Source: a virus
Virus record (IMG/VR): IMGVR_UViG_3300026512_000027
Coordinates: 1 to 42,440 of that record
Length of the DNA: 42,440 nt
Reading direction: 5' to 3' (one strand)
Positions 1-42,440 of this stretch are shown here, in pieces. The translations under genes and the position numbers were made by a program. How positions within the stretch are numbered: position 1 is the first letter of the stretch; every line of letters starts with the position of its first letter. Below the pieces are notes generated by a model that was not told the DNA's origin, searched no databases, and worked only from the letters and a program-made list of their open reading frames with translations.

Positions 1-16
1 TATCAATTTTACCCAT
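1..16 (-). CDS. start of a truncated leftward gene
   Basis: An ATG at 16-14 with an AAGGATAT ribosome binding site just upstream opens a reading frame (MGKID) that runs off the left edge. A TATAAT-like box lies about 20 bases further upstream, between this start and the stop of the muramidase gene. Too little is visible to say what it encodes. Confidence 0.35.
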
Positions 17-70
17 AAGATATCCTTAGTATTTCTGACTCATTATATCATTAACTATTTTAAGTTTTAT

Positions 71-622
71 TTAAACTCTGTCAAACCAGCCAACGAATTT
101 TTCATTTGCTGGATGTGTTATATCTAGATTATAATACCTCATAAATTGTAAACCATTCAAGACTTTTAATAGTCTTCGTTCTTTAACTTTATGAACTGCA
201 TCTATTGTTTTCTTTCCAACATAACCATCTACATCTAAATCAACAAATAGTTTACCATTTCTGTTTAATAAGTTTAAAGCTTTCTGTAATTGTTTACCAG
301 CAGTATTCCAATTACCTAGATTTACACTTTGTTCTAATAACTCTTCTGCTACTATAAATGGTAATTCATCCCCTCTAAATTTATCCCAATATTCTGTCTT
401 ATAGAATTTCTTAACATCATCCTGTAGTTCTACATTACCTTGCAACAGTACCTGCCATTTATCTGTTACTTTCTTGTAGTCATCTATAATGCTCCAACCA
501 TTCCAATTTGGATGATAGCCTTTACTTATACCTTTATATGTCTCACCACCTTTATCATCCTTATCATAGCTATAGCCACCTTCTATACTTAATAAGTTAT
601 TCAATGCTTCTTCAAATTTCAT
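71..622 (-). CDS. endolysin, glycoside hydrolase 108-type muramidase
   Basis: 183 aa. The N-terminus carries the GH108 signature (IEGGYSYDKDDKGGETYKGI), with E14 as the expected catalytic glutamate. The second half (NGKLFVDLDVDGYVGKKTID) looks like the peptidoglycan-binding domain usually fused to this family. GH108 enzymes cut the N-acetylmuramic acid to N-acetylglucosamine bond, so this is the probable cell-wall-degrading endolysin. There is no signal peptide, so it should depend on the holins encoded just upstream for access to the wall. Its ATG overlaps the stop of the micro-membrane gene before it (TAATG), which suggests coupled translation. Length is normal for the family. Confidence 0.9.
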   Translation of the reverse strand: MKFEEALNNLLSIEGGYSYDKDDKGGETYKGISKGYHPNWNGWSIIDDYKKVTDKWQVLLQGNVELQDDVKKFYKTEYWDKFRGDELPFIVAEELLEQSVNLGNWNTAGKQLQKALNLLNRNGKLFVDLDVDGYVGKKTIDAVHKVKERRLLKVLNGLQFMRYYNLDITHPANEKFVGWFDRV

Positions 623-708
623 TATATTTCCTCTGCTAATACTTTATATGTTAAATACACTATGAGAACTACACATACACCTAACAATGCCTCTGAACTT
701 AACATCAT
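622..708 (-). CDS. 28-aa single-TM micro-protein in lysis cassette
   Basis: A short frame, MMLSSEALLGVCVVLIVYLT and on to KVLAEEI, with one hydrophobic helix (about residues 8-22) and a charged C-terminus. A GTAGGTG ribosome binding site precedes the ATG. Its start overlaps the stop of the preceding small gene and its stop overlaps the ATG of the muramidase, so it sits in a tightly coupled chain. Its position suggests a lysis accessory role (holin-like or spanin-like), but the function is unproven. Confidence 0.6.
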   Translation of the reverse strand: MMLSSEALLGVCVVLIVYLTYKVLAEEI

Positions 709-854
709 TATTTTACACCTACAATAGTCATTATTATAATTAGTAAGCTTATAATAACTATTATACCTATCGTTTTATCTCTTTTGTATGCTTTAATATT
801 AGAACAAGTATCTGTGTATCCGTATTCACACTCCATCTTTCTTATCCATTTCAT
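708..854 (-). CDS. 48-aa single-TM micro-protein in lysis cassette
   Basis: Starts MKWIRKMECEYGYTDTC, has a basic segment (KAYKRDK) and then one strongly hydrophobic helix (about residues 30-46, IGIIVIISLLIIIMTIVG). The ATG overlaps the stop of the holin-like gene (ATGA) and the stop overlaps the next ATG (TAATG). Two cysteines precede the TM helix. It could be an inner-membrane spanin or holin regulator, but nothing in the sequence identifies a family. Confidence 0.6.
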   Translation of the reverse strand: MKWIRKMECEYGYTDTCSNIKAYKRDKTIGIIVIISLLIIIMTIVGVK

Positions 855-1207
855 TTCTGTATATCCTTCAAGTTTATACCTGTAAACTTTTGTAATAACA
901 CTTGTGCAAATCTACTCTCTATAATTCCTAAAATAGCATAACTGGATACACCTATGAAGCCAATTATACCATCTCTACCATTTAGATCTATTGGTATGAA
1001 ACTACCTAGTGCATTAGCTGTAAATCCCCCCAGGAAGGCATTTATAATCATAGCACTATTACTCCATACTACATCCTTATTCATTTTCTTTTGCTTTGAA
1101 TAATCATACATATATGCTACTACTCCCCCAAAACTTCCTAAGATAATATCTTTTGCTGTGTCTAAAAACTGTAGCATAAAATGCACATAATTACTATTCG
1201 GTATCAT
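851..1207 (-). CDS. holin-like membrane protein
   Basis: 118 aa when started at MIPNSNYVHF. That ATG has a good AGGAGAAGAG site, whereas an ATG five codons upstream lies inside the site itself. Hydrophobic segments fall near residues 18-33, 53-70 and 78-97. A Gly/Ala-rich core (AFLGGFTANALGSF) sits in the middle segment. The layout resembles small phage holins, and the gene lies between a probable membrane sensor and the muramidase. The start overlaps the end of the preceding gene by 14 bases out of frame. Family assignment is by topology and context only. Confidence 0.65.
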   Translation of the reverse strand: MIPNSNYVHFMLQFLDTAKDIILGSFGGVVAYMYDYSKQKKMNKDVVWSNSAMIINAFLGGFTANALGSFIPIDLNGRDGIIGFIGVSSYAILGIIESRFAQVLLQKFTGINLKDIQK

Positions 1208-1907
1208 CTCTTCTCCTACCATACATTATTGAACTTGAACTGAGTAGAAGATTTAAAAATATCATCATAAATCCGATACCATACACCACTAACCTAAACC
1301 ATTTATACCTTGTCATCATCTCTTTTTCACTGACACCTTGCACAACTACTATTTGTTGAGGTTTCACCACACTAGATTTAGACAATCCTCCAAAACCTAT
1401 ATCCTCACTAGGTAGCACTCGCCACTCTAAATATTCTTTATCGTGCTTAAATAACCAACTATATCCCATCCAAGTACTATCTGTACCACTACTCATAATT
1501 GTTACTAATTTATGACACCACTCCCGACTGTTTTTACATATTTTCTTTTTAGTCCAGTACCTATCTTTGCCACAAGAATATTTAGGGTTACTATCAAATA
1601 TATATTTTTTATCTTGTAAATTAAATGCCCAAACACTACCACTATTACTGACTTTCATATGCCCTGCACAAGTATGCAAAGCTTTGTATATTTCTTTTTC
1701 AGACTTTATACTATGCCTAGTGTAGAGTCCATCTTTATCCATTAATAGCAAATCATTTACACACATCTTTATCTGTGATAGATTGTATTTAGCTTGTGTT
1801 CTAGCACTGTTTTCTAAGCTAATTCTCCAAGCTGTATCAATTGTTAGTGTAGAAATAATTGTCAGTAATATAAACAATACAGATTTAGTGGAGTATTTAT
1901 GCTTCAT
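1194..1907 (-). CDS. two-TM membrane protein with Cache-like periplasmic domain
   Basis: 237 aa from MKHKYSTK (GGGAAGAG site upstream; a TTG five codons earlier is a weaker choice). It has a TM helix at residues 9-24, a large extracytoplasmic domain and a second TM helix near the C-terminus (VVYGIGFMMIFLNLLL), followed by a basic tail. The ectodomain has features of Cache sensor domains: GSVWAFNLQDKKYIFDSN, then the G-Y-S-W and EW-VLP segments, and a final strand before the second helix. It has five cysteines, which is suitable for periplasmic disulfides. Cache domains bind small ligands in chemoreceptors and sensor kinases, but here no signalling domain follows. In a lysis cassette, a periplasmic sensor could act as an antiholin. 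That role is inference. Confidence 0.5.
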   Translation of the reverse strand: MKHKYSTKSVLFILLTIISTLTIDTAWRISLENSARTQAKYNLSQIKMCVNDLLLMDKDGLYTRHSIKSEKEIYKALHTCAGHMKVSNSGSVWAFNLQDKKYIFDSNPKYSCGKDRYWTKKKICKNSREWCHKLVTIMSSGTDSTWMGYSWLFKHDKEYLEWRVLPSEDIGFGGLSKSSVVKPQQIVVVQGVSEKEMMTRYKWFRLVVYGIGFMMIFLNLLLSSSSIMYGRRRDDTE

Positions 1908-2040
1908 TGTTACTCTTCCCAACTAATTTTATTTTAGCTCCATTTCTAGCACAAGACTTTTGAAATATCTTTAATATTGCCTTTGCCTCTTCTTCTGAAA
2001 TATTTCCTAAATCTATCTCTAATATATACTTTTGCCTCAT
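1897..2040 (-). CDS. 47-aa small protein
   Basis: Begins MRQKYILEIDLGNISEEEAK and continues as a soluble alpha/beta peptide ending KLVGKSNNEA. It has an AAGGAAAA site, its ATG abuts the stop of the 3-TM holin gene (TAGATG), and its end overlaps the start of the Cache-like gene. The short beta-alpha layout is common in small phage proteins. Function unknown. Confidence 0.6.
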   Translation of the reverse strand: MRQKYILEIDLGNISEEEAKAILKIFQKSCARNGAKIKLVGKSNNEA

Positions 2041-2481
2041 CTATTTTCCTTGTTTCCACAATGTTATAGCTTTTTCGATACTTCTACCGCCTATATAACC
2101 ACCAATACCTAATTTCAGTACCGCCCACATATCAGGAGTGATAGTCTTAACAGGTAATGATATACTAAACAGTGCTTGAATATAAGGTGATATTACATAC
2201 TCGTTTGCTATTATAAATCCGAATAGTAACATCAATAAAGGTCGCCAACTTCTTTGTAACCAATTTCCTCCCATCTCCGCTATAATCACATCTCTTTTAA
2301 TTTGCATTGTAGTTACAAAACTAGCTATTAATGTAGTTTTTAATTGATTTTTAATTTGCTCTAAGAGATTTTTATTTCGCTCTCTTTCATCATCAGAAGT
2401 AAATAAATTATCTGCGGCTTTCCCCACACTATCTACTACTTTATCAACTCCACCTGAAATAATATCTGAAAACCAACTCAT
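2041..2481 (-). CDS. holin of the 3-TM family (GTA/phage type)
   Basis: 146 aa. A charged N-terminal half with a DDERERN segment is followed by the pattern WLQRSWRPLLMLLFGFIIAN, then P-Y-I..LF and a Gly-rich final helix (GIGGYIGGRSIEK). This is the recognised arrangement of the 3-TM holin family first noted in gene transfer agents: WLQRSWRP before the first helix and GGYxxGRSxEK at the end. It should form lesions in the inner membrane at lysis. It overlaps the preceding membrane protein by 4 bases. Confidence 0.85.
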   Translation of the reverse strand: MSWFSDIISGGVDKVVDSVGKAADNLFTSDDERERNKNLLEQIKNQLKTTLIASFVTTMQIKRDVIIAEMGGNWLQRSWRPLLMLLFGFIIANEYVISPYIQALFSISLPVKTITPDMWAVLKLGIGGYIGGRSIEKAITLWKQGK

Positions 2482-2735
2482 ATCATATCCTTAATTGTTT
2501 CAAGTAAAAACAACATCATAGGCATACTTATAGTAGCTAAAATATCGTTAGCTTCTGCATCGTGACTAGTGGTGAAACTATCGTATATCTCTTTACATGT
2601 AGCTACAATAACTACTATACCTAATGCAATAGTGTGAGAACCAAGCATAACGATTATACTATATAAAGCTAATCCGTAAAAAGCGTGATTAGCTTTATCT
2701 TGTGGTAAGGTTATAGCCTTAAGAATTTTTTCCAT
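2478..2735 (-). CDS. small membrane protein with DKxxH...KExYD motif
   Basis: 85 aa from MEKILKAITL, chosen because AAAGGGAA lies at the right distance. It contains QDKANHAFYG followed by two hydrophobic helices, with KEIYDSF between them and D-I-L-A-T before the last. The DKxxH plus KExYD pattern occurs in YfiM/VanZ-like membrane proteins and in unnamed phage proteins that sit next to holins. Role unknown, and the lysis-cassette position is the best clue. Confidence 0.6.
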   Translation of the reverse strand: MEKILKAITLPQDKANHAFYGLALYSIIVMLGSHTIALGIVVIVATCKEIYDSFTTSHDAEANDILATISMPMMLFLLETIKDMI

Positions 2736-3210
2736 TGAGTTCCCTTTGTATATACTCTTCAAGTCTTTTAGGATTTAGATTATTTATTTTATGCAACTCA
2801 TCACCTAGCCAACATAATTTTAACAATCTAGCTGCACTTTCATCACAAGTCAATCTTTTTCTATCGCCTATATTCAGTTTAAAAACATCAGAACCCACAA
2901 TGTTTAGCCAATCATACTTCATTCCCAAGAAGCTATCAGCCATTTCTATCATAGCTTTTTTATTCTCTATTGATATTTCAACTTTATATTGTCTCCAATG
3001 TTTCTCATTTAGTGTCATACATTTTCGTCTATATACACCATTCCTTGTAGAAGCTGACCACCAACATATATTATCAAAACTTAGTTCTACATGGCTAGGT
3101 ACTAATTTCCACTTACCATTAAGCTTATCTTTAAAGTCAGCAGTCCACCATTGTATTCCTTTGTCAATTAAAGAACCACCGCCAATATAAAAAGCTACTG
3201 TAACTTCCAC
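2719..3210 (-). CDS. permuted NlpC/P60-like (YiiX/C92-type) cysteine peptidase
   Basis: 163 aa, starting at GTG with a GGGG site. The N-terminal part has the membrane-proximal segment IDKGIQWWT and SHVELSF (candidate catalytic His41). The C-terminal part has MKYDWLNIVG and LTCDESA (candidate nucleophile Cys). His before Cys is the order expected in circularly permuted papain-like amidases, which often cleave peptidoglycan peptides or lipid amides. In this position it may help wall degradation or genome entry. The family call rests on motif order only. Confidence 0.6.
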   Translation of the reverse strand: MEVTVAFYIGGGSLIDKGIQWWTADFKDKLNGKWKLVPSHVELSFDNICWWSASTRNGVYRRKCMTLNEKHWRQYKVEISIENKKAMIEMADSFLGMKYDWLNIVGSDVFKLNIGDRKRLTCDESAARLLKLCWLGDELHKINNLNPKRLEEYIQRELNGKNS

Positions 3211-3211
3211 A

Positions 3212-3991
3212 TTAAACCCCTATTACTTTAGCCATTTCTTGCATACCTGCCTCAAGAGCTTCACATATACTTTCAACTTCTACTTGATGTACTTTATTAT
3301 CGTAACCTTTCCAACCTATCTTAGTATCCTTATAAATAGCCTTATAAGCATCCGCTACACTTGCCCCATCAGCTAAAGCTTTGTTGAATTTATAATTAGC
3401 AAGACTAACAATTGCACCCATATTACTGATAGCTTTACCATTAGCATCATAAGCAACTGTATTTGCAGTTACAGATAATGTATCTAATGTTTTCTGTTTT
3501 TCTACCTTAGCTTTTTCTTTGAAATAAGCAGCAAGGGGTTCATAACTATTAATTCTATTTTCTGCAATTTCTGCTACTACATAAGGTCTTACAGGCTCTG
3601 TCTCTTCTGGTTCAATTAATATACCGTCATCATCATATACAGCTTCTTTAACGACTTTAGTTTCATTTAGCCACTCAGTATATGTTAAATAATCTTCTGG
3701 CGTTCTAACCTCATTACCATCCTCATCTATAGTAATGTATTTTATCTCTATTTGTGGATATTCAAACTCATCAACTTTAGGATTATCATCACTAAAATTA
3801 GCTTTATCATATTCAGCTTTTTCATCATCTATCATATCTCTCATTGACGGGTACAATGCCTCATATTCTTCATGTCTAGATTTATCCCAAGTAGCTTTGT
3901 TTTCTGCTTGATAATATTCTTTAAGTAATTGTTTAGCACCTTGAACTTTACCTTTCGATAAAGCCAAGTCTATTTTTTCTAATTTAGTCAT
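3212..3991 (-). CDS. tail-fibre-associated protein with DUF4376-like C-terminus
   Basis: 259 aa, acidic and probably helical in the first 130 residues. The C-terminal third (VTANTVAYDANGKAISNM, later W-K-G-Y-DN and EVESICEALE) matches the DUF4376 pattern found in tail-fibre assembly proteins and short fibre accessory proteins. It directly follows the large fibre gene, with an ATG one base after that gene's stop. Likely role: fibre assembly chaperone or attached accessory domain. Confidence 0.55.
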   Translation of the reverse strand: MTKLEKIDLALSKGKVQGAKQLLKEYYQAENKATWDKSRHEEYEALYPSMRDMIDDEKAEYDKANFSDDNPKVDEFEYPQIEIKYITIDEDGNEVRTPEDYLTYTEWLNETKVVKEAVYDDDGILIEPEETEPVRPYVVAEIAENRINSYEPLAAYFKEKAKVEKQKTLDTLSVTANTVAYDANGKAISNMGAIVSLANYKFNKALADGASVADAYKAIYKDTKIGWKGYDNKVHQVEVESICEALEAGMQEMAKVIGV

Positions 3992-6900
3992 CTATACATC
4001 CTTAAGTAAATTTAGTGGAGTTGAAGCAACCACTGTTCTGCATACATTTCCATTAACATCTGTTACAACACTATTAGTAAGCTGTTCAAACTCTCCGCTG
4101 TCCCCATCAAATGGATTAGACCATGTTGCAGTATCTGATACAGTTATCTTATCTGCTAATGCTCTGTATAATAGTTTTGATGTTTGCTCTTGGTACACTT
4201 TACCTATAGTCAATCCAGTTGTAGTGTCATCTTTAAATGTACTAGTACCATCCCAACCACTAGCTAGTTCTTCAATCATCCATTGAGCATATAATTCATT
4301 GTTGTTATCTGATGCTATTGTTAAGAATGCTTTAGATGCTTTGTCTCCTGTTGAAGATAGAGATATTGTGGAATGGCTAGGAATTTGTGAAGTAAATCCT
4401 ATGTGCTTCCAAGAAGAGGGTGAAGAACTGAGAGACCCTGCAGTATATAAGTCAAGAGTATTTGAGGTTGTAGACCCCGTGTATTCATATATAAGCCCAT
4501 TATGAGTATCTAAAAAAGTCTTGTCTGGATAGTTTGTTCCATAAGTATTTAAAATCCCTGCCTCAACAACTTCATCATAAGTACCCACATCACAATCCCC
4601 TAAATAACCACTCTCCATAGTACCATCTCCATCACCTGTCGGAATCCCTATTAGTGCTGTGATGTTAGCTCCCTTGTAAATACTAGCATCATTTTGCGCT
4701 ATATACTTCTCTAAAACATAATCCACTATTTTAGGATCTTGTATTGTAGCTACTGGGATTGAAGCTGTATAAGAAGTAAAATGTATTTTCTGATTGGTAG
4801 TAGCACCTACAACGTAATTATTTGTAGTTCTAATAATTGTGCTGTTGGCAGAATAAGTTTTTCCGCTATTTTCTGAAATTATTAAGGTTGGATTTGTCAA
4901 TGTTCTTTTACTTAATATAATTTGAACATTACTGTCAGGATTAGGTATAGGACTTGTTCCATCTTGATTTACCAATAAAGGATTAATTCCAATAACAGTA
5001 TCTCCACTAGTTAATCTGTCTTTTAATATTTGAGGATAATTTTCAGGAGAACCAATTAAATCTGTTGTTAGCTGTTCTCCGACTTGTGTTATTGGTAGGT
5101 CTTTTGTGAAAAATACATCTTTTTCAATAACTAAATCTATGGTTCTATCAATAGTCAAATACCAATTACCAGCATCTTCAGCATTGAAGCCTTTAAAGAC
5201 AAAAGCTTGCCCTTCATGATAACCTGTTGTTCCATACAAATATGTGGGAAATGTAGTAAAATTTTTCTTTTGTAGACCTATTCTAGCTTGAGTAGAACTT
5301 CCTAATGTTTCTATTGCAGCGACCATTCCTACAGTATCACAAACACCACCCTTACCACTAACTCCATCACTAAATACTTTACTAGCTGTATCGTGTAAGT
5401 TTGTTTTAGTTGAAGAGTAGCGCATATCTAGCCATTGTGAAGGGTAAACTATATTGTAAAATTTACCTTGTGGATGTCCTGATACTGTACTAATAATACT
5501 TCCAAAGTTATTATAATTAGATACATGAGAAATTCCTTTAATATATATTGAACCATCTACGAAATTAAATAAATCACTAATAGAAACTTTAGCGATATCT
5601 CCCCTATTTCCGTACCAATCCCCATAGGAATTATCATACTGAGATCCTACTTTTGTCCAAAAACCTCTGGTACCTGCAAAATTTAGTATAGGATGATAGG
5701 CACCAGAGTTTAAAGTCTGCCATCTACCAATAGGAGTTATTACATCACTACCTTTACTAAAAAGACCTTTACCTAAACTACTATATCCATTATTAGTAAG
5801 TGTTTCAGTTGTACTCTCTTTAGTATAAGCATCATTCATTAGTACATCATAAGTATATGTACCATCATCTTTCATACCCACAAATACTTGATTAGAGATA
5901 TAGTCAGCTGGTTTGAATTTGCTTGAAGCTAAACTTTCTCCATCATCTGTATCTTCTATTGCTTTGAATGTGTCATCTGCTAGTTGTACTGAAAAACTTA
6001 TTGTGCCTGAATTTGAATCTCTATTAAATACTGCTAAAGCCCTGCCATTTGAAATAAAAACTTCAGAATATGTAGCATCACTGTCAAATCTTGCATTTGA
6101 CGATACCCCTTGCTCGTCATCAAACCCCATCGTATCAGAGCCACTGTAGTTCTGTAATTCAAAAAAAAGTTTATATTTTAACCCACTTATTAAAGGTTTT
6201 GTTAAATCTGTAAAATAACTTATTTTAGTATTATCGCCATTACTTGATACTTTACTATTATCTGAAACTGACCACCCATCACCAGCATTCCCTTCTTCAG
6301 CATTTGCCAATTCCTCTTTGTCTACTACACAATAATCCCCTCTCTTAACCTTACCATCGACAACCAGTCCTGTACTAACTTCAGCAGTAACATCTATTCT
6401 CTCGTCAATATCATCACTATCTACACCATCATTGGTAATTTTAGTAGCTTTAACTTTATATCCATCATCATTAACTGGCAATGTAAATGTAAGTGTTTCT
6501 GTATCTGTGCTATTAACTGTTTGAGTTCTAACTACGGCATCACTATCTGACTTGTCTAGTATCTCTACTTTGATACCATCTGTTGTAGGTTTAACTCTAC
6601 ATTTGATTCTAGTATTAGCTGTTTGAGCAGGGATATTATCTAGTATAGTTCCTATCTGTGCATCTGTAGCAACTCTGTTACCTGTAATTGTACCTGTACT
6701 GATTGGGTCAAATCCAACTACATGCACATGAGGCACAAAGGAGTTATCACCTTCTCCATTAAATCCTGTTCTGTCATTAGTAGTGTTTAGGTCTATTGTG
6801 GATATTTCACGAACTGAGATGTTGGAGAAGTAAGCATCACTTTGGGACAGTATCCTAACTTGAAGTGATGTAACATCATTAGGAACTCTAAATAAAAATA

Positions 6901-7495
6901 CTCTCTTACCTATGCTACTATCCCAAGAAGTATCTTTTATTATTGTACCGTTTTGGTCTCTGAAATATGACACTACCCTACCACTATTACTTACAATACA
7001 GTATTCTATCTTATATAATTTGCCTTGTTTAACTTGTATATGGTCTTGTCTTATTGTAGATTGATTTTGTAGCCTAAGAAGACCATTAACAATAGTAATA
7101 GGGGGGTTATTATCCTCTAAGTGCCACCCACTAGTACCATCACTAAAATCCCCATTAACAACCAACTCTGGTCCAAGTGTACCAACTACTTTGCCATCAA
7201 CAATATACTGCTCTTGCGTATTAGCAACTTTAAGAATATTATTAGTAGATGTTTCAAATCTCATATCTTTTTTAGCACCAACATAACCATTAAATGGATT
7301 AGTAGCATCTATGTTAGCCAACGCATTTTGTACATCACTATCTTTACCTATTATTACTTCACCATCATAAGTACCGTCTGTACCTACAGCAATCTTACCA
7401 TAGTTCTTATCACCAGGAGTAAGCTCTTGCATTACCTCTCGTTCGGCTAATGCTCTATTTCTTACACCATCACTATTTTTATTTAATATTTTCAT
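3992..7495 (-). CDS. large tail fibre / receptor-binding protein
   Basis: 1167 aa. The N-terminal 90 residues resemble a fibre attachment region (EVIIGKDSDVQNALANIDA). Next is a carbohydrate-binding-module-like beta-sandwich starting at about residue 108 (ELVVNGDFSDGTSGWHLEDN), with G-W and V-R-x-S strands and a second similar unit near residue 390 (EGNAGDGWSVSDNSKVSS). The rest is Ser/Thr/Asp/Gly-rich beta structure, typical of fibre shafts and tips. The C-terminus holds modules with G-x-V-Y-x-E-Q-T. This is the probable host receptor-binding protein. The C-terminal modules are the part most likely exchanged between phages. Confidence 0.75.
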   Translation of the reverse strand: MKILNKNSDGVRNRALAEREVMQELTPGDKNYGKIAVGTDGTYDGEVIIGKDSDVQNALANIDATNPFNGYVGAKKDMRFETSTNNILKVANTQEQYIVDGKVVGTLGPELVVNGDFSDGTSGWHLEDNNPPITIVNGLLRLQNQSTIRQDHIQVKQGKLYKIEYCIVSNSGRVVSYFRDQNGTIIKDTSWDSSIGKRVFLFRVPNDVTSLQVRILSQSDAYFSNISVREISTIDLNTTNDRTGFNGEGDNSFVPHVHVVGFDPISTGTITGNRVATDAQIGTILDNIPAQTANTRIKCRVKPTTDGIKVEILDKSDSDAVVRTQTVNSTDTETLTFTLPVNDDGYKVKATKITNDGVDSDDIDERIDVTAEVSTGLVVDGKVKRGDYCVVDKEELANAEEGNAGDGWSVSDNSKVSSNGDNTKISYFTDLTKPLISGLKYKLFFELQNYSGSDTMGFDDEQGVSSNARFDSDATYSEVFISNGRALAVFNRDSNSGTISFSVQLADDTFKAIEDTDDGESLASSKFKPADYISNQVFVGMKDDGTYTYDVLMNDAYTKESTTETLTNNGYSSLGKGLFSKGSDVITPIGRWQTLNSGAYHPILNFAGTRGFWTKVGSQYDNSYGDWYGNRGDIAKVSISDLFNFVDGSIYIKGISHVSNYNNFGSIISTVSGHPQGKFYNIVYPSQWLDMRYSSTKTNLHDTASKVFSDGVSGKGGVCDTVGMVAAIETLGSSTQARIGLQKKNFTTFPTYLYGTTGYHEGQAFVFKGFNAEDAGNWYLTIDRTIDLVIEKDVFFTKDLPITQVGEQLTTDLIGSPENYPQILKDRLTSGDTVIGINPLLVNQDGTSPIPNPDSNVQIILSKRTLTNPTLIISENSGKTYSANSTIIRTTNNYVVGATTNQKIHFTSYTASIPVATIQDPKIVDYVLEKYIAQNDASIYKGANITALIGIPTGDGDGTMESGYLGDCDVGTYDEVVEAGILNTYGTNYPDKTFLDTHNGLIYEYTGSTTSNTLDLYTAGSLSSSPSSWKHIGFTSQIPSHSTISLSSTGDKASKAFLTIASDNNNELYAQWMIEELASGWDGTSTFKDDTTTGLTIGKVYQEQTSKLLYRALADKITVSDTATWSNPFDGDSGEFEQLTNSVVTDVNGNVCRTVVASTPLNLLKDV

Positions 7496-7741
7496 TTATA
7501 TCTCCTCTACTGCTACTAAACTGTCTAAAACAGCACCATCTACACTTACATCTCTACCATCTACATTACCATTAGTTATTAAATTAGGTACTGTTACATC
7601 CCCTGTAAACACTTGCCCTGCTATGTTTGCCTTTAAACCCAATGCTTGTTGTTGAGTTGTATTCATATCATCTAACCCAATATTTAACTGATTGTTTACA
7701 AAATCTTTACTAGCTAATGTTATTAAATCTCCAGCTGCCAT
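7496..7741 (-). CDS. short tail-fibre protein
   Basis: 81 aa, MAAGDLITLASKDFVNNQL... then GLKANIAGQVFTGDVTVPNL, a TG(D/N)VTVP strand motif common at fibre N-termini. It has a GGAGGAAT site. It lies between two other fibre genes and is probably a short fibre or an attachment segment split from a longer fibre. Confidence 0.6.
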   Translation of the reverse strand: MAAGDLITLASKDFVNNQLNIGLDDMNTTQQQALGLKANIAGQVFTGDVTVPNLITNGNVDGRDVSVDGAVLDSLVAVEEI

Positions 7742-7742
7742 A

Positions 7743-8300
7743 TTATAATTCCTCCAATGCTATGTCACCATTAATTACTCGTAACCTATAAGTTTTATCA
7801 GTCTCAGAGTCATCGTAAATTACACTACTATCTTTATTCTGTATCTTAGCAGCTACAAATGGTTTGTTTTTAACGTATCCATCACTAGCTGTGTCAGTAT
7901 TAGTCCAATCAGCTTGTATATTTACTTCTGCATTAGCTTCTATACCATCTAGTTTATACTTATCACTATCCGTCATTAAGCCATCTGTACCGTCAGTACC
8001 ATCTGTACCGCCATCAGCGGGCACAAATAAACTATGTAAATCTAGTGTAAAAGTACTACCATCATCTCTAGTAAAAGTTACTATACCGTCACTAGTATTT
8101 AACTCTGATTTAGTAATTCTAGCTAAATTTGTATCATCTATATATTTAGATAAGTCTATGTTTGTAGTATTACCTTTCTCGTCTTTATATGATAATGTAT
8201 TAGTGTCTAATGATAAAGTAGTTAGAGTAGCATCTAAAACATCTAACTGTTCTGCAACAGTAGTATCTATTAAGTTATCTAAATTAGTTATTATAGGCAT
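7743..8300 (-). CDS. tail-fibre protein with collagen-like GTD repeat
   Basis: 185 aa. It starts with a heptad-like region, continues with beta segments (GIVTFTRDDGSTFTLDL) and then a short collagen-like GTDGTDGTDG tract. It then has the fibre motif LDGIEANAEVNIQADW followed by NKPF, which recurs in many phage fibres. The last strand region ends VINGDIALEEL. Its ATG overlaps the stop of the preceding gene. Confidence 0.7.
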   Translation of the reverse strand: MPIITNLDNLIDTTVAEQLDVLDATLTTLSLDTNTLSYKDEKGNTTNIDLSKYIDDTNLARITKSELNTSDGIVTFTRDDGSTFTLDLHSLFVPADGGTDGTDGTDGLMTDSDKYKLDGIEANAEVNIQADWTNTDTASDGYVKNKPFVAAKIQNKDSSVIYDDSETDKTYRLRVINGDIALEEL

Positions 8301-9310
8301 TATATTTCCTCTACTAGATTTGCATGTTCTGCGGTATAACCTGTAAATGTATACTCTAAGTCACCTGTATCACTATTATAGACAAACTCATAGTTAGGTG
8401 TCATACCATCTTCTCCAGGAACTCCTCTAGGAACTGTAATAGTATTAGTATCACTATCATAAGCTACATTTGTATTATAAGCACCAGGCTCTACTGTAAA
8501 CGTCTGTATGGTACTAACTGAATCCTTAGCAGAGTTCTCTGAAGCTTTAGCATTTGTTTCAGAAGTCTTAGCATTTACTTCACTTGAAAATGCAGCTTCT
8601 CTATTCAATCTTGATTCTTCAGCTTTATTTGTAGCCACTGCAGCATTATCATCTGCTAGTAATATTTCAGTCATATTTGGTATCACATCTGTAACAACAC
8701 TGTTTATGCTTGTTGTATTATCAGCTACTGTTGTTATATCTGTGTTTATATTAGCCACTGTTGTTACATCTGTATCTATAGTTGCTACTTTATTAACATT
8801 AGTAATATTACTTGCTGTAGTATCAATATTATTAATATTAGTAGCATTTATATCCACATTACTTATATGCTCTTTTACTGTATCTATATTACCTATAGAA
8901 TTAAACACCCTATCTATATTTGCTATTGATGCGTATAATCTACCTAATGTCGCTTTATCATTATACAAATTATCAAGAATTGCTTTATCATTAAATATAC
9001 TCTCTAGTATTGCTTTATTATTATATAAACTATCTAATACATTTTTATCAACATATAAACTATTTACTGCATCTATACTTAAAAATAGTTGTTCAATAGC
9101 TATTCTCATACTCGATAAATCTATTATATCTTGAGCCATTGTAGAGACTGTAATTACTTGTTGCTTAATACTATTTACAGTTTTTATATGCTCTATATTA
9201 TCTTTTACTTCCCTAATTACATCATATTTAGAATTTATTTCTCTATCTAATTGATCATCTAATCTTTCACCTGTATTAGTAAATCTAGCAAAGCTACTTC
9301 TCATACCCAT
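8300..9310 (-). CDS. coiled-coil tail-fibre/tail-tip protein
   Basis: 336 aa. After MGMRSSFARFTNTGERLDDQ it has a long helical region with an 11-13-residue repeat (LYNDKAIL type, about residues 80-130). A second repeat of the N-I-xx-V-A-T-I type (about residues 140-205) follows, then an Ala/Glu/Ser coiled coil (EESRLNREAAFSSEVNAKTS). The C-terminus (GVPGEDGMTPNYEFVYNS) links a PGEDG collagen-like step to a beta domain. This layout is usual for trimeric fibre shafts. The start is set by TAATG overlap with the preceding gene. Confidence 0.7.
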   Translation of the reverse strand: MGMRSSFARFTNTGERLDDQLDREINSKYDVIREVKDNIEHIKTVNSIKQQVITVSTMAQDIIDLSSMRIAIEQLFLSIDAVNSLYVDKNVLDSLYNNKAILESIFNDKAILDNLYNDKATLGRLYASIANIDRVFNSIGNIDTVKEHISNVDINATNINNIDTTASNITNVNKVATIDTDVTTVANINTDITTVADNTTSINSVVTDVIPNMTEILLADDNAAVATNKAEESRLNREAAFSSEVNAKTSETNAKASENSAKDSVSTIQTFTVEPGAYNTNVAYDSDTNTITVPRGVPGEDGMTPNYEFVYNSDTGDLEYTFTGYTAEHANLVEEI

Positions 9311-9972
9311 TATACAAATCCTTTAGAAGTTACAGGTTCTTGTACCATACTACTTGCAGGTAATAACCCAAGTAATTCAGCTTGATTGCAAGCTTCTAAA
9401 TACCTTTTATATAGGGTATTTTCTTCACCTTGCACACTGTTTGTTATAGAACTATGTGCCTTATAGCCAATATAGGCTGTAGTAGCATCTAACAATTGTA
9501 ATGGTAACTCTACAATGCAATCTGTAGCACCACCTGTACCGTTATCTATAAATGTAATAAGTTTTGGATTCTTTCTGTATATTACAGAGACATAAGAATG
9601 TTCTGCTATAAGTGGTATTTGAAGTGTGTTGTAGCCAACTGTATAACAACTAAGTGGGTCACTATCATCATTTAGATTACTGACAGTACCGTCCTCATTT
9701 GTTACTGTTACCGCTACCATATATTCTTCTGGTTTTATTGTTTCACCACGCACAGTAACAGCACTATCCGTACCGTCCATCTTGTATAATGTTCTAACAT
9801 TAATCATATCTAGTGCTATTATAGCTTCATCTACAGCTAATTGGAATCTACCATACAATGCTACCATAGCTGCATTTAAGTAGTCTATCACTTCCTTATC
9901 TGTTACTTTCTTACTAGACAAAGAAGCTAACTCACCTGATCTGGCTTGAGATATTAGAAACGATAATTGCAC
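9310..9972 (-). CDS. head-tail adaptor-like protein
   Basis: 220 aa, GTG start with an AAAGGAT site. The N-terminal helices (LISQARSGELASLSSKKVTD, DYLNAAMVALYGRF) and the following beta domain resemble the helical adaptor proteins that join portal to tail in T7- and N4-like podoviruses. The C-terminal helix ends in a flexible segment. It lies immediately downstream of terL and upstream of the fibre genes, which fits a connector role. A 74-base gap holding a TATAAT-like box on this strand separates it from terL. Confidence 0.55.
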   Translation of the reverse strand: MQLSFLISQARSGELASLSSKKVTDKEVIDYLNAAMVALYGRFQLAVDEAIIALDMINVRTLYKMDGTDSAVTVRGETIKPEEYMVAVTVTNEDGTVSNLNDDSDPLSCYTVGYNTLQIPLIAEHSYVSVIYRKNPKLITFIDNGTGGATDCIVELPLQLLDATTAYIGYKAHSSITNSVQGEENTLYKRYLEACNQAELLGLLPASSMVQEPVTSKGFV

Positions 9973-10046
9973 AGGTGATCCTTTCAGCTTTTTACAAATT
10001 ATATCTTATATACTCTGTAATTAACCTTAAAGGAATCCATAACTAT

Positions 10047-13000
10047 TTAGAATATCATACTACTTCTATTATAGTCTAAATCCTCATCTTCATTATTGTC
10101 TATTTCCCATATCTCGCTATCAGCATCATCATAAATACTTCTTATACTACTAGTTTCATTATTAGGCACAACATAGTCTATTACTGCCATTTGTGATATC
10201 AAGTCAATTCCATCATCATGTGAACTGTTATGAACTACCGCTCCATTTGCTAGTGTGAAATTATGACTATGTTCTATTTGTAAATCATATACTACTTCTT
10301 TCTTTCTTTTTATGATTTTCAATATAGGCAGCATTCTTACATGCTCTAGAACAGTATTTTTTGATGCTACTACATGATATAAACTCTGTTCCACAATGCT
10401 CACATGTTTTTGGTTTTCTAAGATTGTTCCTAGTTTTTCTACACTCTTCAGAACAATATTTTGGGGTACTACTTCCTTTATGTATGAACTCAATTCCACA
10501 GGATGCACATTTGAGGGTACGAATTTTAGTGTCTCTGAGGTATTTTTCATGTTTAAGTGCACACTTTTCTGAACACCTATATTGATTTGGTACCTTTGTT
10601 TTAAACTCGTTACCACACTCAAGGCAAACTCTAACGGTGCCATTAGGAACGTAATTAGGGTTGTTGGTTTTAAGTCTATATTGCCCCCTACATTGCTGTG
10701 AACAGTACTTTGTACTGTTTTTATCTTTTTCTTTGAGCTTAAATTCAATACCACAATTTTTACAAATTCTGATTTTATTCCCTTTATTAATTTTACGCAT
10801 TTTTCTTTGACCGATGTATTTACCTTTTTTGGCCAATTTAGCCAATTCACATCTTCTTTTAATCTCTTCTGCTGTGGCCTTTCTTCCGTAGAAATGGGGG
10901 TCTTCCGCATGGTGTTTTTGATGTTTTGTAGCTGGTAGTACTTCCAAATTAGTGATTGAATTATTCTGTTTATTATGGTCCTTGTGATGAATATCCATAC
11001 CTTTTGGGATAGGGCCACACTCTTGTTCATATACATAACGGTGCAACCATCTTCTTTTACCTCCAATGTTAGTGGTGGATTGATAATATCCTGTTTGTTT
11101 AGCTGTCCATTTTTTACCATAGATTGTGATTTGTTCCATTCCTGAACCCCTGTTATAATATAGTCAGTAGCTTCCAGATCTTTTACACATACATACCCCC
11201 TATTAGTCAACACTCTATGATCAATGGTTAGGTGTATATCACCAGTAGGAAGTGTAATAGTGTATGTTTCGGCTACTCCAGATATTATAGCTGAGGTTAC
11301 CTTACAGTTTACTGACGAACCATTGTATTGAGAGATAACGGTATCACCTGCTTGAACATCTCTTATACTTAGCATACCTTTATCTGTTATAACTTTTGTG
11401 TCTGCTGATATACAGCCTATGGCAGTTTCACTCAAGTATGCCAGCTCCTCCAGCATCTCTTTCATGTCATCTGTTTCTTTTATTTCTTCAGGGAAGAATA
11501 CTTTTTTCATCTCAAAATGTGGCATACTATATTTAAACCTCTCTAGCTTATTACCCCCAACAGCTCTACTTGATATACCTATTTGTTTAGCAGATGCTCC
11601 TTTTTGTTTAGCAAACCTAAACCAAAAATTCTTTTGTATCATCATAGCTTTCAATGCTTCTACATTTAGTTGTTGCTGTCCATCTATTTCAACACCGACA
11701 TCTAATATTCTACCACCTCTACTCCATCTATTTAATACCCTAAATAAAGCATCATACTGTTCCTGCATAGTGTACTTTCTTAAGTTTAAGTCCAACAAGA
11801 ACCAACTGTCGTTAGCACTTATAGCCCATACAGCAGCACCACTGAAATCACCTTTCTTACTATTACTTGCAGTAAAGTCTGTTGTTACTACTATTGTATA
11901 GTTAGACAATTCTGGTACAATTACTTTTCTACTATACCACTGTACCATACCTTCTTTAATTAATTTATCTTCTTCACTACTAATTCTCAACATCAACTCC
12001 TGATTAAGTTCTCTTAATGTACCACTATAATAAGCATCTTCATAATTTTCCATAAACTCTTCGTATGGATGCATCTGCGGCCAGCTACATACATATTCTG
12101 ATTTAGGCATACCTAGATATACCTTTTCACATAACGGTAAACATACTGGTGTCCATACGCCACTTTCTAATGCACTATAAACAGGGTCTCTTTTATTGAA
12201 CGGAGTATTAACAGCTATCATTTTTTTCTTACTTCCCATAGCATGCTGGGCATCAGCAAATATCATACTTCTCAATTTATCCATTATTATCTTACTATTA
12301 GCATCTGCCTCCGTCTTTATAATATCGTCAAAAATTATACAATTTTTACTTATTCCAAATAATGTTTCGTATGCATGCTCTGTACCAACAACATTTTTTA
12401 AATCTGTATTATTACATTCTATAGGTACTACATCTAATTTACCTACTTGCTTTGTACTTTTGATTTTTCTCCATAACATACCATTAGCAATATGCACTTG
12501 TTTAAATCCTATTTTATTACTATCCTTTACAGAGATATTAAGTAGTTTATCCACATTAATAGTATTATCTATTCTAGCCCCTATCCAATGTTCAGTAGTT
12601 AAATCTTTTGCCTGTACCCAGTCAGATGCATACTCTATATATTCTCTTACTAATTTTTTTGTCTTGCTATCTCGTACTTGTTTACTTACACACTTTTTTG
12701 CCCAATACTTATGATCATAACTAACAAGTTCTTTAGCAGTTAATCCTCTTAAACTGACTTCTAAACATTCTTCTTTGAATTTACCAATTTGGTATGGATG
12801 CTCCTCTACCGTATATGTACCAAACTCAGTAGTAACAGTTGTTCCTACAACATGGCAACTAGGTCTTTCTGTTCTGTATCTAATACCCCTTACACCACTT
12901 GAAGCTCCTTTTACCTTATACATAAATGATCTTTTTTTAACTCTATCAGTCCCTTTCCTAATAAATTCACATTCTTCATCTGTAAATCTCATCTTCTCAA

Positions 13001-13655
13001 AATACCCTTTACAGAACTCACTATCTTCGCAGAAGTCTCTAATAGTATTTGCTTGTACTTTTGCACCACCTTTTTGACTATCACCAAAACCTACTACAAA
13101 CATCACATCACCAAAGTTTGGTATCTTACCAGTGATTGCTACATATATAGGTAAGTATGCTGTTATAATCGTAGACTTTGCAGAAAATCTTGCTGCAATT
13201 ATAGCTATTTTTCTACTATTAATTCTTATTTTATCATTGATTTCTTTACTATATGGATACTTGTCTCTTGTTATATTATCGAATACTAAATCTACTAGGA
13301 AGTAATGCATCAAACTATTAGGTACTTCAGGTTCCCCTCCTAATACTAATCTTATAATATTAAAAAACTCTATAGCATCTTTACTAGGTTTATAACCATT
13401 AAACATTAAATCTATATTGTCAAGGGCTTTATCTACATTAAATTCATAGTCAGGTCTTTTTCTAATCCTAATTTCTCTAGGTTTTTCTATAACTCCTTCT
13501 TCAACTAATTGTTCATACTCTTCCCAATCACCTACAGGAACATTAGGATCTTCTACTTTACCAATTATACTATCTTCATCTTTTTTAGGTCTAACTTCTA
13601 CTATAACCTCTTCTTTATCGTCCTTAAATTCCCCATACCCTTTAAGCTTCGCCAT
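10047..13655 (-). CDS. terL: terminase large subunit interrupted by two inteins
   Basis: 1202 aa as read, about 634 aa after removal of two inteins. The ATPase domain has a deviant Walker A (ARFSAKST, residues 155-162) and Walker B split by intein 1 (CIIFDD, residues 439-444). The nuclease domain has VVTTDFTAS (D593), VGVEIDG (E656) and SSHDDGIDL (residues 1144-1152), the last split from the preceding residues by intein 2. The enzyme packages DNA: its ATPase drives translocation and its RNase H-like nuclease cuts concatemers. Both inteins sit in catalytic motifs, so unspliced protein should be inactive. It overlaps terS by 14 bases. Splicing is inferred from intein motifs and the clean extein junctions. 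Confidence 0.92.
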   Translation of the reverse strand: MAKLKGYGEFKDDKEEVIVEVRPKKDEDSIIGKVEDPNVPVGDWEEYEQLVEEGVIEKPREIRIRKRPDYEFNVDKALDNIDLMFNGYKPSKDAIEFFNIIRLVLGGEPEVPNSLMHYFLVDLVFDNITRDKYPYSKEINDKIRINSRKIAIIAARFSAKSTIITAYLPIYVAITGKIPNFGDVMFVVGFGDSQKGGAKVQANTIRDFCEDSEFCKGYFEKMRFTDEECEFIRKGTDRVKKRSFMYKVKGASSGVRGIRYRTERPSCHVVGTTVTTEFGTYTVEEHPYQIGKFKEECLEVSLRGLTAKELVSYDHKYWAKKCVSKQVRDSKTKKLVREYIEYASDWVQAKDLTTEHWIGARIDNTINVDKLLNISVKDSNKIGFKQVHIANGMLWRKIKSTKQVGKLDVVPIECNNTDLKNVVGTEHAYETLFGISKNCIIFDDIIKTEADANSKIIMDKLRSMIFADAQHAMGSKKKMIAVNTPFNKRDPVYSALESGVWTPVCLPLCEKVYLGMPKSEYVCSWPQMHPYEEFMENYEDAYYSGTLRELNQELMLRISSEEDKLIKEGMVQWYSRKVIVPELSNYTIVVTTDFTASNSKKGDFSGAAVWAISANDSWFLLDLNLRKYTMQEQYDALFRVLNRWSRGGRILDVGVEIDGQQQLNVEALKAMMIQKNFWFRFAKQKGASAKQIGISSRAVGGNKLERFKYSMPHFEMKKVFFPEEIKETDDMKEMLEELAYLSETAIGCISADTKVITDKGMLSIRDVQAGDTVISQYNGSSVNCKVTSAIISGVAETYTITLPTGDIHLTIDHRVLTNRGYVCVKDLEATDYIITGVQEWNKSQSMVKNGQLNKQDIINPPLTLEVKEDGCTVMYMNKSVALSQKVWIFITRTIINRIIQSLIWKYYQLQNIKNTMRKTPISTEERPQQKRLKEDVNWLNWPKKVNTSVKEKCVKLIKGIKSEFVKIVVLNLSSKKKIKTVQSTVHSNVGGNIDLKPTTLITFLMAPLEFALSVVTSLKQRYQINIGVQKSVHLNMKNTSETLKFVPSNVHPVELSSYIKEVVPQNIVLKSVEKLGTILENQKHVSIVEQSLYHVVASKNTVLEHVRMLPILKIIKRKKEVVYDLQIEHSHNFTLANGAVVHNSSHDDGIDLISQMAVIDYVVPNNETSSIRSIYDDADSEIWEIDNNEDEDLDYNRSSMIF
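10227..11414 (-). mobile_element. intein in TerL nuclease motif, with out-of-frame endonuclease gene
   Basis: 396 residues (C748-N1143), followed by S1144. The N-terminal splicing domain runs from CISADTKVITDKGMLSIRDV through LTIDHRVL (block B, TIDH) to DLEATDYIITG. The C-terminal blocks are VVYDLQIEHSHNFTLANG and AVVHN. Removal joins SETAIG to SSHDDGIDL, the nuclease motif III region. Between the splicing blocks the intein frame stays open for about 284 codons but has no recognisable endonuclease. That stretch encodes an HNH protein in another frame of the same strand. Confidence 0.88.
10285..11139 (-). CDS. HNH homing endonuclease nested out of frame inside TerL intein 2
   Basis: 284 aa, read in a different frame from TerL (offset 2). 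The N-terminus has the HNH core LHRYVYEQECGPIPKGMD, IHHKDHNKQNN and NLEVLPATKHQ. Then come four zinc-finger-like repeats of the form CxxCGxEF...YCSxxC (CKNCGIEF, CLECGNEF, CASCGIEF, CEHCGTEF), likely for DNA recognition. It has its own AGGGG/CAGGA-type ribosome binding site inside the intein coding sequence. Its TGA lies exactly where the intein C-terminal block begins (within the VVYD codons). It should cut intein-less terL alleles to drive homing. Translation from the nested start is inference. Confidence 0.85.
   Translation of the reverse strand: MEQITIYGKKWTAKQTGYYQSTTNIGGKRRWLHRYVYEQECGPIPKGMDIHHKDHNKQNNSITNLEVLPATKHQKHHAEDPHFYGRKATAEEIKRRCELAKLAKKGKYIGQRKMRKINKGNKIRICKNCGIEFKLKEKDKNSTKYCSQQCRGQYRLKTNNPNYVPNGTVRVCLECGNEFKTKVPNQYRCSEKCALKHEKYLRDTKIRTLKCASCGIEFIHKGSSTPKYCSEECRKTRNNLRKPKTCEHCGTEFISCSSIKKYCSRACKNAAYIENHKKKERSSI
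12342..12857 (-). mobile_element. mini-intein in TerL Walker B site
   Basis: 172 residues (C267-N438 of the TerL frame), followed by C439. Block A starts CHVVGTTVTTEFGTYTVEEH, a block B-like YDH lies at residues 313-315, and WVQAKDL fits a following strand. The end is EHAYETLFGISKN, then C. Removing it joins RTERPS to CIIFDD, a normal pre-Walker B/Walker B sequence. It is too short for an endonuclease domain. The usual penultimate His before the final Asn is Lys here, although the upstream His (H428) is kept. Confidence 0.8.
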
Positions 13656-14388
13656 CAGTATTCCCTGTATCTAATTCTAATCCTACTCGTTGAACATCAA
13701 CAATGTTAGCCCCACCTTGTAATCTGTCATATTGTATTTGGCTCATCTTACCCAATTGTTCAAACAACTTAGTTTGCATATTTGTAGCAGCTTCTGTTGG
13801 TCCTACATTTAAATCAATTACAGCAGTGTCTGGTCCTTTAGTAGCTGCTAACAACTCTTTAGCAGCATTTATCTTATCTCTATCTAACTTAGCATTTACC
13901 ATTACTCTAGCCAATACACTTACAGCTTTCATTCTTTCAACTTGGAACACTATGTGTAATGGTAATTCACTTTGTGCTAGTATCTTTCTAACTAACTTAC
14001 TTTTTCTATACCTACTAGCAGCAGCATACAATGAGTTATACTCATTACTATCTACCTCACAGTCTAATCTAGCTCTAACAAAGTCATCCCTAGGTCTAGC
14101 TTTCTTATAAGCTTCTACAAGGGATGTTTCAACTTCTAAATATGCACAGAACATCAAAGCATTAGTGTACTCCTGTATGCTGGCTTTAGTATCCAACAAT
14201 ATACTTTGGTAATCTATTAATGTTCCTATAAATGTACCAGCATCAAAATCTGGATTCTCCATTATATCATTAACATAATCTACAACTTCTTGTGTTATTG
14301 CATTCTTTTTAACTGGTAATTTATCTTTAAGTTCTTCTACTGTAAGTCTTTTTCTATTTCGTTTAATTCCGAAAGTACTACTTGTCAT
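13642..14388 (-). CDS. terS: terminase small subunit
   Basis: 248 aa, directly upstream of and overlapping terL. Helical throughout. The segment FCAYLEVETSLVEAYKKARP resembles a helix-turn-helix region, and the C-terminal part (DKINAAKELLAATKGPD and on to VQRVGLELDTG) is typical of small terminases that assemble into rings and recognise the packaging site. Assignment rests on position and on the conserved INAAKELL segment. Confidence 0.7.
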   Translation of the reverse strand: MTSSTFGIKRNRKRLTVEELKDKLPVKKNAITQEVVDYVNDIMENPDFDAGTFIGTLIDYQSILLDTKASIQEYTNALMFCAYLEVETSLVEAYKKARPRDDFVRARLDCEVDSNEYNSLYAAASRYRKSKLVRKILAQSELPLHIVFQVERMKAVSVLARVMVNAKLDRDKINAAKELLAATKGPDTAVIDLNVGPTEAATNMQTKLFEQLGKMSQIQYDRLQGGANIVDVQRVGLELDTGNTDGEA

Positions 14389-14542
14389 CTTAATCCTTTA
14401 ACTCTGCATAGCAGTTAGTTACCAATAATCAAGTGATTATTTTATCTGTTAAGAATAGCATATAGTTTCTTAATTTTTTCTTAAATTATGGTGCCGTTAG
14501 ATGGTAACGCTCCATCCCAGTCATTGACAACAGATTTTTGAA

Positions 14543-14630
14543 TGGCGGAGAATACAGATCCCGACTCTGATACCTATTACAGTACGATCAGTTTAGCAAA
14601 CTGTCCTAGCTCCCAGCTAGTTTATTCTCC
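14543..14630 (-). tRNA. tRNA-Ser (GCU anticodon)
   Basis: Acceptor GGAGAAT pairs with ATTCTCC, followed by G and an encoded CCA. The anticodon arm CAGT TTGCTAA ACTG gives GCT, reading AGC/AGU Ser. The long variable region (between ACTG and the T arm) fits a class II tRNA. The T arm is weak (CAGA/TCTG, loop GTCGGGA). It is last in the tRNA cluster in the direction of transcription. Confidence 0.8.
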
Positions 14631-14640
14631 GTATAGCTAA

Positions 14641-14715
14641 TGGGTGGGGTGAAGGGATTCGAACCCCTGCATCACTGGATCAAAACCAGTTACCTTACCA
14701 CTTGGCTACACCCCA
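14641..14715 (-). tRNA. tRNA-Gln (UUG anticodon)
   Basis: Acceptor TGGGGTG pairs with CACCCCA. The U1-A72 pair is a glutamine tRNA hallmark. Anticodon loop TTTTGAT gives TTG. The T arm AGGGG TTCGAAT CCCTT is canonical, and CCA is encoded. Ten bases separate it from the Ser tRNA. Confidence 0.92.
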
Positions 14716-14719
14716 ATAA

Positions 14720-14793
14720 TGGTGTGACTGCTCAGAATTGAACTGAGATTATTCGGACCACAACCGAACGTACTACCGTTGTACTACAATCAC
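14720..14793 (-). tRNA. tRNA-His (GUG anticodon)
   Basis: Acceptor GTGATTG pairs with CAGTCAC (one G-U pair). Anticodon loop TTGTGGT in stem TTCGG/CCGAA gives GTG, His. The preceding base is G (possible G-1). The discriminator is A, not the usual C, and is followed by encoded CCA. Confidence 0.9.
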
Positions 14794-14797
14794 CATA

Positions 14798-14871
14798 TGG
14801 CTCCGATACGAGAACTCGAATCTCGACAACCTGTTTAACAGACAGGTATGCTACCATTACATCATATCGAA
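14798..14871 (-). tRNA. tRNA-Asn (GUU anticodon)
   Basis: Acceptor TTCGATA pairs with TATCGGA, then G and encoded CCA. Anticodon loop CTGTTAA in stem CCTGT/ACAGG gives GTT, Asn. The T arm CGAGA TTCGAGT TCTCG is canonical. First of four tRNAs on this transcript, all with encoded CCA and 4-10 base spacers. Confidence 0.92.
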
Positions 14872-14929
14872 ATATTTAATAAGAAATTTATGAGTTTATT
14901 TAATTTGTAGATCAGACTCATAAAGATCT

Positions 14930-14960
14930 CTAATAACTAACTAATAAAGTTAGTTATTAG
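14930..14960. repeat. perfect 12-bp hairpin upstream of the tRNA cluster
   Basis: CTAATAACTAAC, a 7-base loop, then its exact complement. No T-run follows on either strand, so it is not a standard intrinsic terminator. On the leftward transcript it lies between phoH and the tRNAs and could be an RNase processing signal. It overlaps the end of a small frame. Confidence 0.6.
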
Positions 14961-15046
14961 AAACCTCTACAGCCTCTAAAACTAGATGTACTGTACGGTT
15001 GATACTGATTATGATTATATAAACAATTACACATTATCAACATCAT
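14957..15046 (-). CDS. possible 29-aa Cys-containing peptide
   Basis: MMLIMCNCLYNHNQYQPYST and on to FRGCRGF, with AAAGG five bases before the first ATG. Three cysteines. It lies in the 300-base gap between phoH and the tRNAs, and its stop falls in the 12-bp hairpin. Evidence is only a ribosome binding site and an open frame. The rest of this gap shows no gene. Confidence 0.35.
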   Translation of the reverse strand: MMLIMCNCLYNHNQYQPYSTSSFRGCRGF

Positions 15047-15087
15047 ATACACCTTTAGTTTTATTTATACATATACCATTTGAATAT

Positions 15088-15113
15088 ATAACCGAAACAT
15101 AAGTCTCGGTTAT
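15088..15113. terminator. hairpin after phoH
   Basis: ATAACCGA/TCGGTTAT, an 8-bp stem with a 10-base loop, about 65 bases past the phoH stop on the leftward transcript. It has only a short weak T/A tail, so it may attenuate rather than stop transcription into the tRNAs. Confidence 0.4.
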
Positions 15114-15176
15114 ACACTTAAGAAGGAAACATATGTGGCGGTATTATAACAACACTGTCCTTAATTTTACCTTACA

Positions 15177-17393
15177 CTATCCACACTTTTTCTTTGTAAA
15201 CAATTCTTCAGCAAACATAGCCATCTTACTTCTCACAACTTTACTAAGTTGTATAGCAAACATTTCTACATCACAATTTATCTCCTTTCTACAAGCTTCA
15301 TCCATCAATAAAGCCATACCATTATTATAAACACTCAGATACTTATTATCTATCTGTCTCTTGCTACCAATTACAATTACTTTACAATCTTTACCAACTC
15401 TAGTCAGCACCTTCTGCATAGTAGCAGGACTATAGTTAGTAGCCTCATCAAGTATTATAACAGCATTATGAAATGTTCTACCTCTTAATCCAGTAGTTAT
15501 TATAGTATCTATTCCATAGTTCTTTACCATCTCTGCTACTTTATTCTCTATCTTTATATCATAATCTGCTTTCTTACCACTTTTATATGGTGTACAACTT
15601 CTCATCATAAAGTCTAGAGTATCTTTAGCAGCTCCTAGATACAAATCCATCTTCTCTGTATTCCCAGCTAAATACCCAATGTCTTCACCTAAATCTTCAT
15701 CATTAGTTGGTGATCTTACATATACTAATTTTTGATATTTATCTTTATTCATTTGCATTATTCGTATAGCATTACTAAAGGCTACAATTGTATTATGGGT
15801 AAGATTATATCCATTAGTGATATATAAATGATCACTACTATCAACTGATATACAAGTAGCATTTTCTCTATGACTATACTCTATAGCAACAATTGATTTT
15901 GGTTTATTAGCCATTTGTCTTAATCTCCAACTTTTATGTCCTTCTTTTAACTCTCCTTTATGCCTACTATTAATAGTAAACACTTTACCTAAGCTTCTAC
16001 TTAATTCTAAGTAATCCTTAGCTAATTGCTCAGACGATGTAGAATACTCTTTAACTATCCCATTCTTATCAACATTACCACCTGTATCTGTTAGTCCTTG
16101 CCACAAGGCCTTTCTATTCTCAAGTGAATTATATAAATATTCACTAGGTATATGTTTATCTACAGGTAACTCACCTCCTAATAATAATCCTATAACATAA
16201 GGATCTATAGGTAACTTCATACCATTAGAAAACTCACAAGCTTCTGCTTTAGGTATAGAAAAATTATAATAAGATCGATAAGTACCATATCTTTTATCAT
16301 AACGATCTTTTCGAATCCAAGTATTAAGCATTTCCCTTACTGTTACATTCTTATATCCACTATCACGCATACCTTTCGTTCTTTCTCTCACAGACCATAT
16401 ATGATCTATATCACATAAGACTTCTGTACCATCTATAAAACTTACTTTATAAATATCTCTTTCTCCTTGTGGATAGATTGCTGTAACATTTTTTGCTTTA
16501 CCATCAGAACCAATAACTTTATCCCCAGGTCTTATCTCACCTATTGTAGTCCAACCTTTATCGGTAAGTACTCTTTCACTATTTGGTTGTGCCTTCCCTG
16601 ATCCTGCAGGACCTTCTATCAACACCATATCAATATTTTCATCCTGTATGGCCTTACTGACTAATAATTGTTCAGCATTAATAGAAGCAACCATTTGTTT
16701 TCTTAACAACTTCTCAGTATCTCTACCGATAACATTTATATACCCATTACTAATAGTAGCTAACTTAACTTGACCACTTTGACTACTAGTAAATTTATAA
16801 CTATAATTCTCAGTATTAACTTCATCTACAACATCTTCTATCTTACTGTTATGCAATCTACTAAACATTTCTTCATCATCAATCTTAACTTCTCTAACAA
16901 ACTCATATTCATCTTTGTCACTTATTTTAAACTCTTCAACAACTAATCCAGTGGACATAGCATTCAATCTAGCCATAACATCATTACTAAAGAATACAAC
17001 ATCATATCCATTATCTACTACAGCTTTAGCAGTATTTATTATTCTCTTATCATTATAACTATCTTCCCCTACTCTAACACCATAATCATATAATTTAACA
17101 ACAAGTATCACTGTACCATCATTATGCATTAACTTAGTCCATACATCTCCAGTACCCTCAGGACCAGTAGTTTTAACATCAGTAACAGTACATTGTGCTA
17201 AATACCTACCAACACTTCTAGCTTGATAAGCAACTTCACCATATCCATTCTTCTTACTATCGCATTCTTCCAACACTATACTAGGTAGTACAACAGCATC
17301 ATAATTTCTACCAATAGCATTAATATTTCCAGCATCTAATAACAATATATTTGTATCAACAACAGCTACTCTATTTATATCTTTTACTATCAT
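15177..17393 (-). CDS. phoH: PhoH-family ATPase with PIN-like N-terminus and a class 3 intein
   Basis: 738 aa as read, 471 aa after splicing. The N-terminal 150 residues look like a PIN nuclease domain (VAVVDTNILLLD with D13, VLPSIVLEE, ending FFSNDVMARLNA). The PhoH ATPase follows: IEGPAGSGK/T split by the intein (residues 259-267 and 535), PTNDEDLGEDIGYLAGN, GLRGRTFHNAVIILDEATN (Walker B, DE at 649-650) and IGSKRQID. PIN-PhoH proteins are RNA-handling ATPases of uncertain role and are common in phages. Ribosome binding site AGAAGGAAAG. It lies downstream of the ClpP-like gene and a 61-aa protein, probably in one operon. Confidence 0.9.
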   Translation of the reverse strand: MIVKDINRVAVVDTNILLLDAGNINAIGRNYDAVVLPSIVLEECDSKKNGYGEVAYQARSVGRYLAQCTVTDVKTTGPEGTGDVWTKLMHNDGTVILVVKLYDYGVRVGEDSYNDKRIINTAKAVVDNGYDVVFFSNDVMARLNAMSTGLVVEEFKISDKDEYEFVREVKIDDEEMFSRLHNSKIEDVVDEVNTENYSYKFTSSQSGQVKLATISNGYINVIGRDTEKLLRKQMVASINAEQLLVSKAIQDENIDMVLIEGPAGSGKAQPNSERVLTDKGWTTIGEIRPGDKVIGSDGKAKNVTAIYPQGERDIYKVSFIDGTEVLCDIDHIWSVRERTKGMRDSGYKNVTVREMLNTWIRKDRYDKRYGTYRSYYNFSIPKAEACEFSNGMKLPIDPYVIGLLLGGELPVDKHIPSEYLYNSLENRKALWQGLTDTGGNVDKNGIVKEYSTSSEQLAKDYLELSRSLGKVFTINSRHKGELKEGHKSWRLRQMANKPKSIVAIEYSHRENATCISVDSSDHLYITNGYNLTHNTIVAFSNAIRIMQMNKDKYQKLVYVRSPTNDEDLGEDIGYLAGNTEKMDLYLGAAKDTLDFMMRSCTPYKSGKKADYDIKIENKVAEMVKNYGIDTIITTGLRGRTFHNAVIILDEATNYSPATMQKVLTRVGKDCKVIVIGSKRQIDNKYLSVYNNGMALLMDEACRKEINCDVEMFAIQLSKVVRSKMAMFAEELFTKKKCG
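15792..16592 (-). mobile_element. class 3 (WCT) intein in the PhoH P-loop, endonuclease degenerate
   Basis: 267 residues (A268-N534), inserted between GSGK and T535. There is no Cys or Ser at position 1. The class 3 triad is visible: W333 two residues after block B H331 (DHIW), C514 in block F (ATCISVD) and T532 before the final HN (LTHN). The middle has a shortened LAGLIDADG-type domain (PYVIGLLLGGELP, HIPSEYLYNS, WQGLTDTGGNV). The acidic residues normally ending each LAGLIDADG motif are Gly (G407, G438), and the segment between the motifs is much shorter than usual, so the endonuclease is probably dead. Confidence 0.88.
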
Positions 17394-17406
17394 ATTAACT
17401 TTCCTT

Positions 17407-17592
17407 CTAATCTTCTATTATTGGATCTATGTATTCAGGATTTGTACCTTCAAACACACTCTTAGCAAACATCATCCCATTGTAAACATTGATAGTATCT
17501 CTACTAGTAGCTTTCTTCTTTTGTTCTTCTAGCACCCCATACATTACTTTTATAGCATCTTTATACTTCTTTACTATTTCTTTATCAGTCAT
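17407..17592 (-). CDS. 61-aa helical protein
   Basis: Starts MTDKEIVKKYKDAIKVMYGV; this ATG overlaps the end of the clpP-like gene by 8 bases and is preferred over an upstream TTG/ATG inside that gene. Two amphipathic helices and an acidic tail (YIDPIIED). No family recognised. Its place between the protease and PhoH suggests co-expression. Confidence 0.55.
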   Translation of the reverse strand: MTDKEIVKKYKDAIKVMYGVLEEQKKKATSRDTINVYNGMMFAKSVFEGTNPEYIDPIIED

Positions 17593-18283
17593 TGTTACCA
17601 TCCTTACTACTATCCTCAACAAGGTAGTACCTATTCCATCTCTCCATAATTTCATCAACATTTAACCAATAATCTTTACCATCAATAATCTCTTCTATTT
17701 CTTTATCAGTAAAGAATCCATTATGTATAATTTTAAATGTTCTATTTAATTCTTTTTCCATAAACTCACTTTGTGCTTTAATTTCATGCCCTTTACCTGA
17801 AACTCCAGCACTATAATTATGGCTTAACCAACTAACACTTTCACCACATTTTATATCATCACAAGCAAGAGCAATCAATGTAGCACTACTAGCAACAATA
17901 CCACTAAGCCTAGCAATAACCTTTCCTTCACAATCTTTTATGGCATCTCTAAGCATCATAGCACTATCAACATTACCACCACCACTATTTATGTTTATAT
18001 AAATAACATCATTTTTATTAACAATCTCTCTTAAGAAATAGCAACTTTTACTATACAATTCAGGAGCACCTATTTCACAGTTAAAATACATATTATGTGT
18101 ATATTTTTCAATATAGCTATTACTATCATCATCCCATATATCTTCTTTCTTACTAACTATAGAAACATAGTCATCTAACCATATCTCAGGAGCAACTATT
18201 TCATCTAATATATTCCCTTTTCTGGTACCATAATGATTCTTTTTACTACCATTACCAACCATATCTACTAGTTCTATTTCCAT
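17585..18283 (-). CDS. ClpP-like serine protease
   Basis: 232 aa. After an atypical 75-residue N-terminus the ClpP/crotonase fold is clear: INSGGGNVDSAMMLRDAI (oxyanion region), LSGIVASSATLIALACDD (candidate nucleophile S132) and SWLSHNYSAG (H155), then DGKDYWLNVDEIMERW, where the family has its aspartate and final helix. Phage ClpP-like proteins usually act as head maturation proteases. Here it sits beside phoH and a parB-like gene and the capsid genes are not in the window, so a different target is possible. Ribosome binding site AAGGATAA. Confidence 0.8.
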   Translation of the reverse strand: MEIELVDMVGNGSKKNHYGTRKGNILDEIVAPEIWLDDYVSIVSKKEDIWDDDSNSYIEKYTHNMYFNCEIGAPELYSKSCYFLREIVNKNDVIYININSGGGNVDSAMMLRDAIKDCEGKVIARLSGIVASSATLIALACDDIKCGESVSWLSHNYSAGVSGKGHEIKAQSEFMEKELNRTFKIIHNGFFTDKEIEEIIDGKDYWLNVDEIMERWNRYYLVEDSSKDGNND

Positions 18284-18406
18284 ATTTATCCTTACATTTA
18301 TAGATTTTAGCTACTACTAATAACTAATTACCATCATTATACATACATTACTCTTACTATTAACTGAATTACTAGTATCTTTAATTACTAATTAGTAGCT
18401 AATATA

Positions 18407-18435
18407 CTTGTTCTTAAAGCGGTAAGTAGAACAAG
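18407..18435 (-). repeat. 5' leader hairpin element, copy 1
   Basis: A 29-base element whose ends CTTGTTCT/AGAACAAG form a perfect 8-bp stem. It lies about 125 bases upstream of the ClpP-like start on the leftward transcript. A diverged 29-base copy lies at 19389-19417. A nearby GAGGAAAG plus ATG opens a 19-codon frame through the element, which may or may not be translated. Confidence 0.45.
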
Positions 18436-18466
18436 CAGCCATTGCACTCATTACTTTCCTCTGGTC

Positions 18467-19219
18467 CTAATCATCTTCAATGCTATCCACACTGTATCTA
18501 TGATTAGCTAATTCTACCATATAGCTTATAGGGTTTTGTTTAGCCATCTCTATATGTTCAGCATACCATTTCTTACCTGCTTCGGTTTTTATTTCACTAT
18601 CAACTTTCCAATGCACTTCTTTAGATTTATCTACCTTTAACTTTATAGTCTCTAATTGCATCTTTACCGCTTTAGCAATTGTAGATATCTTATCTGTTTC
18701 TACTCTTTTCTCACCTTCTTTAGTAATCATAGTTATAGTAACAGTTTCACCATTAAATAATGGTTCAATATATTGTGACTTTTTATCCATTATATATTTA
18801 GCATTCTTTAACATCCTATCACTAACACCCCATGCTTTAGCAACAACTGCAAATGACACATTCTTTAGATCCCTATTTTTTCTATCCTGGTAATCTTTTA
18901 ATCCTGCTATAACTTTTTGTGTCATAGTCAAATTACGCCTAGTATTCACAGATTTTACAAATTGCCTTACATCCTCTACAGATAAGTCTTTATCTAATTC
19001 TTTATACTTGATCCTTTCATCACATAGTAAACAGGCCTTCTGACGACATCTACCATCAACAATCATACCTTTATATGTAACAATGGGTTCTTGTAGTCCA
19101 TTAGTCTTTATATCCTCATTTAAAGCAGCTTGATCTGCTGGTAAAGCCATTGGAACTAACCCTGCTAACTCATTATTAATAGCTAGGCTTTCACCAACTT
19201 GTAATACTTTTATACTCAT
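18467..19219 (-). CDS. ParB-like DNA-binding protein
   Basis: 250 aa. The N-terminal ParB/sulfiredoxin-like domain has LPADQAALNEDIKTNGLQEP and MIVDGRCRQKACLL (the DGxxR motif). A helical HTH-like region follows (MTQKVIAGLKDYQDRKNRD, FAVVAKAWGVSDRMLKNAKY). The C-terminal third is helical and may dimerise. No ParA is seen in the window, so it may be a transcription or replication regulator rather than a partition protein. A palindrome and half-sites lie upstream in its own leader. Ribosome binding site AAAGGATA. Confidence 0.75.
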   Translation of the reverse strand: MSIKVLQVGESLAINNELAGLVPMALPADQAALNEDIKTNGLQEPIVTYKGMIVDGRCRQKACLLCDERIKYKELDKDLSVEDVRQFVKSVNTRRNLTMTQKVIAGLKDYQDRKNRDLKNVSFAVVAKAWGVSDRMLKNAKYIMDKKSQYIEPLFNGETVTITMITKEGEKRVETDKISTIAKAVKMQLETIKLKVDKSKEVHWKVDSEIKTEAGKKWYAEHIEMAKQNPISYMVELANHRYSVDSIEDD

Positions 19220-19247
19220 CTAATATCCTTTAAGGTTTAATAGTAAC

Positions 19248-19253
19248 ATTATA
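19248..19253 (-). promoter_or_regulatory. -10 box of the parB-like gene
   Basis: A perfect TATAAT on the leftward strand, 29 bases upstream of the parB-like ATG. No clear -35 is visible at the best spacing. Campylobacterotal promoters often lack one. Confidence 0.45.
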
Positions 19254-19280
19254 TTCTAATTGCCTTAAAGTTGCCTTATG

Positions 19281-19352
19281 TATTCCCAATATACTACTTA
19301 TATCGTGAATATTCCTTATTTTTATTTACCATATTGGGAATATATTCCCAAT
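19281..19352. promoter_or_regulatory. operator-like palindromes upstream of the parB-like gene
   Basis: ATTGGGAATATATTCCCAAT at 19333-19352 is a perfect 20-bp palindrome. The half TATTCCCAAT also occurs at 19281-19290, exactly 62 bp away (about six helical turns). A TTGCCTTA pair separated by AAG lies just downstream (19260-19278). These are candidate binding sites for the adjacent ParB-like protein (autoregulation or a centromere-like site). Confidence 0.6.
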
Positions 19353-19388
19353 TATGTGTTTAAGGTTACTCTCTATATTTATTAGAGA

Positions 19389-19417
19389 CTTATTCCTAAA
19401 GCAGTATTTAGAACAAA
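19389..19417 (-). repeat. 5' leader hairpin element, copy 2
   Basis: Aligns over 29 bases with 18407-18435, sharing the core TAAAGC plus flanks. Stem changes are compensated (TTGTTCT against AGGAATAA with G-U pairs on the RNA). It lies about 170-200 bases upstream of the parB-like start. GAGGACTAG plus ATG again opens a 19-codon frame nearby. Confidence 0.45.
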
Positions 19418-19429
19418 TTCTCTCATACT

Positions 19430-19956
19430 TGTTATTGTCATCTAGTCCTCTGCCATTATGTCAGCATAACATTCATCTATATCTTAATATACTAATATAC
19501 TAATAGACCAACTGTGGATTTTTATTATTACTATAATAAATAACAATGGTCTTTAAGGTTAATTTAAGATTCGTCCACATAGTAATATATTATAAATTTA
19601 TTATGGGGGGGTTTTGGAACCCATATGTAATTTATTATAGAGGGGGGAGATGCTAAAAAATTCATATAATATATATTATAAATTTATTATAGGGTTCGTA
19701 TCTACTTCCACTTATCAATCCAAGTCACTACCCCCCCTACAATCTCCTCAGTGGTACCATTTTTGAGTTATCTTTATTTACTTACACATTATCACCTAAC
19801 CATCTTAGTGTCTAGCTACGGTGTCTTTACTTGCTTATACACTATCACCATTGCTACCGCAGGTATCATTATAGCAGTTGAATAGTAACTATGTTGCTGT
19901 CTTAGTGTTGATGTTATTATATATTTAATAGTATCAAAATCTTAAGGAGTAAACAG
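19430..19956. other. divergent control region with AT-rich repeats and G/C tracts
   Basis: No protein gene is supported here. Three related units, each AT-rich and ending TTTATTAT plus a G run, lie at about 19584-19611, 19622-19647 and 19669-19694. The first is followed by seven Gs and the second contains six. Seven Cs lie at 19731-19737. Farther right, TTTACTTACACATTATCACC (19769-19788) is loosely repeated as TTTACTTGCTTATACACTATCACC (24 bases from 19825). The region separates the leftward and rightward arms and should hold early promoters and perhaps a replication or packaging signal. Confidence 0.5.
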
Positions 19957-20016
19957 ATGGTATGGACACCAACTACCTCTGATGATGACTACGGTTTCGT
20001 AGTTTTCGGAGACTAG
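19957..20016 (+). CDS. 19-aa leader peptide
   Basis: MVWTPTTSDDDYGFVVFGD, with a near-perfect TTAAGGAG site. It is acidic and has no obvious structure. A hairpin with a T4 tail lies inside the frame and another hairpin just after it, so it looks like a leader peptide for the early operon rather than a functional protein. Confidence 0.5.
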   Translation: MVWTPTTSDDDYGFVVFGD

Positions 20017-20054
20017 TTAATTAGTTAACAGTAGATACTACAGCAGTTGTAGTA
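19989..20054 (+). promoter_or_regulatory. possible attenuator
   Basis: CTACG-GTTT-CGTAG followed by TTTT (19989-20006) lies within the leader peptide frame. TACTACA/TGTAGTA with a GCAGT loop (20036-20054) follows it. A ribosome on the leader peptide would cover the first hairpin, the usual geometry of translation-coupled attenuation. Inference from sequence only. Confidence 0.4.
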
Positions 20055-20141
20055 TAGTGTGATACGAGGTAAAAGCTCAAACACACAGTTTAAGTTCCTG
20101 ATATATCTATAAATCAGTTCCTAAATTAAGGGGTAAAATAT

Positions 20142-20360
20142 ATGTTTAAAAGGTTAAATAAGGTTATGGATGCGATCGTATCCGTAGCCGAAAGTTCTGC
20201 TACAGTCGTAGTTGAATCAGCAAAGACTGCAGAAGACGCTATCTTCATCGCTGGGGATACGCAATACAATGCGTACATGTCCCTAGTGGGCAGTCAAGAA
20301 AAAGCGTTACAGGTCGCCAAAGACCGTAACGCTTACAGAGCTTTAAGAAAAGGAGCATAG
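20142..20360 (+). CDS. 72-aa early protein, unknown
   Basis: Starts MFKRLNKVMDAIVSVAESSA after an AAGGGG site. Amphipathic, Ala/Val-rich helices followed by a basic end (AYRALRKGA). No family recognised. Its codons are visibly richer in G and C than the genes to the right, which may reflect high expression or a separate origin. The next gene starts one base after its stop. Confidence 0.6.
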   Translation: MFKRLNKVMDAIVSVAESSATVVVESAKTAEDAIFIAGDTQYNAYMSLVGSQEKALQVAKDRNAYRALRKGA

Positions 20361-20361
20361 T

Positions 20362-20661
20362 ATGCGTACATATGCTTCTTACAGTAATATAACAGCCTTG
20401 GCACAGCTGTTATATGAAAAAGGCCTTAGAGTGGGTCAGGCGAAAGCCTACCTACTCAAGTCCAGTTATATCATTAAAGGCTTGAATGTCAAGTATGAAT
20501 TGCTTGACCAAGCCCTTGATGTAGTTGAGGTTTATGAGACTGCTAAGCCAAAGCCAAAGGCGAAAGCAAAGCCTCGTAAACCAAAGGCTAAACCTGAACC
20601 AAAGCCAAAAGCTAAGGCTCAAGTTGAAGAAGAAGAAGATGATGATCAGATACCGTGGTAG
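20362..20661 (+). CDS. small protein with KPKAK linker and SSB-like acidic tail
   Basis: 99 aa. Residues 1-60 form a small helical domain (ITALAQLLYEKGLRVGQAKA). Residues 61-86 are a Lys/Pro/Ala repeat (KPKPKAKAKPRKPKAKPEPK), and the end is EEEEDDDQIPW. The last residues resemble the C-terminal tip of bacterial SSB (DDDIPF type), which recruits replication and repair proteins. There is no OB-fold. It could bind nucleic acid through the linker and compete for SSB partners. The mimicry is inference. Confidence 0.6.
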   Translation: MRTYASYSNITALAQLLYEKGLRVGQAKAYLLKSSYIIKGLNVKYELLDQALDVVEVYETAKPKPKAKAKPRKPKAKPEPKPKAKAQVEEEEDDDQIPW

Positions 20662-20692
20662 TATCTTATTATCATCTAACTAGTTTCCCGAT

Positions 20693-20715
20693 CTAGTATA
20701 AAATAACGGGACAAT
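20693..20715 (+). promoter_or_regulatory. repeated promoter-like element, copy 1
   Basis: CTAGTATAAAATAACGGGAC plus AAT. Near copies lie at 21479-21501 and 21584-21606 (TAGTATAAAATAAxGGGxCAAT). Here TCCCG/CGGGA flank the element as an inverted repeat. It is followed by TTAAATAAAAATAAAAT, also present before the gene at 21244. It resembles an extended -10 or a phage polymerase promoter. Confidence 0.5.
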
Positions 20716-20744
20716 TTAAATAAAAATAAAATAAGGGGATAAAA

Positions 20745-21083
20745 ATGAATAACATAGTGAAATTCGGGTTGAGGCATTTAGATATGCTATTGAAACTAGA
20801 ATCTGAAAATATCCGTGATGGTTTAAGATTACAGGAAATAGGTGAAAGCTACCTATATGGTAGCGGTTTAGCGGAAGGAGACGATACAGATCTTGAAATT
20901 GTACTAGTATATAGTACAACTATATCAGGAAAACTGTTTAAGATCGCTAGTGGATGTGAGTCCACTGGCCACAAGCTACTACTGTTAGCTCAAGATCGCC
21001 ACAGTCTAAACGAGGAAGATCCATTAAAATCTATCCTCAAAGCAGTGCGTTTCTATATAAAGACTTGCTATAACAAGCTTTAG
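20745..21083 (+). CDS. 112-aa early protein, unknown
   Basis: Starts MNNIVKFGLRHLDMLLKLES after AAGGGGATA. Contains YLYGSGLAEGDDTDLEIVLV, which looks superficially like a nucleotidyltransferase GS...DxD motif. The spacing is too short and no third acid is clear, so this is not claimed. The C-terminal half is helical. Followed by an intrinsic terminator. Confidence 0.6.
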   Translation: MNNIVKFGLRHLDMLLKLESENIRDGLRLQEIGESYLYGSGLAEGDDTDLEIVLVYSTTISGKLFKIASGCESTGHKLLLLAQDRHSLNEEDPLKSILKAVRFYIKTCYNKL

Positions 21084-21185
21084 TGTAGAAACCGACCGTA
21101 ATGTCGTTAAACTACTTAGTTGTGGGTAACCAATCCCACCTGGTCTGAGATGATCACCTAATCTAACAGTATTACTGTATCCCAG

Positions 21186-21209
21186 CCGTAGGAAATCAAC
21201 TACGGTTTT
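21186..21209 (+). terminator. intrinsic terminator
   Basis: CCGTAG, 8-base loop, CTACGG, then TTTT. It ends the 20745-21083 transcript and stands just before the next gene's leader. Confidence 0.65.
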
Positions 21210-21243
21210 GGTATATTAAATAAAAATAAAATGGAGGATAGAA

Positions 21244-21426
21244 ATGAAATTATATATAGTGCTGATAGATGCTAGAGCAGGTTGGGACCTGCTAGATAAA
21301 GTTTTCACAGACAAATCTGAAGCACAAGCTGTTGCTTCAAAGTTTAATGCATTGGAGTCTTCATCATATGATGAAGATGTGTATTATGAGGGATCTACTG
21401 CTCTCGTTAAAACAGTAGAAATATAG
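21244..21426 (+). CDS. 60-aa early protein, unknown
   Basis: MKLYIVLIDARAGWDLLDKV..., a short alpha/beta protein with a GGAGGATAG site. The pattern of a beta strand, then DKSEAQAVASKFNA, then an acidic beta segment ending LVKTVEI is common in small phage proteins. Function unknown. It ends a rightward run and faces the leftward gene at 21646. Confidence 0.6.
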   Translation: MKLYIVLIDARAGWDLLDKVFTDKSEAQAVASKFNALESSSYDEDVYYEGSTALVKTVEI

Positions 21427-21478
21427 GTAATATAAAGACCTAAGCAAGTCTAAATAAACTACTTACTAGTTCCCTCTT

Positions 21479-21627
21479 CTAGTATAAAATAAGGGGACAA
21501 TTCTTAACTAAATTTATAGTTGAGTCTTAGTTCGTTATGTTTGAAAATATACAGCGAATCTATACACATAAAAATCAATCATTTTAGTATAAAATAAAGG
21601 GTCAATCTATACACATAAAAATTGACC
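21479..21627. repeat. cluster of repeated elements between converging genes
   Basis: Copies 2 and 3 of TAGTATAAAATAAxGGGxCAAT (21479-21501, 21584-21606) are interleaved with two copies of AATCTATACACATAAAAAT (about 21557-21575 and 21604-21622). The latter motif also occurs at about 28770-28787. GGTCAAT/ATTGACC forms a perfect 7-bp stem at 21600-21627. No gene is present. These are likely regulatory sites. Confidence 0.55.
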
Positions 21628-21645
21628 ATTTTAGAGTTATTTACC

Positions 21646-22095
21646 TTATTTTTCTTCCAAATCAGACATACTTTCATATTCTTCATCAGTTATAATACCA
21701 AGTTTATTTAACTCTTCTAACTTAGTATTATTATCAAGTTGTGCTTTAACAACATCTTTACCAATGTACCATATGCCATACTCTATACCACGATGTGTAA
21801 ACTTCTCAAACTTTATCCAACCTAACTTAGTTAGCTTCCTACGATGTTTAGCTACAGCTAATGCCGTGCTACCTAACTGTTTAGCTACCTTTTTATCAGC
21901 CATCAAATCCCAAGTAACATTCTGACAAATACTTATATAGTAACTATATAATGCTGATGCCGTTAGATTACCATTACATTCTCTATCAATAGCCCTTTGT
22001 TCCTGTAGTACAGCACTGTTTATCTTTCTTTTCCTATCAACTATTGCTCTACCTACCATCTTGTAATCTATCATCCTTTGTGTTAATGCTCTCAT
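21646..22095 (-). CDS. winged-helix DNA-binding protein
   Basis: 149 aa. The central region (WDLMADKKVAKQLGSTALAV, then KHRRKLTKLGWIKFEK and YGIWYIG) is a winged-helix fold: HTH followed by a two-strand wing. It resembles phage and plasmid replication or transcription regulators. It is transcribed opposite to its neighbours from a consensus promoter. The spaced GC-rich repeats upstream are candidate binding sites. Confidence 0.6.
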   Translation of the reverse strand: MRALTQRMIDYKMVGRAIVDRKRKINSAVLQEQRAIDRECNGNLTASALYSYYISICQNVTWDLMADKKVAKQLGSTALAVAKHRRKLTKLGWIKFEKFTHRGIEYGIWYIGKDVVKAQLDNNTKLEELNKLGIITDEEYESMSDLEEK

Positions 22096-22123
22096 TTTCT
22101 ATCCTTTATTTTGAAGTAACTAT

Positions 22124-22152
22124 ATTATAGCATATGTAACATTCAATGTCAA
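22124..22152 (-). promoter_or_regulatory. consensus sigma-70 promoter
   Basis: On the leftward strand TTGACA (22152-22147), 17 bases, TATAAT (22129-22124): both boxes are perfect at ideal spacing, followed by AAAGGATAG and the winged-helix gene. The strongest host-type promoter in the window, so the gene is probably expressed early or constitutively. Confidence 0.8.
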
Positions 22153-22167
22153 CTACCCTGTTACCCT

Positions 22168-22263
22168 CGGCGGTCAACTTGAGGTCCTCAAAACGACCGC
22201 GGCGGTTAATTTGACCCCTTCTAATTACCCGCGACGGCACTCACTTTAACACGCTCTAAAGCC
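22168..22263. repeat. three 32-bp-spaced GC-rich repeats (iteron-like)
   Basis: CGGCGGTCAACTTGA (22168), CGGCGGTTAATTTGA (22200) and a diverged CGACGGCACTCACTTTAA (22232) start exactly 32 bp apart. Each has a similar C-TC-AAA-CC tail. The first two differ at two of 15 positions. GC-rich repeats stand out in this AT-rich genome. With the neighbouring AT-rich segment and two winged-helix genes they resemble the iterons of a replication origin. Confidence 0.6.
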
Positions 22264-22494
22264 CTTCATTTGGGGCAGTATAGCTATTATTTTAATTAAT
22301 CGTGTTTGTTATTATATAGTATATAATATATTATATATACAAATATCATATGTAGTTGTTACATTGTTTTATTTTACTTACACTTTATTTACTTACAATT
22401 GTCTCTCCATAGTTACCTTTCTTGCCTAGGAGAGACCTGCAAGGGAGAGACTGCTACATCAAGGCATTGATTGTAGTTATGCTTTAATATTGGT
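22264..22494. other. AT-rich candidate unwinding segment and inverted repeat
   Basis: No gene. 22290-22352 is almost purely A and T, with TATATAGTATATAATATATT. TTTACTTACA occurs twice nearby (22373-22398) and again at 19769. GTCTCTCC/GGAGAGAC forms an 8-bp stem (22401-22436), and GGAGAGAC recurs at 22444. Near 22454-22476, CTACATCAA pairs imperfectly with TTGATTGTAG as a possible terminator of the leftward gene at 22495. Confidence 0.5.
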
Positions 22495-22980
22495 TTATTT
22501 CTTAGCCTTATCCCAAATAGCTAATTCTTTAGTATATCTAGCAGGAATCAAAGCATTAGGATTTATCATATAAACACTTTTTGAAATGCGTCTTACAAGA
22601 TTCTTGTTTTTAAGTAATGTAAAACCTCGTAAAAACAATGCTTTATCTGTATTGCTAAACAAATAAGGTGCAACTTTAACTTGATATATCATTGTATTAG
22701 TATAGTTATCATAATGAATATTGTTCTTAATTATAAAGAAACAAAACTTTTCAGCACTTGTCATATTAGCAACTTCGTTTAGTAAATCTATAGATTTAGC
22801 TATATCTTTATGTTTATTATTCATGTAACCATCTCCTATCATAGTAAAACTTGGTTTTGCATTGTATATTGGTTTAGTGTAAACACGAACTTCTGTATTT
22901 TTAGAGAGTTCTTGTGTATTTATAATTACTTTATCTTCTTCTAAGCTATAAGTAGATATACTTTCTGTATTCAAAGACAT
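22495..22980 (-). CDS. RepL-like winged-helix replication protein
   Basis: 161 aa. The second half (MTSAEKFCFFIIKNNIHYDN, then LFLRGFTLLKNKNLVRRI, then SVYMINPNALIP) follows the winged-helix pattern of RepL-type plasmid replication initiators: helix, recognition helix, wing ending in Y-x-I/L-N-P. It is preceded by AAAAGGGATT and a TATAAA box, with a pair of palindromic operators just upstream, so it is probably autoregulated. Role in phage replication initiation is inferred from this similarity and the adjacent repeats. Confidence 0.6.
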   Translation of the reverse strand: MSLNTESISTYSLEEDKVIINTQELSKNTEVRVYTKPIYNAKPSFTMIGDGYMNNKHKDIAKSIDLLNEVANMTSAEKFCFFIIKNNIHYDNYTNTMIYQVKVAPYLFSNTDKALFLRGFTLLKNKNLVRRISKSVYMINPNALIPARYTKELAIWDKAKK

Positions 22981-23036
22981 AAATAATCCCTTTTCTATTT
23001 TATATTGTTCACTGTAAGTATAGCAAAGGGATACTT

Positions 23037-23098
23037 AAACATATATGAATCGTATATGTTTCTCTGTTCAAACATATATGAATCGTATATGTTTGAAC
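23037..23098. promoter_or_regulatory. twin palindromic operators of the RepL-like gene
   Basis: Two identical 25-base palindromes at 23037-23061 and 23070-23094, with arms AAACATATA and TATATGTTT around TGAATCG, 33 bp apart. The second is extended by GTTC/GAAC to 13-bp arms (23066-23098). They lie directly upstream of the leftward promoter region of the gene at 22980, the place expected for a dimeric repressor. Confidence 0.7.
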
Positions 23099-23603
23099 CT
23101 TTCTCAAGCCCCAAATATAGGGATAGTTGTTCCCCTATATATCTAAGGGCCTATTTTATATACAAATTATGTATATTATTACCTATTATTTGTTACCATT
23201 ATTAATATTTGTAGATAATACTTAAATGTATCTTAAGTTATTGTTGAAATACCTTGATAATTTAAGCTAGTTTTAAAATAACTGCTTAAAAAATAGGCAA
23301 TTTACTGCTTAAAAAATGACCAATTATCAAAAATAACCCTATTTCCAATACATTACTTAACACTTAAAATTAGCTTAACATTTATCAGTTAACACTTAAA
23401 ATTAACTTAAGAGCGGGGTCCAAAGACCCCATTATAAATTGAAGTCTTTTATATACAATATATAAGACCCCATTTTGATAATAATAACCTACGAAATACC
23501 ATACGACATCATTCTTCAACGCCACCATTGTTTGCAGTACTACATTCCTTGTAGTGTTGTTTTAATATAGATAAATTACATTACTTAAAAAAGGAGAATT
23601 TAA
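23099..23603. other. noncoding region with spaced direct repeats and hairpins
   Basis: No gene is supported. It contains ATATAGGG/CCCTATAT (about 23111-23136) and ACTGCTTAAAAAAT twice (23281, 23304). TTAACACTTAAAATTA occurs twice exactly 32 bp apart (23357, 23389). GGGGTC-CAAA-GACCCC is at 23415-23430, and GTCTT...AAGAC at 23444-23468. ACTACA-TTCCT-TGTAGT followed by GTTGTTTT (23539-23563) resembles a terminator before the rightward operon. Confidence 0.5.
23539..23563 (+). terminator. possible intrinsic terminator
   Basis: Six-bp stem ACTACA/TGTAGT, loop TTCCT, then GTTGTTTT. About 40 bases before the first gene of the rightward operon. Confidence 0.45.
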
Positions 23604-23843
23604 ATGCTAAACATTAAACATTTAGAAAATTTAAACAATTGTTCTAATTCAGAAATAGTAGAAGTAACAGGTGAAATATGTATTCAACCTATCACTATCA
23701 AGGTACAACAATATCTTAATTTCTATGGGCATACTATTGTTCAAGGATTATATAAAATGGATCTTGTTAATGATTTTCATTTAGCTTTATATAAAAGATA
23801 TAGAAAAGCTATTAAACTTGAAGAGACTAAAACTAATACCTAA
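23604..23843 (+). CDS. 79-aa protein, unknown
   Basis: MLNIKHLENLNNCSNSEIVE... with an AAAAAAGGAG site. Mixed alpha/beta with a basic C-terminal helix (LALYKRYRKAIKLEETKT). First gene of a rightward operon that leads to the RNA polymerase-like gene. No family recognised. Confidence 0.6.
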   Translation: MLNIKHLENLNNCSNSEIVEVTGEICIQPITIKVQQYLNFYGHTIVQGLYKMDLVNDFHLALYKRYRKAIKLEETKTNT

Positions 23844-23857
23844 AAAAGGAGTAAATT

Positions 23858-23983
23858 ATGGGATGGATCGGAGTAGGCATAGCATTATTTATTGGTTTTG
23901 CTTTAGCACCATATGTTATAGCATTTACAGTAGCTACAGTAATAATACTAGTAGCATTCATTAAAGATGTATTTCATCTGTAA
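23858..23983 (+). CDS. 41-aa membrane micro-protein
   Basis: MGWIGVGIALFIGFALAPYV followed by a second hydrophobic segment (IAFTVATVIILVAF) and KDVFHL. AAAAAAGGAG lies 7 bases upstream. Probably two closely spaced TM helices. Co-transcribed with a second membrane protein that starts 13 bases later. Function unknown. Confidence 0.65.
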   Translation: MGWIGVGIALFIGFALAPYVIAFTVATVIILVAFIKDVFHL

Positions 23984-23995
23984 AGAAGGATTATT

Positions 23996-24244
23996 TTGGA
24001 GTTCATTATACTAGTCGTTGCTATCATATTCCTGATAGCAACCAATAAGATTTGGAGCGGATATATCGCTATCAAATCAGAAGAAATTGAAGTCAGTATC
24101 GAAGATATGCGTACTGATTTACAACCAAAGATAAAAGAGGTCTATAATCGTCGTAAAAAGATGATAAAAGACGATGGTTGGGTATCTATTGATGATATCC
24201 GTAATTTAACAACTACAAATAAAATAGAGGAAAATAACAAATGA
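23996..24244 (+). CDS. 82-aa single-TM protein
   Basis: TTG start with AGAAGGA five bases before it. One N-terminal TM helix (FIILVVAIIFLIAT), then a charged cytoplasmic helix (EVYNRRKKMIKDD). The stop overlaps the next ATG (ATGA), indicating translational coupling. Function unknown. Confidence 0.6.
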   Translation: MEFIILVVAIIFLIATNKIWSGYIAIKSEEIEVSIEDMRTDLQPKIKEVYNRRKKMIKDDGWVSIDDIRNLTTTNKIEENNK

Positions 24245-24876
24245 ATAAAAGTACTAAAACAGTAGAGTTATCACCAATTGAGATCAAGATTGCACAGTTA
24301 GCAAAAGCTAAAAGAGCTAGACAAGAACAAGAACAATTAACTGCTTTAGATAATCCTAAAGTAGCTAATGTACATTTTATTAAAGAAGATAGTAAAACAA
24401 TCAATATTATGATTGCTAAAATATCAGAAGCTACAGATAAACCTATTTACAGTGGCTTTATATATGATGAAATAACTGAGAAAATAGTCGCTATAGCTAA
24501 TGCTTTACAATACGCTAAAGCAGAAGCTAGAGAGTTAATACCTACTGATTATTATGAAATATTCAGTCGTAGTATTTGTGATGCAATTATTAAAGCATAT
24601 GGAAGATTACCATACCATAAAGAACCTACAATACTAACTCTAGCAGATGGTTCTACAAAAGTTATTGGAGCAGATACTGTACAACAAGCTCTTGAAGGCA
24701 CTCAAGCAGATATTGAGACTCTTAAATGCTTCGTTAACATCATTGTAAGAGAATTAAATTTACTAAGTGATGTTGAAATTTCACAAGAACAATTTGACAG
24801 AGCATTTACTACTGCCCAAGCTAGAGCGATAGCTAAAAAAGAACTTAGTGACTTAGAAGAGTCATTAAGAGAGTAG
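24241..24876 (+). CDS. 211-aa helical protein, unknown
   Basis: A Lys/Gln-rich helix at the start (IAQLAKAKRARQEQEQL), a central helical domain (ISEATDKPIYSGFIYDEITE) and an acidic C-terminal helix. No TM segment or motif recognised. It lies between the small membrane proteins and the RNA polymerase-like gene and is closed by a strong hairpin. Confidence 0.6.
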   Translation: MNKSTKTVELSPIEIKIAQLAKAKRARQEQEQLTALDNPKVANVHFIKEDSKTINIMIAKISEATDKPIYSGFIYDEITEKIVAIANALQYAKAEARELIPTDYYEIFSRSICDAIIKAYGRLPYHKEPTILTLADGSTKVIGADTVQQALEGTQADIETLKCFVNIIVRELNLLSDVEISQEQFDRAFTTAQARAIAKKELSDLEESLRE

Positions 24877-24901
24877 ATTTATAAATTGTTAAATCATTAT
24901 A

Positions 24902-24924
24902 GTAACCTCATTTAATGAGGTTAC
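24902..24924 (+). terminator. 10-bp perfect hairpin, then a TATAAT box
   Basis: GTAACCTCAT, TTA, ATGAGGTTAC. Only a short T-poor tail follows, so termination may be partial. TATAAT at 24932-24937 lies between it and the RNA polymerase-like gene and may be that gene's own -10 box. Confidence 0.55.
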
Positions 24925-24960
24925 TACTGTATATAATACACAAATCAAAGGGGTATAAAA

Positions 24961-26739
24961 ATGAAAAAAGATAAAAGATTCACTATTGAATTGCCAGAGA
25001 TAGTTAACTATTCAGACAGTGATTATGATGTAGCTGAGAATATGTTAAATAGTTTATTTTACAACTATAGTACAGATAGAAATTGGACATCTTTACCATA
25101 TTGGATGGACCAATTTAGTAACCATACTAATGCTAATCGTATGATACTCAGATTAGTTGAAGATAATTGGATTATTACTAGAGTTGTTAAAACCAATTGG
25201 GCAGAAATGGCTATTAATCCTAATAAATTATTAGAAATGTTTACTAATGATGAATTAGTAAATCTTATCAAATATAGTAAACTTGATAAGAAATTTCCTT
25301 ATAATGATTCTGTTCGTCCAATGGAGGGTGCTACTGATGTTAAACTTCCTAGTGGTACTCAGAAAACAGGTATTATTCGTATGGGTTTTAGTAAATGTAG
25401 TAATCATGAATTTAGCTATGATTTAACTATGTTAACTAAATATCGTAATGAAGTAATTAAAGTTACTGCTAAGAGTATGCGTAAACAAGAACAAAAACTT
25501 GGCTATTCTCTTCGTAATCCTGATGGGTATGATTATGAAAGTATCATTGAACTTGTTATTGATGAAATACTCAATGACCCTTATGCTACTTATCGTTTGG
25601 GTAAAGTAGTTATGGACAGTCGTGGCAGAGCTATCTATAATTGTGTTAAACAAATATTCAATCCACTTACTAATAAAATGGCTAGAGCATTAGTTGTAAC
25701 ACCTGCTGTTAGTGTATCTAAAGATGCTCTTAAATCTGCTTATCTATTTATAGCAGAACTTGCTTATGGTTTTGAAGCTGATATCAAGACTAAAGTTAAA
25801 TTAGGTAAACAAGCCTATAAAATTAGATATTTTCATAACCTTGATTTAGCTACTGATGAAGGACTTGATAGTATGTTTGAGAACATTTGGTTAGAGAGAT
25901 TATATGCTGATTTAGATGCATATAAACTTGATTTTAATCATATGGTCACTACTCCATTAGAAGTAGATTTTAGTGCTAGTAATCTTACTATTATTGGCAT
26001 ATTATTAGGACATAAAGATTATATTAATCCTAAGCAATATATGTGGAAAATAGATGGTCTTAGTAAACTTCATGTTAAATTTGCACAAACTCCATATGTA
26101 TTTGGTAGCAGTGCTTCGGTACAATCATTATGGCGTAAAAATAAATTAGTATTTACTGATGAACAAGTTGCTATTATGCGTAAAGCACAATTAATAGGCA
26201 AATTTGCTATTGCTAATCGTTTTAAAGATATTGTTATTAAGCATTGTCAGCCTACAGAGCGTATGACTATTAAATGTAATACTAATTCATTTATAGTAGA
26301 ATGCAATCGTTATAAGCGTGTTGGAGACACTACTAAGCAATATATTGTTTATGATAGTGAAGCTAAGAAACTTAAAGTAATTAGGCATACGAATACCCAT
26401 AAAATACCTGATTTAAAGCAATTTAAGAGATATTTCAGTAGCTGTCTTATTCATAATCAAGATAGTTGGTTAGAAGATAATATCTGCAAAGACATGGATT
26501 GGATTCTTCCTAATCATGATGCAGGTATCACTACTTGGGTGGGTGCTAGTCAAATGCGTAAATCTGCTGTCAAATGGATGAGAATTATGAGAGATAATCG
26601 TAAACTTATAGTTGAAAGTTACCTTAAATCTATTAATCTTAATGATAAAGGATGGTCACTATACTTTAAGTTACTTAACGATATCAAGAAACTTAATAAG
26701 AGTAAGAGACTTACTATTAGTCCTTATCTATTAAAATAG
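24961..26739 (+). CDS. divergent T7-type single-subunit RNA polymerase
   Basis: 592 aa, shorter than T7 RNAP (883 aa). Palm and fingers motifs appear in order. The DxxGR motif is VVMDSRGRAIYNC (D219, R221-R223, Y226). Motif A is EVDFSASNLTIIG (catalytic D336). Motif B is KFAQTPYVFGSS (K373, Y379, G382). Motif C is NHDAGIT (H519, D520). Two catalytic aspartates, the motif B Lys and Tyr, and the HD pair are all kept. The N-terminal 200 residues are short and unlike the T7 promoter-binding domain, so it may need a partner, as N4 RNAPII does. It would transcribe middle or late phage genes. GGGG site and possible own -10 box. Found by motif reading, not by alignment. Confidence 0.72.
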   Translation: MKKDKRFTIELPEIVNYSDSDYDVAENMLNSLFYNYSTDRNWTSLPYWMDQFSNHTNANRMILRLVEDNWIITRVVKTNWAEMAINPNKLLEMFTNDELVNLIKYSKLDKKFPYNDSVRPMEGATDVKLPSGTQKTGIIRMGFSKCSNHEFSYDLTMLTKYRNEVIKVTAKSMRKQEQKLGYSLRNPDGYDYESIIELVIDEILNDPYATYRLGKVVMDSRGRAIYNCVKQIFNPLTNKMARALVVTPAVSVSKDALKSAYLFIAELAYGFEADIKTKVKLGKQAYKIRYFHNLDLATDEGLDSMFENIWLERLYADLDAYKLDFNHMVTTPLEVDFSASNLTIIGILLGHKDYINPKQYMWKIDGLSKLHVKFAQTPYVFGSSASVQSLWRKNKLVFTDEQVAIMRKAQLIGKFAIANRFKDIVIKHCQPTERMTIKCNTNSFIVECNRYKRVGDTTKQYIVYDSEAKKLKVIRHTNTHKIPDLKQFKRYFSSCLIHNQDSWLEDNICKDMDWILPNHDAGITTWVGASQMRKSAVKWMRIMRDNRKLIVESYLKSINLNDKGWSLYFKLLNDIKKLNKSKRLTISPYLLK

Positions 26740-26748
26740 GAAATTACT

Positions 26749-27036
26749 ATGATACTATCAATAATTGGTATTGCTGTAGCATTTAATATCATTATTATTA
26801 TGTGGAAATTTAAGCATAATCGTATAATGAATGCTATCATTGATGCTTCAGCATTAATGGCAGTAGCAGTAATATTTGGTGGTAGCTTTAATGCATTAGT
26901 AGTGGGTACTATTGGTTCATCCATAGTATCCATTTACTTGTTGATTATAGATAAACCTACTAAAAAGAAAAATAAACTAGTTAAGTTTGATATTAGTAAT
27001 ACTATACAAAGTATTAAGAGAACTTTAAATCTATAA
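26749..27036 (+). CDS. phage membrane protein
   Basis: 95 aa with a TM helix at residues 2-19, MWKFKHNRIMNAIIDASALM and two more hydrophobic segments with FGGSFNALVVGTIGSS. A basic tail follows. The WKFxHNRxxNAxID...FGG pattern is seen in unnamed phage inner-membrane proteins. Role unknown. A GAGGGA/TCCCTC hairpin (27037-27053) follows the stop directly. Confidence 0.65.
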   Translation: MILSIIGIAVAFNIIIIMWKFKHNRIMNAIIDASALMAVAVIFGGSFNALVVGTIGSSIVSIYLLIIDKPTKKKNKLVKFDISNTIQSIKRTLNL

Positions 27037-27076
27037 GAGGGATTTATTCCCTCTCAATTATACAGGAGTAAATATA

Positions 27077-27400
27077 ATGAAAATTAATATAATAAATCTT
27101 ACACAACATACTATAAATGAGACTACTAGTGGACAGTCGTTTCCACCTAGTGGTATTGTAGCTAGAGTCAAAACAAATAATAAGAAATTAATGGCTCTTA
27201 ATGGAATACCAGTATATCGTACTACTCTGTCAGAAGTAGAAGGATTGCCTGCTAAGAAACTTAATACTATCTATATTGTTTCAGCATTAGCTCTTAATGC
27301 TATATCTAAAGATAGAACAGATGTTGTAGCACCAGGTAATTTGCAAAGAAATGAAAATAGGCAACCAATTGGATGTTGTGGTTTTAGAATTAGTCAATAA
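27077..27400 (+). CDS. conserved phage protein of the NLTQH...PPSG...ARV family
   Basis: 107 aa. INLTQHTIN, SFPPSGIVARV, GLPAKKLNTIYIVSALALNA, RTDVVAPGNLQR and PIGCCGF match a family scattered through phages and plasmids that lacks an established function. Compact beta-rich protein. Monocistronic between two hairpins, so it may have its own regulation. Confidence 0.7.
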   Translation: MKINIINLTQHTINETTSGQSFPPSGIVARVKTNNKKLMALNGIPVYRTTLSEVEGLPAKKLNTIYIVSALALNAISKDRTDVVAPGNLQRNENRQPIGCCGFRISQ

Positions 27401-27405
27401 AAATA

Positions 27406-27446
27406 GTAGTAGTCCCTTTGGGGATTGCTACTTACTTATTTTTTTA
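27406..27446 (+). terminator. strong intrinsic terminator
   Basis: GTAG..GTCCC-TTT-GGGGAT..CTAC hairpin followed by a 7-T run. A second copy of ATTACTTATTTTTTTAT follows immediately (about 27450-27467). Confidence 0.75.
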
Positions 27447-27516
27447 TATAATTACTTATTTTTTTATTTCTATTCATAAAATAATAGAATAAATAAAGAA
27501 ATTAAAAAGGTACTAA

Positions 27517-27843
27517 ATGAAAGACATATATTTAAAAGTTATAGAAAATAGAGTACGCTTTAAAAACTTACATTGTATAGTAATACCTGATATAAAAGCT
27601 GCCGAAGAAATTGATAAACAATTATTAGAATATTCGGATGAATATGTACAAATGAAGAGTTACTTAAATAAAAGATATAAAACACCTGCTTTATTATGGC
27701 GAGAATTTAAAAATATAGTAGCACATAATTCAGAATGTATTACATATAATCGTAAAATGTTTCAATCTTATGATATATGGCAAGCTGATAAAGATTATGA
27801 ATTAGATTGTGATAGTATTACAATAATAAAAAAGGATAATTAA
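27517..27843 (+). CDS. 108-aa protein, unknown
   Basis: MKDIYLKVIENRVRFKNLHC... with AAAAAGG before the ATG. Soluble and mixed alpha/beta. Its stop overlaps the next ATG (TAATG), so it is coupled to the MYG1-like gene. No motif recognised. Confidence 0.6.
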   Translation: MKDIYLKVIENRVRFKNLHCIVIPDIKAAEEIDKQLLEYSDEYVQMKSYLNKRYKTPALLWREFKNIVAHNSECITYNRKMFQSYDIWQADKDYELDCDSITIIKKDN

Positions 27844-28733
27844 TGAAAACAATAAATATACTTACTCATTCTGGTGTATTTCATGCAGATGAAATCACTG
27901 CTTGTGCATTACTACAAGTAGCTTTAGAGACTATTAATAAAATAGACTATAATATAGTCATTACTCGTAGTAGAAATAAAGATGAATTTACTAATAGTAA
28001 ATATGACTATATTGTTGATGTTGGTGGTAAATATGATGGTATTACATTATTTGACCATCATCAATTTGATAAAACTGATAAATTATATGGTTTATCATCA
28101 GCTGGTTTAGTTTATAAATATATTTGTAAGTTAGAACCTACATTTAGTACATATAAAACATTAGCAACATTTATTAATGATGTTGATAAACAAGATACTG
28201 GTATTCAAATTATGCCTAAATTTCATTACTGTAACCTTATTAGTATGACTAATAATGCAGATGTTAATAATAACAAACAGCAACTTAAATCTTTTTATTA
28301 TATGTTACAATGTACTGTAGGCATAATTAGAAACATTATTCGTAAAGATATACAATTCATTGAATATAAGTCTTTAAGTCAAATAGTACCCATTCTGACT
28401 CTTTTTAAAGGGGGTAGTAATTATAATATTGTTATTGCTAATAAATATATTCCAACATCTTATTTTATTGGTAAAGCAGATATCATTATATATCCTGATA
28501 CTGTAGATATTGAACAATATTGGATAAAAACAATTGAATTAACTAAGAATGAGTATGGTAGCAAATATTCATTGTCTGCTACTAATAGAGATGATGAAAT
28601 ATTTACCCATAAAGCTGGTTTTATTGGTAAATATAAACTTAATAATAATTCTATTAATTTTATACTAAATAATGAAAAATTTAATATAAATATTAATGAA
28701 GTTTATTTAAATTATCTAGGTGTAAAAAATTAA
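27843..28733 (+). CDS. MYG1/UPF0160-like metal-dependent hydrolase
   Basis: 296 aa. LTHSGVFHADEITACALL (H9, H14, D16), YIVDVGGKYD (D59), TLFDHHQFDK (D71, H72, H73) and FINDVDKQDTG (D115) are the metal-ligand motifs of the MYG1 family, which belongs to the DHH phosphoesterase superfamily. Eukaryotic MYG1 has been described as a 3'-5' RNA exonuclease. The C-terminal half is diverged. In a phage it could process RNA or nucleotides. Coupled by TAATG to the preceding gene. Confidence 0.8.
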   Translation: MKTINILTHSGVFHADEITACALLQVALETINKIDYNIVITRSRNKDEFTNSKYDYIVDVGGKYDGITLFDHHQFDKTDKLYGLSSAGLVYKYICKLEPTFSTYKTLATFINDVDKQDTGIQIMPKFHYCNLISMTNNADVNNNKQQLKSFYYMLQCTVGIIRNIIRKDIQFIEYKSLSQIVPILTLFKGGSNYNIVIANKYIPTSYFIGKADIIIYPDTVDIEQYWIKTIELTKNEYGSKYSLSATNRDDEIFTHKAGFIGKYKLNNNSINFILNNEKFNININEVYLNYLGVKN

Positions 28734-28741
28734 CTAAAATC

Positions 28742-28763
28742 AGTTAAATTTAACTAATTTTTT
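28742..28763 (+). terminator. intrinsic terminator
   Basis: AGTTAAATTTAACT palindrome followed by AATTTTTT, 8 bases past the stop of the MYG1-like gene. Confidence 0.55.
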
Positions 28764-29231
28764 ACCTTCAATCTATACACATAAAATTTCGTGATTTCAA
28801 TACACATTAGAACACATATAAGGGGTATTTTAGCCATTTTAGGTATATTTCGTACATTTGTACCTAATTTGTATTATAATGGCTATTTACCCTATTACCT
28901 CTTTAAATAGAGGTTGCCATAAGGTGTAAAACAATACTGACCACGATAGAAGGTCACTAGTTACCATAATTAATAATATATGGATTACCCAAATTCTATC
29001 AAAGGTACTTAAAATGCTAAAGGTAAATACGCTTAATATAAATTTTAAGTACCTTGTTTAGTTTAAATATATAAAAGAATAATAATATTTGGTAGTATAT
29101 CTAATATAAACTCAATTGAATTTCAATAATTAGATTTTAATAGTAATAAACAATTATTATTTAAAAATATAATCAATAAATTTTTGAAAAATAAAAATAA
29201 AAATAAAAAAAAATAACATAAAGGATAAATT
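28764..29231. other. noncoding region with two large inverted repeats
   Basis: No gene supported. A third copy of AATCTATACACATAAAA lies near 28770. TAGCCATT (28831)...AATGGCTA (28885) encloses TTAGGTA (28839)...TACCTAA (28867). ACCTCT/AGAGGT lies at about 28898-28914. AAGGTACTTAAAAT at 29002-29015 and its exact complement at 29042-29055 form 14-bp arms around 26 bases. The segment 29060-29220 is extremely A-rich, with no other structure seen. Candidate structured RNA or operators. Confidence 0.5.
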
Positions 29232-29537
29232 ATGAAATATGCAAATCAAATATCAGATGATATTATTAAAACAATATTATCAGAAAAAGAATTACAAGAA
29301 ACTAAAGAATTAGCTAAAGCACTCCTTAGTCTTGAGAGAGAGAAAAAAGCATTAGAAGATAGAGTTTATGAAAAATTAGATGGAAAAGTAATAGGAACTC
29401 TATATGAAGTAAGTTTAGAATATGTAGAAAAAACAGATGATATATATTTTAAATATGATGCAAATGTTTGTATGCATGTACCACAAAAACGCACTAAAAA
29501 TATATTTCAAACAATATGGAATGCACTCCCTTTTTAA
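29232..29537 (+). CDS. 101-aa protein, unknown
   Basis: A charged helical N-terminal two-thirds (ELQETKELAKALLSLEREKK) and a beta segment ending FQTIWNALPF. AAAGGATAA site. Stands alone between noncoding stretches. No family recognised. Confidence 0.55.
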   Translation: MKYANQISDDIIKTILSEKELQETKELAKALLSLEREKKALEDRVYEKLDGKVIGTLYEVSLEYVEKTDDIYFKYDANVCMHVPQKRTKNIFQTIWNALPF

Positions 29538-29685
29538 AGAAAATATTAATTATAATATTATTGTTATTTTCATATTTATAGATGATGAGTAGCTTTTATA
29601 ATATTAATTTGTTATTATATATTATATAGAACATATACTAAAAGTAAGAGTTTTGGGCTATATTTGGGCTTTTATCGAAGATTTA

Positions 29686-29737
29686 AATGGAACCTCTAGA
29701 GATTCCCTAATGGTACTTGTAGAGGTTCCATTTCTTT
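29686..29737 (+). terminator. 13-bp hairpin terminator
   Basis: AATGGAACCTCTA pairs exactly with TAGAGGTTCCATT, followed by TCTTTAATTT. Just upstream TTTGGGCT is repeated (29651-29670). Confidence 0.65.
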
Positions 29738-29762
29738 AATTTATTATATAAAAGGATAATAA

Positions 29763-30062
29763 ATGAAACATAGTAAAGAATATGCTGAAAAATTACGTAT
29801 AGCGGCTAGAATTAATAAAGAACAGGGTATAAATGCTGCTATGCAAAAACTGCAACAGCTAGGATGTACTGATGCTATGACTTTTGAAGAAATAGCTATT
29901 GTTATAGGTGTATCCAAACAAGCTATTCAACAAATTATACAAAAAGCATTTAGAAAATTAGAACATCCTAAGTTAAATAAACAATTAAGATATTATTTAG
30001 ATGAAGAAGATATTCCTGATAGCAATCTTAATTATTTTGGTGATAATTATGAAACAATGTAA
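29763..30062 (+). CDS. sigma-70 region 4-like protein
   Basis: 99 aa. MTFEEIAIVIGVSKQAIQQI followed by IQKAFRKLEHP (residues 39-69) matches the sigma region 4 helix-turn-helix pattern (MTLEEIG...GVSRERVRQIE..AL.KLR.P), which contacts the -35 box. The first 38 residues are helical and do not look like region 2, so this is a region 4-only protein, possibly an anti-sigma-like or co-activator factor for host RNA polymerase. Ribosome binding site AAAGGATA. Confidence 0.75.
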   Translation: MKHSKEYAEKLRIAARINKEQGINAAMQKLQQLGCTDAMTFEEIAIVIGVSKQAIQQIIQKAFRKLEHPKLNKQLRYYLDEEDIPDSNLNYFGDNYETM

Positions 30063-30480
30063 AATTTGTGGTACAGAAATATCTTCAAGTAAAACTTATT
30101 GTATTTCTTGTCGAATTGCTAGACGTAAATTTCAACAACAGGAAGTTCTTAATAAAATTAAAAATGAACGAGATAAAAATCGTAAATTATTAGAGCATAA
30201 ATGTAATATTATTCCTAAAAGTATTGATAAATGGTATTATAGTGCTAATTGGCTACAAAACCTAACAGGTTACAATAGAACTCAATTAACTAATAGGTTA
30301 TTAAGATTACCTGTAGCTACAAAATATCAATCACATTACATCAAAAGTATTAATGGTTATGTAGGTATTAAAAATTTAGCATTTTATGATATTAGAAATA
30401 TTTATAAAAATATAAAAACTACTAAACCAACTATTGCTAAATTATTAAAAAAGGAAATAGATGCTACAAATAAAATATAG
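30049..30480 (+). CDS. 143-aa zinc-finger protein
   Basis: Started at MKQCKICGTE (GGTGAT site), not at an ATG 48 bases upstream that would give a spurious hydrophobic leader within the previous gene. CKICG...CISC (residues 4-21) is a zinc-ribbon-like motif. The middle (WYYSANWLQNLTGYNRTQLT) could be a helix-turn-helix. Overlaps the sigma-4-like gene by 14 bases, suggesting coupled expression of two regulators. Confidence 0.6.
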   Translation: MKQCKICGTEISSSKTYCISCRIARRKFQQQEVLNKIKNERDKNRKLLEHKCNIIPKSIDKWYYSANWLQNLTGYNRTQLTNRLLRLPVATKYQSHYIKSINGYVGIKNLAFYDIRNIYKNIKTTKPTIAKLLKKEIDATNKI

Positions 30481-30634
30481 TAAAGATATTTTAATTTATA
30501 TCATAAAAACTTTGAGACAACAATATATTCAAGCAGCTATTCAACAAAATAAAGAAGTAAAGAATATATTAAAAAAGCAACTTTTTAAATACCGTAAATT
30601 ATTAGATAAATATTATATAAAGGATATAAAATGA
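30461..30634 (+). CDS. 57-aa basic helical protein
   Basis: MLQIKYSKDILIYIIKTLRQ..., Lys- and Gln-rich, ending YYIKDIK. AAAAAGGAAATAG stands before the ATG. It overlaps both neighbours (20 bases and 4 bases). Function unknown. Confidence 0.55.
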   Translation: MLQIKYSKDILIYIIKTLRQQYIQAAIQQNKEVKNILKKQLFKYRKLLDKYYIKDIK

Positions 30635-30861
30635 TAAAGCTTAGTGATTTCCTAGTAGATATGGAAGATAGTGAAGACAATAAGGTATTAGTTACAGAAG
30701 CACATTTAAGAGAGTTTGCTCAACAGTGCAGAATGTGGGAACAAATTGCTCAAGAACAGACTGCTAAATTAACAGAAGCTCAGGAAACAATTCGAAAATT
30801 AAAAGATGAAGTAATGAGTTTCAAATTAAATCAACCAATTACAGTTGATTTATTTGCATAA
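30631..30861 (+). CDS. 76-aa coiled-coil protein with possible clamp-binding end
   Basis: MIKLSDFLVDMEDSEDNKVL..., then a helix with heptads (QIAQEQTAKLTEAQETIRKL). The last residues are QPITVDLFA, close to the bacterial sliding-clamp-binding consensus (QLxLF / QxxLxLF). The motif is imperfect. If real, it would target the host or phage clamp. Confidence 0.55.
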   Translation: MIKLSDFLVDMEDSEDNKVLVTEAHLREFAQQCRMWEQIAQEQTAKLTEAQETIRKLKDEVMSFKLNQPITVDLFA

Positions 30862-30874
30862 AAAGGAATAAATA

Positions 30875-31108
30875 ATGTTGCATAAATTAAAACATCTTGT
30901 GGAATATAAAAATAGAGTTGATATAATTTTAAACTATCTAAATGAAAGACAAAGAAGAGTATTGCAAAGAAAATTACATAAATTTGATAAGAAAGCGTAT
31001 ATAGCATTTCATAATCACTATAATGTTCCTACTTTTTCTATTTTTTATGATGCTGAAAACAAAGTGATAGCATATAATTATAAAAATGTAAGTTTTTTGT
31101 TGATATAA
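30875..31108 (+). CDS. 77-aa protein, probably extended by a -1 frameshift
   Basis: MLHKLKHLVEYKNRVDIILN... a helical, basic N-terminus then FSIFYDAENKVIAYNYKN. The frame stops soon after a T TTT TTG heptamer (31093-31099). In the -1 frame the protein would continue FFVDITIENKKEVIDF and end LLKELNNE, with a stop at 31165-31167, 8 bases into the next gene. That extension reads as normal protein, so either a programmed frameshift or a single-base homopolymer error is present here. Confidence 0.6.
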   Translation: MLHKLKHLVEYKNRVDIILNYLNERQRRVLQRKLHKFDKKAYIAFHNHYNVPTFSIFYDAENKVIAYNYKNVSFLLI

Positions 31109-31159
31109 CTATTGAAAATAAAAAAGAAGTTATAGATTTTTTGCTTAAGGAGTTAAATA

Positions 31160-31849
31160 ATGAATAATGTAAATAAACAAGAAATACAAAGATGGTTGAA
31201 TACCTTAGACGAACCATTAATTTGGGTAAAAGAAAAAGAAAATACTTTTAGTAGTTGGCATAAACAACCATTTCTAAGTTGTAACTGGCTTGATAATTAT
31301 ATTTATATAATAGATGACAACCTAGCTGAATTGAGAAAACTACAAATAGATAAACCAGGCACAAAGTTCGAGTATTGGAGTGAAAGGTCAAAGAAATGGA
31401 AGAAAATACAACCGATAAATTGGAATATTAATATAGATTATAGAATTAAAATAAAATACAAATATCCTATTTTTAAAGTAGGAAATAAAGGAACAGATGG
31501 CGAATATATAGTTAAGTTTACTTCTATAACAAATGGTGAAATAGTATTTGCTATGCCAAATAATTATTATACAGTTGGTGAAAAATTAACAAATTGGGTT
31601 AAACATACTGATGAAAGTTGGCAAGATGTTTTGTATGATGAAGAAAAAGGGTTGTATGACAAACAACCGGTATTGTGTTATGATAATTTGGATTTAACTA
31701 CAAGAGTATTAAATTTTTATGATACAAAAAATAAAACTACATTTAGTTCTGATGGGACAAGAAATGGTTGTGGTTATGATAATTACATACCTTATTCACA
31801 TCCTGATGATGATTTTATAATAGAAATGTATAAAAATTTAGAGGAGTAG
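31160..31849 (+). CDS. 229-aa protein of a phage W/Y-rich family
   Basis: Two similar-looking halves rich in Trp, Tyr and Asp. The C-terminal segment (YDKQPVLCYDNLDLTTRVLN, then FYDTKN...TF, then YDNYIPY) resembles unnamed small phage proteins. TTAAGGAG site. It may be related to the next gene (LC-x-DN...TF...DN..P pattern). Function unknown. Confidence 0.55.
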   Translation: MNNVNKQEIQRWLNTLDEPLIWVKEKENTFSSWHKQPFLSCNWLDNYIYIIDDNLAELRKLQIDKPGTKFEYWSERSKKWKKIQPINWNINIDYRIKIKYKYPIFKVGNKGTDGEYIVKFTSITNGEIVFAMPNNYYTVGEKLTNWVKHTDESWQDVLYDEEKGLYDKQPVLCYDNLDLTTRVLNFYDTKNKTTFSSDGTRNGCGYDNYIPYSHPDDDFIIEMYKNLEE

Positions 31850-31852
31850 AAA

Positions 31853-32191
31853 ATGTCTAATAAAGAATTTAAGATTGGTGATTGGGTAACAATAGATGAT
31901 ATTATTTTTAAAATAGCTAGTATTATAGAACCTAATTTATATAGTTCTACAATGACAGACACAAAGGAATTACATTACGAATTTTATGGTTCAGAATTAG
32001 AATTATGGAAACCAAAAAATAAAGAATTATGTGTATTTTGGGATAACAATTGTAATGAATATTATATTGGTAAGTATGGAGAACCTGCATTTAAAAATAC
32101 TTTTAATTGTGATACTTTAGCAGAATATACAATTTCATTTTGGGATAATGTAGCACCATTAGAATTTGTACAGATATTAAAGAAAATATAA
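31853..32191 (+). CDS. 112-aa protein related to the preceding gene's C-terminus
   Basis: FKIGDWVTIDDIIFKI starts a small beta domain, then ELELWKPKNKELCVFWDNN and the end WDNVAPLEFVQILKKI, a pattern of short phage proteins often found in tandem. It begins 3 bases after the previous stop and shares a stop/start overlap (TAATG) with the next gene. Function unknown. Confidence 0.55.
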   Translation: MSNKEFKIGDWVTIDDIIFKIASIIEPNLYSSTMTDTKELHYEFYGSELELWKPKNKELCVFWDNNCNEYYIGKYGEPAFKNTFNCDTLAEYTISFWDNVAPLEFVQILKKI

Positions 32192-32370
32192 TGATAAAAA
32201 TTTATTTTAATTTAGAGTTTTCTCAGGATTTTGAGATAGAGATGAGTGAAAAAGAGTATGCTGTGTTTTCTTCTATGGATTTTCTCGAAAAAGAGAAAAA
32301 TTTGATAAATAAAAATAATAGTAATTTAGTAGGTATAGAATCCTACAAAAAAGAGAAGGATAAAAAATGA
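32191..32370 (+). CDS. 59-aa acidic protein
   Basis: MIKIYFNLEFSQDFEIEMSE..., a beta strand followed by a charged helix, ending ESYKKEKDKK. TAATG overlap with the preceding gene and ATGA overlap with the lipoprotein gene. Function unknown. Confidence 0.6.
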   Translation: MIKIYFNLEFSQDFEIEMSEKEYAVFSSMDFLEKEKNLINKNNSNLVGIESYKKEKDKK

Positions 32371-32753
32371 AAATTTTATTAAAGTTCATAATGCTTGTAT
32401 TTGTTTTAAATTTCTTTACTGCTTGTCAATGGAATAGGGATGCTGATATAGCCTCTAGCAACCTTTCCAAACAAGCAGATATGTTTGAAATAAACAGAAG
32501 AATTATATTCTATAATGGTATAACAGGGAAATATATTTTAGCTATAAAAGGATATTGTTCTATTAAAGATGAAAAAAATCAGTTAGAAGTTACTTGCAAA
32601 ATTGCTCCTGGTCAATACAAAAAACATTTTCTAGGCTTATCAGACAATGTCACTTATTTTGCAGAACAAATAAATTCAGCAAAAACTTCTGTTTCTGCAT
32701 ATTCTGTTGTGTTTAAACCTTCTGCTATAATACCCAACATTGATCTAGAATAA
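32367..32753 (+). CDS. phage lipoprotein, beta-sandwich type
   Basis: 128 aa. Signal peptide MKILLKFIMLVFVLNFFTAC with a lipobox-like end (FTAC, C20). The mature part has RRIIFYNGITGKYILAIKG (then YCSI), KKHFLGLSDNVTYFAEQI and VVFKPSAIIPNIDLE, the recognisable pattern of the phage-encoded beta-sandwich lipoprotein family. It should be anchored in a membrane facing the periplasm. Proteins at this location can alter entry of other phages, but that is not shown here. Confidence 0.75.
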   Translation: MKILLKFIMLVFVLNFFTACQWNRDADIASSNLSKQADMFEINRRIIFYNGITGKYILAIKGYCSIKDEKNQLEVTCKIAPGQYKKHFLGLSDNVTYFAEQINSAKTSVSAYSVVFKPSAIIPNIDLE

Positions 32754-32776
32754 AATAAAAAAGAAAAGGATAAAAA

Positions 32777-33034
32777 ATGACTAGAGAAGAAGCATTAGCT
32801 ATTAAAGAATTAAAATTTAACAACAATGGAAGACCGGTAGAAACTAAACAAACTGATGCTACAAAACTTATTATCAATAAAATCTATGATAATATAGAAA
32901 GTAGAGTTTGTAGAAATTGTAAATGGTATAACGAACCTATATGTCTAGTCTCTAAATGTGAAGATATAAATGAATTAGGTCAATATATTGTTCGTCCCAC
33001 TTTTGGATGTAATGAATGGGAGAATAAGAAATGA
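32777..33034 (+). CDS. 85-aa Cys-rich (zinc-binding) protein
   Basis: The second half has CRNCKWYNEPICLVSKC and PTFGCNEWE, a cysteine set typical of small phage and host proteins that bind zinc. AAGGATAA site. The N-terminal half is helical (REEALAIKELKFN). Function unknown. Confidence 0.6.
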   Translation: MTREEALAIKELKFNNNGRPVETKQTDATKLIINKIYDNIESRVCRNCKWYNEPICLVSKCEDINELGQYIVRPTFGCNEWENKK

Positions 33035-33098
33035 AAAAAGATTTATTAAAAAATATTAAATAAAAAAATAAAATGGCAAGAAAAATAGGAAATGAATA

Positions 33099-33587
33099 AT
33101 GTTTAAAGTATTAGATAAAATATGTGAACCAACAAGTGGCAGTGAATATAGTACTTATATAGATTTATACGCAAGGGAGGATTGTGTTATAGGTGCAGGG
33201 GAAACCAAACTTGTAAGACTTGGTGTAAAAATTGATTTAGAAAAGCTTTACAAAAATTGGTTTTATCTAACTGAATTAGGAGTTGGTGGAAAAACGAGTT
33301 GGAAGATTTTTCTAAAATCCCATTATCTTCAACTAATGATAAATGACTTATTGGCAACTAAAGGCCTAATACTTGGTAATGGTGTGAGGATTATAGACCT
33401 TGATTTTGCGGATGAAATCAAAATGATAATTCATAATCCATTAAGTGATATTGATGAAATTGGTATCAGATTTGGTGTGAAAAATAGACCGAGAATAGAA
33501 ATCAAAAAAGGCAACAAGATAGCTCAAATTATGCTATTGGAGCATAAAAGTTATTTAATGAATATCGAAAGTAATAATAAAAAATAG
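33099..33587 (+). CDS. dUTPase-like protein with diverged motifs
   Basis: 162 aa. STYIDLYAREDCVIGAGETK corresponds to dUTPase motif 1 (YDLYA), and NGVRIIDLDFADEIKMIIHN to motif 3 (GviD.DYRGEi...N). KKGNKIAQIMLLEH corresponds to motif 4 (GdRIAQ). Motif 2 (RSS) is not clear, and the DYRG core is DFAD. The glycine-rich C-terminal motif 5 is absent. The fold is likely, but catalytic activity is doubtful. If active it would keep uracil out of phage DNA and feed the ThyX encoded nearby. Confidence 0.65.
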   Translation: MFKVLDKICEPTSGSEYSTYIDLYAREDCVIGAGETKLVRLGVKIDLEKLYKNWFYLTELGVGGKTSWKIFLKSHYLQLMINDLLATKGLILGNGVRIIDLDFADEIKMIIHNPLSDIDEIGIRFGVKNRPRIEIKKGNKIAQIMLLEHKSYLMNIESNNKK

Positions 33588-33662
33588 AGGATTCGATTCA
33601 CTGATTAGAAATTGAACATAATTAAAAAATTAAATATAAGACCCAGAATAAAAGGATAAATA

Positions 33663-33872
33663 ATGATAGAATCAACACATATTATAGTAGATGCTGTATT
33701 TGATACAGGTAAATTTATGTATATTTCCTTATCTGTTCCATTATCTAAACGAAAACAAAAATATAATGGAAGTATTCAAGAAAATTATAATCTAACTAAA
33801 GAAGATTTTATAGTTATTGAAACTTTTATCGCAGTTACTATAAATAAATATCTTAAATCTAAGGATAAATAA
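33663..33872 (+). CDS. 69-aa protein, unknown
   Basis: MIESTHIIVDAVFDTGKFMY..., a beta-rich start and helical end (EDFIVIETFIAVTINKYLKS). AAAAGGATAA site. Overlaps the next ATG by one base (TAATG). No family recognised. Confidence 0.55.
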   Translation: MIESTHIIVDAVFDTGKFMYISLSVPLSKRKQKYNGSIQENYNLTKEDFIVIETFIAVTINKYLKSKDK

Positions 33873-34546
33873 TGACATTTAAACCAAAATTATATTATAT
33901 AATAGTAGTTACTATTATTACAAGTACATTAGCAATTTTAGTATATAATTATGGTATTAAACAAATTAAACCACCAAAAACTATTACTAAAATTATTTAT
34001 AAAAATAAGATAATAATAAAACGACCCAAAGGAGTTTTGCTTTCTATAACGAAGCAGACACTATTAAATGATATATCTAACTATAAAAGTATATCTATAA
34101 ATTCAAAAGCAAAAATTTTAAAAGCAATTTATAAATACAGTGCTAAATATAAATTAAATCCCTTATTAGTGTACTCTGTATTAGCTACAGAAAGCTCATT
34201 TAGATTTTGGATAAAACATTCTATAGTAACTATTACAATCACTAAAAAGTCTATTAAAACTCGTGCAATAGGTATAGGAGCAATAATTTGGGAATGGTGG
34301 TCTAAAGACTTAATATCTAACAATATAGCTACTGTAAAATCTGATTTATTTCAAATATCAAATAATATTGAAGCTACTTGCTATATACTTAATAAATTAT
34401 CTACTCAACCAATTCTTAAAGGAACTACAACTAAACAAGAGTCAGCATTTCTTAGATATTTTGGTGGTGGTTCTAAGAATAAATGGTATGTAGATAAAGT
34501 AAATAAAGTTATGAGTAATTTATTAAAACAAGAACTATATAAATAA
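33872..34546 (+). CDS. membrane-anchored lytic transglycosylase (SLT-like)
   Basis: 224 aa. N-terminal TM helix (residues 8-25), then a Lys/Ile-rich linker, then an SLT-type domain: YSAKYKLNPLLVYSVLATES followed by SF (catalytic E107), and IGIGAIIWEWWSK in place of the GA.GLMQ motif. The end FLRYFGGGSKNKWYVDKVNK fits the family's Y..G... segment. SLT enzymes open peptidoglycan locally. With a TM anchor and a middle/late position it may be a virion-entry or wall-remodelling enzyme separate from the endolysin. Confidence 0.75.
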   Translation: MTFKPKLYYIIVVTIITSTLAILVYNYGIKQIKPPKTITKIIYKNKIIIKRPKGVLLSITKQTLLNDISNYKSISINSKAKILKAIYKYSAKYKLNPLLVYSVLATESSFRFWIKHSIVTITITKKSIKTRAIGIGAIIWEWWSKDLISNNIATVKSDLFQISNNIEATCYILNKLSTQPILKGTTTKQESAFLRYFGGGSKNKWYVDKVNKVMSNLLKQELYK

Positions 34547-34555
34547 AGGAATAAT

Positions 34556-34639
34556 ATGTTTTTAACAAAAATAGAAACTTTAGTATTGGCTACATTAGGA
34601 TTTATAGGTATCTTAATATTAAATTTATATTTAAAGTAA
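34556..34639 (+). CDS. 27-aa membrane micro-protein
   Basis: MFLTKIETLVLATLGFIGIL and on to NLYLK, one TM helix. AAAGGAAT site. It lies in the gap between the transglycosylase and the next gene. Function unknown. Confidence 0.5.
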   Translation: MFLTKIETLVLATLGFIGILILNLYLK

Positions 34640-34644
34640 TAACT

Positions 34645-34884
34645 ATGATAACAATACAAACATTAATAAAAAAATTATCAAAAGATAAACAACATGATGC
34701 CTATACATTATTAAAAAGATTACCATTATTACCTACTGGTAAAGCAAATATGAAAGGTGTTTATAGTTATAAACTTACAGATATACTACATACATTGAAA
34801 ATGAAAAAATGTAGAAGTAAAAACTCTAAGGAATTAACTAAAGAATTAATAATTATTGCAAATAAAATACTAGAGGAAACTTAA
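34645..34884 (+). CDS. 79-aa basic protein, unknown
   Basis: MITIQTLIKKLSKDKQHDAY..., Lys-rich and helical, with YSYKLTDILHTLKMKKCRS. It begins 5 bases after the micro-protein stop and ends one base before the next start. Function unknown. Confidence 0.55.
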   Translation: MITIQTLIKKLSKDKQHDAYTLLKRLPLLPTGKANMKGVYSYKLTDILHTLKMKKCRSKNSKELTKELIIIANKILEET

Positions 34885-34885
34885 T

Positions 34886-35866
34886 ATGAATACAATATTT
34901 AAAGAAATAAGTGCAAAATTCGATAATATATTTAAAGATAAAAATAATATAGAAAAATTAAAAGATACAATAGATAATAAATGTACTGATTCAAATTTCG
35001 ATGAAATTCTACTTATTCTTAAAGAATTAAATGGAATATACTATAATGTTACTTTATATCATAGTATATCTACTGAATTAAAATATCAATTATTCCATAA
35101 ATATAAAAATTATTTATATCCTTTTTTAACTTCAAATGGAATAAAAAGATATATTAAATGGTTAAAATTAAATGATATAAAAAATAAACAATTTAAAATA
35201 GAATTAAATGATTTTTCATATAAAGTATTTGAACAATATTTAAAGCAATCTAATTCTTTAGATGCTTCAAATGCTATTGAATATCATAAACAACTCGAAA
35301 TATTATATTCAAATAATAATAATATTAATGGAGAATTACTTGAAAAATTTAATAATTTAATATATGACAATACTGTTAAATCACAAAAATACTTAAAAAG
35401 CATAGTTAATTATAATTATTTAGGTATTATTTCACACTTCATAAAATGTAAATTTTTAAATTATTCAAATATTTCAGATAATAATTTGGATTTATTAATC
35501 AATTTAAATAATGTAAAAAATATAATTAATAAATTAAAATTACCTATAATACCTTATATGTATATATTAGTATCATCAGATGTACCAATATTACATTCTA
35601 CTAGTAAATTTAATACTAAAAAAATGTCTTATACTAATTATGTTTATATTCATACTATAATAGTATTTTTAAAATATTTAGATAAAATAGGTACTATAAA
35701 TAAATCTTTAAAAGATATGATTATTAATTTAGAACAAACTTTAAGTAAAGTAGTAGAAACAAAAACTATAATAACTGCTAAAAAAGATATACAACAATTT
35801 TATAAAAATTGTGCAATATACACGGAGTTAGCAAATGACACAAAAAGAAGCACAACAACGCAATAG
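34886..35866 (+). CDS. 326-aa helical protein, unknown
   Basis: Asn/Lys/Ile-rich and predominantly helical, with no TM segment. Very AT-rich codons. The last 32 bases overlap the next gene in another frame. No motif recognised. The repeated Tyr/Asn/Leu helices could be a scaffold or a repeat protein. Confidence 0.55.
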   Translation: MNTIFKEISAKFDNIFKDKNNIEKLKDTIDNKCTDSNFDEILLILKELNGIYYNVTLYHSISTELKYQLFHKYKNYLYPFLTSNGIKRYIKWLKLNDIKNKQFKIELNDFSYKVFEQYLKQSNSLDASNAIEYHKQLEILYSNNNNINGELLEKFNNLIYDNTVKSQKYLKSIVNYNYLGIISHFIKCKFLNYSNISDNNLDLLINLNNVKNIINKLKLPIIPYMYILVSSDVPILHSTSKFNTKKMSYTNYVYIHTIIVFLKYLDKIGTINKSLKDMIINLEQTLSKVVETKTIITAKKDIQQFYKNCAIYTELANDTKRSTTTQ

Positions 35867-36119
35867 ATATATATTTCAATTAACAAATGCATTTAATACA
35901 ATATCAAATGTAAATTATTACCCTGAAGATATTAAAAATGACTTACCAGTTGATTTTTTAAATAAATGCAAAATATTAACTGAAATTTTTAGACATAGTA
36001 AAACCTATAGAAAACAACAATACTGCAAACATCCCTCTAAAGGCATTATAGTAACTTCTGAAGGTACTATTATATGTCTAAGATGTTCTAAAGTATTAAA
36101 TACAAAAGAATTAAAATAA
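35835..36119 (+). CDS. 94-aa protein with C-terminal zinc ribbon
   Basis: MTQKEAQQRNRYIFQLTNAF... helical, then YCKHPSKGIIVTSEGTIICL followed by RCSKVL: a C..H...C..C set that looks like a short zinc ribbon. GGAG lies upstream inside the preceding gene. Located just before thyX, which also carries a zinc ribbon. Confidence 0.6.
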   Translation: MTQKEAQQRNRYIFQLTNAFNTISNVNYYPEDIKNDLPVDFLNKCKILTEIFRHSKTYRKQQYCKHPSKGIIVTSEGTIICLRCSKVLNTKELK

Positions 36120-36133
36120 ATAAAGGAAATAAT

Positions 36134-36838
36134 ATGAGAGTTAAATTATTACATAGTACACCTCTTGAGGTTTGTTCACAAGCAATAAGAACTTGCTGGG
36201 ATTCTAATAATAAATCAGATACACATAAAAAGGCTTGTTGTAGAATTTGTAGTAGTACTAATATTGAATCTTTAAAAGATTCTAATTATCTTTTTCAATG
36301 CAACACTTGTGGAAACGAATCTGACTCTTTGGAGTATAGAGTTATTACAGGTGAAAAAGATAAGGCACTTATAGACAAAGTTGGTAATAAATTTAAACAT
36401 AATTCAACACTAGAAATGTTACAGTATCATTTTGATATTCAAAATATATCTACTTCTTGTCTTTTAGAATTAACAAGACATCGTACATTTAGTTATGCTG
36501 TTCAAAGTACAAGATATACTACTAAAAAAAGAAAAGACGATTTATCAGTATCATATAGCCATAATAATTCAATAAATATAGCTATAGATAAAATTATGAA
36601 TATAGTTAAAGAAGAAATAGAAAAAGGTGTAGATAATGATGATTTAAAATTATTATTACCACAAGCATATAATTATTCTTTAGTTTTAAGGTGTGATGCT
36701 AGAAATTTACAAAATTTTTTAGCTTTACGCACAAATAAGCAAGCACATTATCATATTAGAGAATTAGCTTATAATATTTATGAAGCCTTACCTGATGAAC
36801 ATAAATATCTATTTAAAGAATTTGTAAATAAAAATTAA
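36134..36838 (+). CDS. thyX: flavin-dependent thymidylate synthase with inserted zinc ribbon
   Basis: 234 aa. The ThyX signature is ELTRHRTFSYAVQSTRYT (residues 112-129; R115-H-R, S125). LHSTPLEV, AIRTCWDS, GEKDKALIDKVGNKFKHNST and the C-terminal LRCDARNLQNFLALR complete the family. ThyX methylates dUMP using methylene-tetrahydrofolate, FAD and NADPH, as a tetramer. Odd: residues 31-70 contain CRIC (C36, C39) and CNTCG (C56, C59), a zinc ribbon inserted between AIRTCWDSNNKSD and GEKDK, where usual ThyX proteins have only a short loop. The surrounding sequence resembles campylobacterotal ThyX. Confidence 0.93.
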   Translation: MRVKLLHSTPLEVCSQAIRTCWDSNNKSDTHKKACCRICSSTNIESLKDSNYLFQCNTCGNESDSLEYRVITGEKDKALIDKVGNKFKHNSTLEMLQYHFDIQNISTSCLLELTRHRTFSYAVQSTRYTTKKRKDDLSVSYSHNNSINIAIDKIMNIVKEEIEKGVDNDDLKLLLPQAYNYSLVLRCDARNLQNFLALRTNKQAHYHIRELAYNIYEALPDEHKYLFKEFVNKN

Positions 36839-36850
36839 TAAGGAAATAAT

Positions 36851-38836
36851 ATGCCACAATTTAAACAATTTGCAGATGCAGTACATAAACAATTTGTACA
36901 AATGCAACAAGAAAATGAGGTATTATATCTTGTAGATATAACTAAAGATCAAATATGGGATAAGTATTTATCTTCATTTAAATTAGAAGATAATCCTATT
37001 TATCGTGAACGAACAGAACATGATTGTTCTAATTGTAAGAATTTTATAAAAAATATAGGAACAATTGTAGCTATAAAAGATGATAATTCTATAGGAACAA
37101 TATGGGATAATTTTAATGTTCCACACCCTTATAATTATGTTACTGAAATTTTAGCAGATTATATAAAAACTACTCCTATAATTTCTATATTTAAACATAA
37201 ATTTCCTACATTTAGTGTAAAGACTAATTATGAAGAAATTAATGGTAAAGTAAAATCATATAATCACTTTTATGGTAAACTTTTACCTAAATTTCTCTCT
37301 GATGATTATATGGCAGAAAGAAATAAAAGTAATGAAAAATTTAATGTGTACAAAAGAGGTTTAATAGATATTTCATTACAAGCAATTGATACTGTATTAG
37401 AATTAATATCTTCAAATAATTTATACCGTGGAAAAGAATTTGAAACTAAAATAAAACAATTTAAACAATTAAAATTAGCATGCAACTATATGGATAGTTA
37501 CATATGGAAAACATTGTATGATTCTGCTGCTACTATTCGTAATTCAGTTATTGGTACATTGCTTTTAGATTTATCAAATAATATGTCAATAGAAAAAGCT
37601 GTTAAATCTTTTGAACAAAAAACAGCTCCTACTAATTATAAACGACCTAAAGCAATCGTAACAGAATCTATGATAAAATCAGCTATTAAAGAAATTGATA
37701 ATTTAGGTATTAGAGATACATTACAACGAAGACATGCTGTATTTACAGATATTTCAATTAATGATATTTTATTTGTAGATAGATCTATAAAACTTAAAGA
37801 TACTGATCCATTATTACAAACATTAGGAATAACTTCTGAAACAAAAGTTAATATTGATACTTTAAAAAATGTTCCTGAAATTTCTATTGATAAATTTATT
37901 TCAGAAGTATTACCACAAACTACTGAGTTAAAATTAGCTACATTACCAGATATGGAAGCTAATAAAATATTTTTAGCAGCTCCTGTTACAGACGATATTC
38001 CTAATATACTTCAATGGGATAATAATTTTACTTGGTCTTATGAAGGTAATGTAACTGATTCTGATATTACTAAAAATGTAGCAGAAAAAGGTGGACAAAT
38101 TAATGGTATTCTTAGATTTTCACTTCAATGGAATGATAGTTTACAAGATAAAGATATAGATTTAGATGCACATTGTAATGAAACCATTAATTCAAAACAA
38201 TTTGAAATTTATTATGGTAGAAAACAATCATCCATAACAAAAGGAATTTTAGATATTGATATCATAAAACCGAGTGATTCCATAGCTATAGAAAATATTG
38301 TTTGGCAACAATTAAAAAATGGTACATACAAAATGTTTGTACATAATTTTTCTTCAAATTCATTAAAAAATGGATTTAAATGTGAAATAGTTTTTAATAA
38401 TACTAAATATACTTATCATTGTAAAAAACGAGTATCTGGTAGAAGTATTATTGATATAGCAACAGTAACATATAAAAATGGGCAAATATTAATTCAACAT
38501 CATTTAGAACCAAAAGAATCATCAATAGCTAAATTTATACCAATAGATATGATTATGTTATCACCAAATCATTGGATAGGTAATAATATTGGTAATAAAC
38601 ATTATATATTTGTGTCTTCATCAGTTACTACAGATAAACCATTTAGAGGTCTTTATAATGAATTTTTAAATAATAAATATCAAAAACATAAAAAAGCTTT
38701 TGATTTATTAGCTTCTAAATTACAATGTACACCAAATGAAAATGGTATTTCAGGTTATGGTTTTAGTGAAACAAAAAAAATAAATATCTTTGTTAAAACT
38801 AATAAACAAATTTATAAAATAAAAATAGGAAAATAA
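36851..38836 (+). CDS. large protein with CxxC N-terminus and YfaP-like beta domain
   Basis: 661 aa. The N-terminal domain has HDCSNCKNFIKNIGTIVAI (C59, C62), IWDNFNVPHPYNYV and SYNHFYGKLLPKF, a combination seen in unnamed phage proteins. The middle is helical. The C-terminal domain (about residues 395-560) has FSLQWNDSLQDKDIDLDAHC, later ILDIDI, NGTYKMFVHNFS, like the YfaP/DUF2135 carbohydrate-binding-type beta domain. It lies in a module with the MoxR-like ATPase downstream. Such ATPases work with large partner proteins, so this may be a substrate or partner. That is inference. Confidence 0.55.
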   Translation: MPQFKQFADAVHKQFVQMQQENEVLYLVDITKDQIWDKYLSSFKLEDNPIYRERTEHDCSNCKNFIKNIGTIVAIKDDNSIGTIWDNFNVPHPYNYVTEILADYIKTTPIISIFKHKFPTFSVKTNYEEINGKVKSYNHFYGKLLPKFLSDDYMAERNKSNEKFNVYKRGLIDISLQAIDTVLELISSNNLYRGKEFETKIKQFKQLKLACNYMDSYIWKTLYDSAATIRNSVIGTLLLDLSNNMSIEKAVKSFEQKTAPTNYKRPKAIVTESMIKSAIKEIDNLGIRDTLQRRHAVFTDISINDILFVDRSIKLKDTDPLLQTLGITSETKVNIDTLKNVPEISIDKFISEVLPQTTELKLATLPDMEANKIFLAAPVTDDIPNILQWDNNFTWSYEGNVTDSDITKNVAEKGGQINGILRFSLQWNDSLQDKDIDLDAHCNETINSKQFEIYYGRKQSSITKGILDIDIIKPSDSIAIENIVWQQLKNGTYKMFVHNFSSNSLKNGFKCEIVFNNTKYTYHCKKRVSGRSIIDIATVTYKNGQILIQHHLEPKESSIAKFIPIDMIMLSPNHWIGNNIGNKHYIFVSSSVTTDKPFRGLYNEFLNNKYQKHKKAFDLLASKLQCTPNENGISGYGFSETKKINIFVKTNKQIYKIKIGK

Positions 38837-38837
38837 C

Positions 38838-39233
38838 ATGTATAAAACTGCAATAAAACAACGATATAGATATAATACACCTAGGGGTTTAGTAACAACT
38901 GAAGACCTTTGGACAATTCCTTTAACTAATAATACTAATTTTAATTTAGATACTATTGCTATAGAAATTGCTAAAGAATTAGAATCATTAGATACCAAAT
39001 CTTTTGTAAATCCAGCATCTAATATAGATAAAGTTAGACTATTACAAGCAAAACTTGCAATAATTAAAGATATAATTGCTGATAAATTAGCTGAACAAGA
39101 AGCTAAAAAACAAGTACAGTTTAAAGCTGAAAGAAGACAAAAAATACTTGAAATTTTAGCATCTAAAGAAGATAAAGCTCTTAAGAAAAAATCTCAAAAA
39201 GAACTTCTTAAAGAATTAGAAGAATTAGATTAA
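38838..39233 (+). CDS. conserved phage protein (GxxTTEDLW family)
   Basis: 131 aa. YRYNTPRGLVTTEDLWTIPL, NLDTIAIEIAKELESLDTKS followed by FVNP, and a charged coiled-coil C-terminus. The TTEDLWxLPL start is shared by short proteins in many phages. It starts one base past the previous stop and probably belongs to the same module as the 661-aa protein and the AAA+ ATPase. Confidence 0.65.
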   Translation: MYKTAIKQRYRYNTPRGLVTTEDLWTIPLTNNTNFNLDTIAIEIAKELESLDTKSFVNPASNIDKVRLLQAKLAIIKDIIADKLAEQEAKKQVQFKAERRQKILEILASKEDKALKKKSQKELLKELEELD

Positions 39234-39285
39234 TTATATTTTAAAATATATGATTAATCTTGTATAAATTATAAAAGGAGAATTA

Positions 39286-39483
39286 ATGGCAAATATTTTA
39301 TCACAAAAAGAAATCAATGCTTTATTAGAAGTAACAGAAGAGATGCGTTTCTTAGATATTTTAAATATTTTAAAACATGATGGGAAATTCCAAGGAACAG
39401 TAGAAAACGTAAAAGTTGTTTATGATTTAGAAAAAATTCAACAAATTATAACTTTTTTAGAAAATGAAGTAAAAAGGAATTAA
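39286..39483 (+). CDS. 65-aa protein with FliM-like CheY-binding N-terminus
   Basis: MANILSQKEINALLEVTEEM: residues 2-15 follow the N-terminal peptide of flagellar switch protein FliM (consensus ILSQxEIDALL), which binds phosphorylated CheY. No other FliM domain is present. Residues 17-65 are helical with a short beta pair (GKFQGTVENVKVVYDLEKI). Strong AAAAGGAG site. A phage peptide of this type could sequester CheY-P or dock at the switch and change host swimming. The resemblance is direct and the function is inference. Confidence 0.7.
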   Translation: MANILSQKEINALLEVTEEMRFLDILNILKHDGKFQGTVENVKVVYDLEKIQQIITFLENEVKRN

Positions 39484-39484
39484 A

Positions 39485-40042
39485 ATGAAAACATTTAAAG
39501 ATACTGAATATGGTGATTTAACAGGACAGGATTATAAAGGTGATATAGATGTAACAGAAGAGAATTTAGCTTCACTCAAAGGTGCTCCTAAGACAGTCAG
39601 TGGTAATTTTTCTTGTGGTTATAATGAACTTACTTCCCTTAAAGGTGCTCCTAAATCAGTTGGTGGTAATTTTTATTGTAGTTATAATAAACTAACTTCC
39701 CTTGAAGGTGCTCCTAAAACAATCGGTGGTTATTTTTATTGTGATGATAATCAGCTTACTTCCCTTAAAGGTGCTCCTAAAACAATCGGTGGTTATTTTT
39801 TTTGTGATGATAATAAACTTACTTCCCTTGAAGGTGCTCCTAAAACTGTTGGTGGTGATTTTTGGTGTCAAAATAACAAGGAACTTACTTCTAAATCTTT
39901 AGAAGAACTACTTTATTCAAATATAAAAGGTAAAATTTATATTGATGAAGGCCTTAAACTTCCTGACTATAAACTATTCAAGACCGTAGGTAAAGACATA
40001 AAGAAATACAGAAAGATAATGAAACTCAAGGAATTAAAATGA
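39485..40042 (+). CDS. leucine-rich-repeat-like protein
   Basis: 185 aa. Five 21-residue repeats of the type LTSLKGAPKSVGGNFYCSYN (about residues 30-135), then a C-terminal helical region (SLEELLYSNIKGKIYIDEG). This repeat (TSLxGAPKxVGGxFxCxxNxL) is common in phages and mobile elements and should form a solenoid used for protein contacts. The stop overlaps the next ATG (ATGA). Confidence 0.8.
   Translation: MKTFKDTEYGDLTGQDYKGDIDVTEENLASLKGAPKTVSGNFSCGYNELTSLKGAPKSVGGNFYCSYNKLTSLEGAPKTIGGYFYCDDNQLTSLKGAPKTIGGYFFCDDNKLTSLEGAPKTVGGDFWCQNNKELTSKSLEELLYSNIKGKIYIDEGLKLPDYKLFKTVGKDIKKYRKIMKLKELK
39572..39886 (+). repeat. five tandem 63-bp coding repeats
   Basis: TCCCTTAAAGGTGCTCCTAA or close variants start at 39572, 39635, 39698, 39761 and 39824, a constant 63-bp period. 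Units three and four are nearly identical, indicating recent duplication. Confidence 0.85.
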
Positions 40043-40221
40043 GTAATAACAAATTTTGGTTAGGGATATGGTCATTAATAGTTGTGATTATTTTAGGTAT
40101 TACATTTAGTGTTGTAGCATATAAGTATTATACAAATGTACTTCTTGTTAAAAGTAATTATACACAAATAAGAGTACCTATCAATTATACAACGATATGG
40201 GTTAAAGAAAGTAAAAAATGA
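40039..40221 (+). CDS. 60-aa single-TM protein
   Basis: MSNNKFWLGIWSLIVVIILG continuing a TM helix to residue 27, then an exposed segment (YTQIRVPINYTTIWVKESKK). The late Y-x-Q...WVK pattern occurs in small phage membrane proteins. Coupled by ATGA to the repeat protein. Function unknown. Confidence 0.6.
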   Translation: MSNNKFWLGIWSLIVVIILGITFSVVAYKYYTNVLLVKSNYTQIRVPINYTTIWVKESKK

Positions 40222-40299
40222 AAATAATTTTATTTATTTTAGCAATATAAGTACTAAACTATAATATAAATAAAAATGAATAGCTAAAAAGGAATTAAA

Positions 40300-42440
40300 A
40301 TGAACAATATATCATTACAAATGATTAAAACAAATATACAAGCACAATTAGATGGTAAACAAATTTTACCAATGTGTTTATTTGGGAATCCTGGAATAGG
40401 TAAAGAACAACCTCTTTATAGTAGGATTCTTACACCGAATGGTTGGACTACTATGGGCAATATTAAAGTTGGAGATAAAGTATGTAGCCCCAATAAAACT
40501 TATAATACTGTTACAGCTATTCATCCCCAAGGTGTAAAAGATGTTTATACTGTATATTTTAACGATAATACAAGTGTTGATTGTGGATTAAATCATTTAT
40601 GGAAAGTATCTCGTAGTACTTGGGGAAATGAAGAATTTCGTACTATGTCTACTAAAGAATTATTAAAATTACATACTAATAATAATGTAAAATATATTGC
40701 AGAAGTTCCTTTAACTATTATTGAATATCCAGAAGCTAATCTTCCTTTACATCCATATCTTTTAGGAGCTTTAATTGGAAATGGTAGTTTACGTAAAATT
40801 ATTTGTTTATCCTCACATGCAAATCAACAAGAAATTATAGCTAAATGTAATTCATTATTACCAAAAGGTATTATTTCTGGAAGTATTCATAATATATCTA
40901 AAAATAGAATACAACAAACTTTTATTTGTAGCATACCTGAAATTAATCCTCTTAAAGATACTTTAATTTCTTTACACTTATATAAAACATATAGTTATAC
41001 TAAATTTATTCCACAATTATATTTACAAAGTTCTTATGATCAGCGTATCCAATTACTTAATGGTTTAATGGATACTAATGGTAGTGCTTCTAAATCTCGT
41101 AATCGTAGTACTTATAATACATCTTCTATACAATTGGCAAGAAATATTAAAGAACTTGTCTATTCTTTAGGAGGTATAGCTAAAATAACTTCACAAATTC
41201 GTAAGAATAGACGAATTGAATATCGTTTACAAATACAATTTACATCTCTTAATCCGTTTACAATAGTAGATAAAGCTAATAAACTTACACCTCATAAACA
41301 AAATGGAGTTCGTAAATGTATTGTTGAAATTGTTAAAACTGATAAACAAACTGAACAACAATGTATTAGTTTAGATGGTGACCATTTATATATTACAGAT
41401 GGTTTTACTACTACACATAATACTAGTGTATGTTCTCAAGTAGCAGAACAATTAAATATTGGATTTATTAATTTATCAATGCCTGCTACTAAATTAGAAC
41501 AATTTAGTGGTATTCCTACATTTACACCTATGAAAAATCTTAAACAATACTCCATTACAAATGCTGAAAATATTCAAGGAACAGTTTGGTCTGCTCCTGA
41601 AATACTTGTTAATGCTAATCGTATAGCAGAAGAAAAAAATGGTTGTCTTATATTACTTGATGATTTTCATGAACTTGGTAAAAATAGAGCAGTAATGGCT
41701 ATTATGTATGAATTACTACTTGAACGAAAACTAGGTGATCTTAAATTTCATCCTAAAGTAGCTTTTATATCCGCTATGAATCATAGTGAAGCAGCTGGTT
41801 TTACAGGACTCCCCTCAGCTATTAATGATAGACTTAGTTTACATAAAATTAGTTATAACCATGATTATTGGTTAGAGCATTATGGTAGATATCTTCATCA
41901 TTTTATATCTACATTTATTAAAGGTAATGCTAATTATGTTACAGAGCCAGAATCAACTTCAACAGAATCTGCTGGATCACCTCGTTCTTGGACTTATTTT
42001 AGCAATCTTTTATATATATATGATGAACAATTTATTATAGATAATGCTTTAATATTAGCTAAACAATTTATGTCATCAGAAGCAGCAGATGCTTTTAATA
42101 AGCATGTACAATATATAGCTGCTATAGATTTTACTAATATAGTAAAAACAAAACAATTACAAAAAATAATTGATTTAAATTTCACAGAAAAAGTATTATG
42201 GCCTGAAATCATCCAATATATTTCAACAGTAGAAGATGCTGCATATTTAGTTGATTTAATTAATTATAATGCTGATGATGATTTATTCATTGGTTATTTA
42301 GTAGCTAAATTTTATGATAAATATGTTCTAAAAGAAAGAGGGCAAGCTATTACAACTGCTCAATCTATTATGATTGAAAAGTTAATTTTAGATAATTTTG
42401 ATATAATGAATTATAAATTAACTACTAAAGAAAAAAAGTT
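40300..42440 (+). CDS. MoxR-type AAA+ ATPase with a class 3 intein (runs off right edge)
   Basis: Partial: 713 codons are visible, open to the window end, and about 375 remain after splicing. The P-loop is GNPGIGK (29-35) and T375, split by an intein. LILLDDFHELGKNRAVMAIM holds Walker B (D454, D455). YELLLERKLGDLKF and VAFISAMNHSE (sensor region) follow, then GLPSAINDRL. This matches MoxR/AAA_5 ATPases, which remodel protein complexes, usually with a VWA-domain partner. A partner may be the 661-aa protein upstream or lie beyond the edge. Ribosome binding site AAAAGGAATT. Confidence 0.85.
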   Translation, partial: MNNISLQMIKTNIQAQLDGKQILPMCLFGNPGIGKEQPLYSRILTPNGWTTMGNIKVGDKVCSPNKTYNTVTAIHPQGVKDVYTVYFNDNTSVDCGLNHLWKVSRSTWGNEEFRTMSTKELLKLHTNNNVKYIAEVPLTIIEYPEANLPLHPYLLGALIGNGSLRKIICLSSHANQQEIIAKCNSLLPKGIISGSIHNISKNRIQQTFICSIPEINPLKDTLISLHLYKTYSYTKFIPQLYLQSSYDQRIQLLNGLMDTNGSASKSRNRSTYNTSSIQLARNIKELVYSLGGIAKITSQIRKNRRIEYRLQIQFTSLNPFTIVDKANKLTPHKQNGVRKCIVEIVKTDKQTEQQCISLDGDHLYITDGFTTTHNTSVCSQVAEQLNIGFINLSMPATKLEQFSGIPTFTPMKNLKQYSITNAENIQGTVWSAPEILVNANRIAEEKNGCLILLDDFHELGKNRAVMAIMYELLLERKLGDLKFHPKVAFISAMNHSEAAGFTGLPSAINDRLSLHKISYNHDYWLEHYGRYLHHFISTFIKGNANYVTEPESTSTESAGSPRSWTYFSNLLYIYDEQFIIDNALILAKQFMSSEAADAFNKHVQYIAAIDFTNIVKTKQLQKIIDLNFTEKVLWPEIIQYISTVEDAAYLVDLINYNADDDLFIGYLVAKFYDKYVLKERGQAITTAQSIMIEKLILDNFDIMNYKLTTKEKK
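40405..41421 (+). mobile_element. class 3 (WCT) intein in the AAA+ P-loop, endonuclease inactivated
   Basis: 339 residues (E36-N374), inserted between GIGK and T375. There is no Cys or Ser at position 1. Triad: W101 (NHLW, two after H99), C355 (QQCISLDG) and T372 (TTTHN). The start QPLYSRILTPNGWTTMG is homologous to the PhoH intein. The full-length LAGLIDADG domain has LLGALIGNGSL and LLNGLMDTNGSA. The acidic residue is Asn in both (N161, N260), so cleavage activity should be lost. Confidence 0.9.

Follow-up and report, generated by a model that had tools for sequence, protein, structure and literature searches.

The lysis cassette of this virus lies on the minus strand of the window, by which we mean the whole 42,440-nucleotide stretch analysed (IMG/VR record IMGVR_UViG_3300026512_000027). 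In the direction of transcription it comprises a GTA_holin_3TM-type holin gene (2041..2481; PF11351, E 9.5e-14; phrog_3427, E 1.2e-30), a 47-aa ORF of unknown function (1897..2040), a gene for a membrane protein with two transmembrane (TM) segments and a predicted Cache-like ectodomain (1194..1907), a holin candidate that is LydA-like by its orthologues (851..1222), a 48-aa protein with one C-terminal TM segment (708..854) that overlaps the holin stop, and a GH108 endolysin with PG_binding_3 (71..622). The 47-aa ORF and the Cache-like gene share 11 nt at the start of the latter, and a similar stretch lies upstream in a closely related contig, L001. An earlier note on this DNA had placed the Cache-like gene between two holin-type genes; such genes do lie on both sides, with the nuance that the 47-aa ORF separates it from the upstream GTA_holin_3TM gene. 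Elsewhere on the minus strand of the window we observed a 1202-aa ORF with an intein (10047-13655; residues 760-1143 match PF14890 Intein_splicing at E 2.4e-11, and a C-terminal splicing region is matched as well), a 738-aa ORF (15177-17393) with its best PhoH2 helicase match at 8-268 and a PhoH model at 634-724, the stretch between which could be another insertion, and a 163-aa ORF (2719-3210) that matches phrog_1128 (E 9.9e-18, 'enoyl-CoA hydratase/carnithine racemase-like') and nothing in Pfam, and for which the enoyl-CoA hydratase name seems doubtful.

The Cache-like gene runs from an ATG at 1907 to a stop at 1194-1196 and encodes 237 aa; the program-made ORF list opens it at TTG 1922. By hydrophobicity the product has TM segments at residues 9-27 (1827..1883), within a long predicted helix spanning residues 7-55, and at residues 206-224 (1236..1292), which flank the predicted extracytoplasmic Cache-like domain (residues 28-205; 1293..1826). 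Because the tails comprise only 8 residues at the N-terminus and 13 at the C-terminus, the protein has no signalling domain, and the 13 residues after the second TM segment hold no cytoplasmic output domain of the MCP or histidine kinase type; the hydrophobic segments and short tails thus bear out the earlier description of a two-TM protein lacking such a domain. The N-terminal tail carries three K/R residues and the C-terminal tail three K/R and three D/E. We assume an N-in/C-in topology with residues 28-205 outside, which fits the predicted receptor-like layout.

The gene is conserved in nine viral contigs. The family was built stepwise by IMG/VR scans: L001 (97% identical to the window protein), L004 (~38-40% identity, reached via its neighbouring holin), L044 from the L004 query, and L045-L050 from the L044 query. 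The nine-member set comprises the window, L001, L004 and L044-L049, the L049 protein lacking about the first 37 residues; L050, with 28 residues at a contig end, was left out. A further IMG/VR scan with the nine-member alignment (A6) yielded no new contig, L051-L055 being re-cuts of known ones. Invariant in A6 are Cys49, Cys80, Cys124, Cys131, the EYLEW motif, P166, E168, G171, P183 and a QGV.E.E motif. The best conserved stretch is residues 158-171 (1395..1436, minus strand), which includes EYLEW, P166, E168 and G171, and in and after strand β4, respectively, 5/8 and 7/20 residues are invariant among the eight full-length members. No profile in Pfam, PHROGs or NCBIfam matches the family. The window and L001 genes differ by 28.8 synonymous and 9.2 non-synonymous changes (dN/dS 0.065), which argues that the ORF is a real gene; the pairs L045/L046 and L044/L047 gave 0.066 and 0.126, these three being the usable ones of seven pairs computed, since four were saturated at synonymous sites. 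The Cache-like gene is under strong purifying selection. L001 also carries an integrase gene right behind its lysis genes (L001:1747-3036), with a best genome match, 83% identical, in a Campylobacterota MAG (L009), which suggests that L001 may be a temperate phage of Campylobacterota.

In all nine contigs with downstream sequence (the window, L001, L004 and L044-L049), an overlapping holin-type gene comes directly after the Cache-like gene. The overlap is 14-20 nt, counted in the window, L001 and L046 from an inner Met that likeness to the other contigs suggests as the holin start; in the window, homologue alignment favours this inner start, at 1207, and the overlap is still 14 nt. The window holin candidate itself has no match to PF16083, only one to a PHROG 785 holin (E 0.0036), and its orthologues in L004, L044, L045, L047 and L048 match the PF16083 LydA holin profile at E 1.1e-4 to 4.9e-3. 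With the holins of the Bacillus phages AR9 and BpSp discussed below, seven of the eight neighbour holins tested match PF16083, at 17.4-26.1 bits, none of the eight reaching the curated cut-off of 28.4 bits; the holins of L001, L046 and L049 are called holin-type by likeness. Behind the holin, a one-TM ORF of 44-57 aa is present in 8/9 contigs, the exception being L001 (for example L045:6053-6211, L047:6053-6187 and L048:6026-6199). A GFEK..CPxRxLENEKLF-like motif is common to these ORFs in L045-L049 and looser in L004 and L044, and the window copy (708-854) has diverged. The endolysin is of the GH108 type in the window and L004, a phage lysozyme in L001, L045, L048 and L049, and an M15 peptidase in L046 and L047, and none was recognised among the next genes of L044, few of which were profile-scanned. 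Since the endolysin varies among the eight contigs showing one, the Cache-like/holin unit persists whichever type of endolysin follows. Not every holin of this type has a Cache-like partner, since five large phages (PhiW-14, nACB2, SH-Ab 15599, Cygsa01 and KPP25) encode related holins without a two-TM protein of this size among their translated neighbours. Adjoining some related holins that lack a Cache-like neighbour are proteins of 95-107 aa with three hydrophobic segments (L025:2730-3017, L028:2618-2941 and L030:3262-3573), which are perhaps another class of holin partner.

An AlphaFold model built from nine homologues (mean pLDDT 70.0, pTM 0.65) has helices at residues 7-55, 70-81, 129-139 and 202-236 and strands at 92-96, 101-105, 158-165 and 186-193, with residues 170-179 below pLDDT 50. 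In this model a long N-terminal helix leads into a PAS-like α/β domain held between two TM helices, a feature of the Cache superfamily. Nine sequences underlie this predicted fold, of which hhalign kept seven (Neff 1.9); an earlier model based on three (pLDDT 56.8) had no firm counterpart in the PDB. With the nine-sequence model, Foldseek found nothing in the PDB under E 0.001; its best match was an integrative WalK-YycH model (E 0.011), followed by two WalK ectodomains (E 0.039 and 0.068). VIA-align, comparing the candidates supplied by Foldseek, scored highest the chemoreceptor chain of a YvaQ-McpB integrative model (Z 11.4), and then the WalK ectodomains 5is1 (Z 11.1; 3.0 Å over 135 residues) and 4ywz (Z 11.0), TlpB (3ub9, Z 10.9), Tlp1 (4wy9, Z 10.8), a carboxylate-binding Cache domain (5g4y, Z 10.2), and CitA and DcuS (Z about 8), on a scale on which models without a clear match usually peak at Z 7 to 8. 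Bacterial sensor ectodomains make up most of the best 50 VIA matches, the others including calcium-channel chains and biosensors. We take the structural matches to be Cache/PDC folds, partly from their entry titles and partly as general background on these proteins. When the window model, which contained no AR9 sequence, was searched against BFVD with Foldseek, the top match was a PBS1 protein of 316 aa (E 2.4e-5, prob 1.0), ahead of a mimivirus 'Cache domain protein' in second place. On the strength of these models we consider it highly likely that the ectodomain would prove Cache-like, and we read this as a fold and not as Pfam membership because no Cache profile matches. The Cache-type ectodomain proposed in the earlier note, for which structure prediction was the suggested check, is thus upheld by the model and its sensor matches, without support from a sequence family.

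At the sequence level, no Cache model matched the window protein at E up to 10, nor any of the nine members in Pfam. Searches of Pfam, PHROGs, NCBIfam and PDB sequences with the window protein returned nothing useful, and PDB profile searches with the family alignments A4 and A6 found no match. By tblastn the Cache-like protein had no match among plasmids, and among phages the window protein had only a match at E 8 and the L004 protein none; a scan of genome contigs with the protein found no relative, and Listeria phage LPJP1 matched at E 3 only. Among bacterial genomes, the family alignment A2 had matches at E up to 0.1 in 13 of 397 Campylobacterota genomes. Two of these, L032 (Cache_3-Cache_2 by Pfam) and L036 (similar by eye), align on a chemoreceptor stretch, at E 0.006 and 0.0087 against 0.0049 for the best control in the null test described below, and we set them aside as a hint. 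At E 0.01, alignment A6 matched one of the 397 Campylobacterota genomes, over 60 positions (L061), and none of 398 Pseudomonadota genomes; it had no match in five further genomes either. The genome sets searched include no known carrier of the Cache-like gene, and absence from prophages is thus not shown.

A more distant relative is found in jumbo phages of Bacillus. In a tblastn search of 50,697 phage records with the L047 protein, AR9 and PBS1 came first (E 0.02, residues 124-223). The AR9 match is g081, annotated 'putative membrane protein', which also matches phrog_23473 (unknown function); g082, a 'putative holin' that matches PF16083 (E 9.3e-6; 26.1 bits, cut-off 28.4) and a PHROG 6384 holin (E 1.1e-31), starts 13 nt after it. 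The 316-aa PBS1 protein found in BFVD is presumably the product of PBS1 gene 274, which has this same length and is the PBS1 copy of g081. By hhalign, A6 matches g081 at E 5.2e-6 over only about residues 125-198 (~75 residues), and a profile of g081 plus BpSp gp152 at 3e-5. As a null test, 386 ORFs of the loci studied were ranked together with 772 shuffled or reversed controls; the nine family rows led, followed by g081 (5.2e-6), gp152 (0.001), an integrase ORF of L019 (0.0031) and the best control (0.0049). The L019 integrase match must be due to chance, and g081 is clear of every non-member and control; no ORF from the loci of the five large phages without a Cache-like neighbour reached its level. 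Taken alone, gp152 is only slightly ahead of the L019 ORF; its weight comes mainly from being 41% identical to g081, and the sequence evidence is therefore carried by AR9 g081.

AR9 g081 and BpSp gp152 retain residues E161, W162, P166, E168 and G171 of the window protein. Like the window protein, AR9 g081, PBS1 gene 274 and BpSp gp152 have a large extracytoplasmic region between terminal hydrophobic segments, carry the EW..xPxE...G and P motifs, and are encoded directly before a LydA-like holin. They differ in being longer (316-326 aa, with longer insertions, at about 20% identity to the window protein), in having no cysteines at the four conserved positions, in lying 13-25 nt from the holin gene instead of overlapping it, and in having a Gram-positive host. 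The relative and a LydA-like holin gene are adjacent in 7/7 Bacillus phage records, which represent two distinct sequences, six records being identical (AR9, PBS1 and Goe21, with RefSeq copies) and the other BpSp; the holin gene is annotated as such in three of the seven. The available text of Lavysh et al. (PMC5312081) places AR9 g082 in the late gene class, and g081 is absent from the main text as far as it was available. A scan of IMG/VR with an AR9/BpSp alignment found only AR9's own genome. Compared directly by hhalign, the window-type holins and the AR9 holin are not significantly similar (E 0.044), and the two types meet only via PF16083, below its cut-off, and PHROG holin matches. The link from the window family to AR9 is carried by about 75 aligned residues together with the predicted fold and gene order.

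Altogether, computation gives a gene under purifying selection, encoding two TM segments and a predicted receptor-type fold, in a conserved order beside a holin-type gene. The link to lysis made in the earlier note has grown firmer with the overlapping holin-type gene in 9/9 contigs and the same order in the AR9/PBS1-type and BpSp phages, and we think it very probable that the Cache-like protein works with its holin in lysis. In our model, it would be a headless Cache-type receptor, consisting of a TM helix, a Cache-like extracytoplasmic domain and a second TM helix without an output domain, and a dedicated partner of the adjoining LydA-like holin, the two proteins being made together and meeting in the inner membrane. 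The Cache-like domain would read an extracytoplasmic state, which might be a small ligand, a fragment of the cell wall or a cue from the envelope. Because there is no output domain, any signal would have to exit through the TM helices, and because the adjoining holin is the constant partner, contact with the holin TM segments would be the simplest route; the helices might thus relay the signal by touching the holin directly and so time its trigger, most likely by holding it back. The central reading, to which we give a probability of roughly 50%, is that some kind of extracytoplasmic cue leads the protein to regulate its holin, with either sign.

Holding back is favoured because the holin partners P1 LydB (PMC9025707), T4 RI (PMC8385771) and ICP1 ArrA are described as inhibitors in the parts of the literature available to us. 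That the Cache-like protein is a negative regulator of the holin is accordingly a serious possibility, to which we assign slightly less than an even chance, and gating by a defined ligand is a more tentative suggestion. The earlier note's ligand-gated antiholin joins these two proposals, both of which are inferred. As would be expected of an antiholin, the gene is encoded beside the holin in 9/9 contigs and in 7/7 Bacillus phage records (two distinct sequences). The 48-aa gene at 708-854 competes for the same label because its position and topology match those of F352_034, the one-TM neighbour of the LydA-type holin of Campylobacter phage F352 that has been taken as a putative antiholin (PMC7692668, available in part). 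By this precedent the 48-aa gene would be the better placed antiholin candidate, and the cassette may hold two lysis regulators, the Cache-like protein and the 48-aa protein.

The conserved gene overlap with the holin would equally suit an accessory that senses nothing, with the Cache-like domain retained as a scaffold to stabilise, localise or dose the holin as a co-holin, chaperone or constitutive antiholin. No ligand is known and there is no output domain, and partners beside LydA-type holins are known, in P1 LydB (PMC9025707), or predicted, in F352_034 (PMC7692668), in the text available from these sources. However, a sensor-type fold of ~180 residues, a dN/dS of 0.065 and a best conserved stretch at β4 are more than a scaffold seems to need, and we regard this explanation as unlikely.

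Two other roles would loosen the tie to the holin. As an unusual spanin or spanin partner, the protein would be an i-spanin bridging both membranes with an o-spanin supplied by a small upstream lipoprotein. Lipoprotein-like ORFs of 55-84 aa do lie directly upstream of the Cache-like gene in L044 (4760-5014), L045 (4835-5014), L047 (4767-4949) and L048 (4847-5014), with a start overlap in three of the four, and possibly represent o-spanins or further partners; no other spanin was recognised in the stretches examined. However, a wider lipobox scan found no such ORF beside the Cache-like gene in the window or L046 (L001, L004 and L049 having too little upstream sequence for this check), and both ends of the protein appear to be anchored in the inner membrane. 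The relatives also precede a holin in phages of Bacillus, which has no outer membrane, and this makes a spanin role highly improbable. The only lipobox ORF of the window in that scan encodes a predicted 128-aa lipoprotein far from the lysis cassette (32367-32753, plus strand). In other systems, membrane proteins with periplasmic domains take part in superinfection exclusion, and Cache receptors are active as dimers, so that the phage protein could instead block incoming DNA, or pair with Cache receptors of the host and silence them. Against these roles stand the holin-type neighbour in 9/9 contigs and 7/7 Bacillus phage records and the lack of close host-receptor kinship at E 0.01 beyond the one short match among 397 Campylobacterota genomes (0/398 in Pseudomonadota), and we judge exclusion or a decoy function very improbable.

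Among known proteins, WalK (YycG), TlpB, Tlp1, CitA and DcuS share the predicted fold and the TM-domain-TM layout (Z about 8-11), whereas the phage protein has no HAMP, kinase or MCP output and no Pfam Cache match and, unlike WalK-type sensors, is encoded in a lysis cassette. T4 antiholin RI is similarly extracytoplasmic and believed to sense a cue and control a holin, but RI is small, periplasmic and made with a cleavable signal peptide, and its holin T has a large periplasmic domain (PMC8385771, available in part), which the window holin lacks by hydrophobicity. In P1 and in Fletchervirus F352, as proposed here, a regulator gene adjoins a LydA-type holin. However, LydB has no predicted TM segment (PMC9025707), F352_034 is a 61-aa protein with one C-terminal TM segment encoded downstream of the holin (PMC7692668), and for neither do the available parts of these papers mention a Cache-like domain. 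By position and form the counterpart of F352_034 in the window is the 48-aa gene and not the Cache-like gene.

If the sensing model holds, a receptor fold in a conserved partner of the holin would offer signals a new way into lysis timing. Holins determine when a phage lyses its host, and few cases of an outside cue feeding into a holin are described in the literature available to us, namely T4 RI (PMC8385771) and ICP1 ArrA. We found no published phage holin partner with a Cache domain, in a search that excluded most subscription papers and so does not prove absence. In B. subtilis, the signal that WalK senses is reported to be peptidoglycan cleavage products (PMC7299342, available in part); a lysis regulator that reads cell-wall damage would make sense, as an analogy drawn from the fold alone. 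We speculate, though this is a doubtful proposition, that these proteins form a previously undescribed class of lysis regulator in phages of Gram-negative and Gram-positive bacteria, in which a decapitated Cache receptor reads the envelope and gates the holin directly, with no kinase, chemoreceptor or gene expression step, the cue perhaps being cell-wall fragments as for WalK. That a Cache-like protein and a holin form a conserved unit in phages of quite different kinds extends the first observation, and it suggests an area of function for phrog_23473 and for a family unmatched by Pfam, PHROGs and NCBIfam. Because the AR9 record gives B. subtilis 168 as host, the idea is testable in a laboratory phage-host pair. 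Some phages may thus tune the bursting of the cell with a sensor fold borrowed from bacteria.

Follow-up and report, generated by a model that had tools for sequence, protein, structure and literature searches.

An out-of-frame HNH endonuclease gene nested within an open intein of a phage terminase gene

The second intein of the terminase large subunit gene (terL) in the window, as the whole analysed stretch of 42,440 nucleotides of viral DNA is called here, contains an HNH endonuclease gene that lies entirely inside terL and is offset by one base from the TerL frame. The element is very probably an active-looking mobile intein with a homing endonuclease encoded as an overprinted, separately translated gene. 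Splicing and mobility, the two jobs of an intein, would here be split into two proteins from one DNA stretch. The nested arrangement recurs in related phages and looks like a genuine, largely overlooked mobile-element design.

The terL gene and intein 2

The terL gene is a single open reading frame of 1202 codons with no stops, and the original prediction that TerL stays open across all of intein 2 was borne out. The features of the locus are as follows:

10047-13655, minus strand: terL, terminase large subunit gene with two inteins (from the ORF list; match to phrog_38, terminase large subunit, 1.2e-41)
12342-12857, minus strand: TerL intein 1, a 172-aa mini-intein at the Walker B region, separate from the nested element
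10227-11414, minus strand: intein 2, 396 aa (Cys1, block B TxxH, terminal His-Asn, +1 Ser)
11137-11414, minus strand: N-terminal Hint half of intein 2, residues 1 to ~92 (pLDDT 90-97 over residues 1-90)
10227-10295, minus strand: C-terminal blocks F and G of intein 2 (VVYDLQIEHSHNFTLANGAVVHN), with the HNH TGA within the opening codons
10285-11139, minus strand: nested HNH homing-endonuclease-like gene, 284 aa, on the same strand as terL (TerL frame = HNH frame +1)
10933-11001, minus strand: HNH core GMDIHHKDHNKQNNSITNLEVLP (His/His/Asp/Asn invariant across 26 relatives)
10339-10764, minus strand: four CxxC-x(n)-CxxxC zinc-ribbon-like modules (10690-10764, 10561-10626, 10441-10509, 10339-10404)
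11140-11165, minus strand: leader of the HNH start codon, Shine-Dalgarno-like AGGGG/CAGGA, with an HNH-frame stop 24 nt upstream of the ATG

Intein 2 is inserted at ...ETAIG/SSHDDGIDLIS (the slash marks the junction), adjoining the TerL nuclease motif. It extends from Cys1 (CISADTK) at 11414 to the terminal Asn at 10227 (...VVHN/S), with block B (LTIDH) at 11217-11231. Both Hint halves are complete and carry the motifs that place the element among inteins (nucleophile, TxxH, HN and +1 Ser). The TerL frame of intein 2 is matched by Pfam Intein_splicing (6.8e-12), and its Hint fold resembles mini-inteins in Foldseek (E ~1e-6). AlphaFold2 gives confident Hint halves in the TerL frame (residues ~1-90 and 357-396, mostly pLDDT 86-97), while the overprinted segment between them is poorly predicted. 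Precise in-frame insertion is seen against intein-less homologues, namely the TerL of locus L012 and, for the Acinetobacter phage Highwayman, an exact insert of 981 nt. If both inteins splice, a mature TerL of ~634 aa is predicted. A group I or group II intron as the insert was rejected, the Rfam intron search of 9900-13700 giving zero matches up to E=1.

The nested HNH gene

The HNH gene starts at intein residue ~92 and ends in a TGA (10285-10287) in the first few codons of block F, where the original prediction had placed it. This is the usual endonuclease position of inteins, the insertion site of which is highly conserved (Beyer et al. 2019, PMC6801210). The predicted gene of 284 codons, in another frame of the same strand and with an HNH core and four CxxC repeats, was recovered in all these respects. 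Pfam HNH_3 matches residues 30-74 of the nested protein (1.7e-16), and membership in this family is further indicated by the HNH motif and the conserved His and Asn residues, with H51, H52, D54, N59, N60, N64 and H73 invariant in 26 HNH sequences. The AlphaFold2 model of the HNH frame has a mean pLDDT of 83 and 95-97 in the core. The best match among solved structures, by sequence and by fold, is I-HmuI (1u3e). The endonuclease of a conventional intein shares the frame of the Hint domain; the HNH gene of the window does not, having its own ATG and TGA.

Openness and selection in the two frames

Across the HNH span, the TerL frame has 0 stops and the third frame has 49. When the HNH amino acids were kept and codons were drawn from the usage of the other window genes, 14.2 +/- 2.4 TerL-frame stops were expected against the 0 observed (0/5000 draws). 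Shuffling of synonymous codons within the gene gave an expectation of 5.9 +/- 1.4 stops, again against none (0/5000), and an exact calculation put the probability of no TerL-frame stop at ~10^-13. In the reverse test, with the TerL-frame residues kept, the HNH frame had one stop, its own terminator, against 24.6 +/- 3.7 expected. Chance openness of the TerL frame was rejected under three nulls.

Both frames are under selection, each in a different manner. In related nested loci, differences within the overlap cluster at HNH codon position 3 (for the pair L031/L046, 37, 23 and 90 by codon position), and identity is higher in the HNH frame than in the host frame (76% vs 51%). In the N-terminal Hint region, the differences cluster at host codon position 3 instead. 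No selection on the TerL-frame peptide was seen in the overlap beyond openness, so a floppy filler of 265 residues must be tolerated by splicing.

The same is found at greater distance. The closest relative among the matches listed, L100, has a TerL with the same two inteins and an HNH gene nested in the same phase, and its intein 2 site is shared with the window (HN/CKHDDGMDLLS in L100 vs HN/SSHDDGIDLIS). The two HNH proteins are 45% identical, the host-frame peptides 28% and the unused third frames 25%; the overlap in L100 has 0 stops vs 10.1 +/- 1.9 expected. With zero stops and a host-frame identity near the level of the third frame, the TerL frame has been kept open across deep divergence and its similarity has not. 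L101 is identical to L100 across their shared stretch, and the two are filed under different Candidatus lineages (Falkowbacteria and Shapirobacteria); they are probably one phage or a contaminant.

Translation and proposed mechanism

The original prediction gave the HNH gene its own ribosome-binding site. The start of the window gene, AACAGGGGTTCAGGA-ATG, has a pairing energy of -6.0 kcal/mol vs a mean of -1.7 at the other ATGs of the ORF, which makes such a site plausible. Against composition shuffles, the Shine-Dalgarno strength of nested starts is only marginally higher (P 0.05). Over the nested HNH starts, mean anti-Shine-Dalgarno pairing is -4.1 vs -2.05 kcal/mol at other ATGs taken from the same ORFs (P 1e-4). 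With the start codon assigned as the last ATG preceding homology, 41/57 nested loci have an HNH-frame stop no more than 30 nt ahead of the start, and 26 have one no more than 12 nt ahead of it. The HNH frame being closed just upstream in these 41 loci, internal initiation is needed.

In the proposed mechanism, the TerL frame would be read through the whole element, and the Hint halves would fold together around the long filler peptide and splice to give the mature TerL. From an internal ATG on the same RNA, in the other frame, a free HNH/zinc-ribbon endonuclease would be made. This enzyme would cut intein-less terL, and repair would copy the whole element in. Protein splicing, internal initiation and cutting of the empty terL site are inferred. 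The original reading of a spliceable TerL with a free overprinted endonuclease gains support from L100 and dozens of other loci that are nested alike with different sequences.

Relatives and scale of the family

Scans of IMG/VR with a single HNH or TerL sequence returned few relatives, and an HNH alignment was required; with it, at least 80 loci were found. The first set of matches listed, drawn from IMG/VR, from phage records and from the window itself, comprises 95 loci; nesting is seen in 57, of which 48 have phase +1 and 9 have phase +2. Nested members make up ~70 of the 133 family members among the matches listed vs 2.6 expected by chance, and 40 of the 95 listed members with a chance P<0.01 vs 0.10 expected; these counts are not population frequencies, as the query alignment held nested members and some loci are near-copies. 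The search of relatives proposed with the original prediction thus found the same nesting in L100 and about half of the listed family, and two corrections apply to the original prediction, which knew of no described example with this exact geometry: the arrangement is common in this HNH family, and the ShiLan insertion, which lacks an intein, is a near precedent in the literature (PMC11855218).

Directly after the HNH gene, the host ORF continues with a C-terminal intein block (e.g. ANGILVHN/C) in 57/57 nested loci, and Pfam Intein_splicing matches 46/48. The nested hosts are mostly TerL, with two portal proteins (L022 and L043). A genome scan added further nested loci, including L110, L121, L131, L134 and L136. 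Three nested genes belong to named isolates: Tetrasphaera phage TJE1, Acinetobacter phage Highwayman and Rhodobacteraceae phage LS06-2018-MD07. Over all three, GenBank annotates only 'terminase'. For TJE1, the stop statistic is uninformative (P 0.18) because of the GC-rich genome, and the nesting there therefore rests on the intein and HNH blocks.

Phase +2 nesting is found in L026, L027, L028, L029, L040, L042, L052, L070 and L094 (and in L122 and L160). In the nine-locus phase +2 TerL clade, 12-18 stops were expected per gene and 0 were found, which suggests a second origin.

Other arrangements also occur. HNH_3 inteins with the endonuclease in frame are found in the PolA of L148 and L155. 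Free-standing members of the HNH family of the window stand beside terminase genes in Acinetobacter phage BP10, Pseudomonas phage FBPa53 and Exiguobacterium phage EauM-23. In BP10 (L014), the gene lies at 2902-3543, just upstream of terS, and terL looks intein-less; this HNH is a candidate for an endonuclease that departed its intein.

Mobility of the element

The TerL of Highwayman differs from that of Acinetobacter phage Acba_21 by an exact in-frame insert of 981 nt (327 codons), inside which the nested HNH is carried, and is otherwise 98.8% identical. Over 1302 nt there are 15 mismatches, more than half of them (8) in the 14 nt immediately downstream of the insertion site, and the +1 residue, Leu in Acba_21, is Cys in Highwayman, as splicing requires. 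The element has moved as a unit, and the pattern is that left by homing with co-conversion. Among the sequences searched, no near-identical intein-less sibling of the window phage was found, the only intein-less TerL being that of L012 (50-63% identical); mobility is therefore demonstrated for the Highwayman element and not for the window copy.

Fractured relatives and evolution

Among annotated phages, the closest HNH relatives are those of Vibrio phages 1.238.A and 1.245.O (41% identical), in which TerL-N, HNH and TerL-C are separate ORFs with many stops between them. About 20 family loci appear fractured by motif scan, including L001, L002 and L005. A quick tree of the HNH sequences joins the window with the nested L100/L101 and the fractured Vibrio phages at 98% SH-aLRT; across the tree, the two states are clustered, yet have changed several times. 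Both Vibrio TerL halves are in the same frame, which is consistent with a nested ancestor of the fractured gene. As the tree is unrooted with many weak branches and the fractured label comes from the motif scan, the direction from nested to fractured is only a proposal.

A broader generalization is that overprinted inteins, with the HNH out of frame in cis-splicing inteins, constitute a widespread and stable class of mobile elements that arose at least two times (phases +1 and +2) and is intermediate to fractured genes and split inteins. This is put forward tentatively, with a chance somewhat short of even. The overprinted form could serve as a precursor of split inteins because its endonuclease no longer depends on the host frame by the time that frame acquires a stop. 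A route leading from ordinary inteins both to split inteins and to free-standing endonucleases becomes testable; the HNH clade of the window has both nested and fractured members.

Alternative explanations

The split arrangement of the Vibrio phages and the ~20 fractured-looking loci raise the question of whether the window locus is itself a fractured gene, in which two TerL pieces would trans-splice, the HNH would be free between them and the open frame would be an accident. A fractured host gene is broken by stops into two ORFs, whereas terL has none in 1202 codons; accidental openness has a probability of ~1e-13 in the window, in dozens of relatives, too, openness greatly exceeds chance expectation, and genuinely fractured members have stop counts at or above expectation (14 host-frame stops vs 8.7 in the Vibrio locus). 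This explanation is accordingly held to be very improbable. Sequencing or assembly frameshifts in a conventional in-frame HNH intein are barely credible. The record is metagenome-derived and in-frame HNH_3 inteins do exist in PolA, but two compensating errors would be required at the HNH edges, the HNH gene is bounded by an ATG and a TGA of its own and preceded, at a distance of 24 nt, by a stop, and the same geometry is found in independent records, including finished isolate genomes. No relative with an in-frame HNH differing by a single indel at the window locus appeared, an outcome that would have counted against the original prediction. With the nesting recurring across independent records, sequencing frameshift was rejected.

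The overprinted gene might also be expressed by programmed frameshifting, as a fusion of TerL-N and HNH, instead of by internal initiation. The common strand and the one-base offset would permit this, and in some members the sequence may be compatible with it; it is nevertheless highly unlikely and disfavoured by the stops adjoining the HNH start (within 30 nt in 41 of 57 loci, within 12 nt in 26), by the homology of free-standing relatives, which begins near the same ATG, and by the presence of both phases among the nested loci. Finally, the TerL mini-intein may have been domesticated, with the HNH kept for other work than homing, for instance to cut rival phages or to help in packaging. The family HNH genes adjoining the terminase genes of BP10, FBPa53 and EauM-23 would fit this, but the Highwayman element moved as a unit into a near-identical TerL and left a co-conversion-like patch, which counts against domestication because homing predicts such a pattern; domestication is considered very unlikely. 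A mobile intein with an overprinted, separately translated endonuclease is the reading preferred here.

Comparison with known systems

Fractured genes, reportedly described by Dassa and colleagues in 2009 (cited in PMC8228797), are said to contain split inteins with an intervening free-standing endonuclease. In them, the endonuclease is a separate gene between the intein halves, and the same HNH family is found in Vibrio and Lactobacillus phages. In the window, by contrast, no stop breaks the host frame and the overprinting is complete, which makes cis splicing possible. Conventional HNH inteins (PolA of L148 and L155) resemble the window element in combining Hint with HNH_3 at the canonical endonuclease site; their endonuclease, however, is read in the frame of the Hint domain and belongs to the intein polypeptide, while that of the window is out of frame. 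I-HmuI-type enzymes (1u3e) have the HNH core in common with the window protein and are its best match, by sequence and fold, among solved structures. They are, however, carried in a self-splicing group I RNA intron, not overprinted on an intein, and differ from the window protein in the four zinc-ribbon-like modules at its end.

Apart from the ShiLan work, a literature search for inteins with an out-of-frame endonuclease yielded only a genome note that deals with a similar methylase. The ShiLan insertion places a zinc-finger HNH gene out of frame within a phage methylase ORF that stays open. Its authors detected neither an intein nor an intron, neither splicing motifs nor a ribosome-binding site, and they propose that the insert remains in the protein, with a sporadic distribution that implies homing (PMC11855218). 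The window shares with ShiLan an HNH in another frame and an insert that leaves the host frame open. The difference lies in the TerL frame of the window, where complete Hint halves, located at essential TerL motifs, would be expected to splice. The complete Hint domain predicted in the host frame would be what is new relative to ShiLan. As cited in that work (PMC11855218), a preprint deals with actinophage inteins of 'non-canonical architecture' (10.1101/2025.01.02.630785; Gosselin et al. 2025) and may already describe overprinted endonucleases.

Intein surveys restricted to the host frame would have recorded the overprinted region as a meaningless linker and overlooked the endonuclease, and annotation pipelines miss the nested gene, as in TJE1, Highwayman and LS06-2018-MD07. 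For studies of overprinting, the family provides dozens of long gene overlaps on the same strand, in both phases.

Other inteins of the window

The L100 orthologue of TerL intein 1 retains LAGLIDADG-like motifs, so the endonuclease of this intein was apparently lost in the window lineage. A further in-frame LAGLIDADG intein interrupts the Walker A motif of a gene for PhoH with a PIN domain (15177-17393, minus strand). The junctions of this intein are GSGK/AQPNSERV...LTHN/TIVAFS, and its first residue is apparently Ala instead of Cys.
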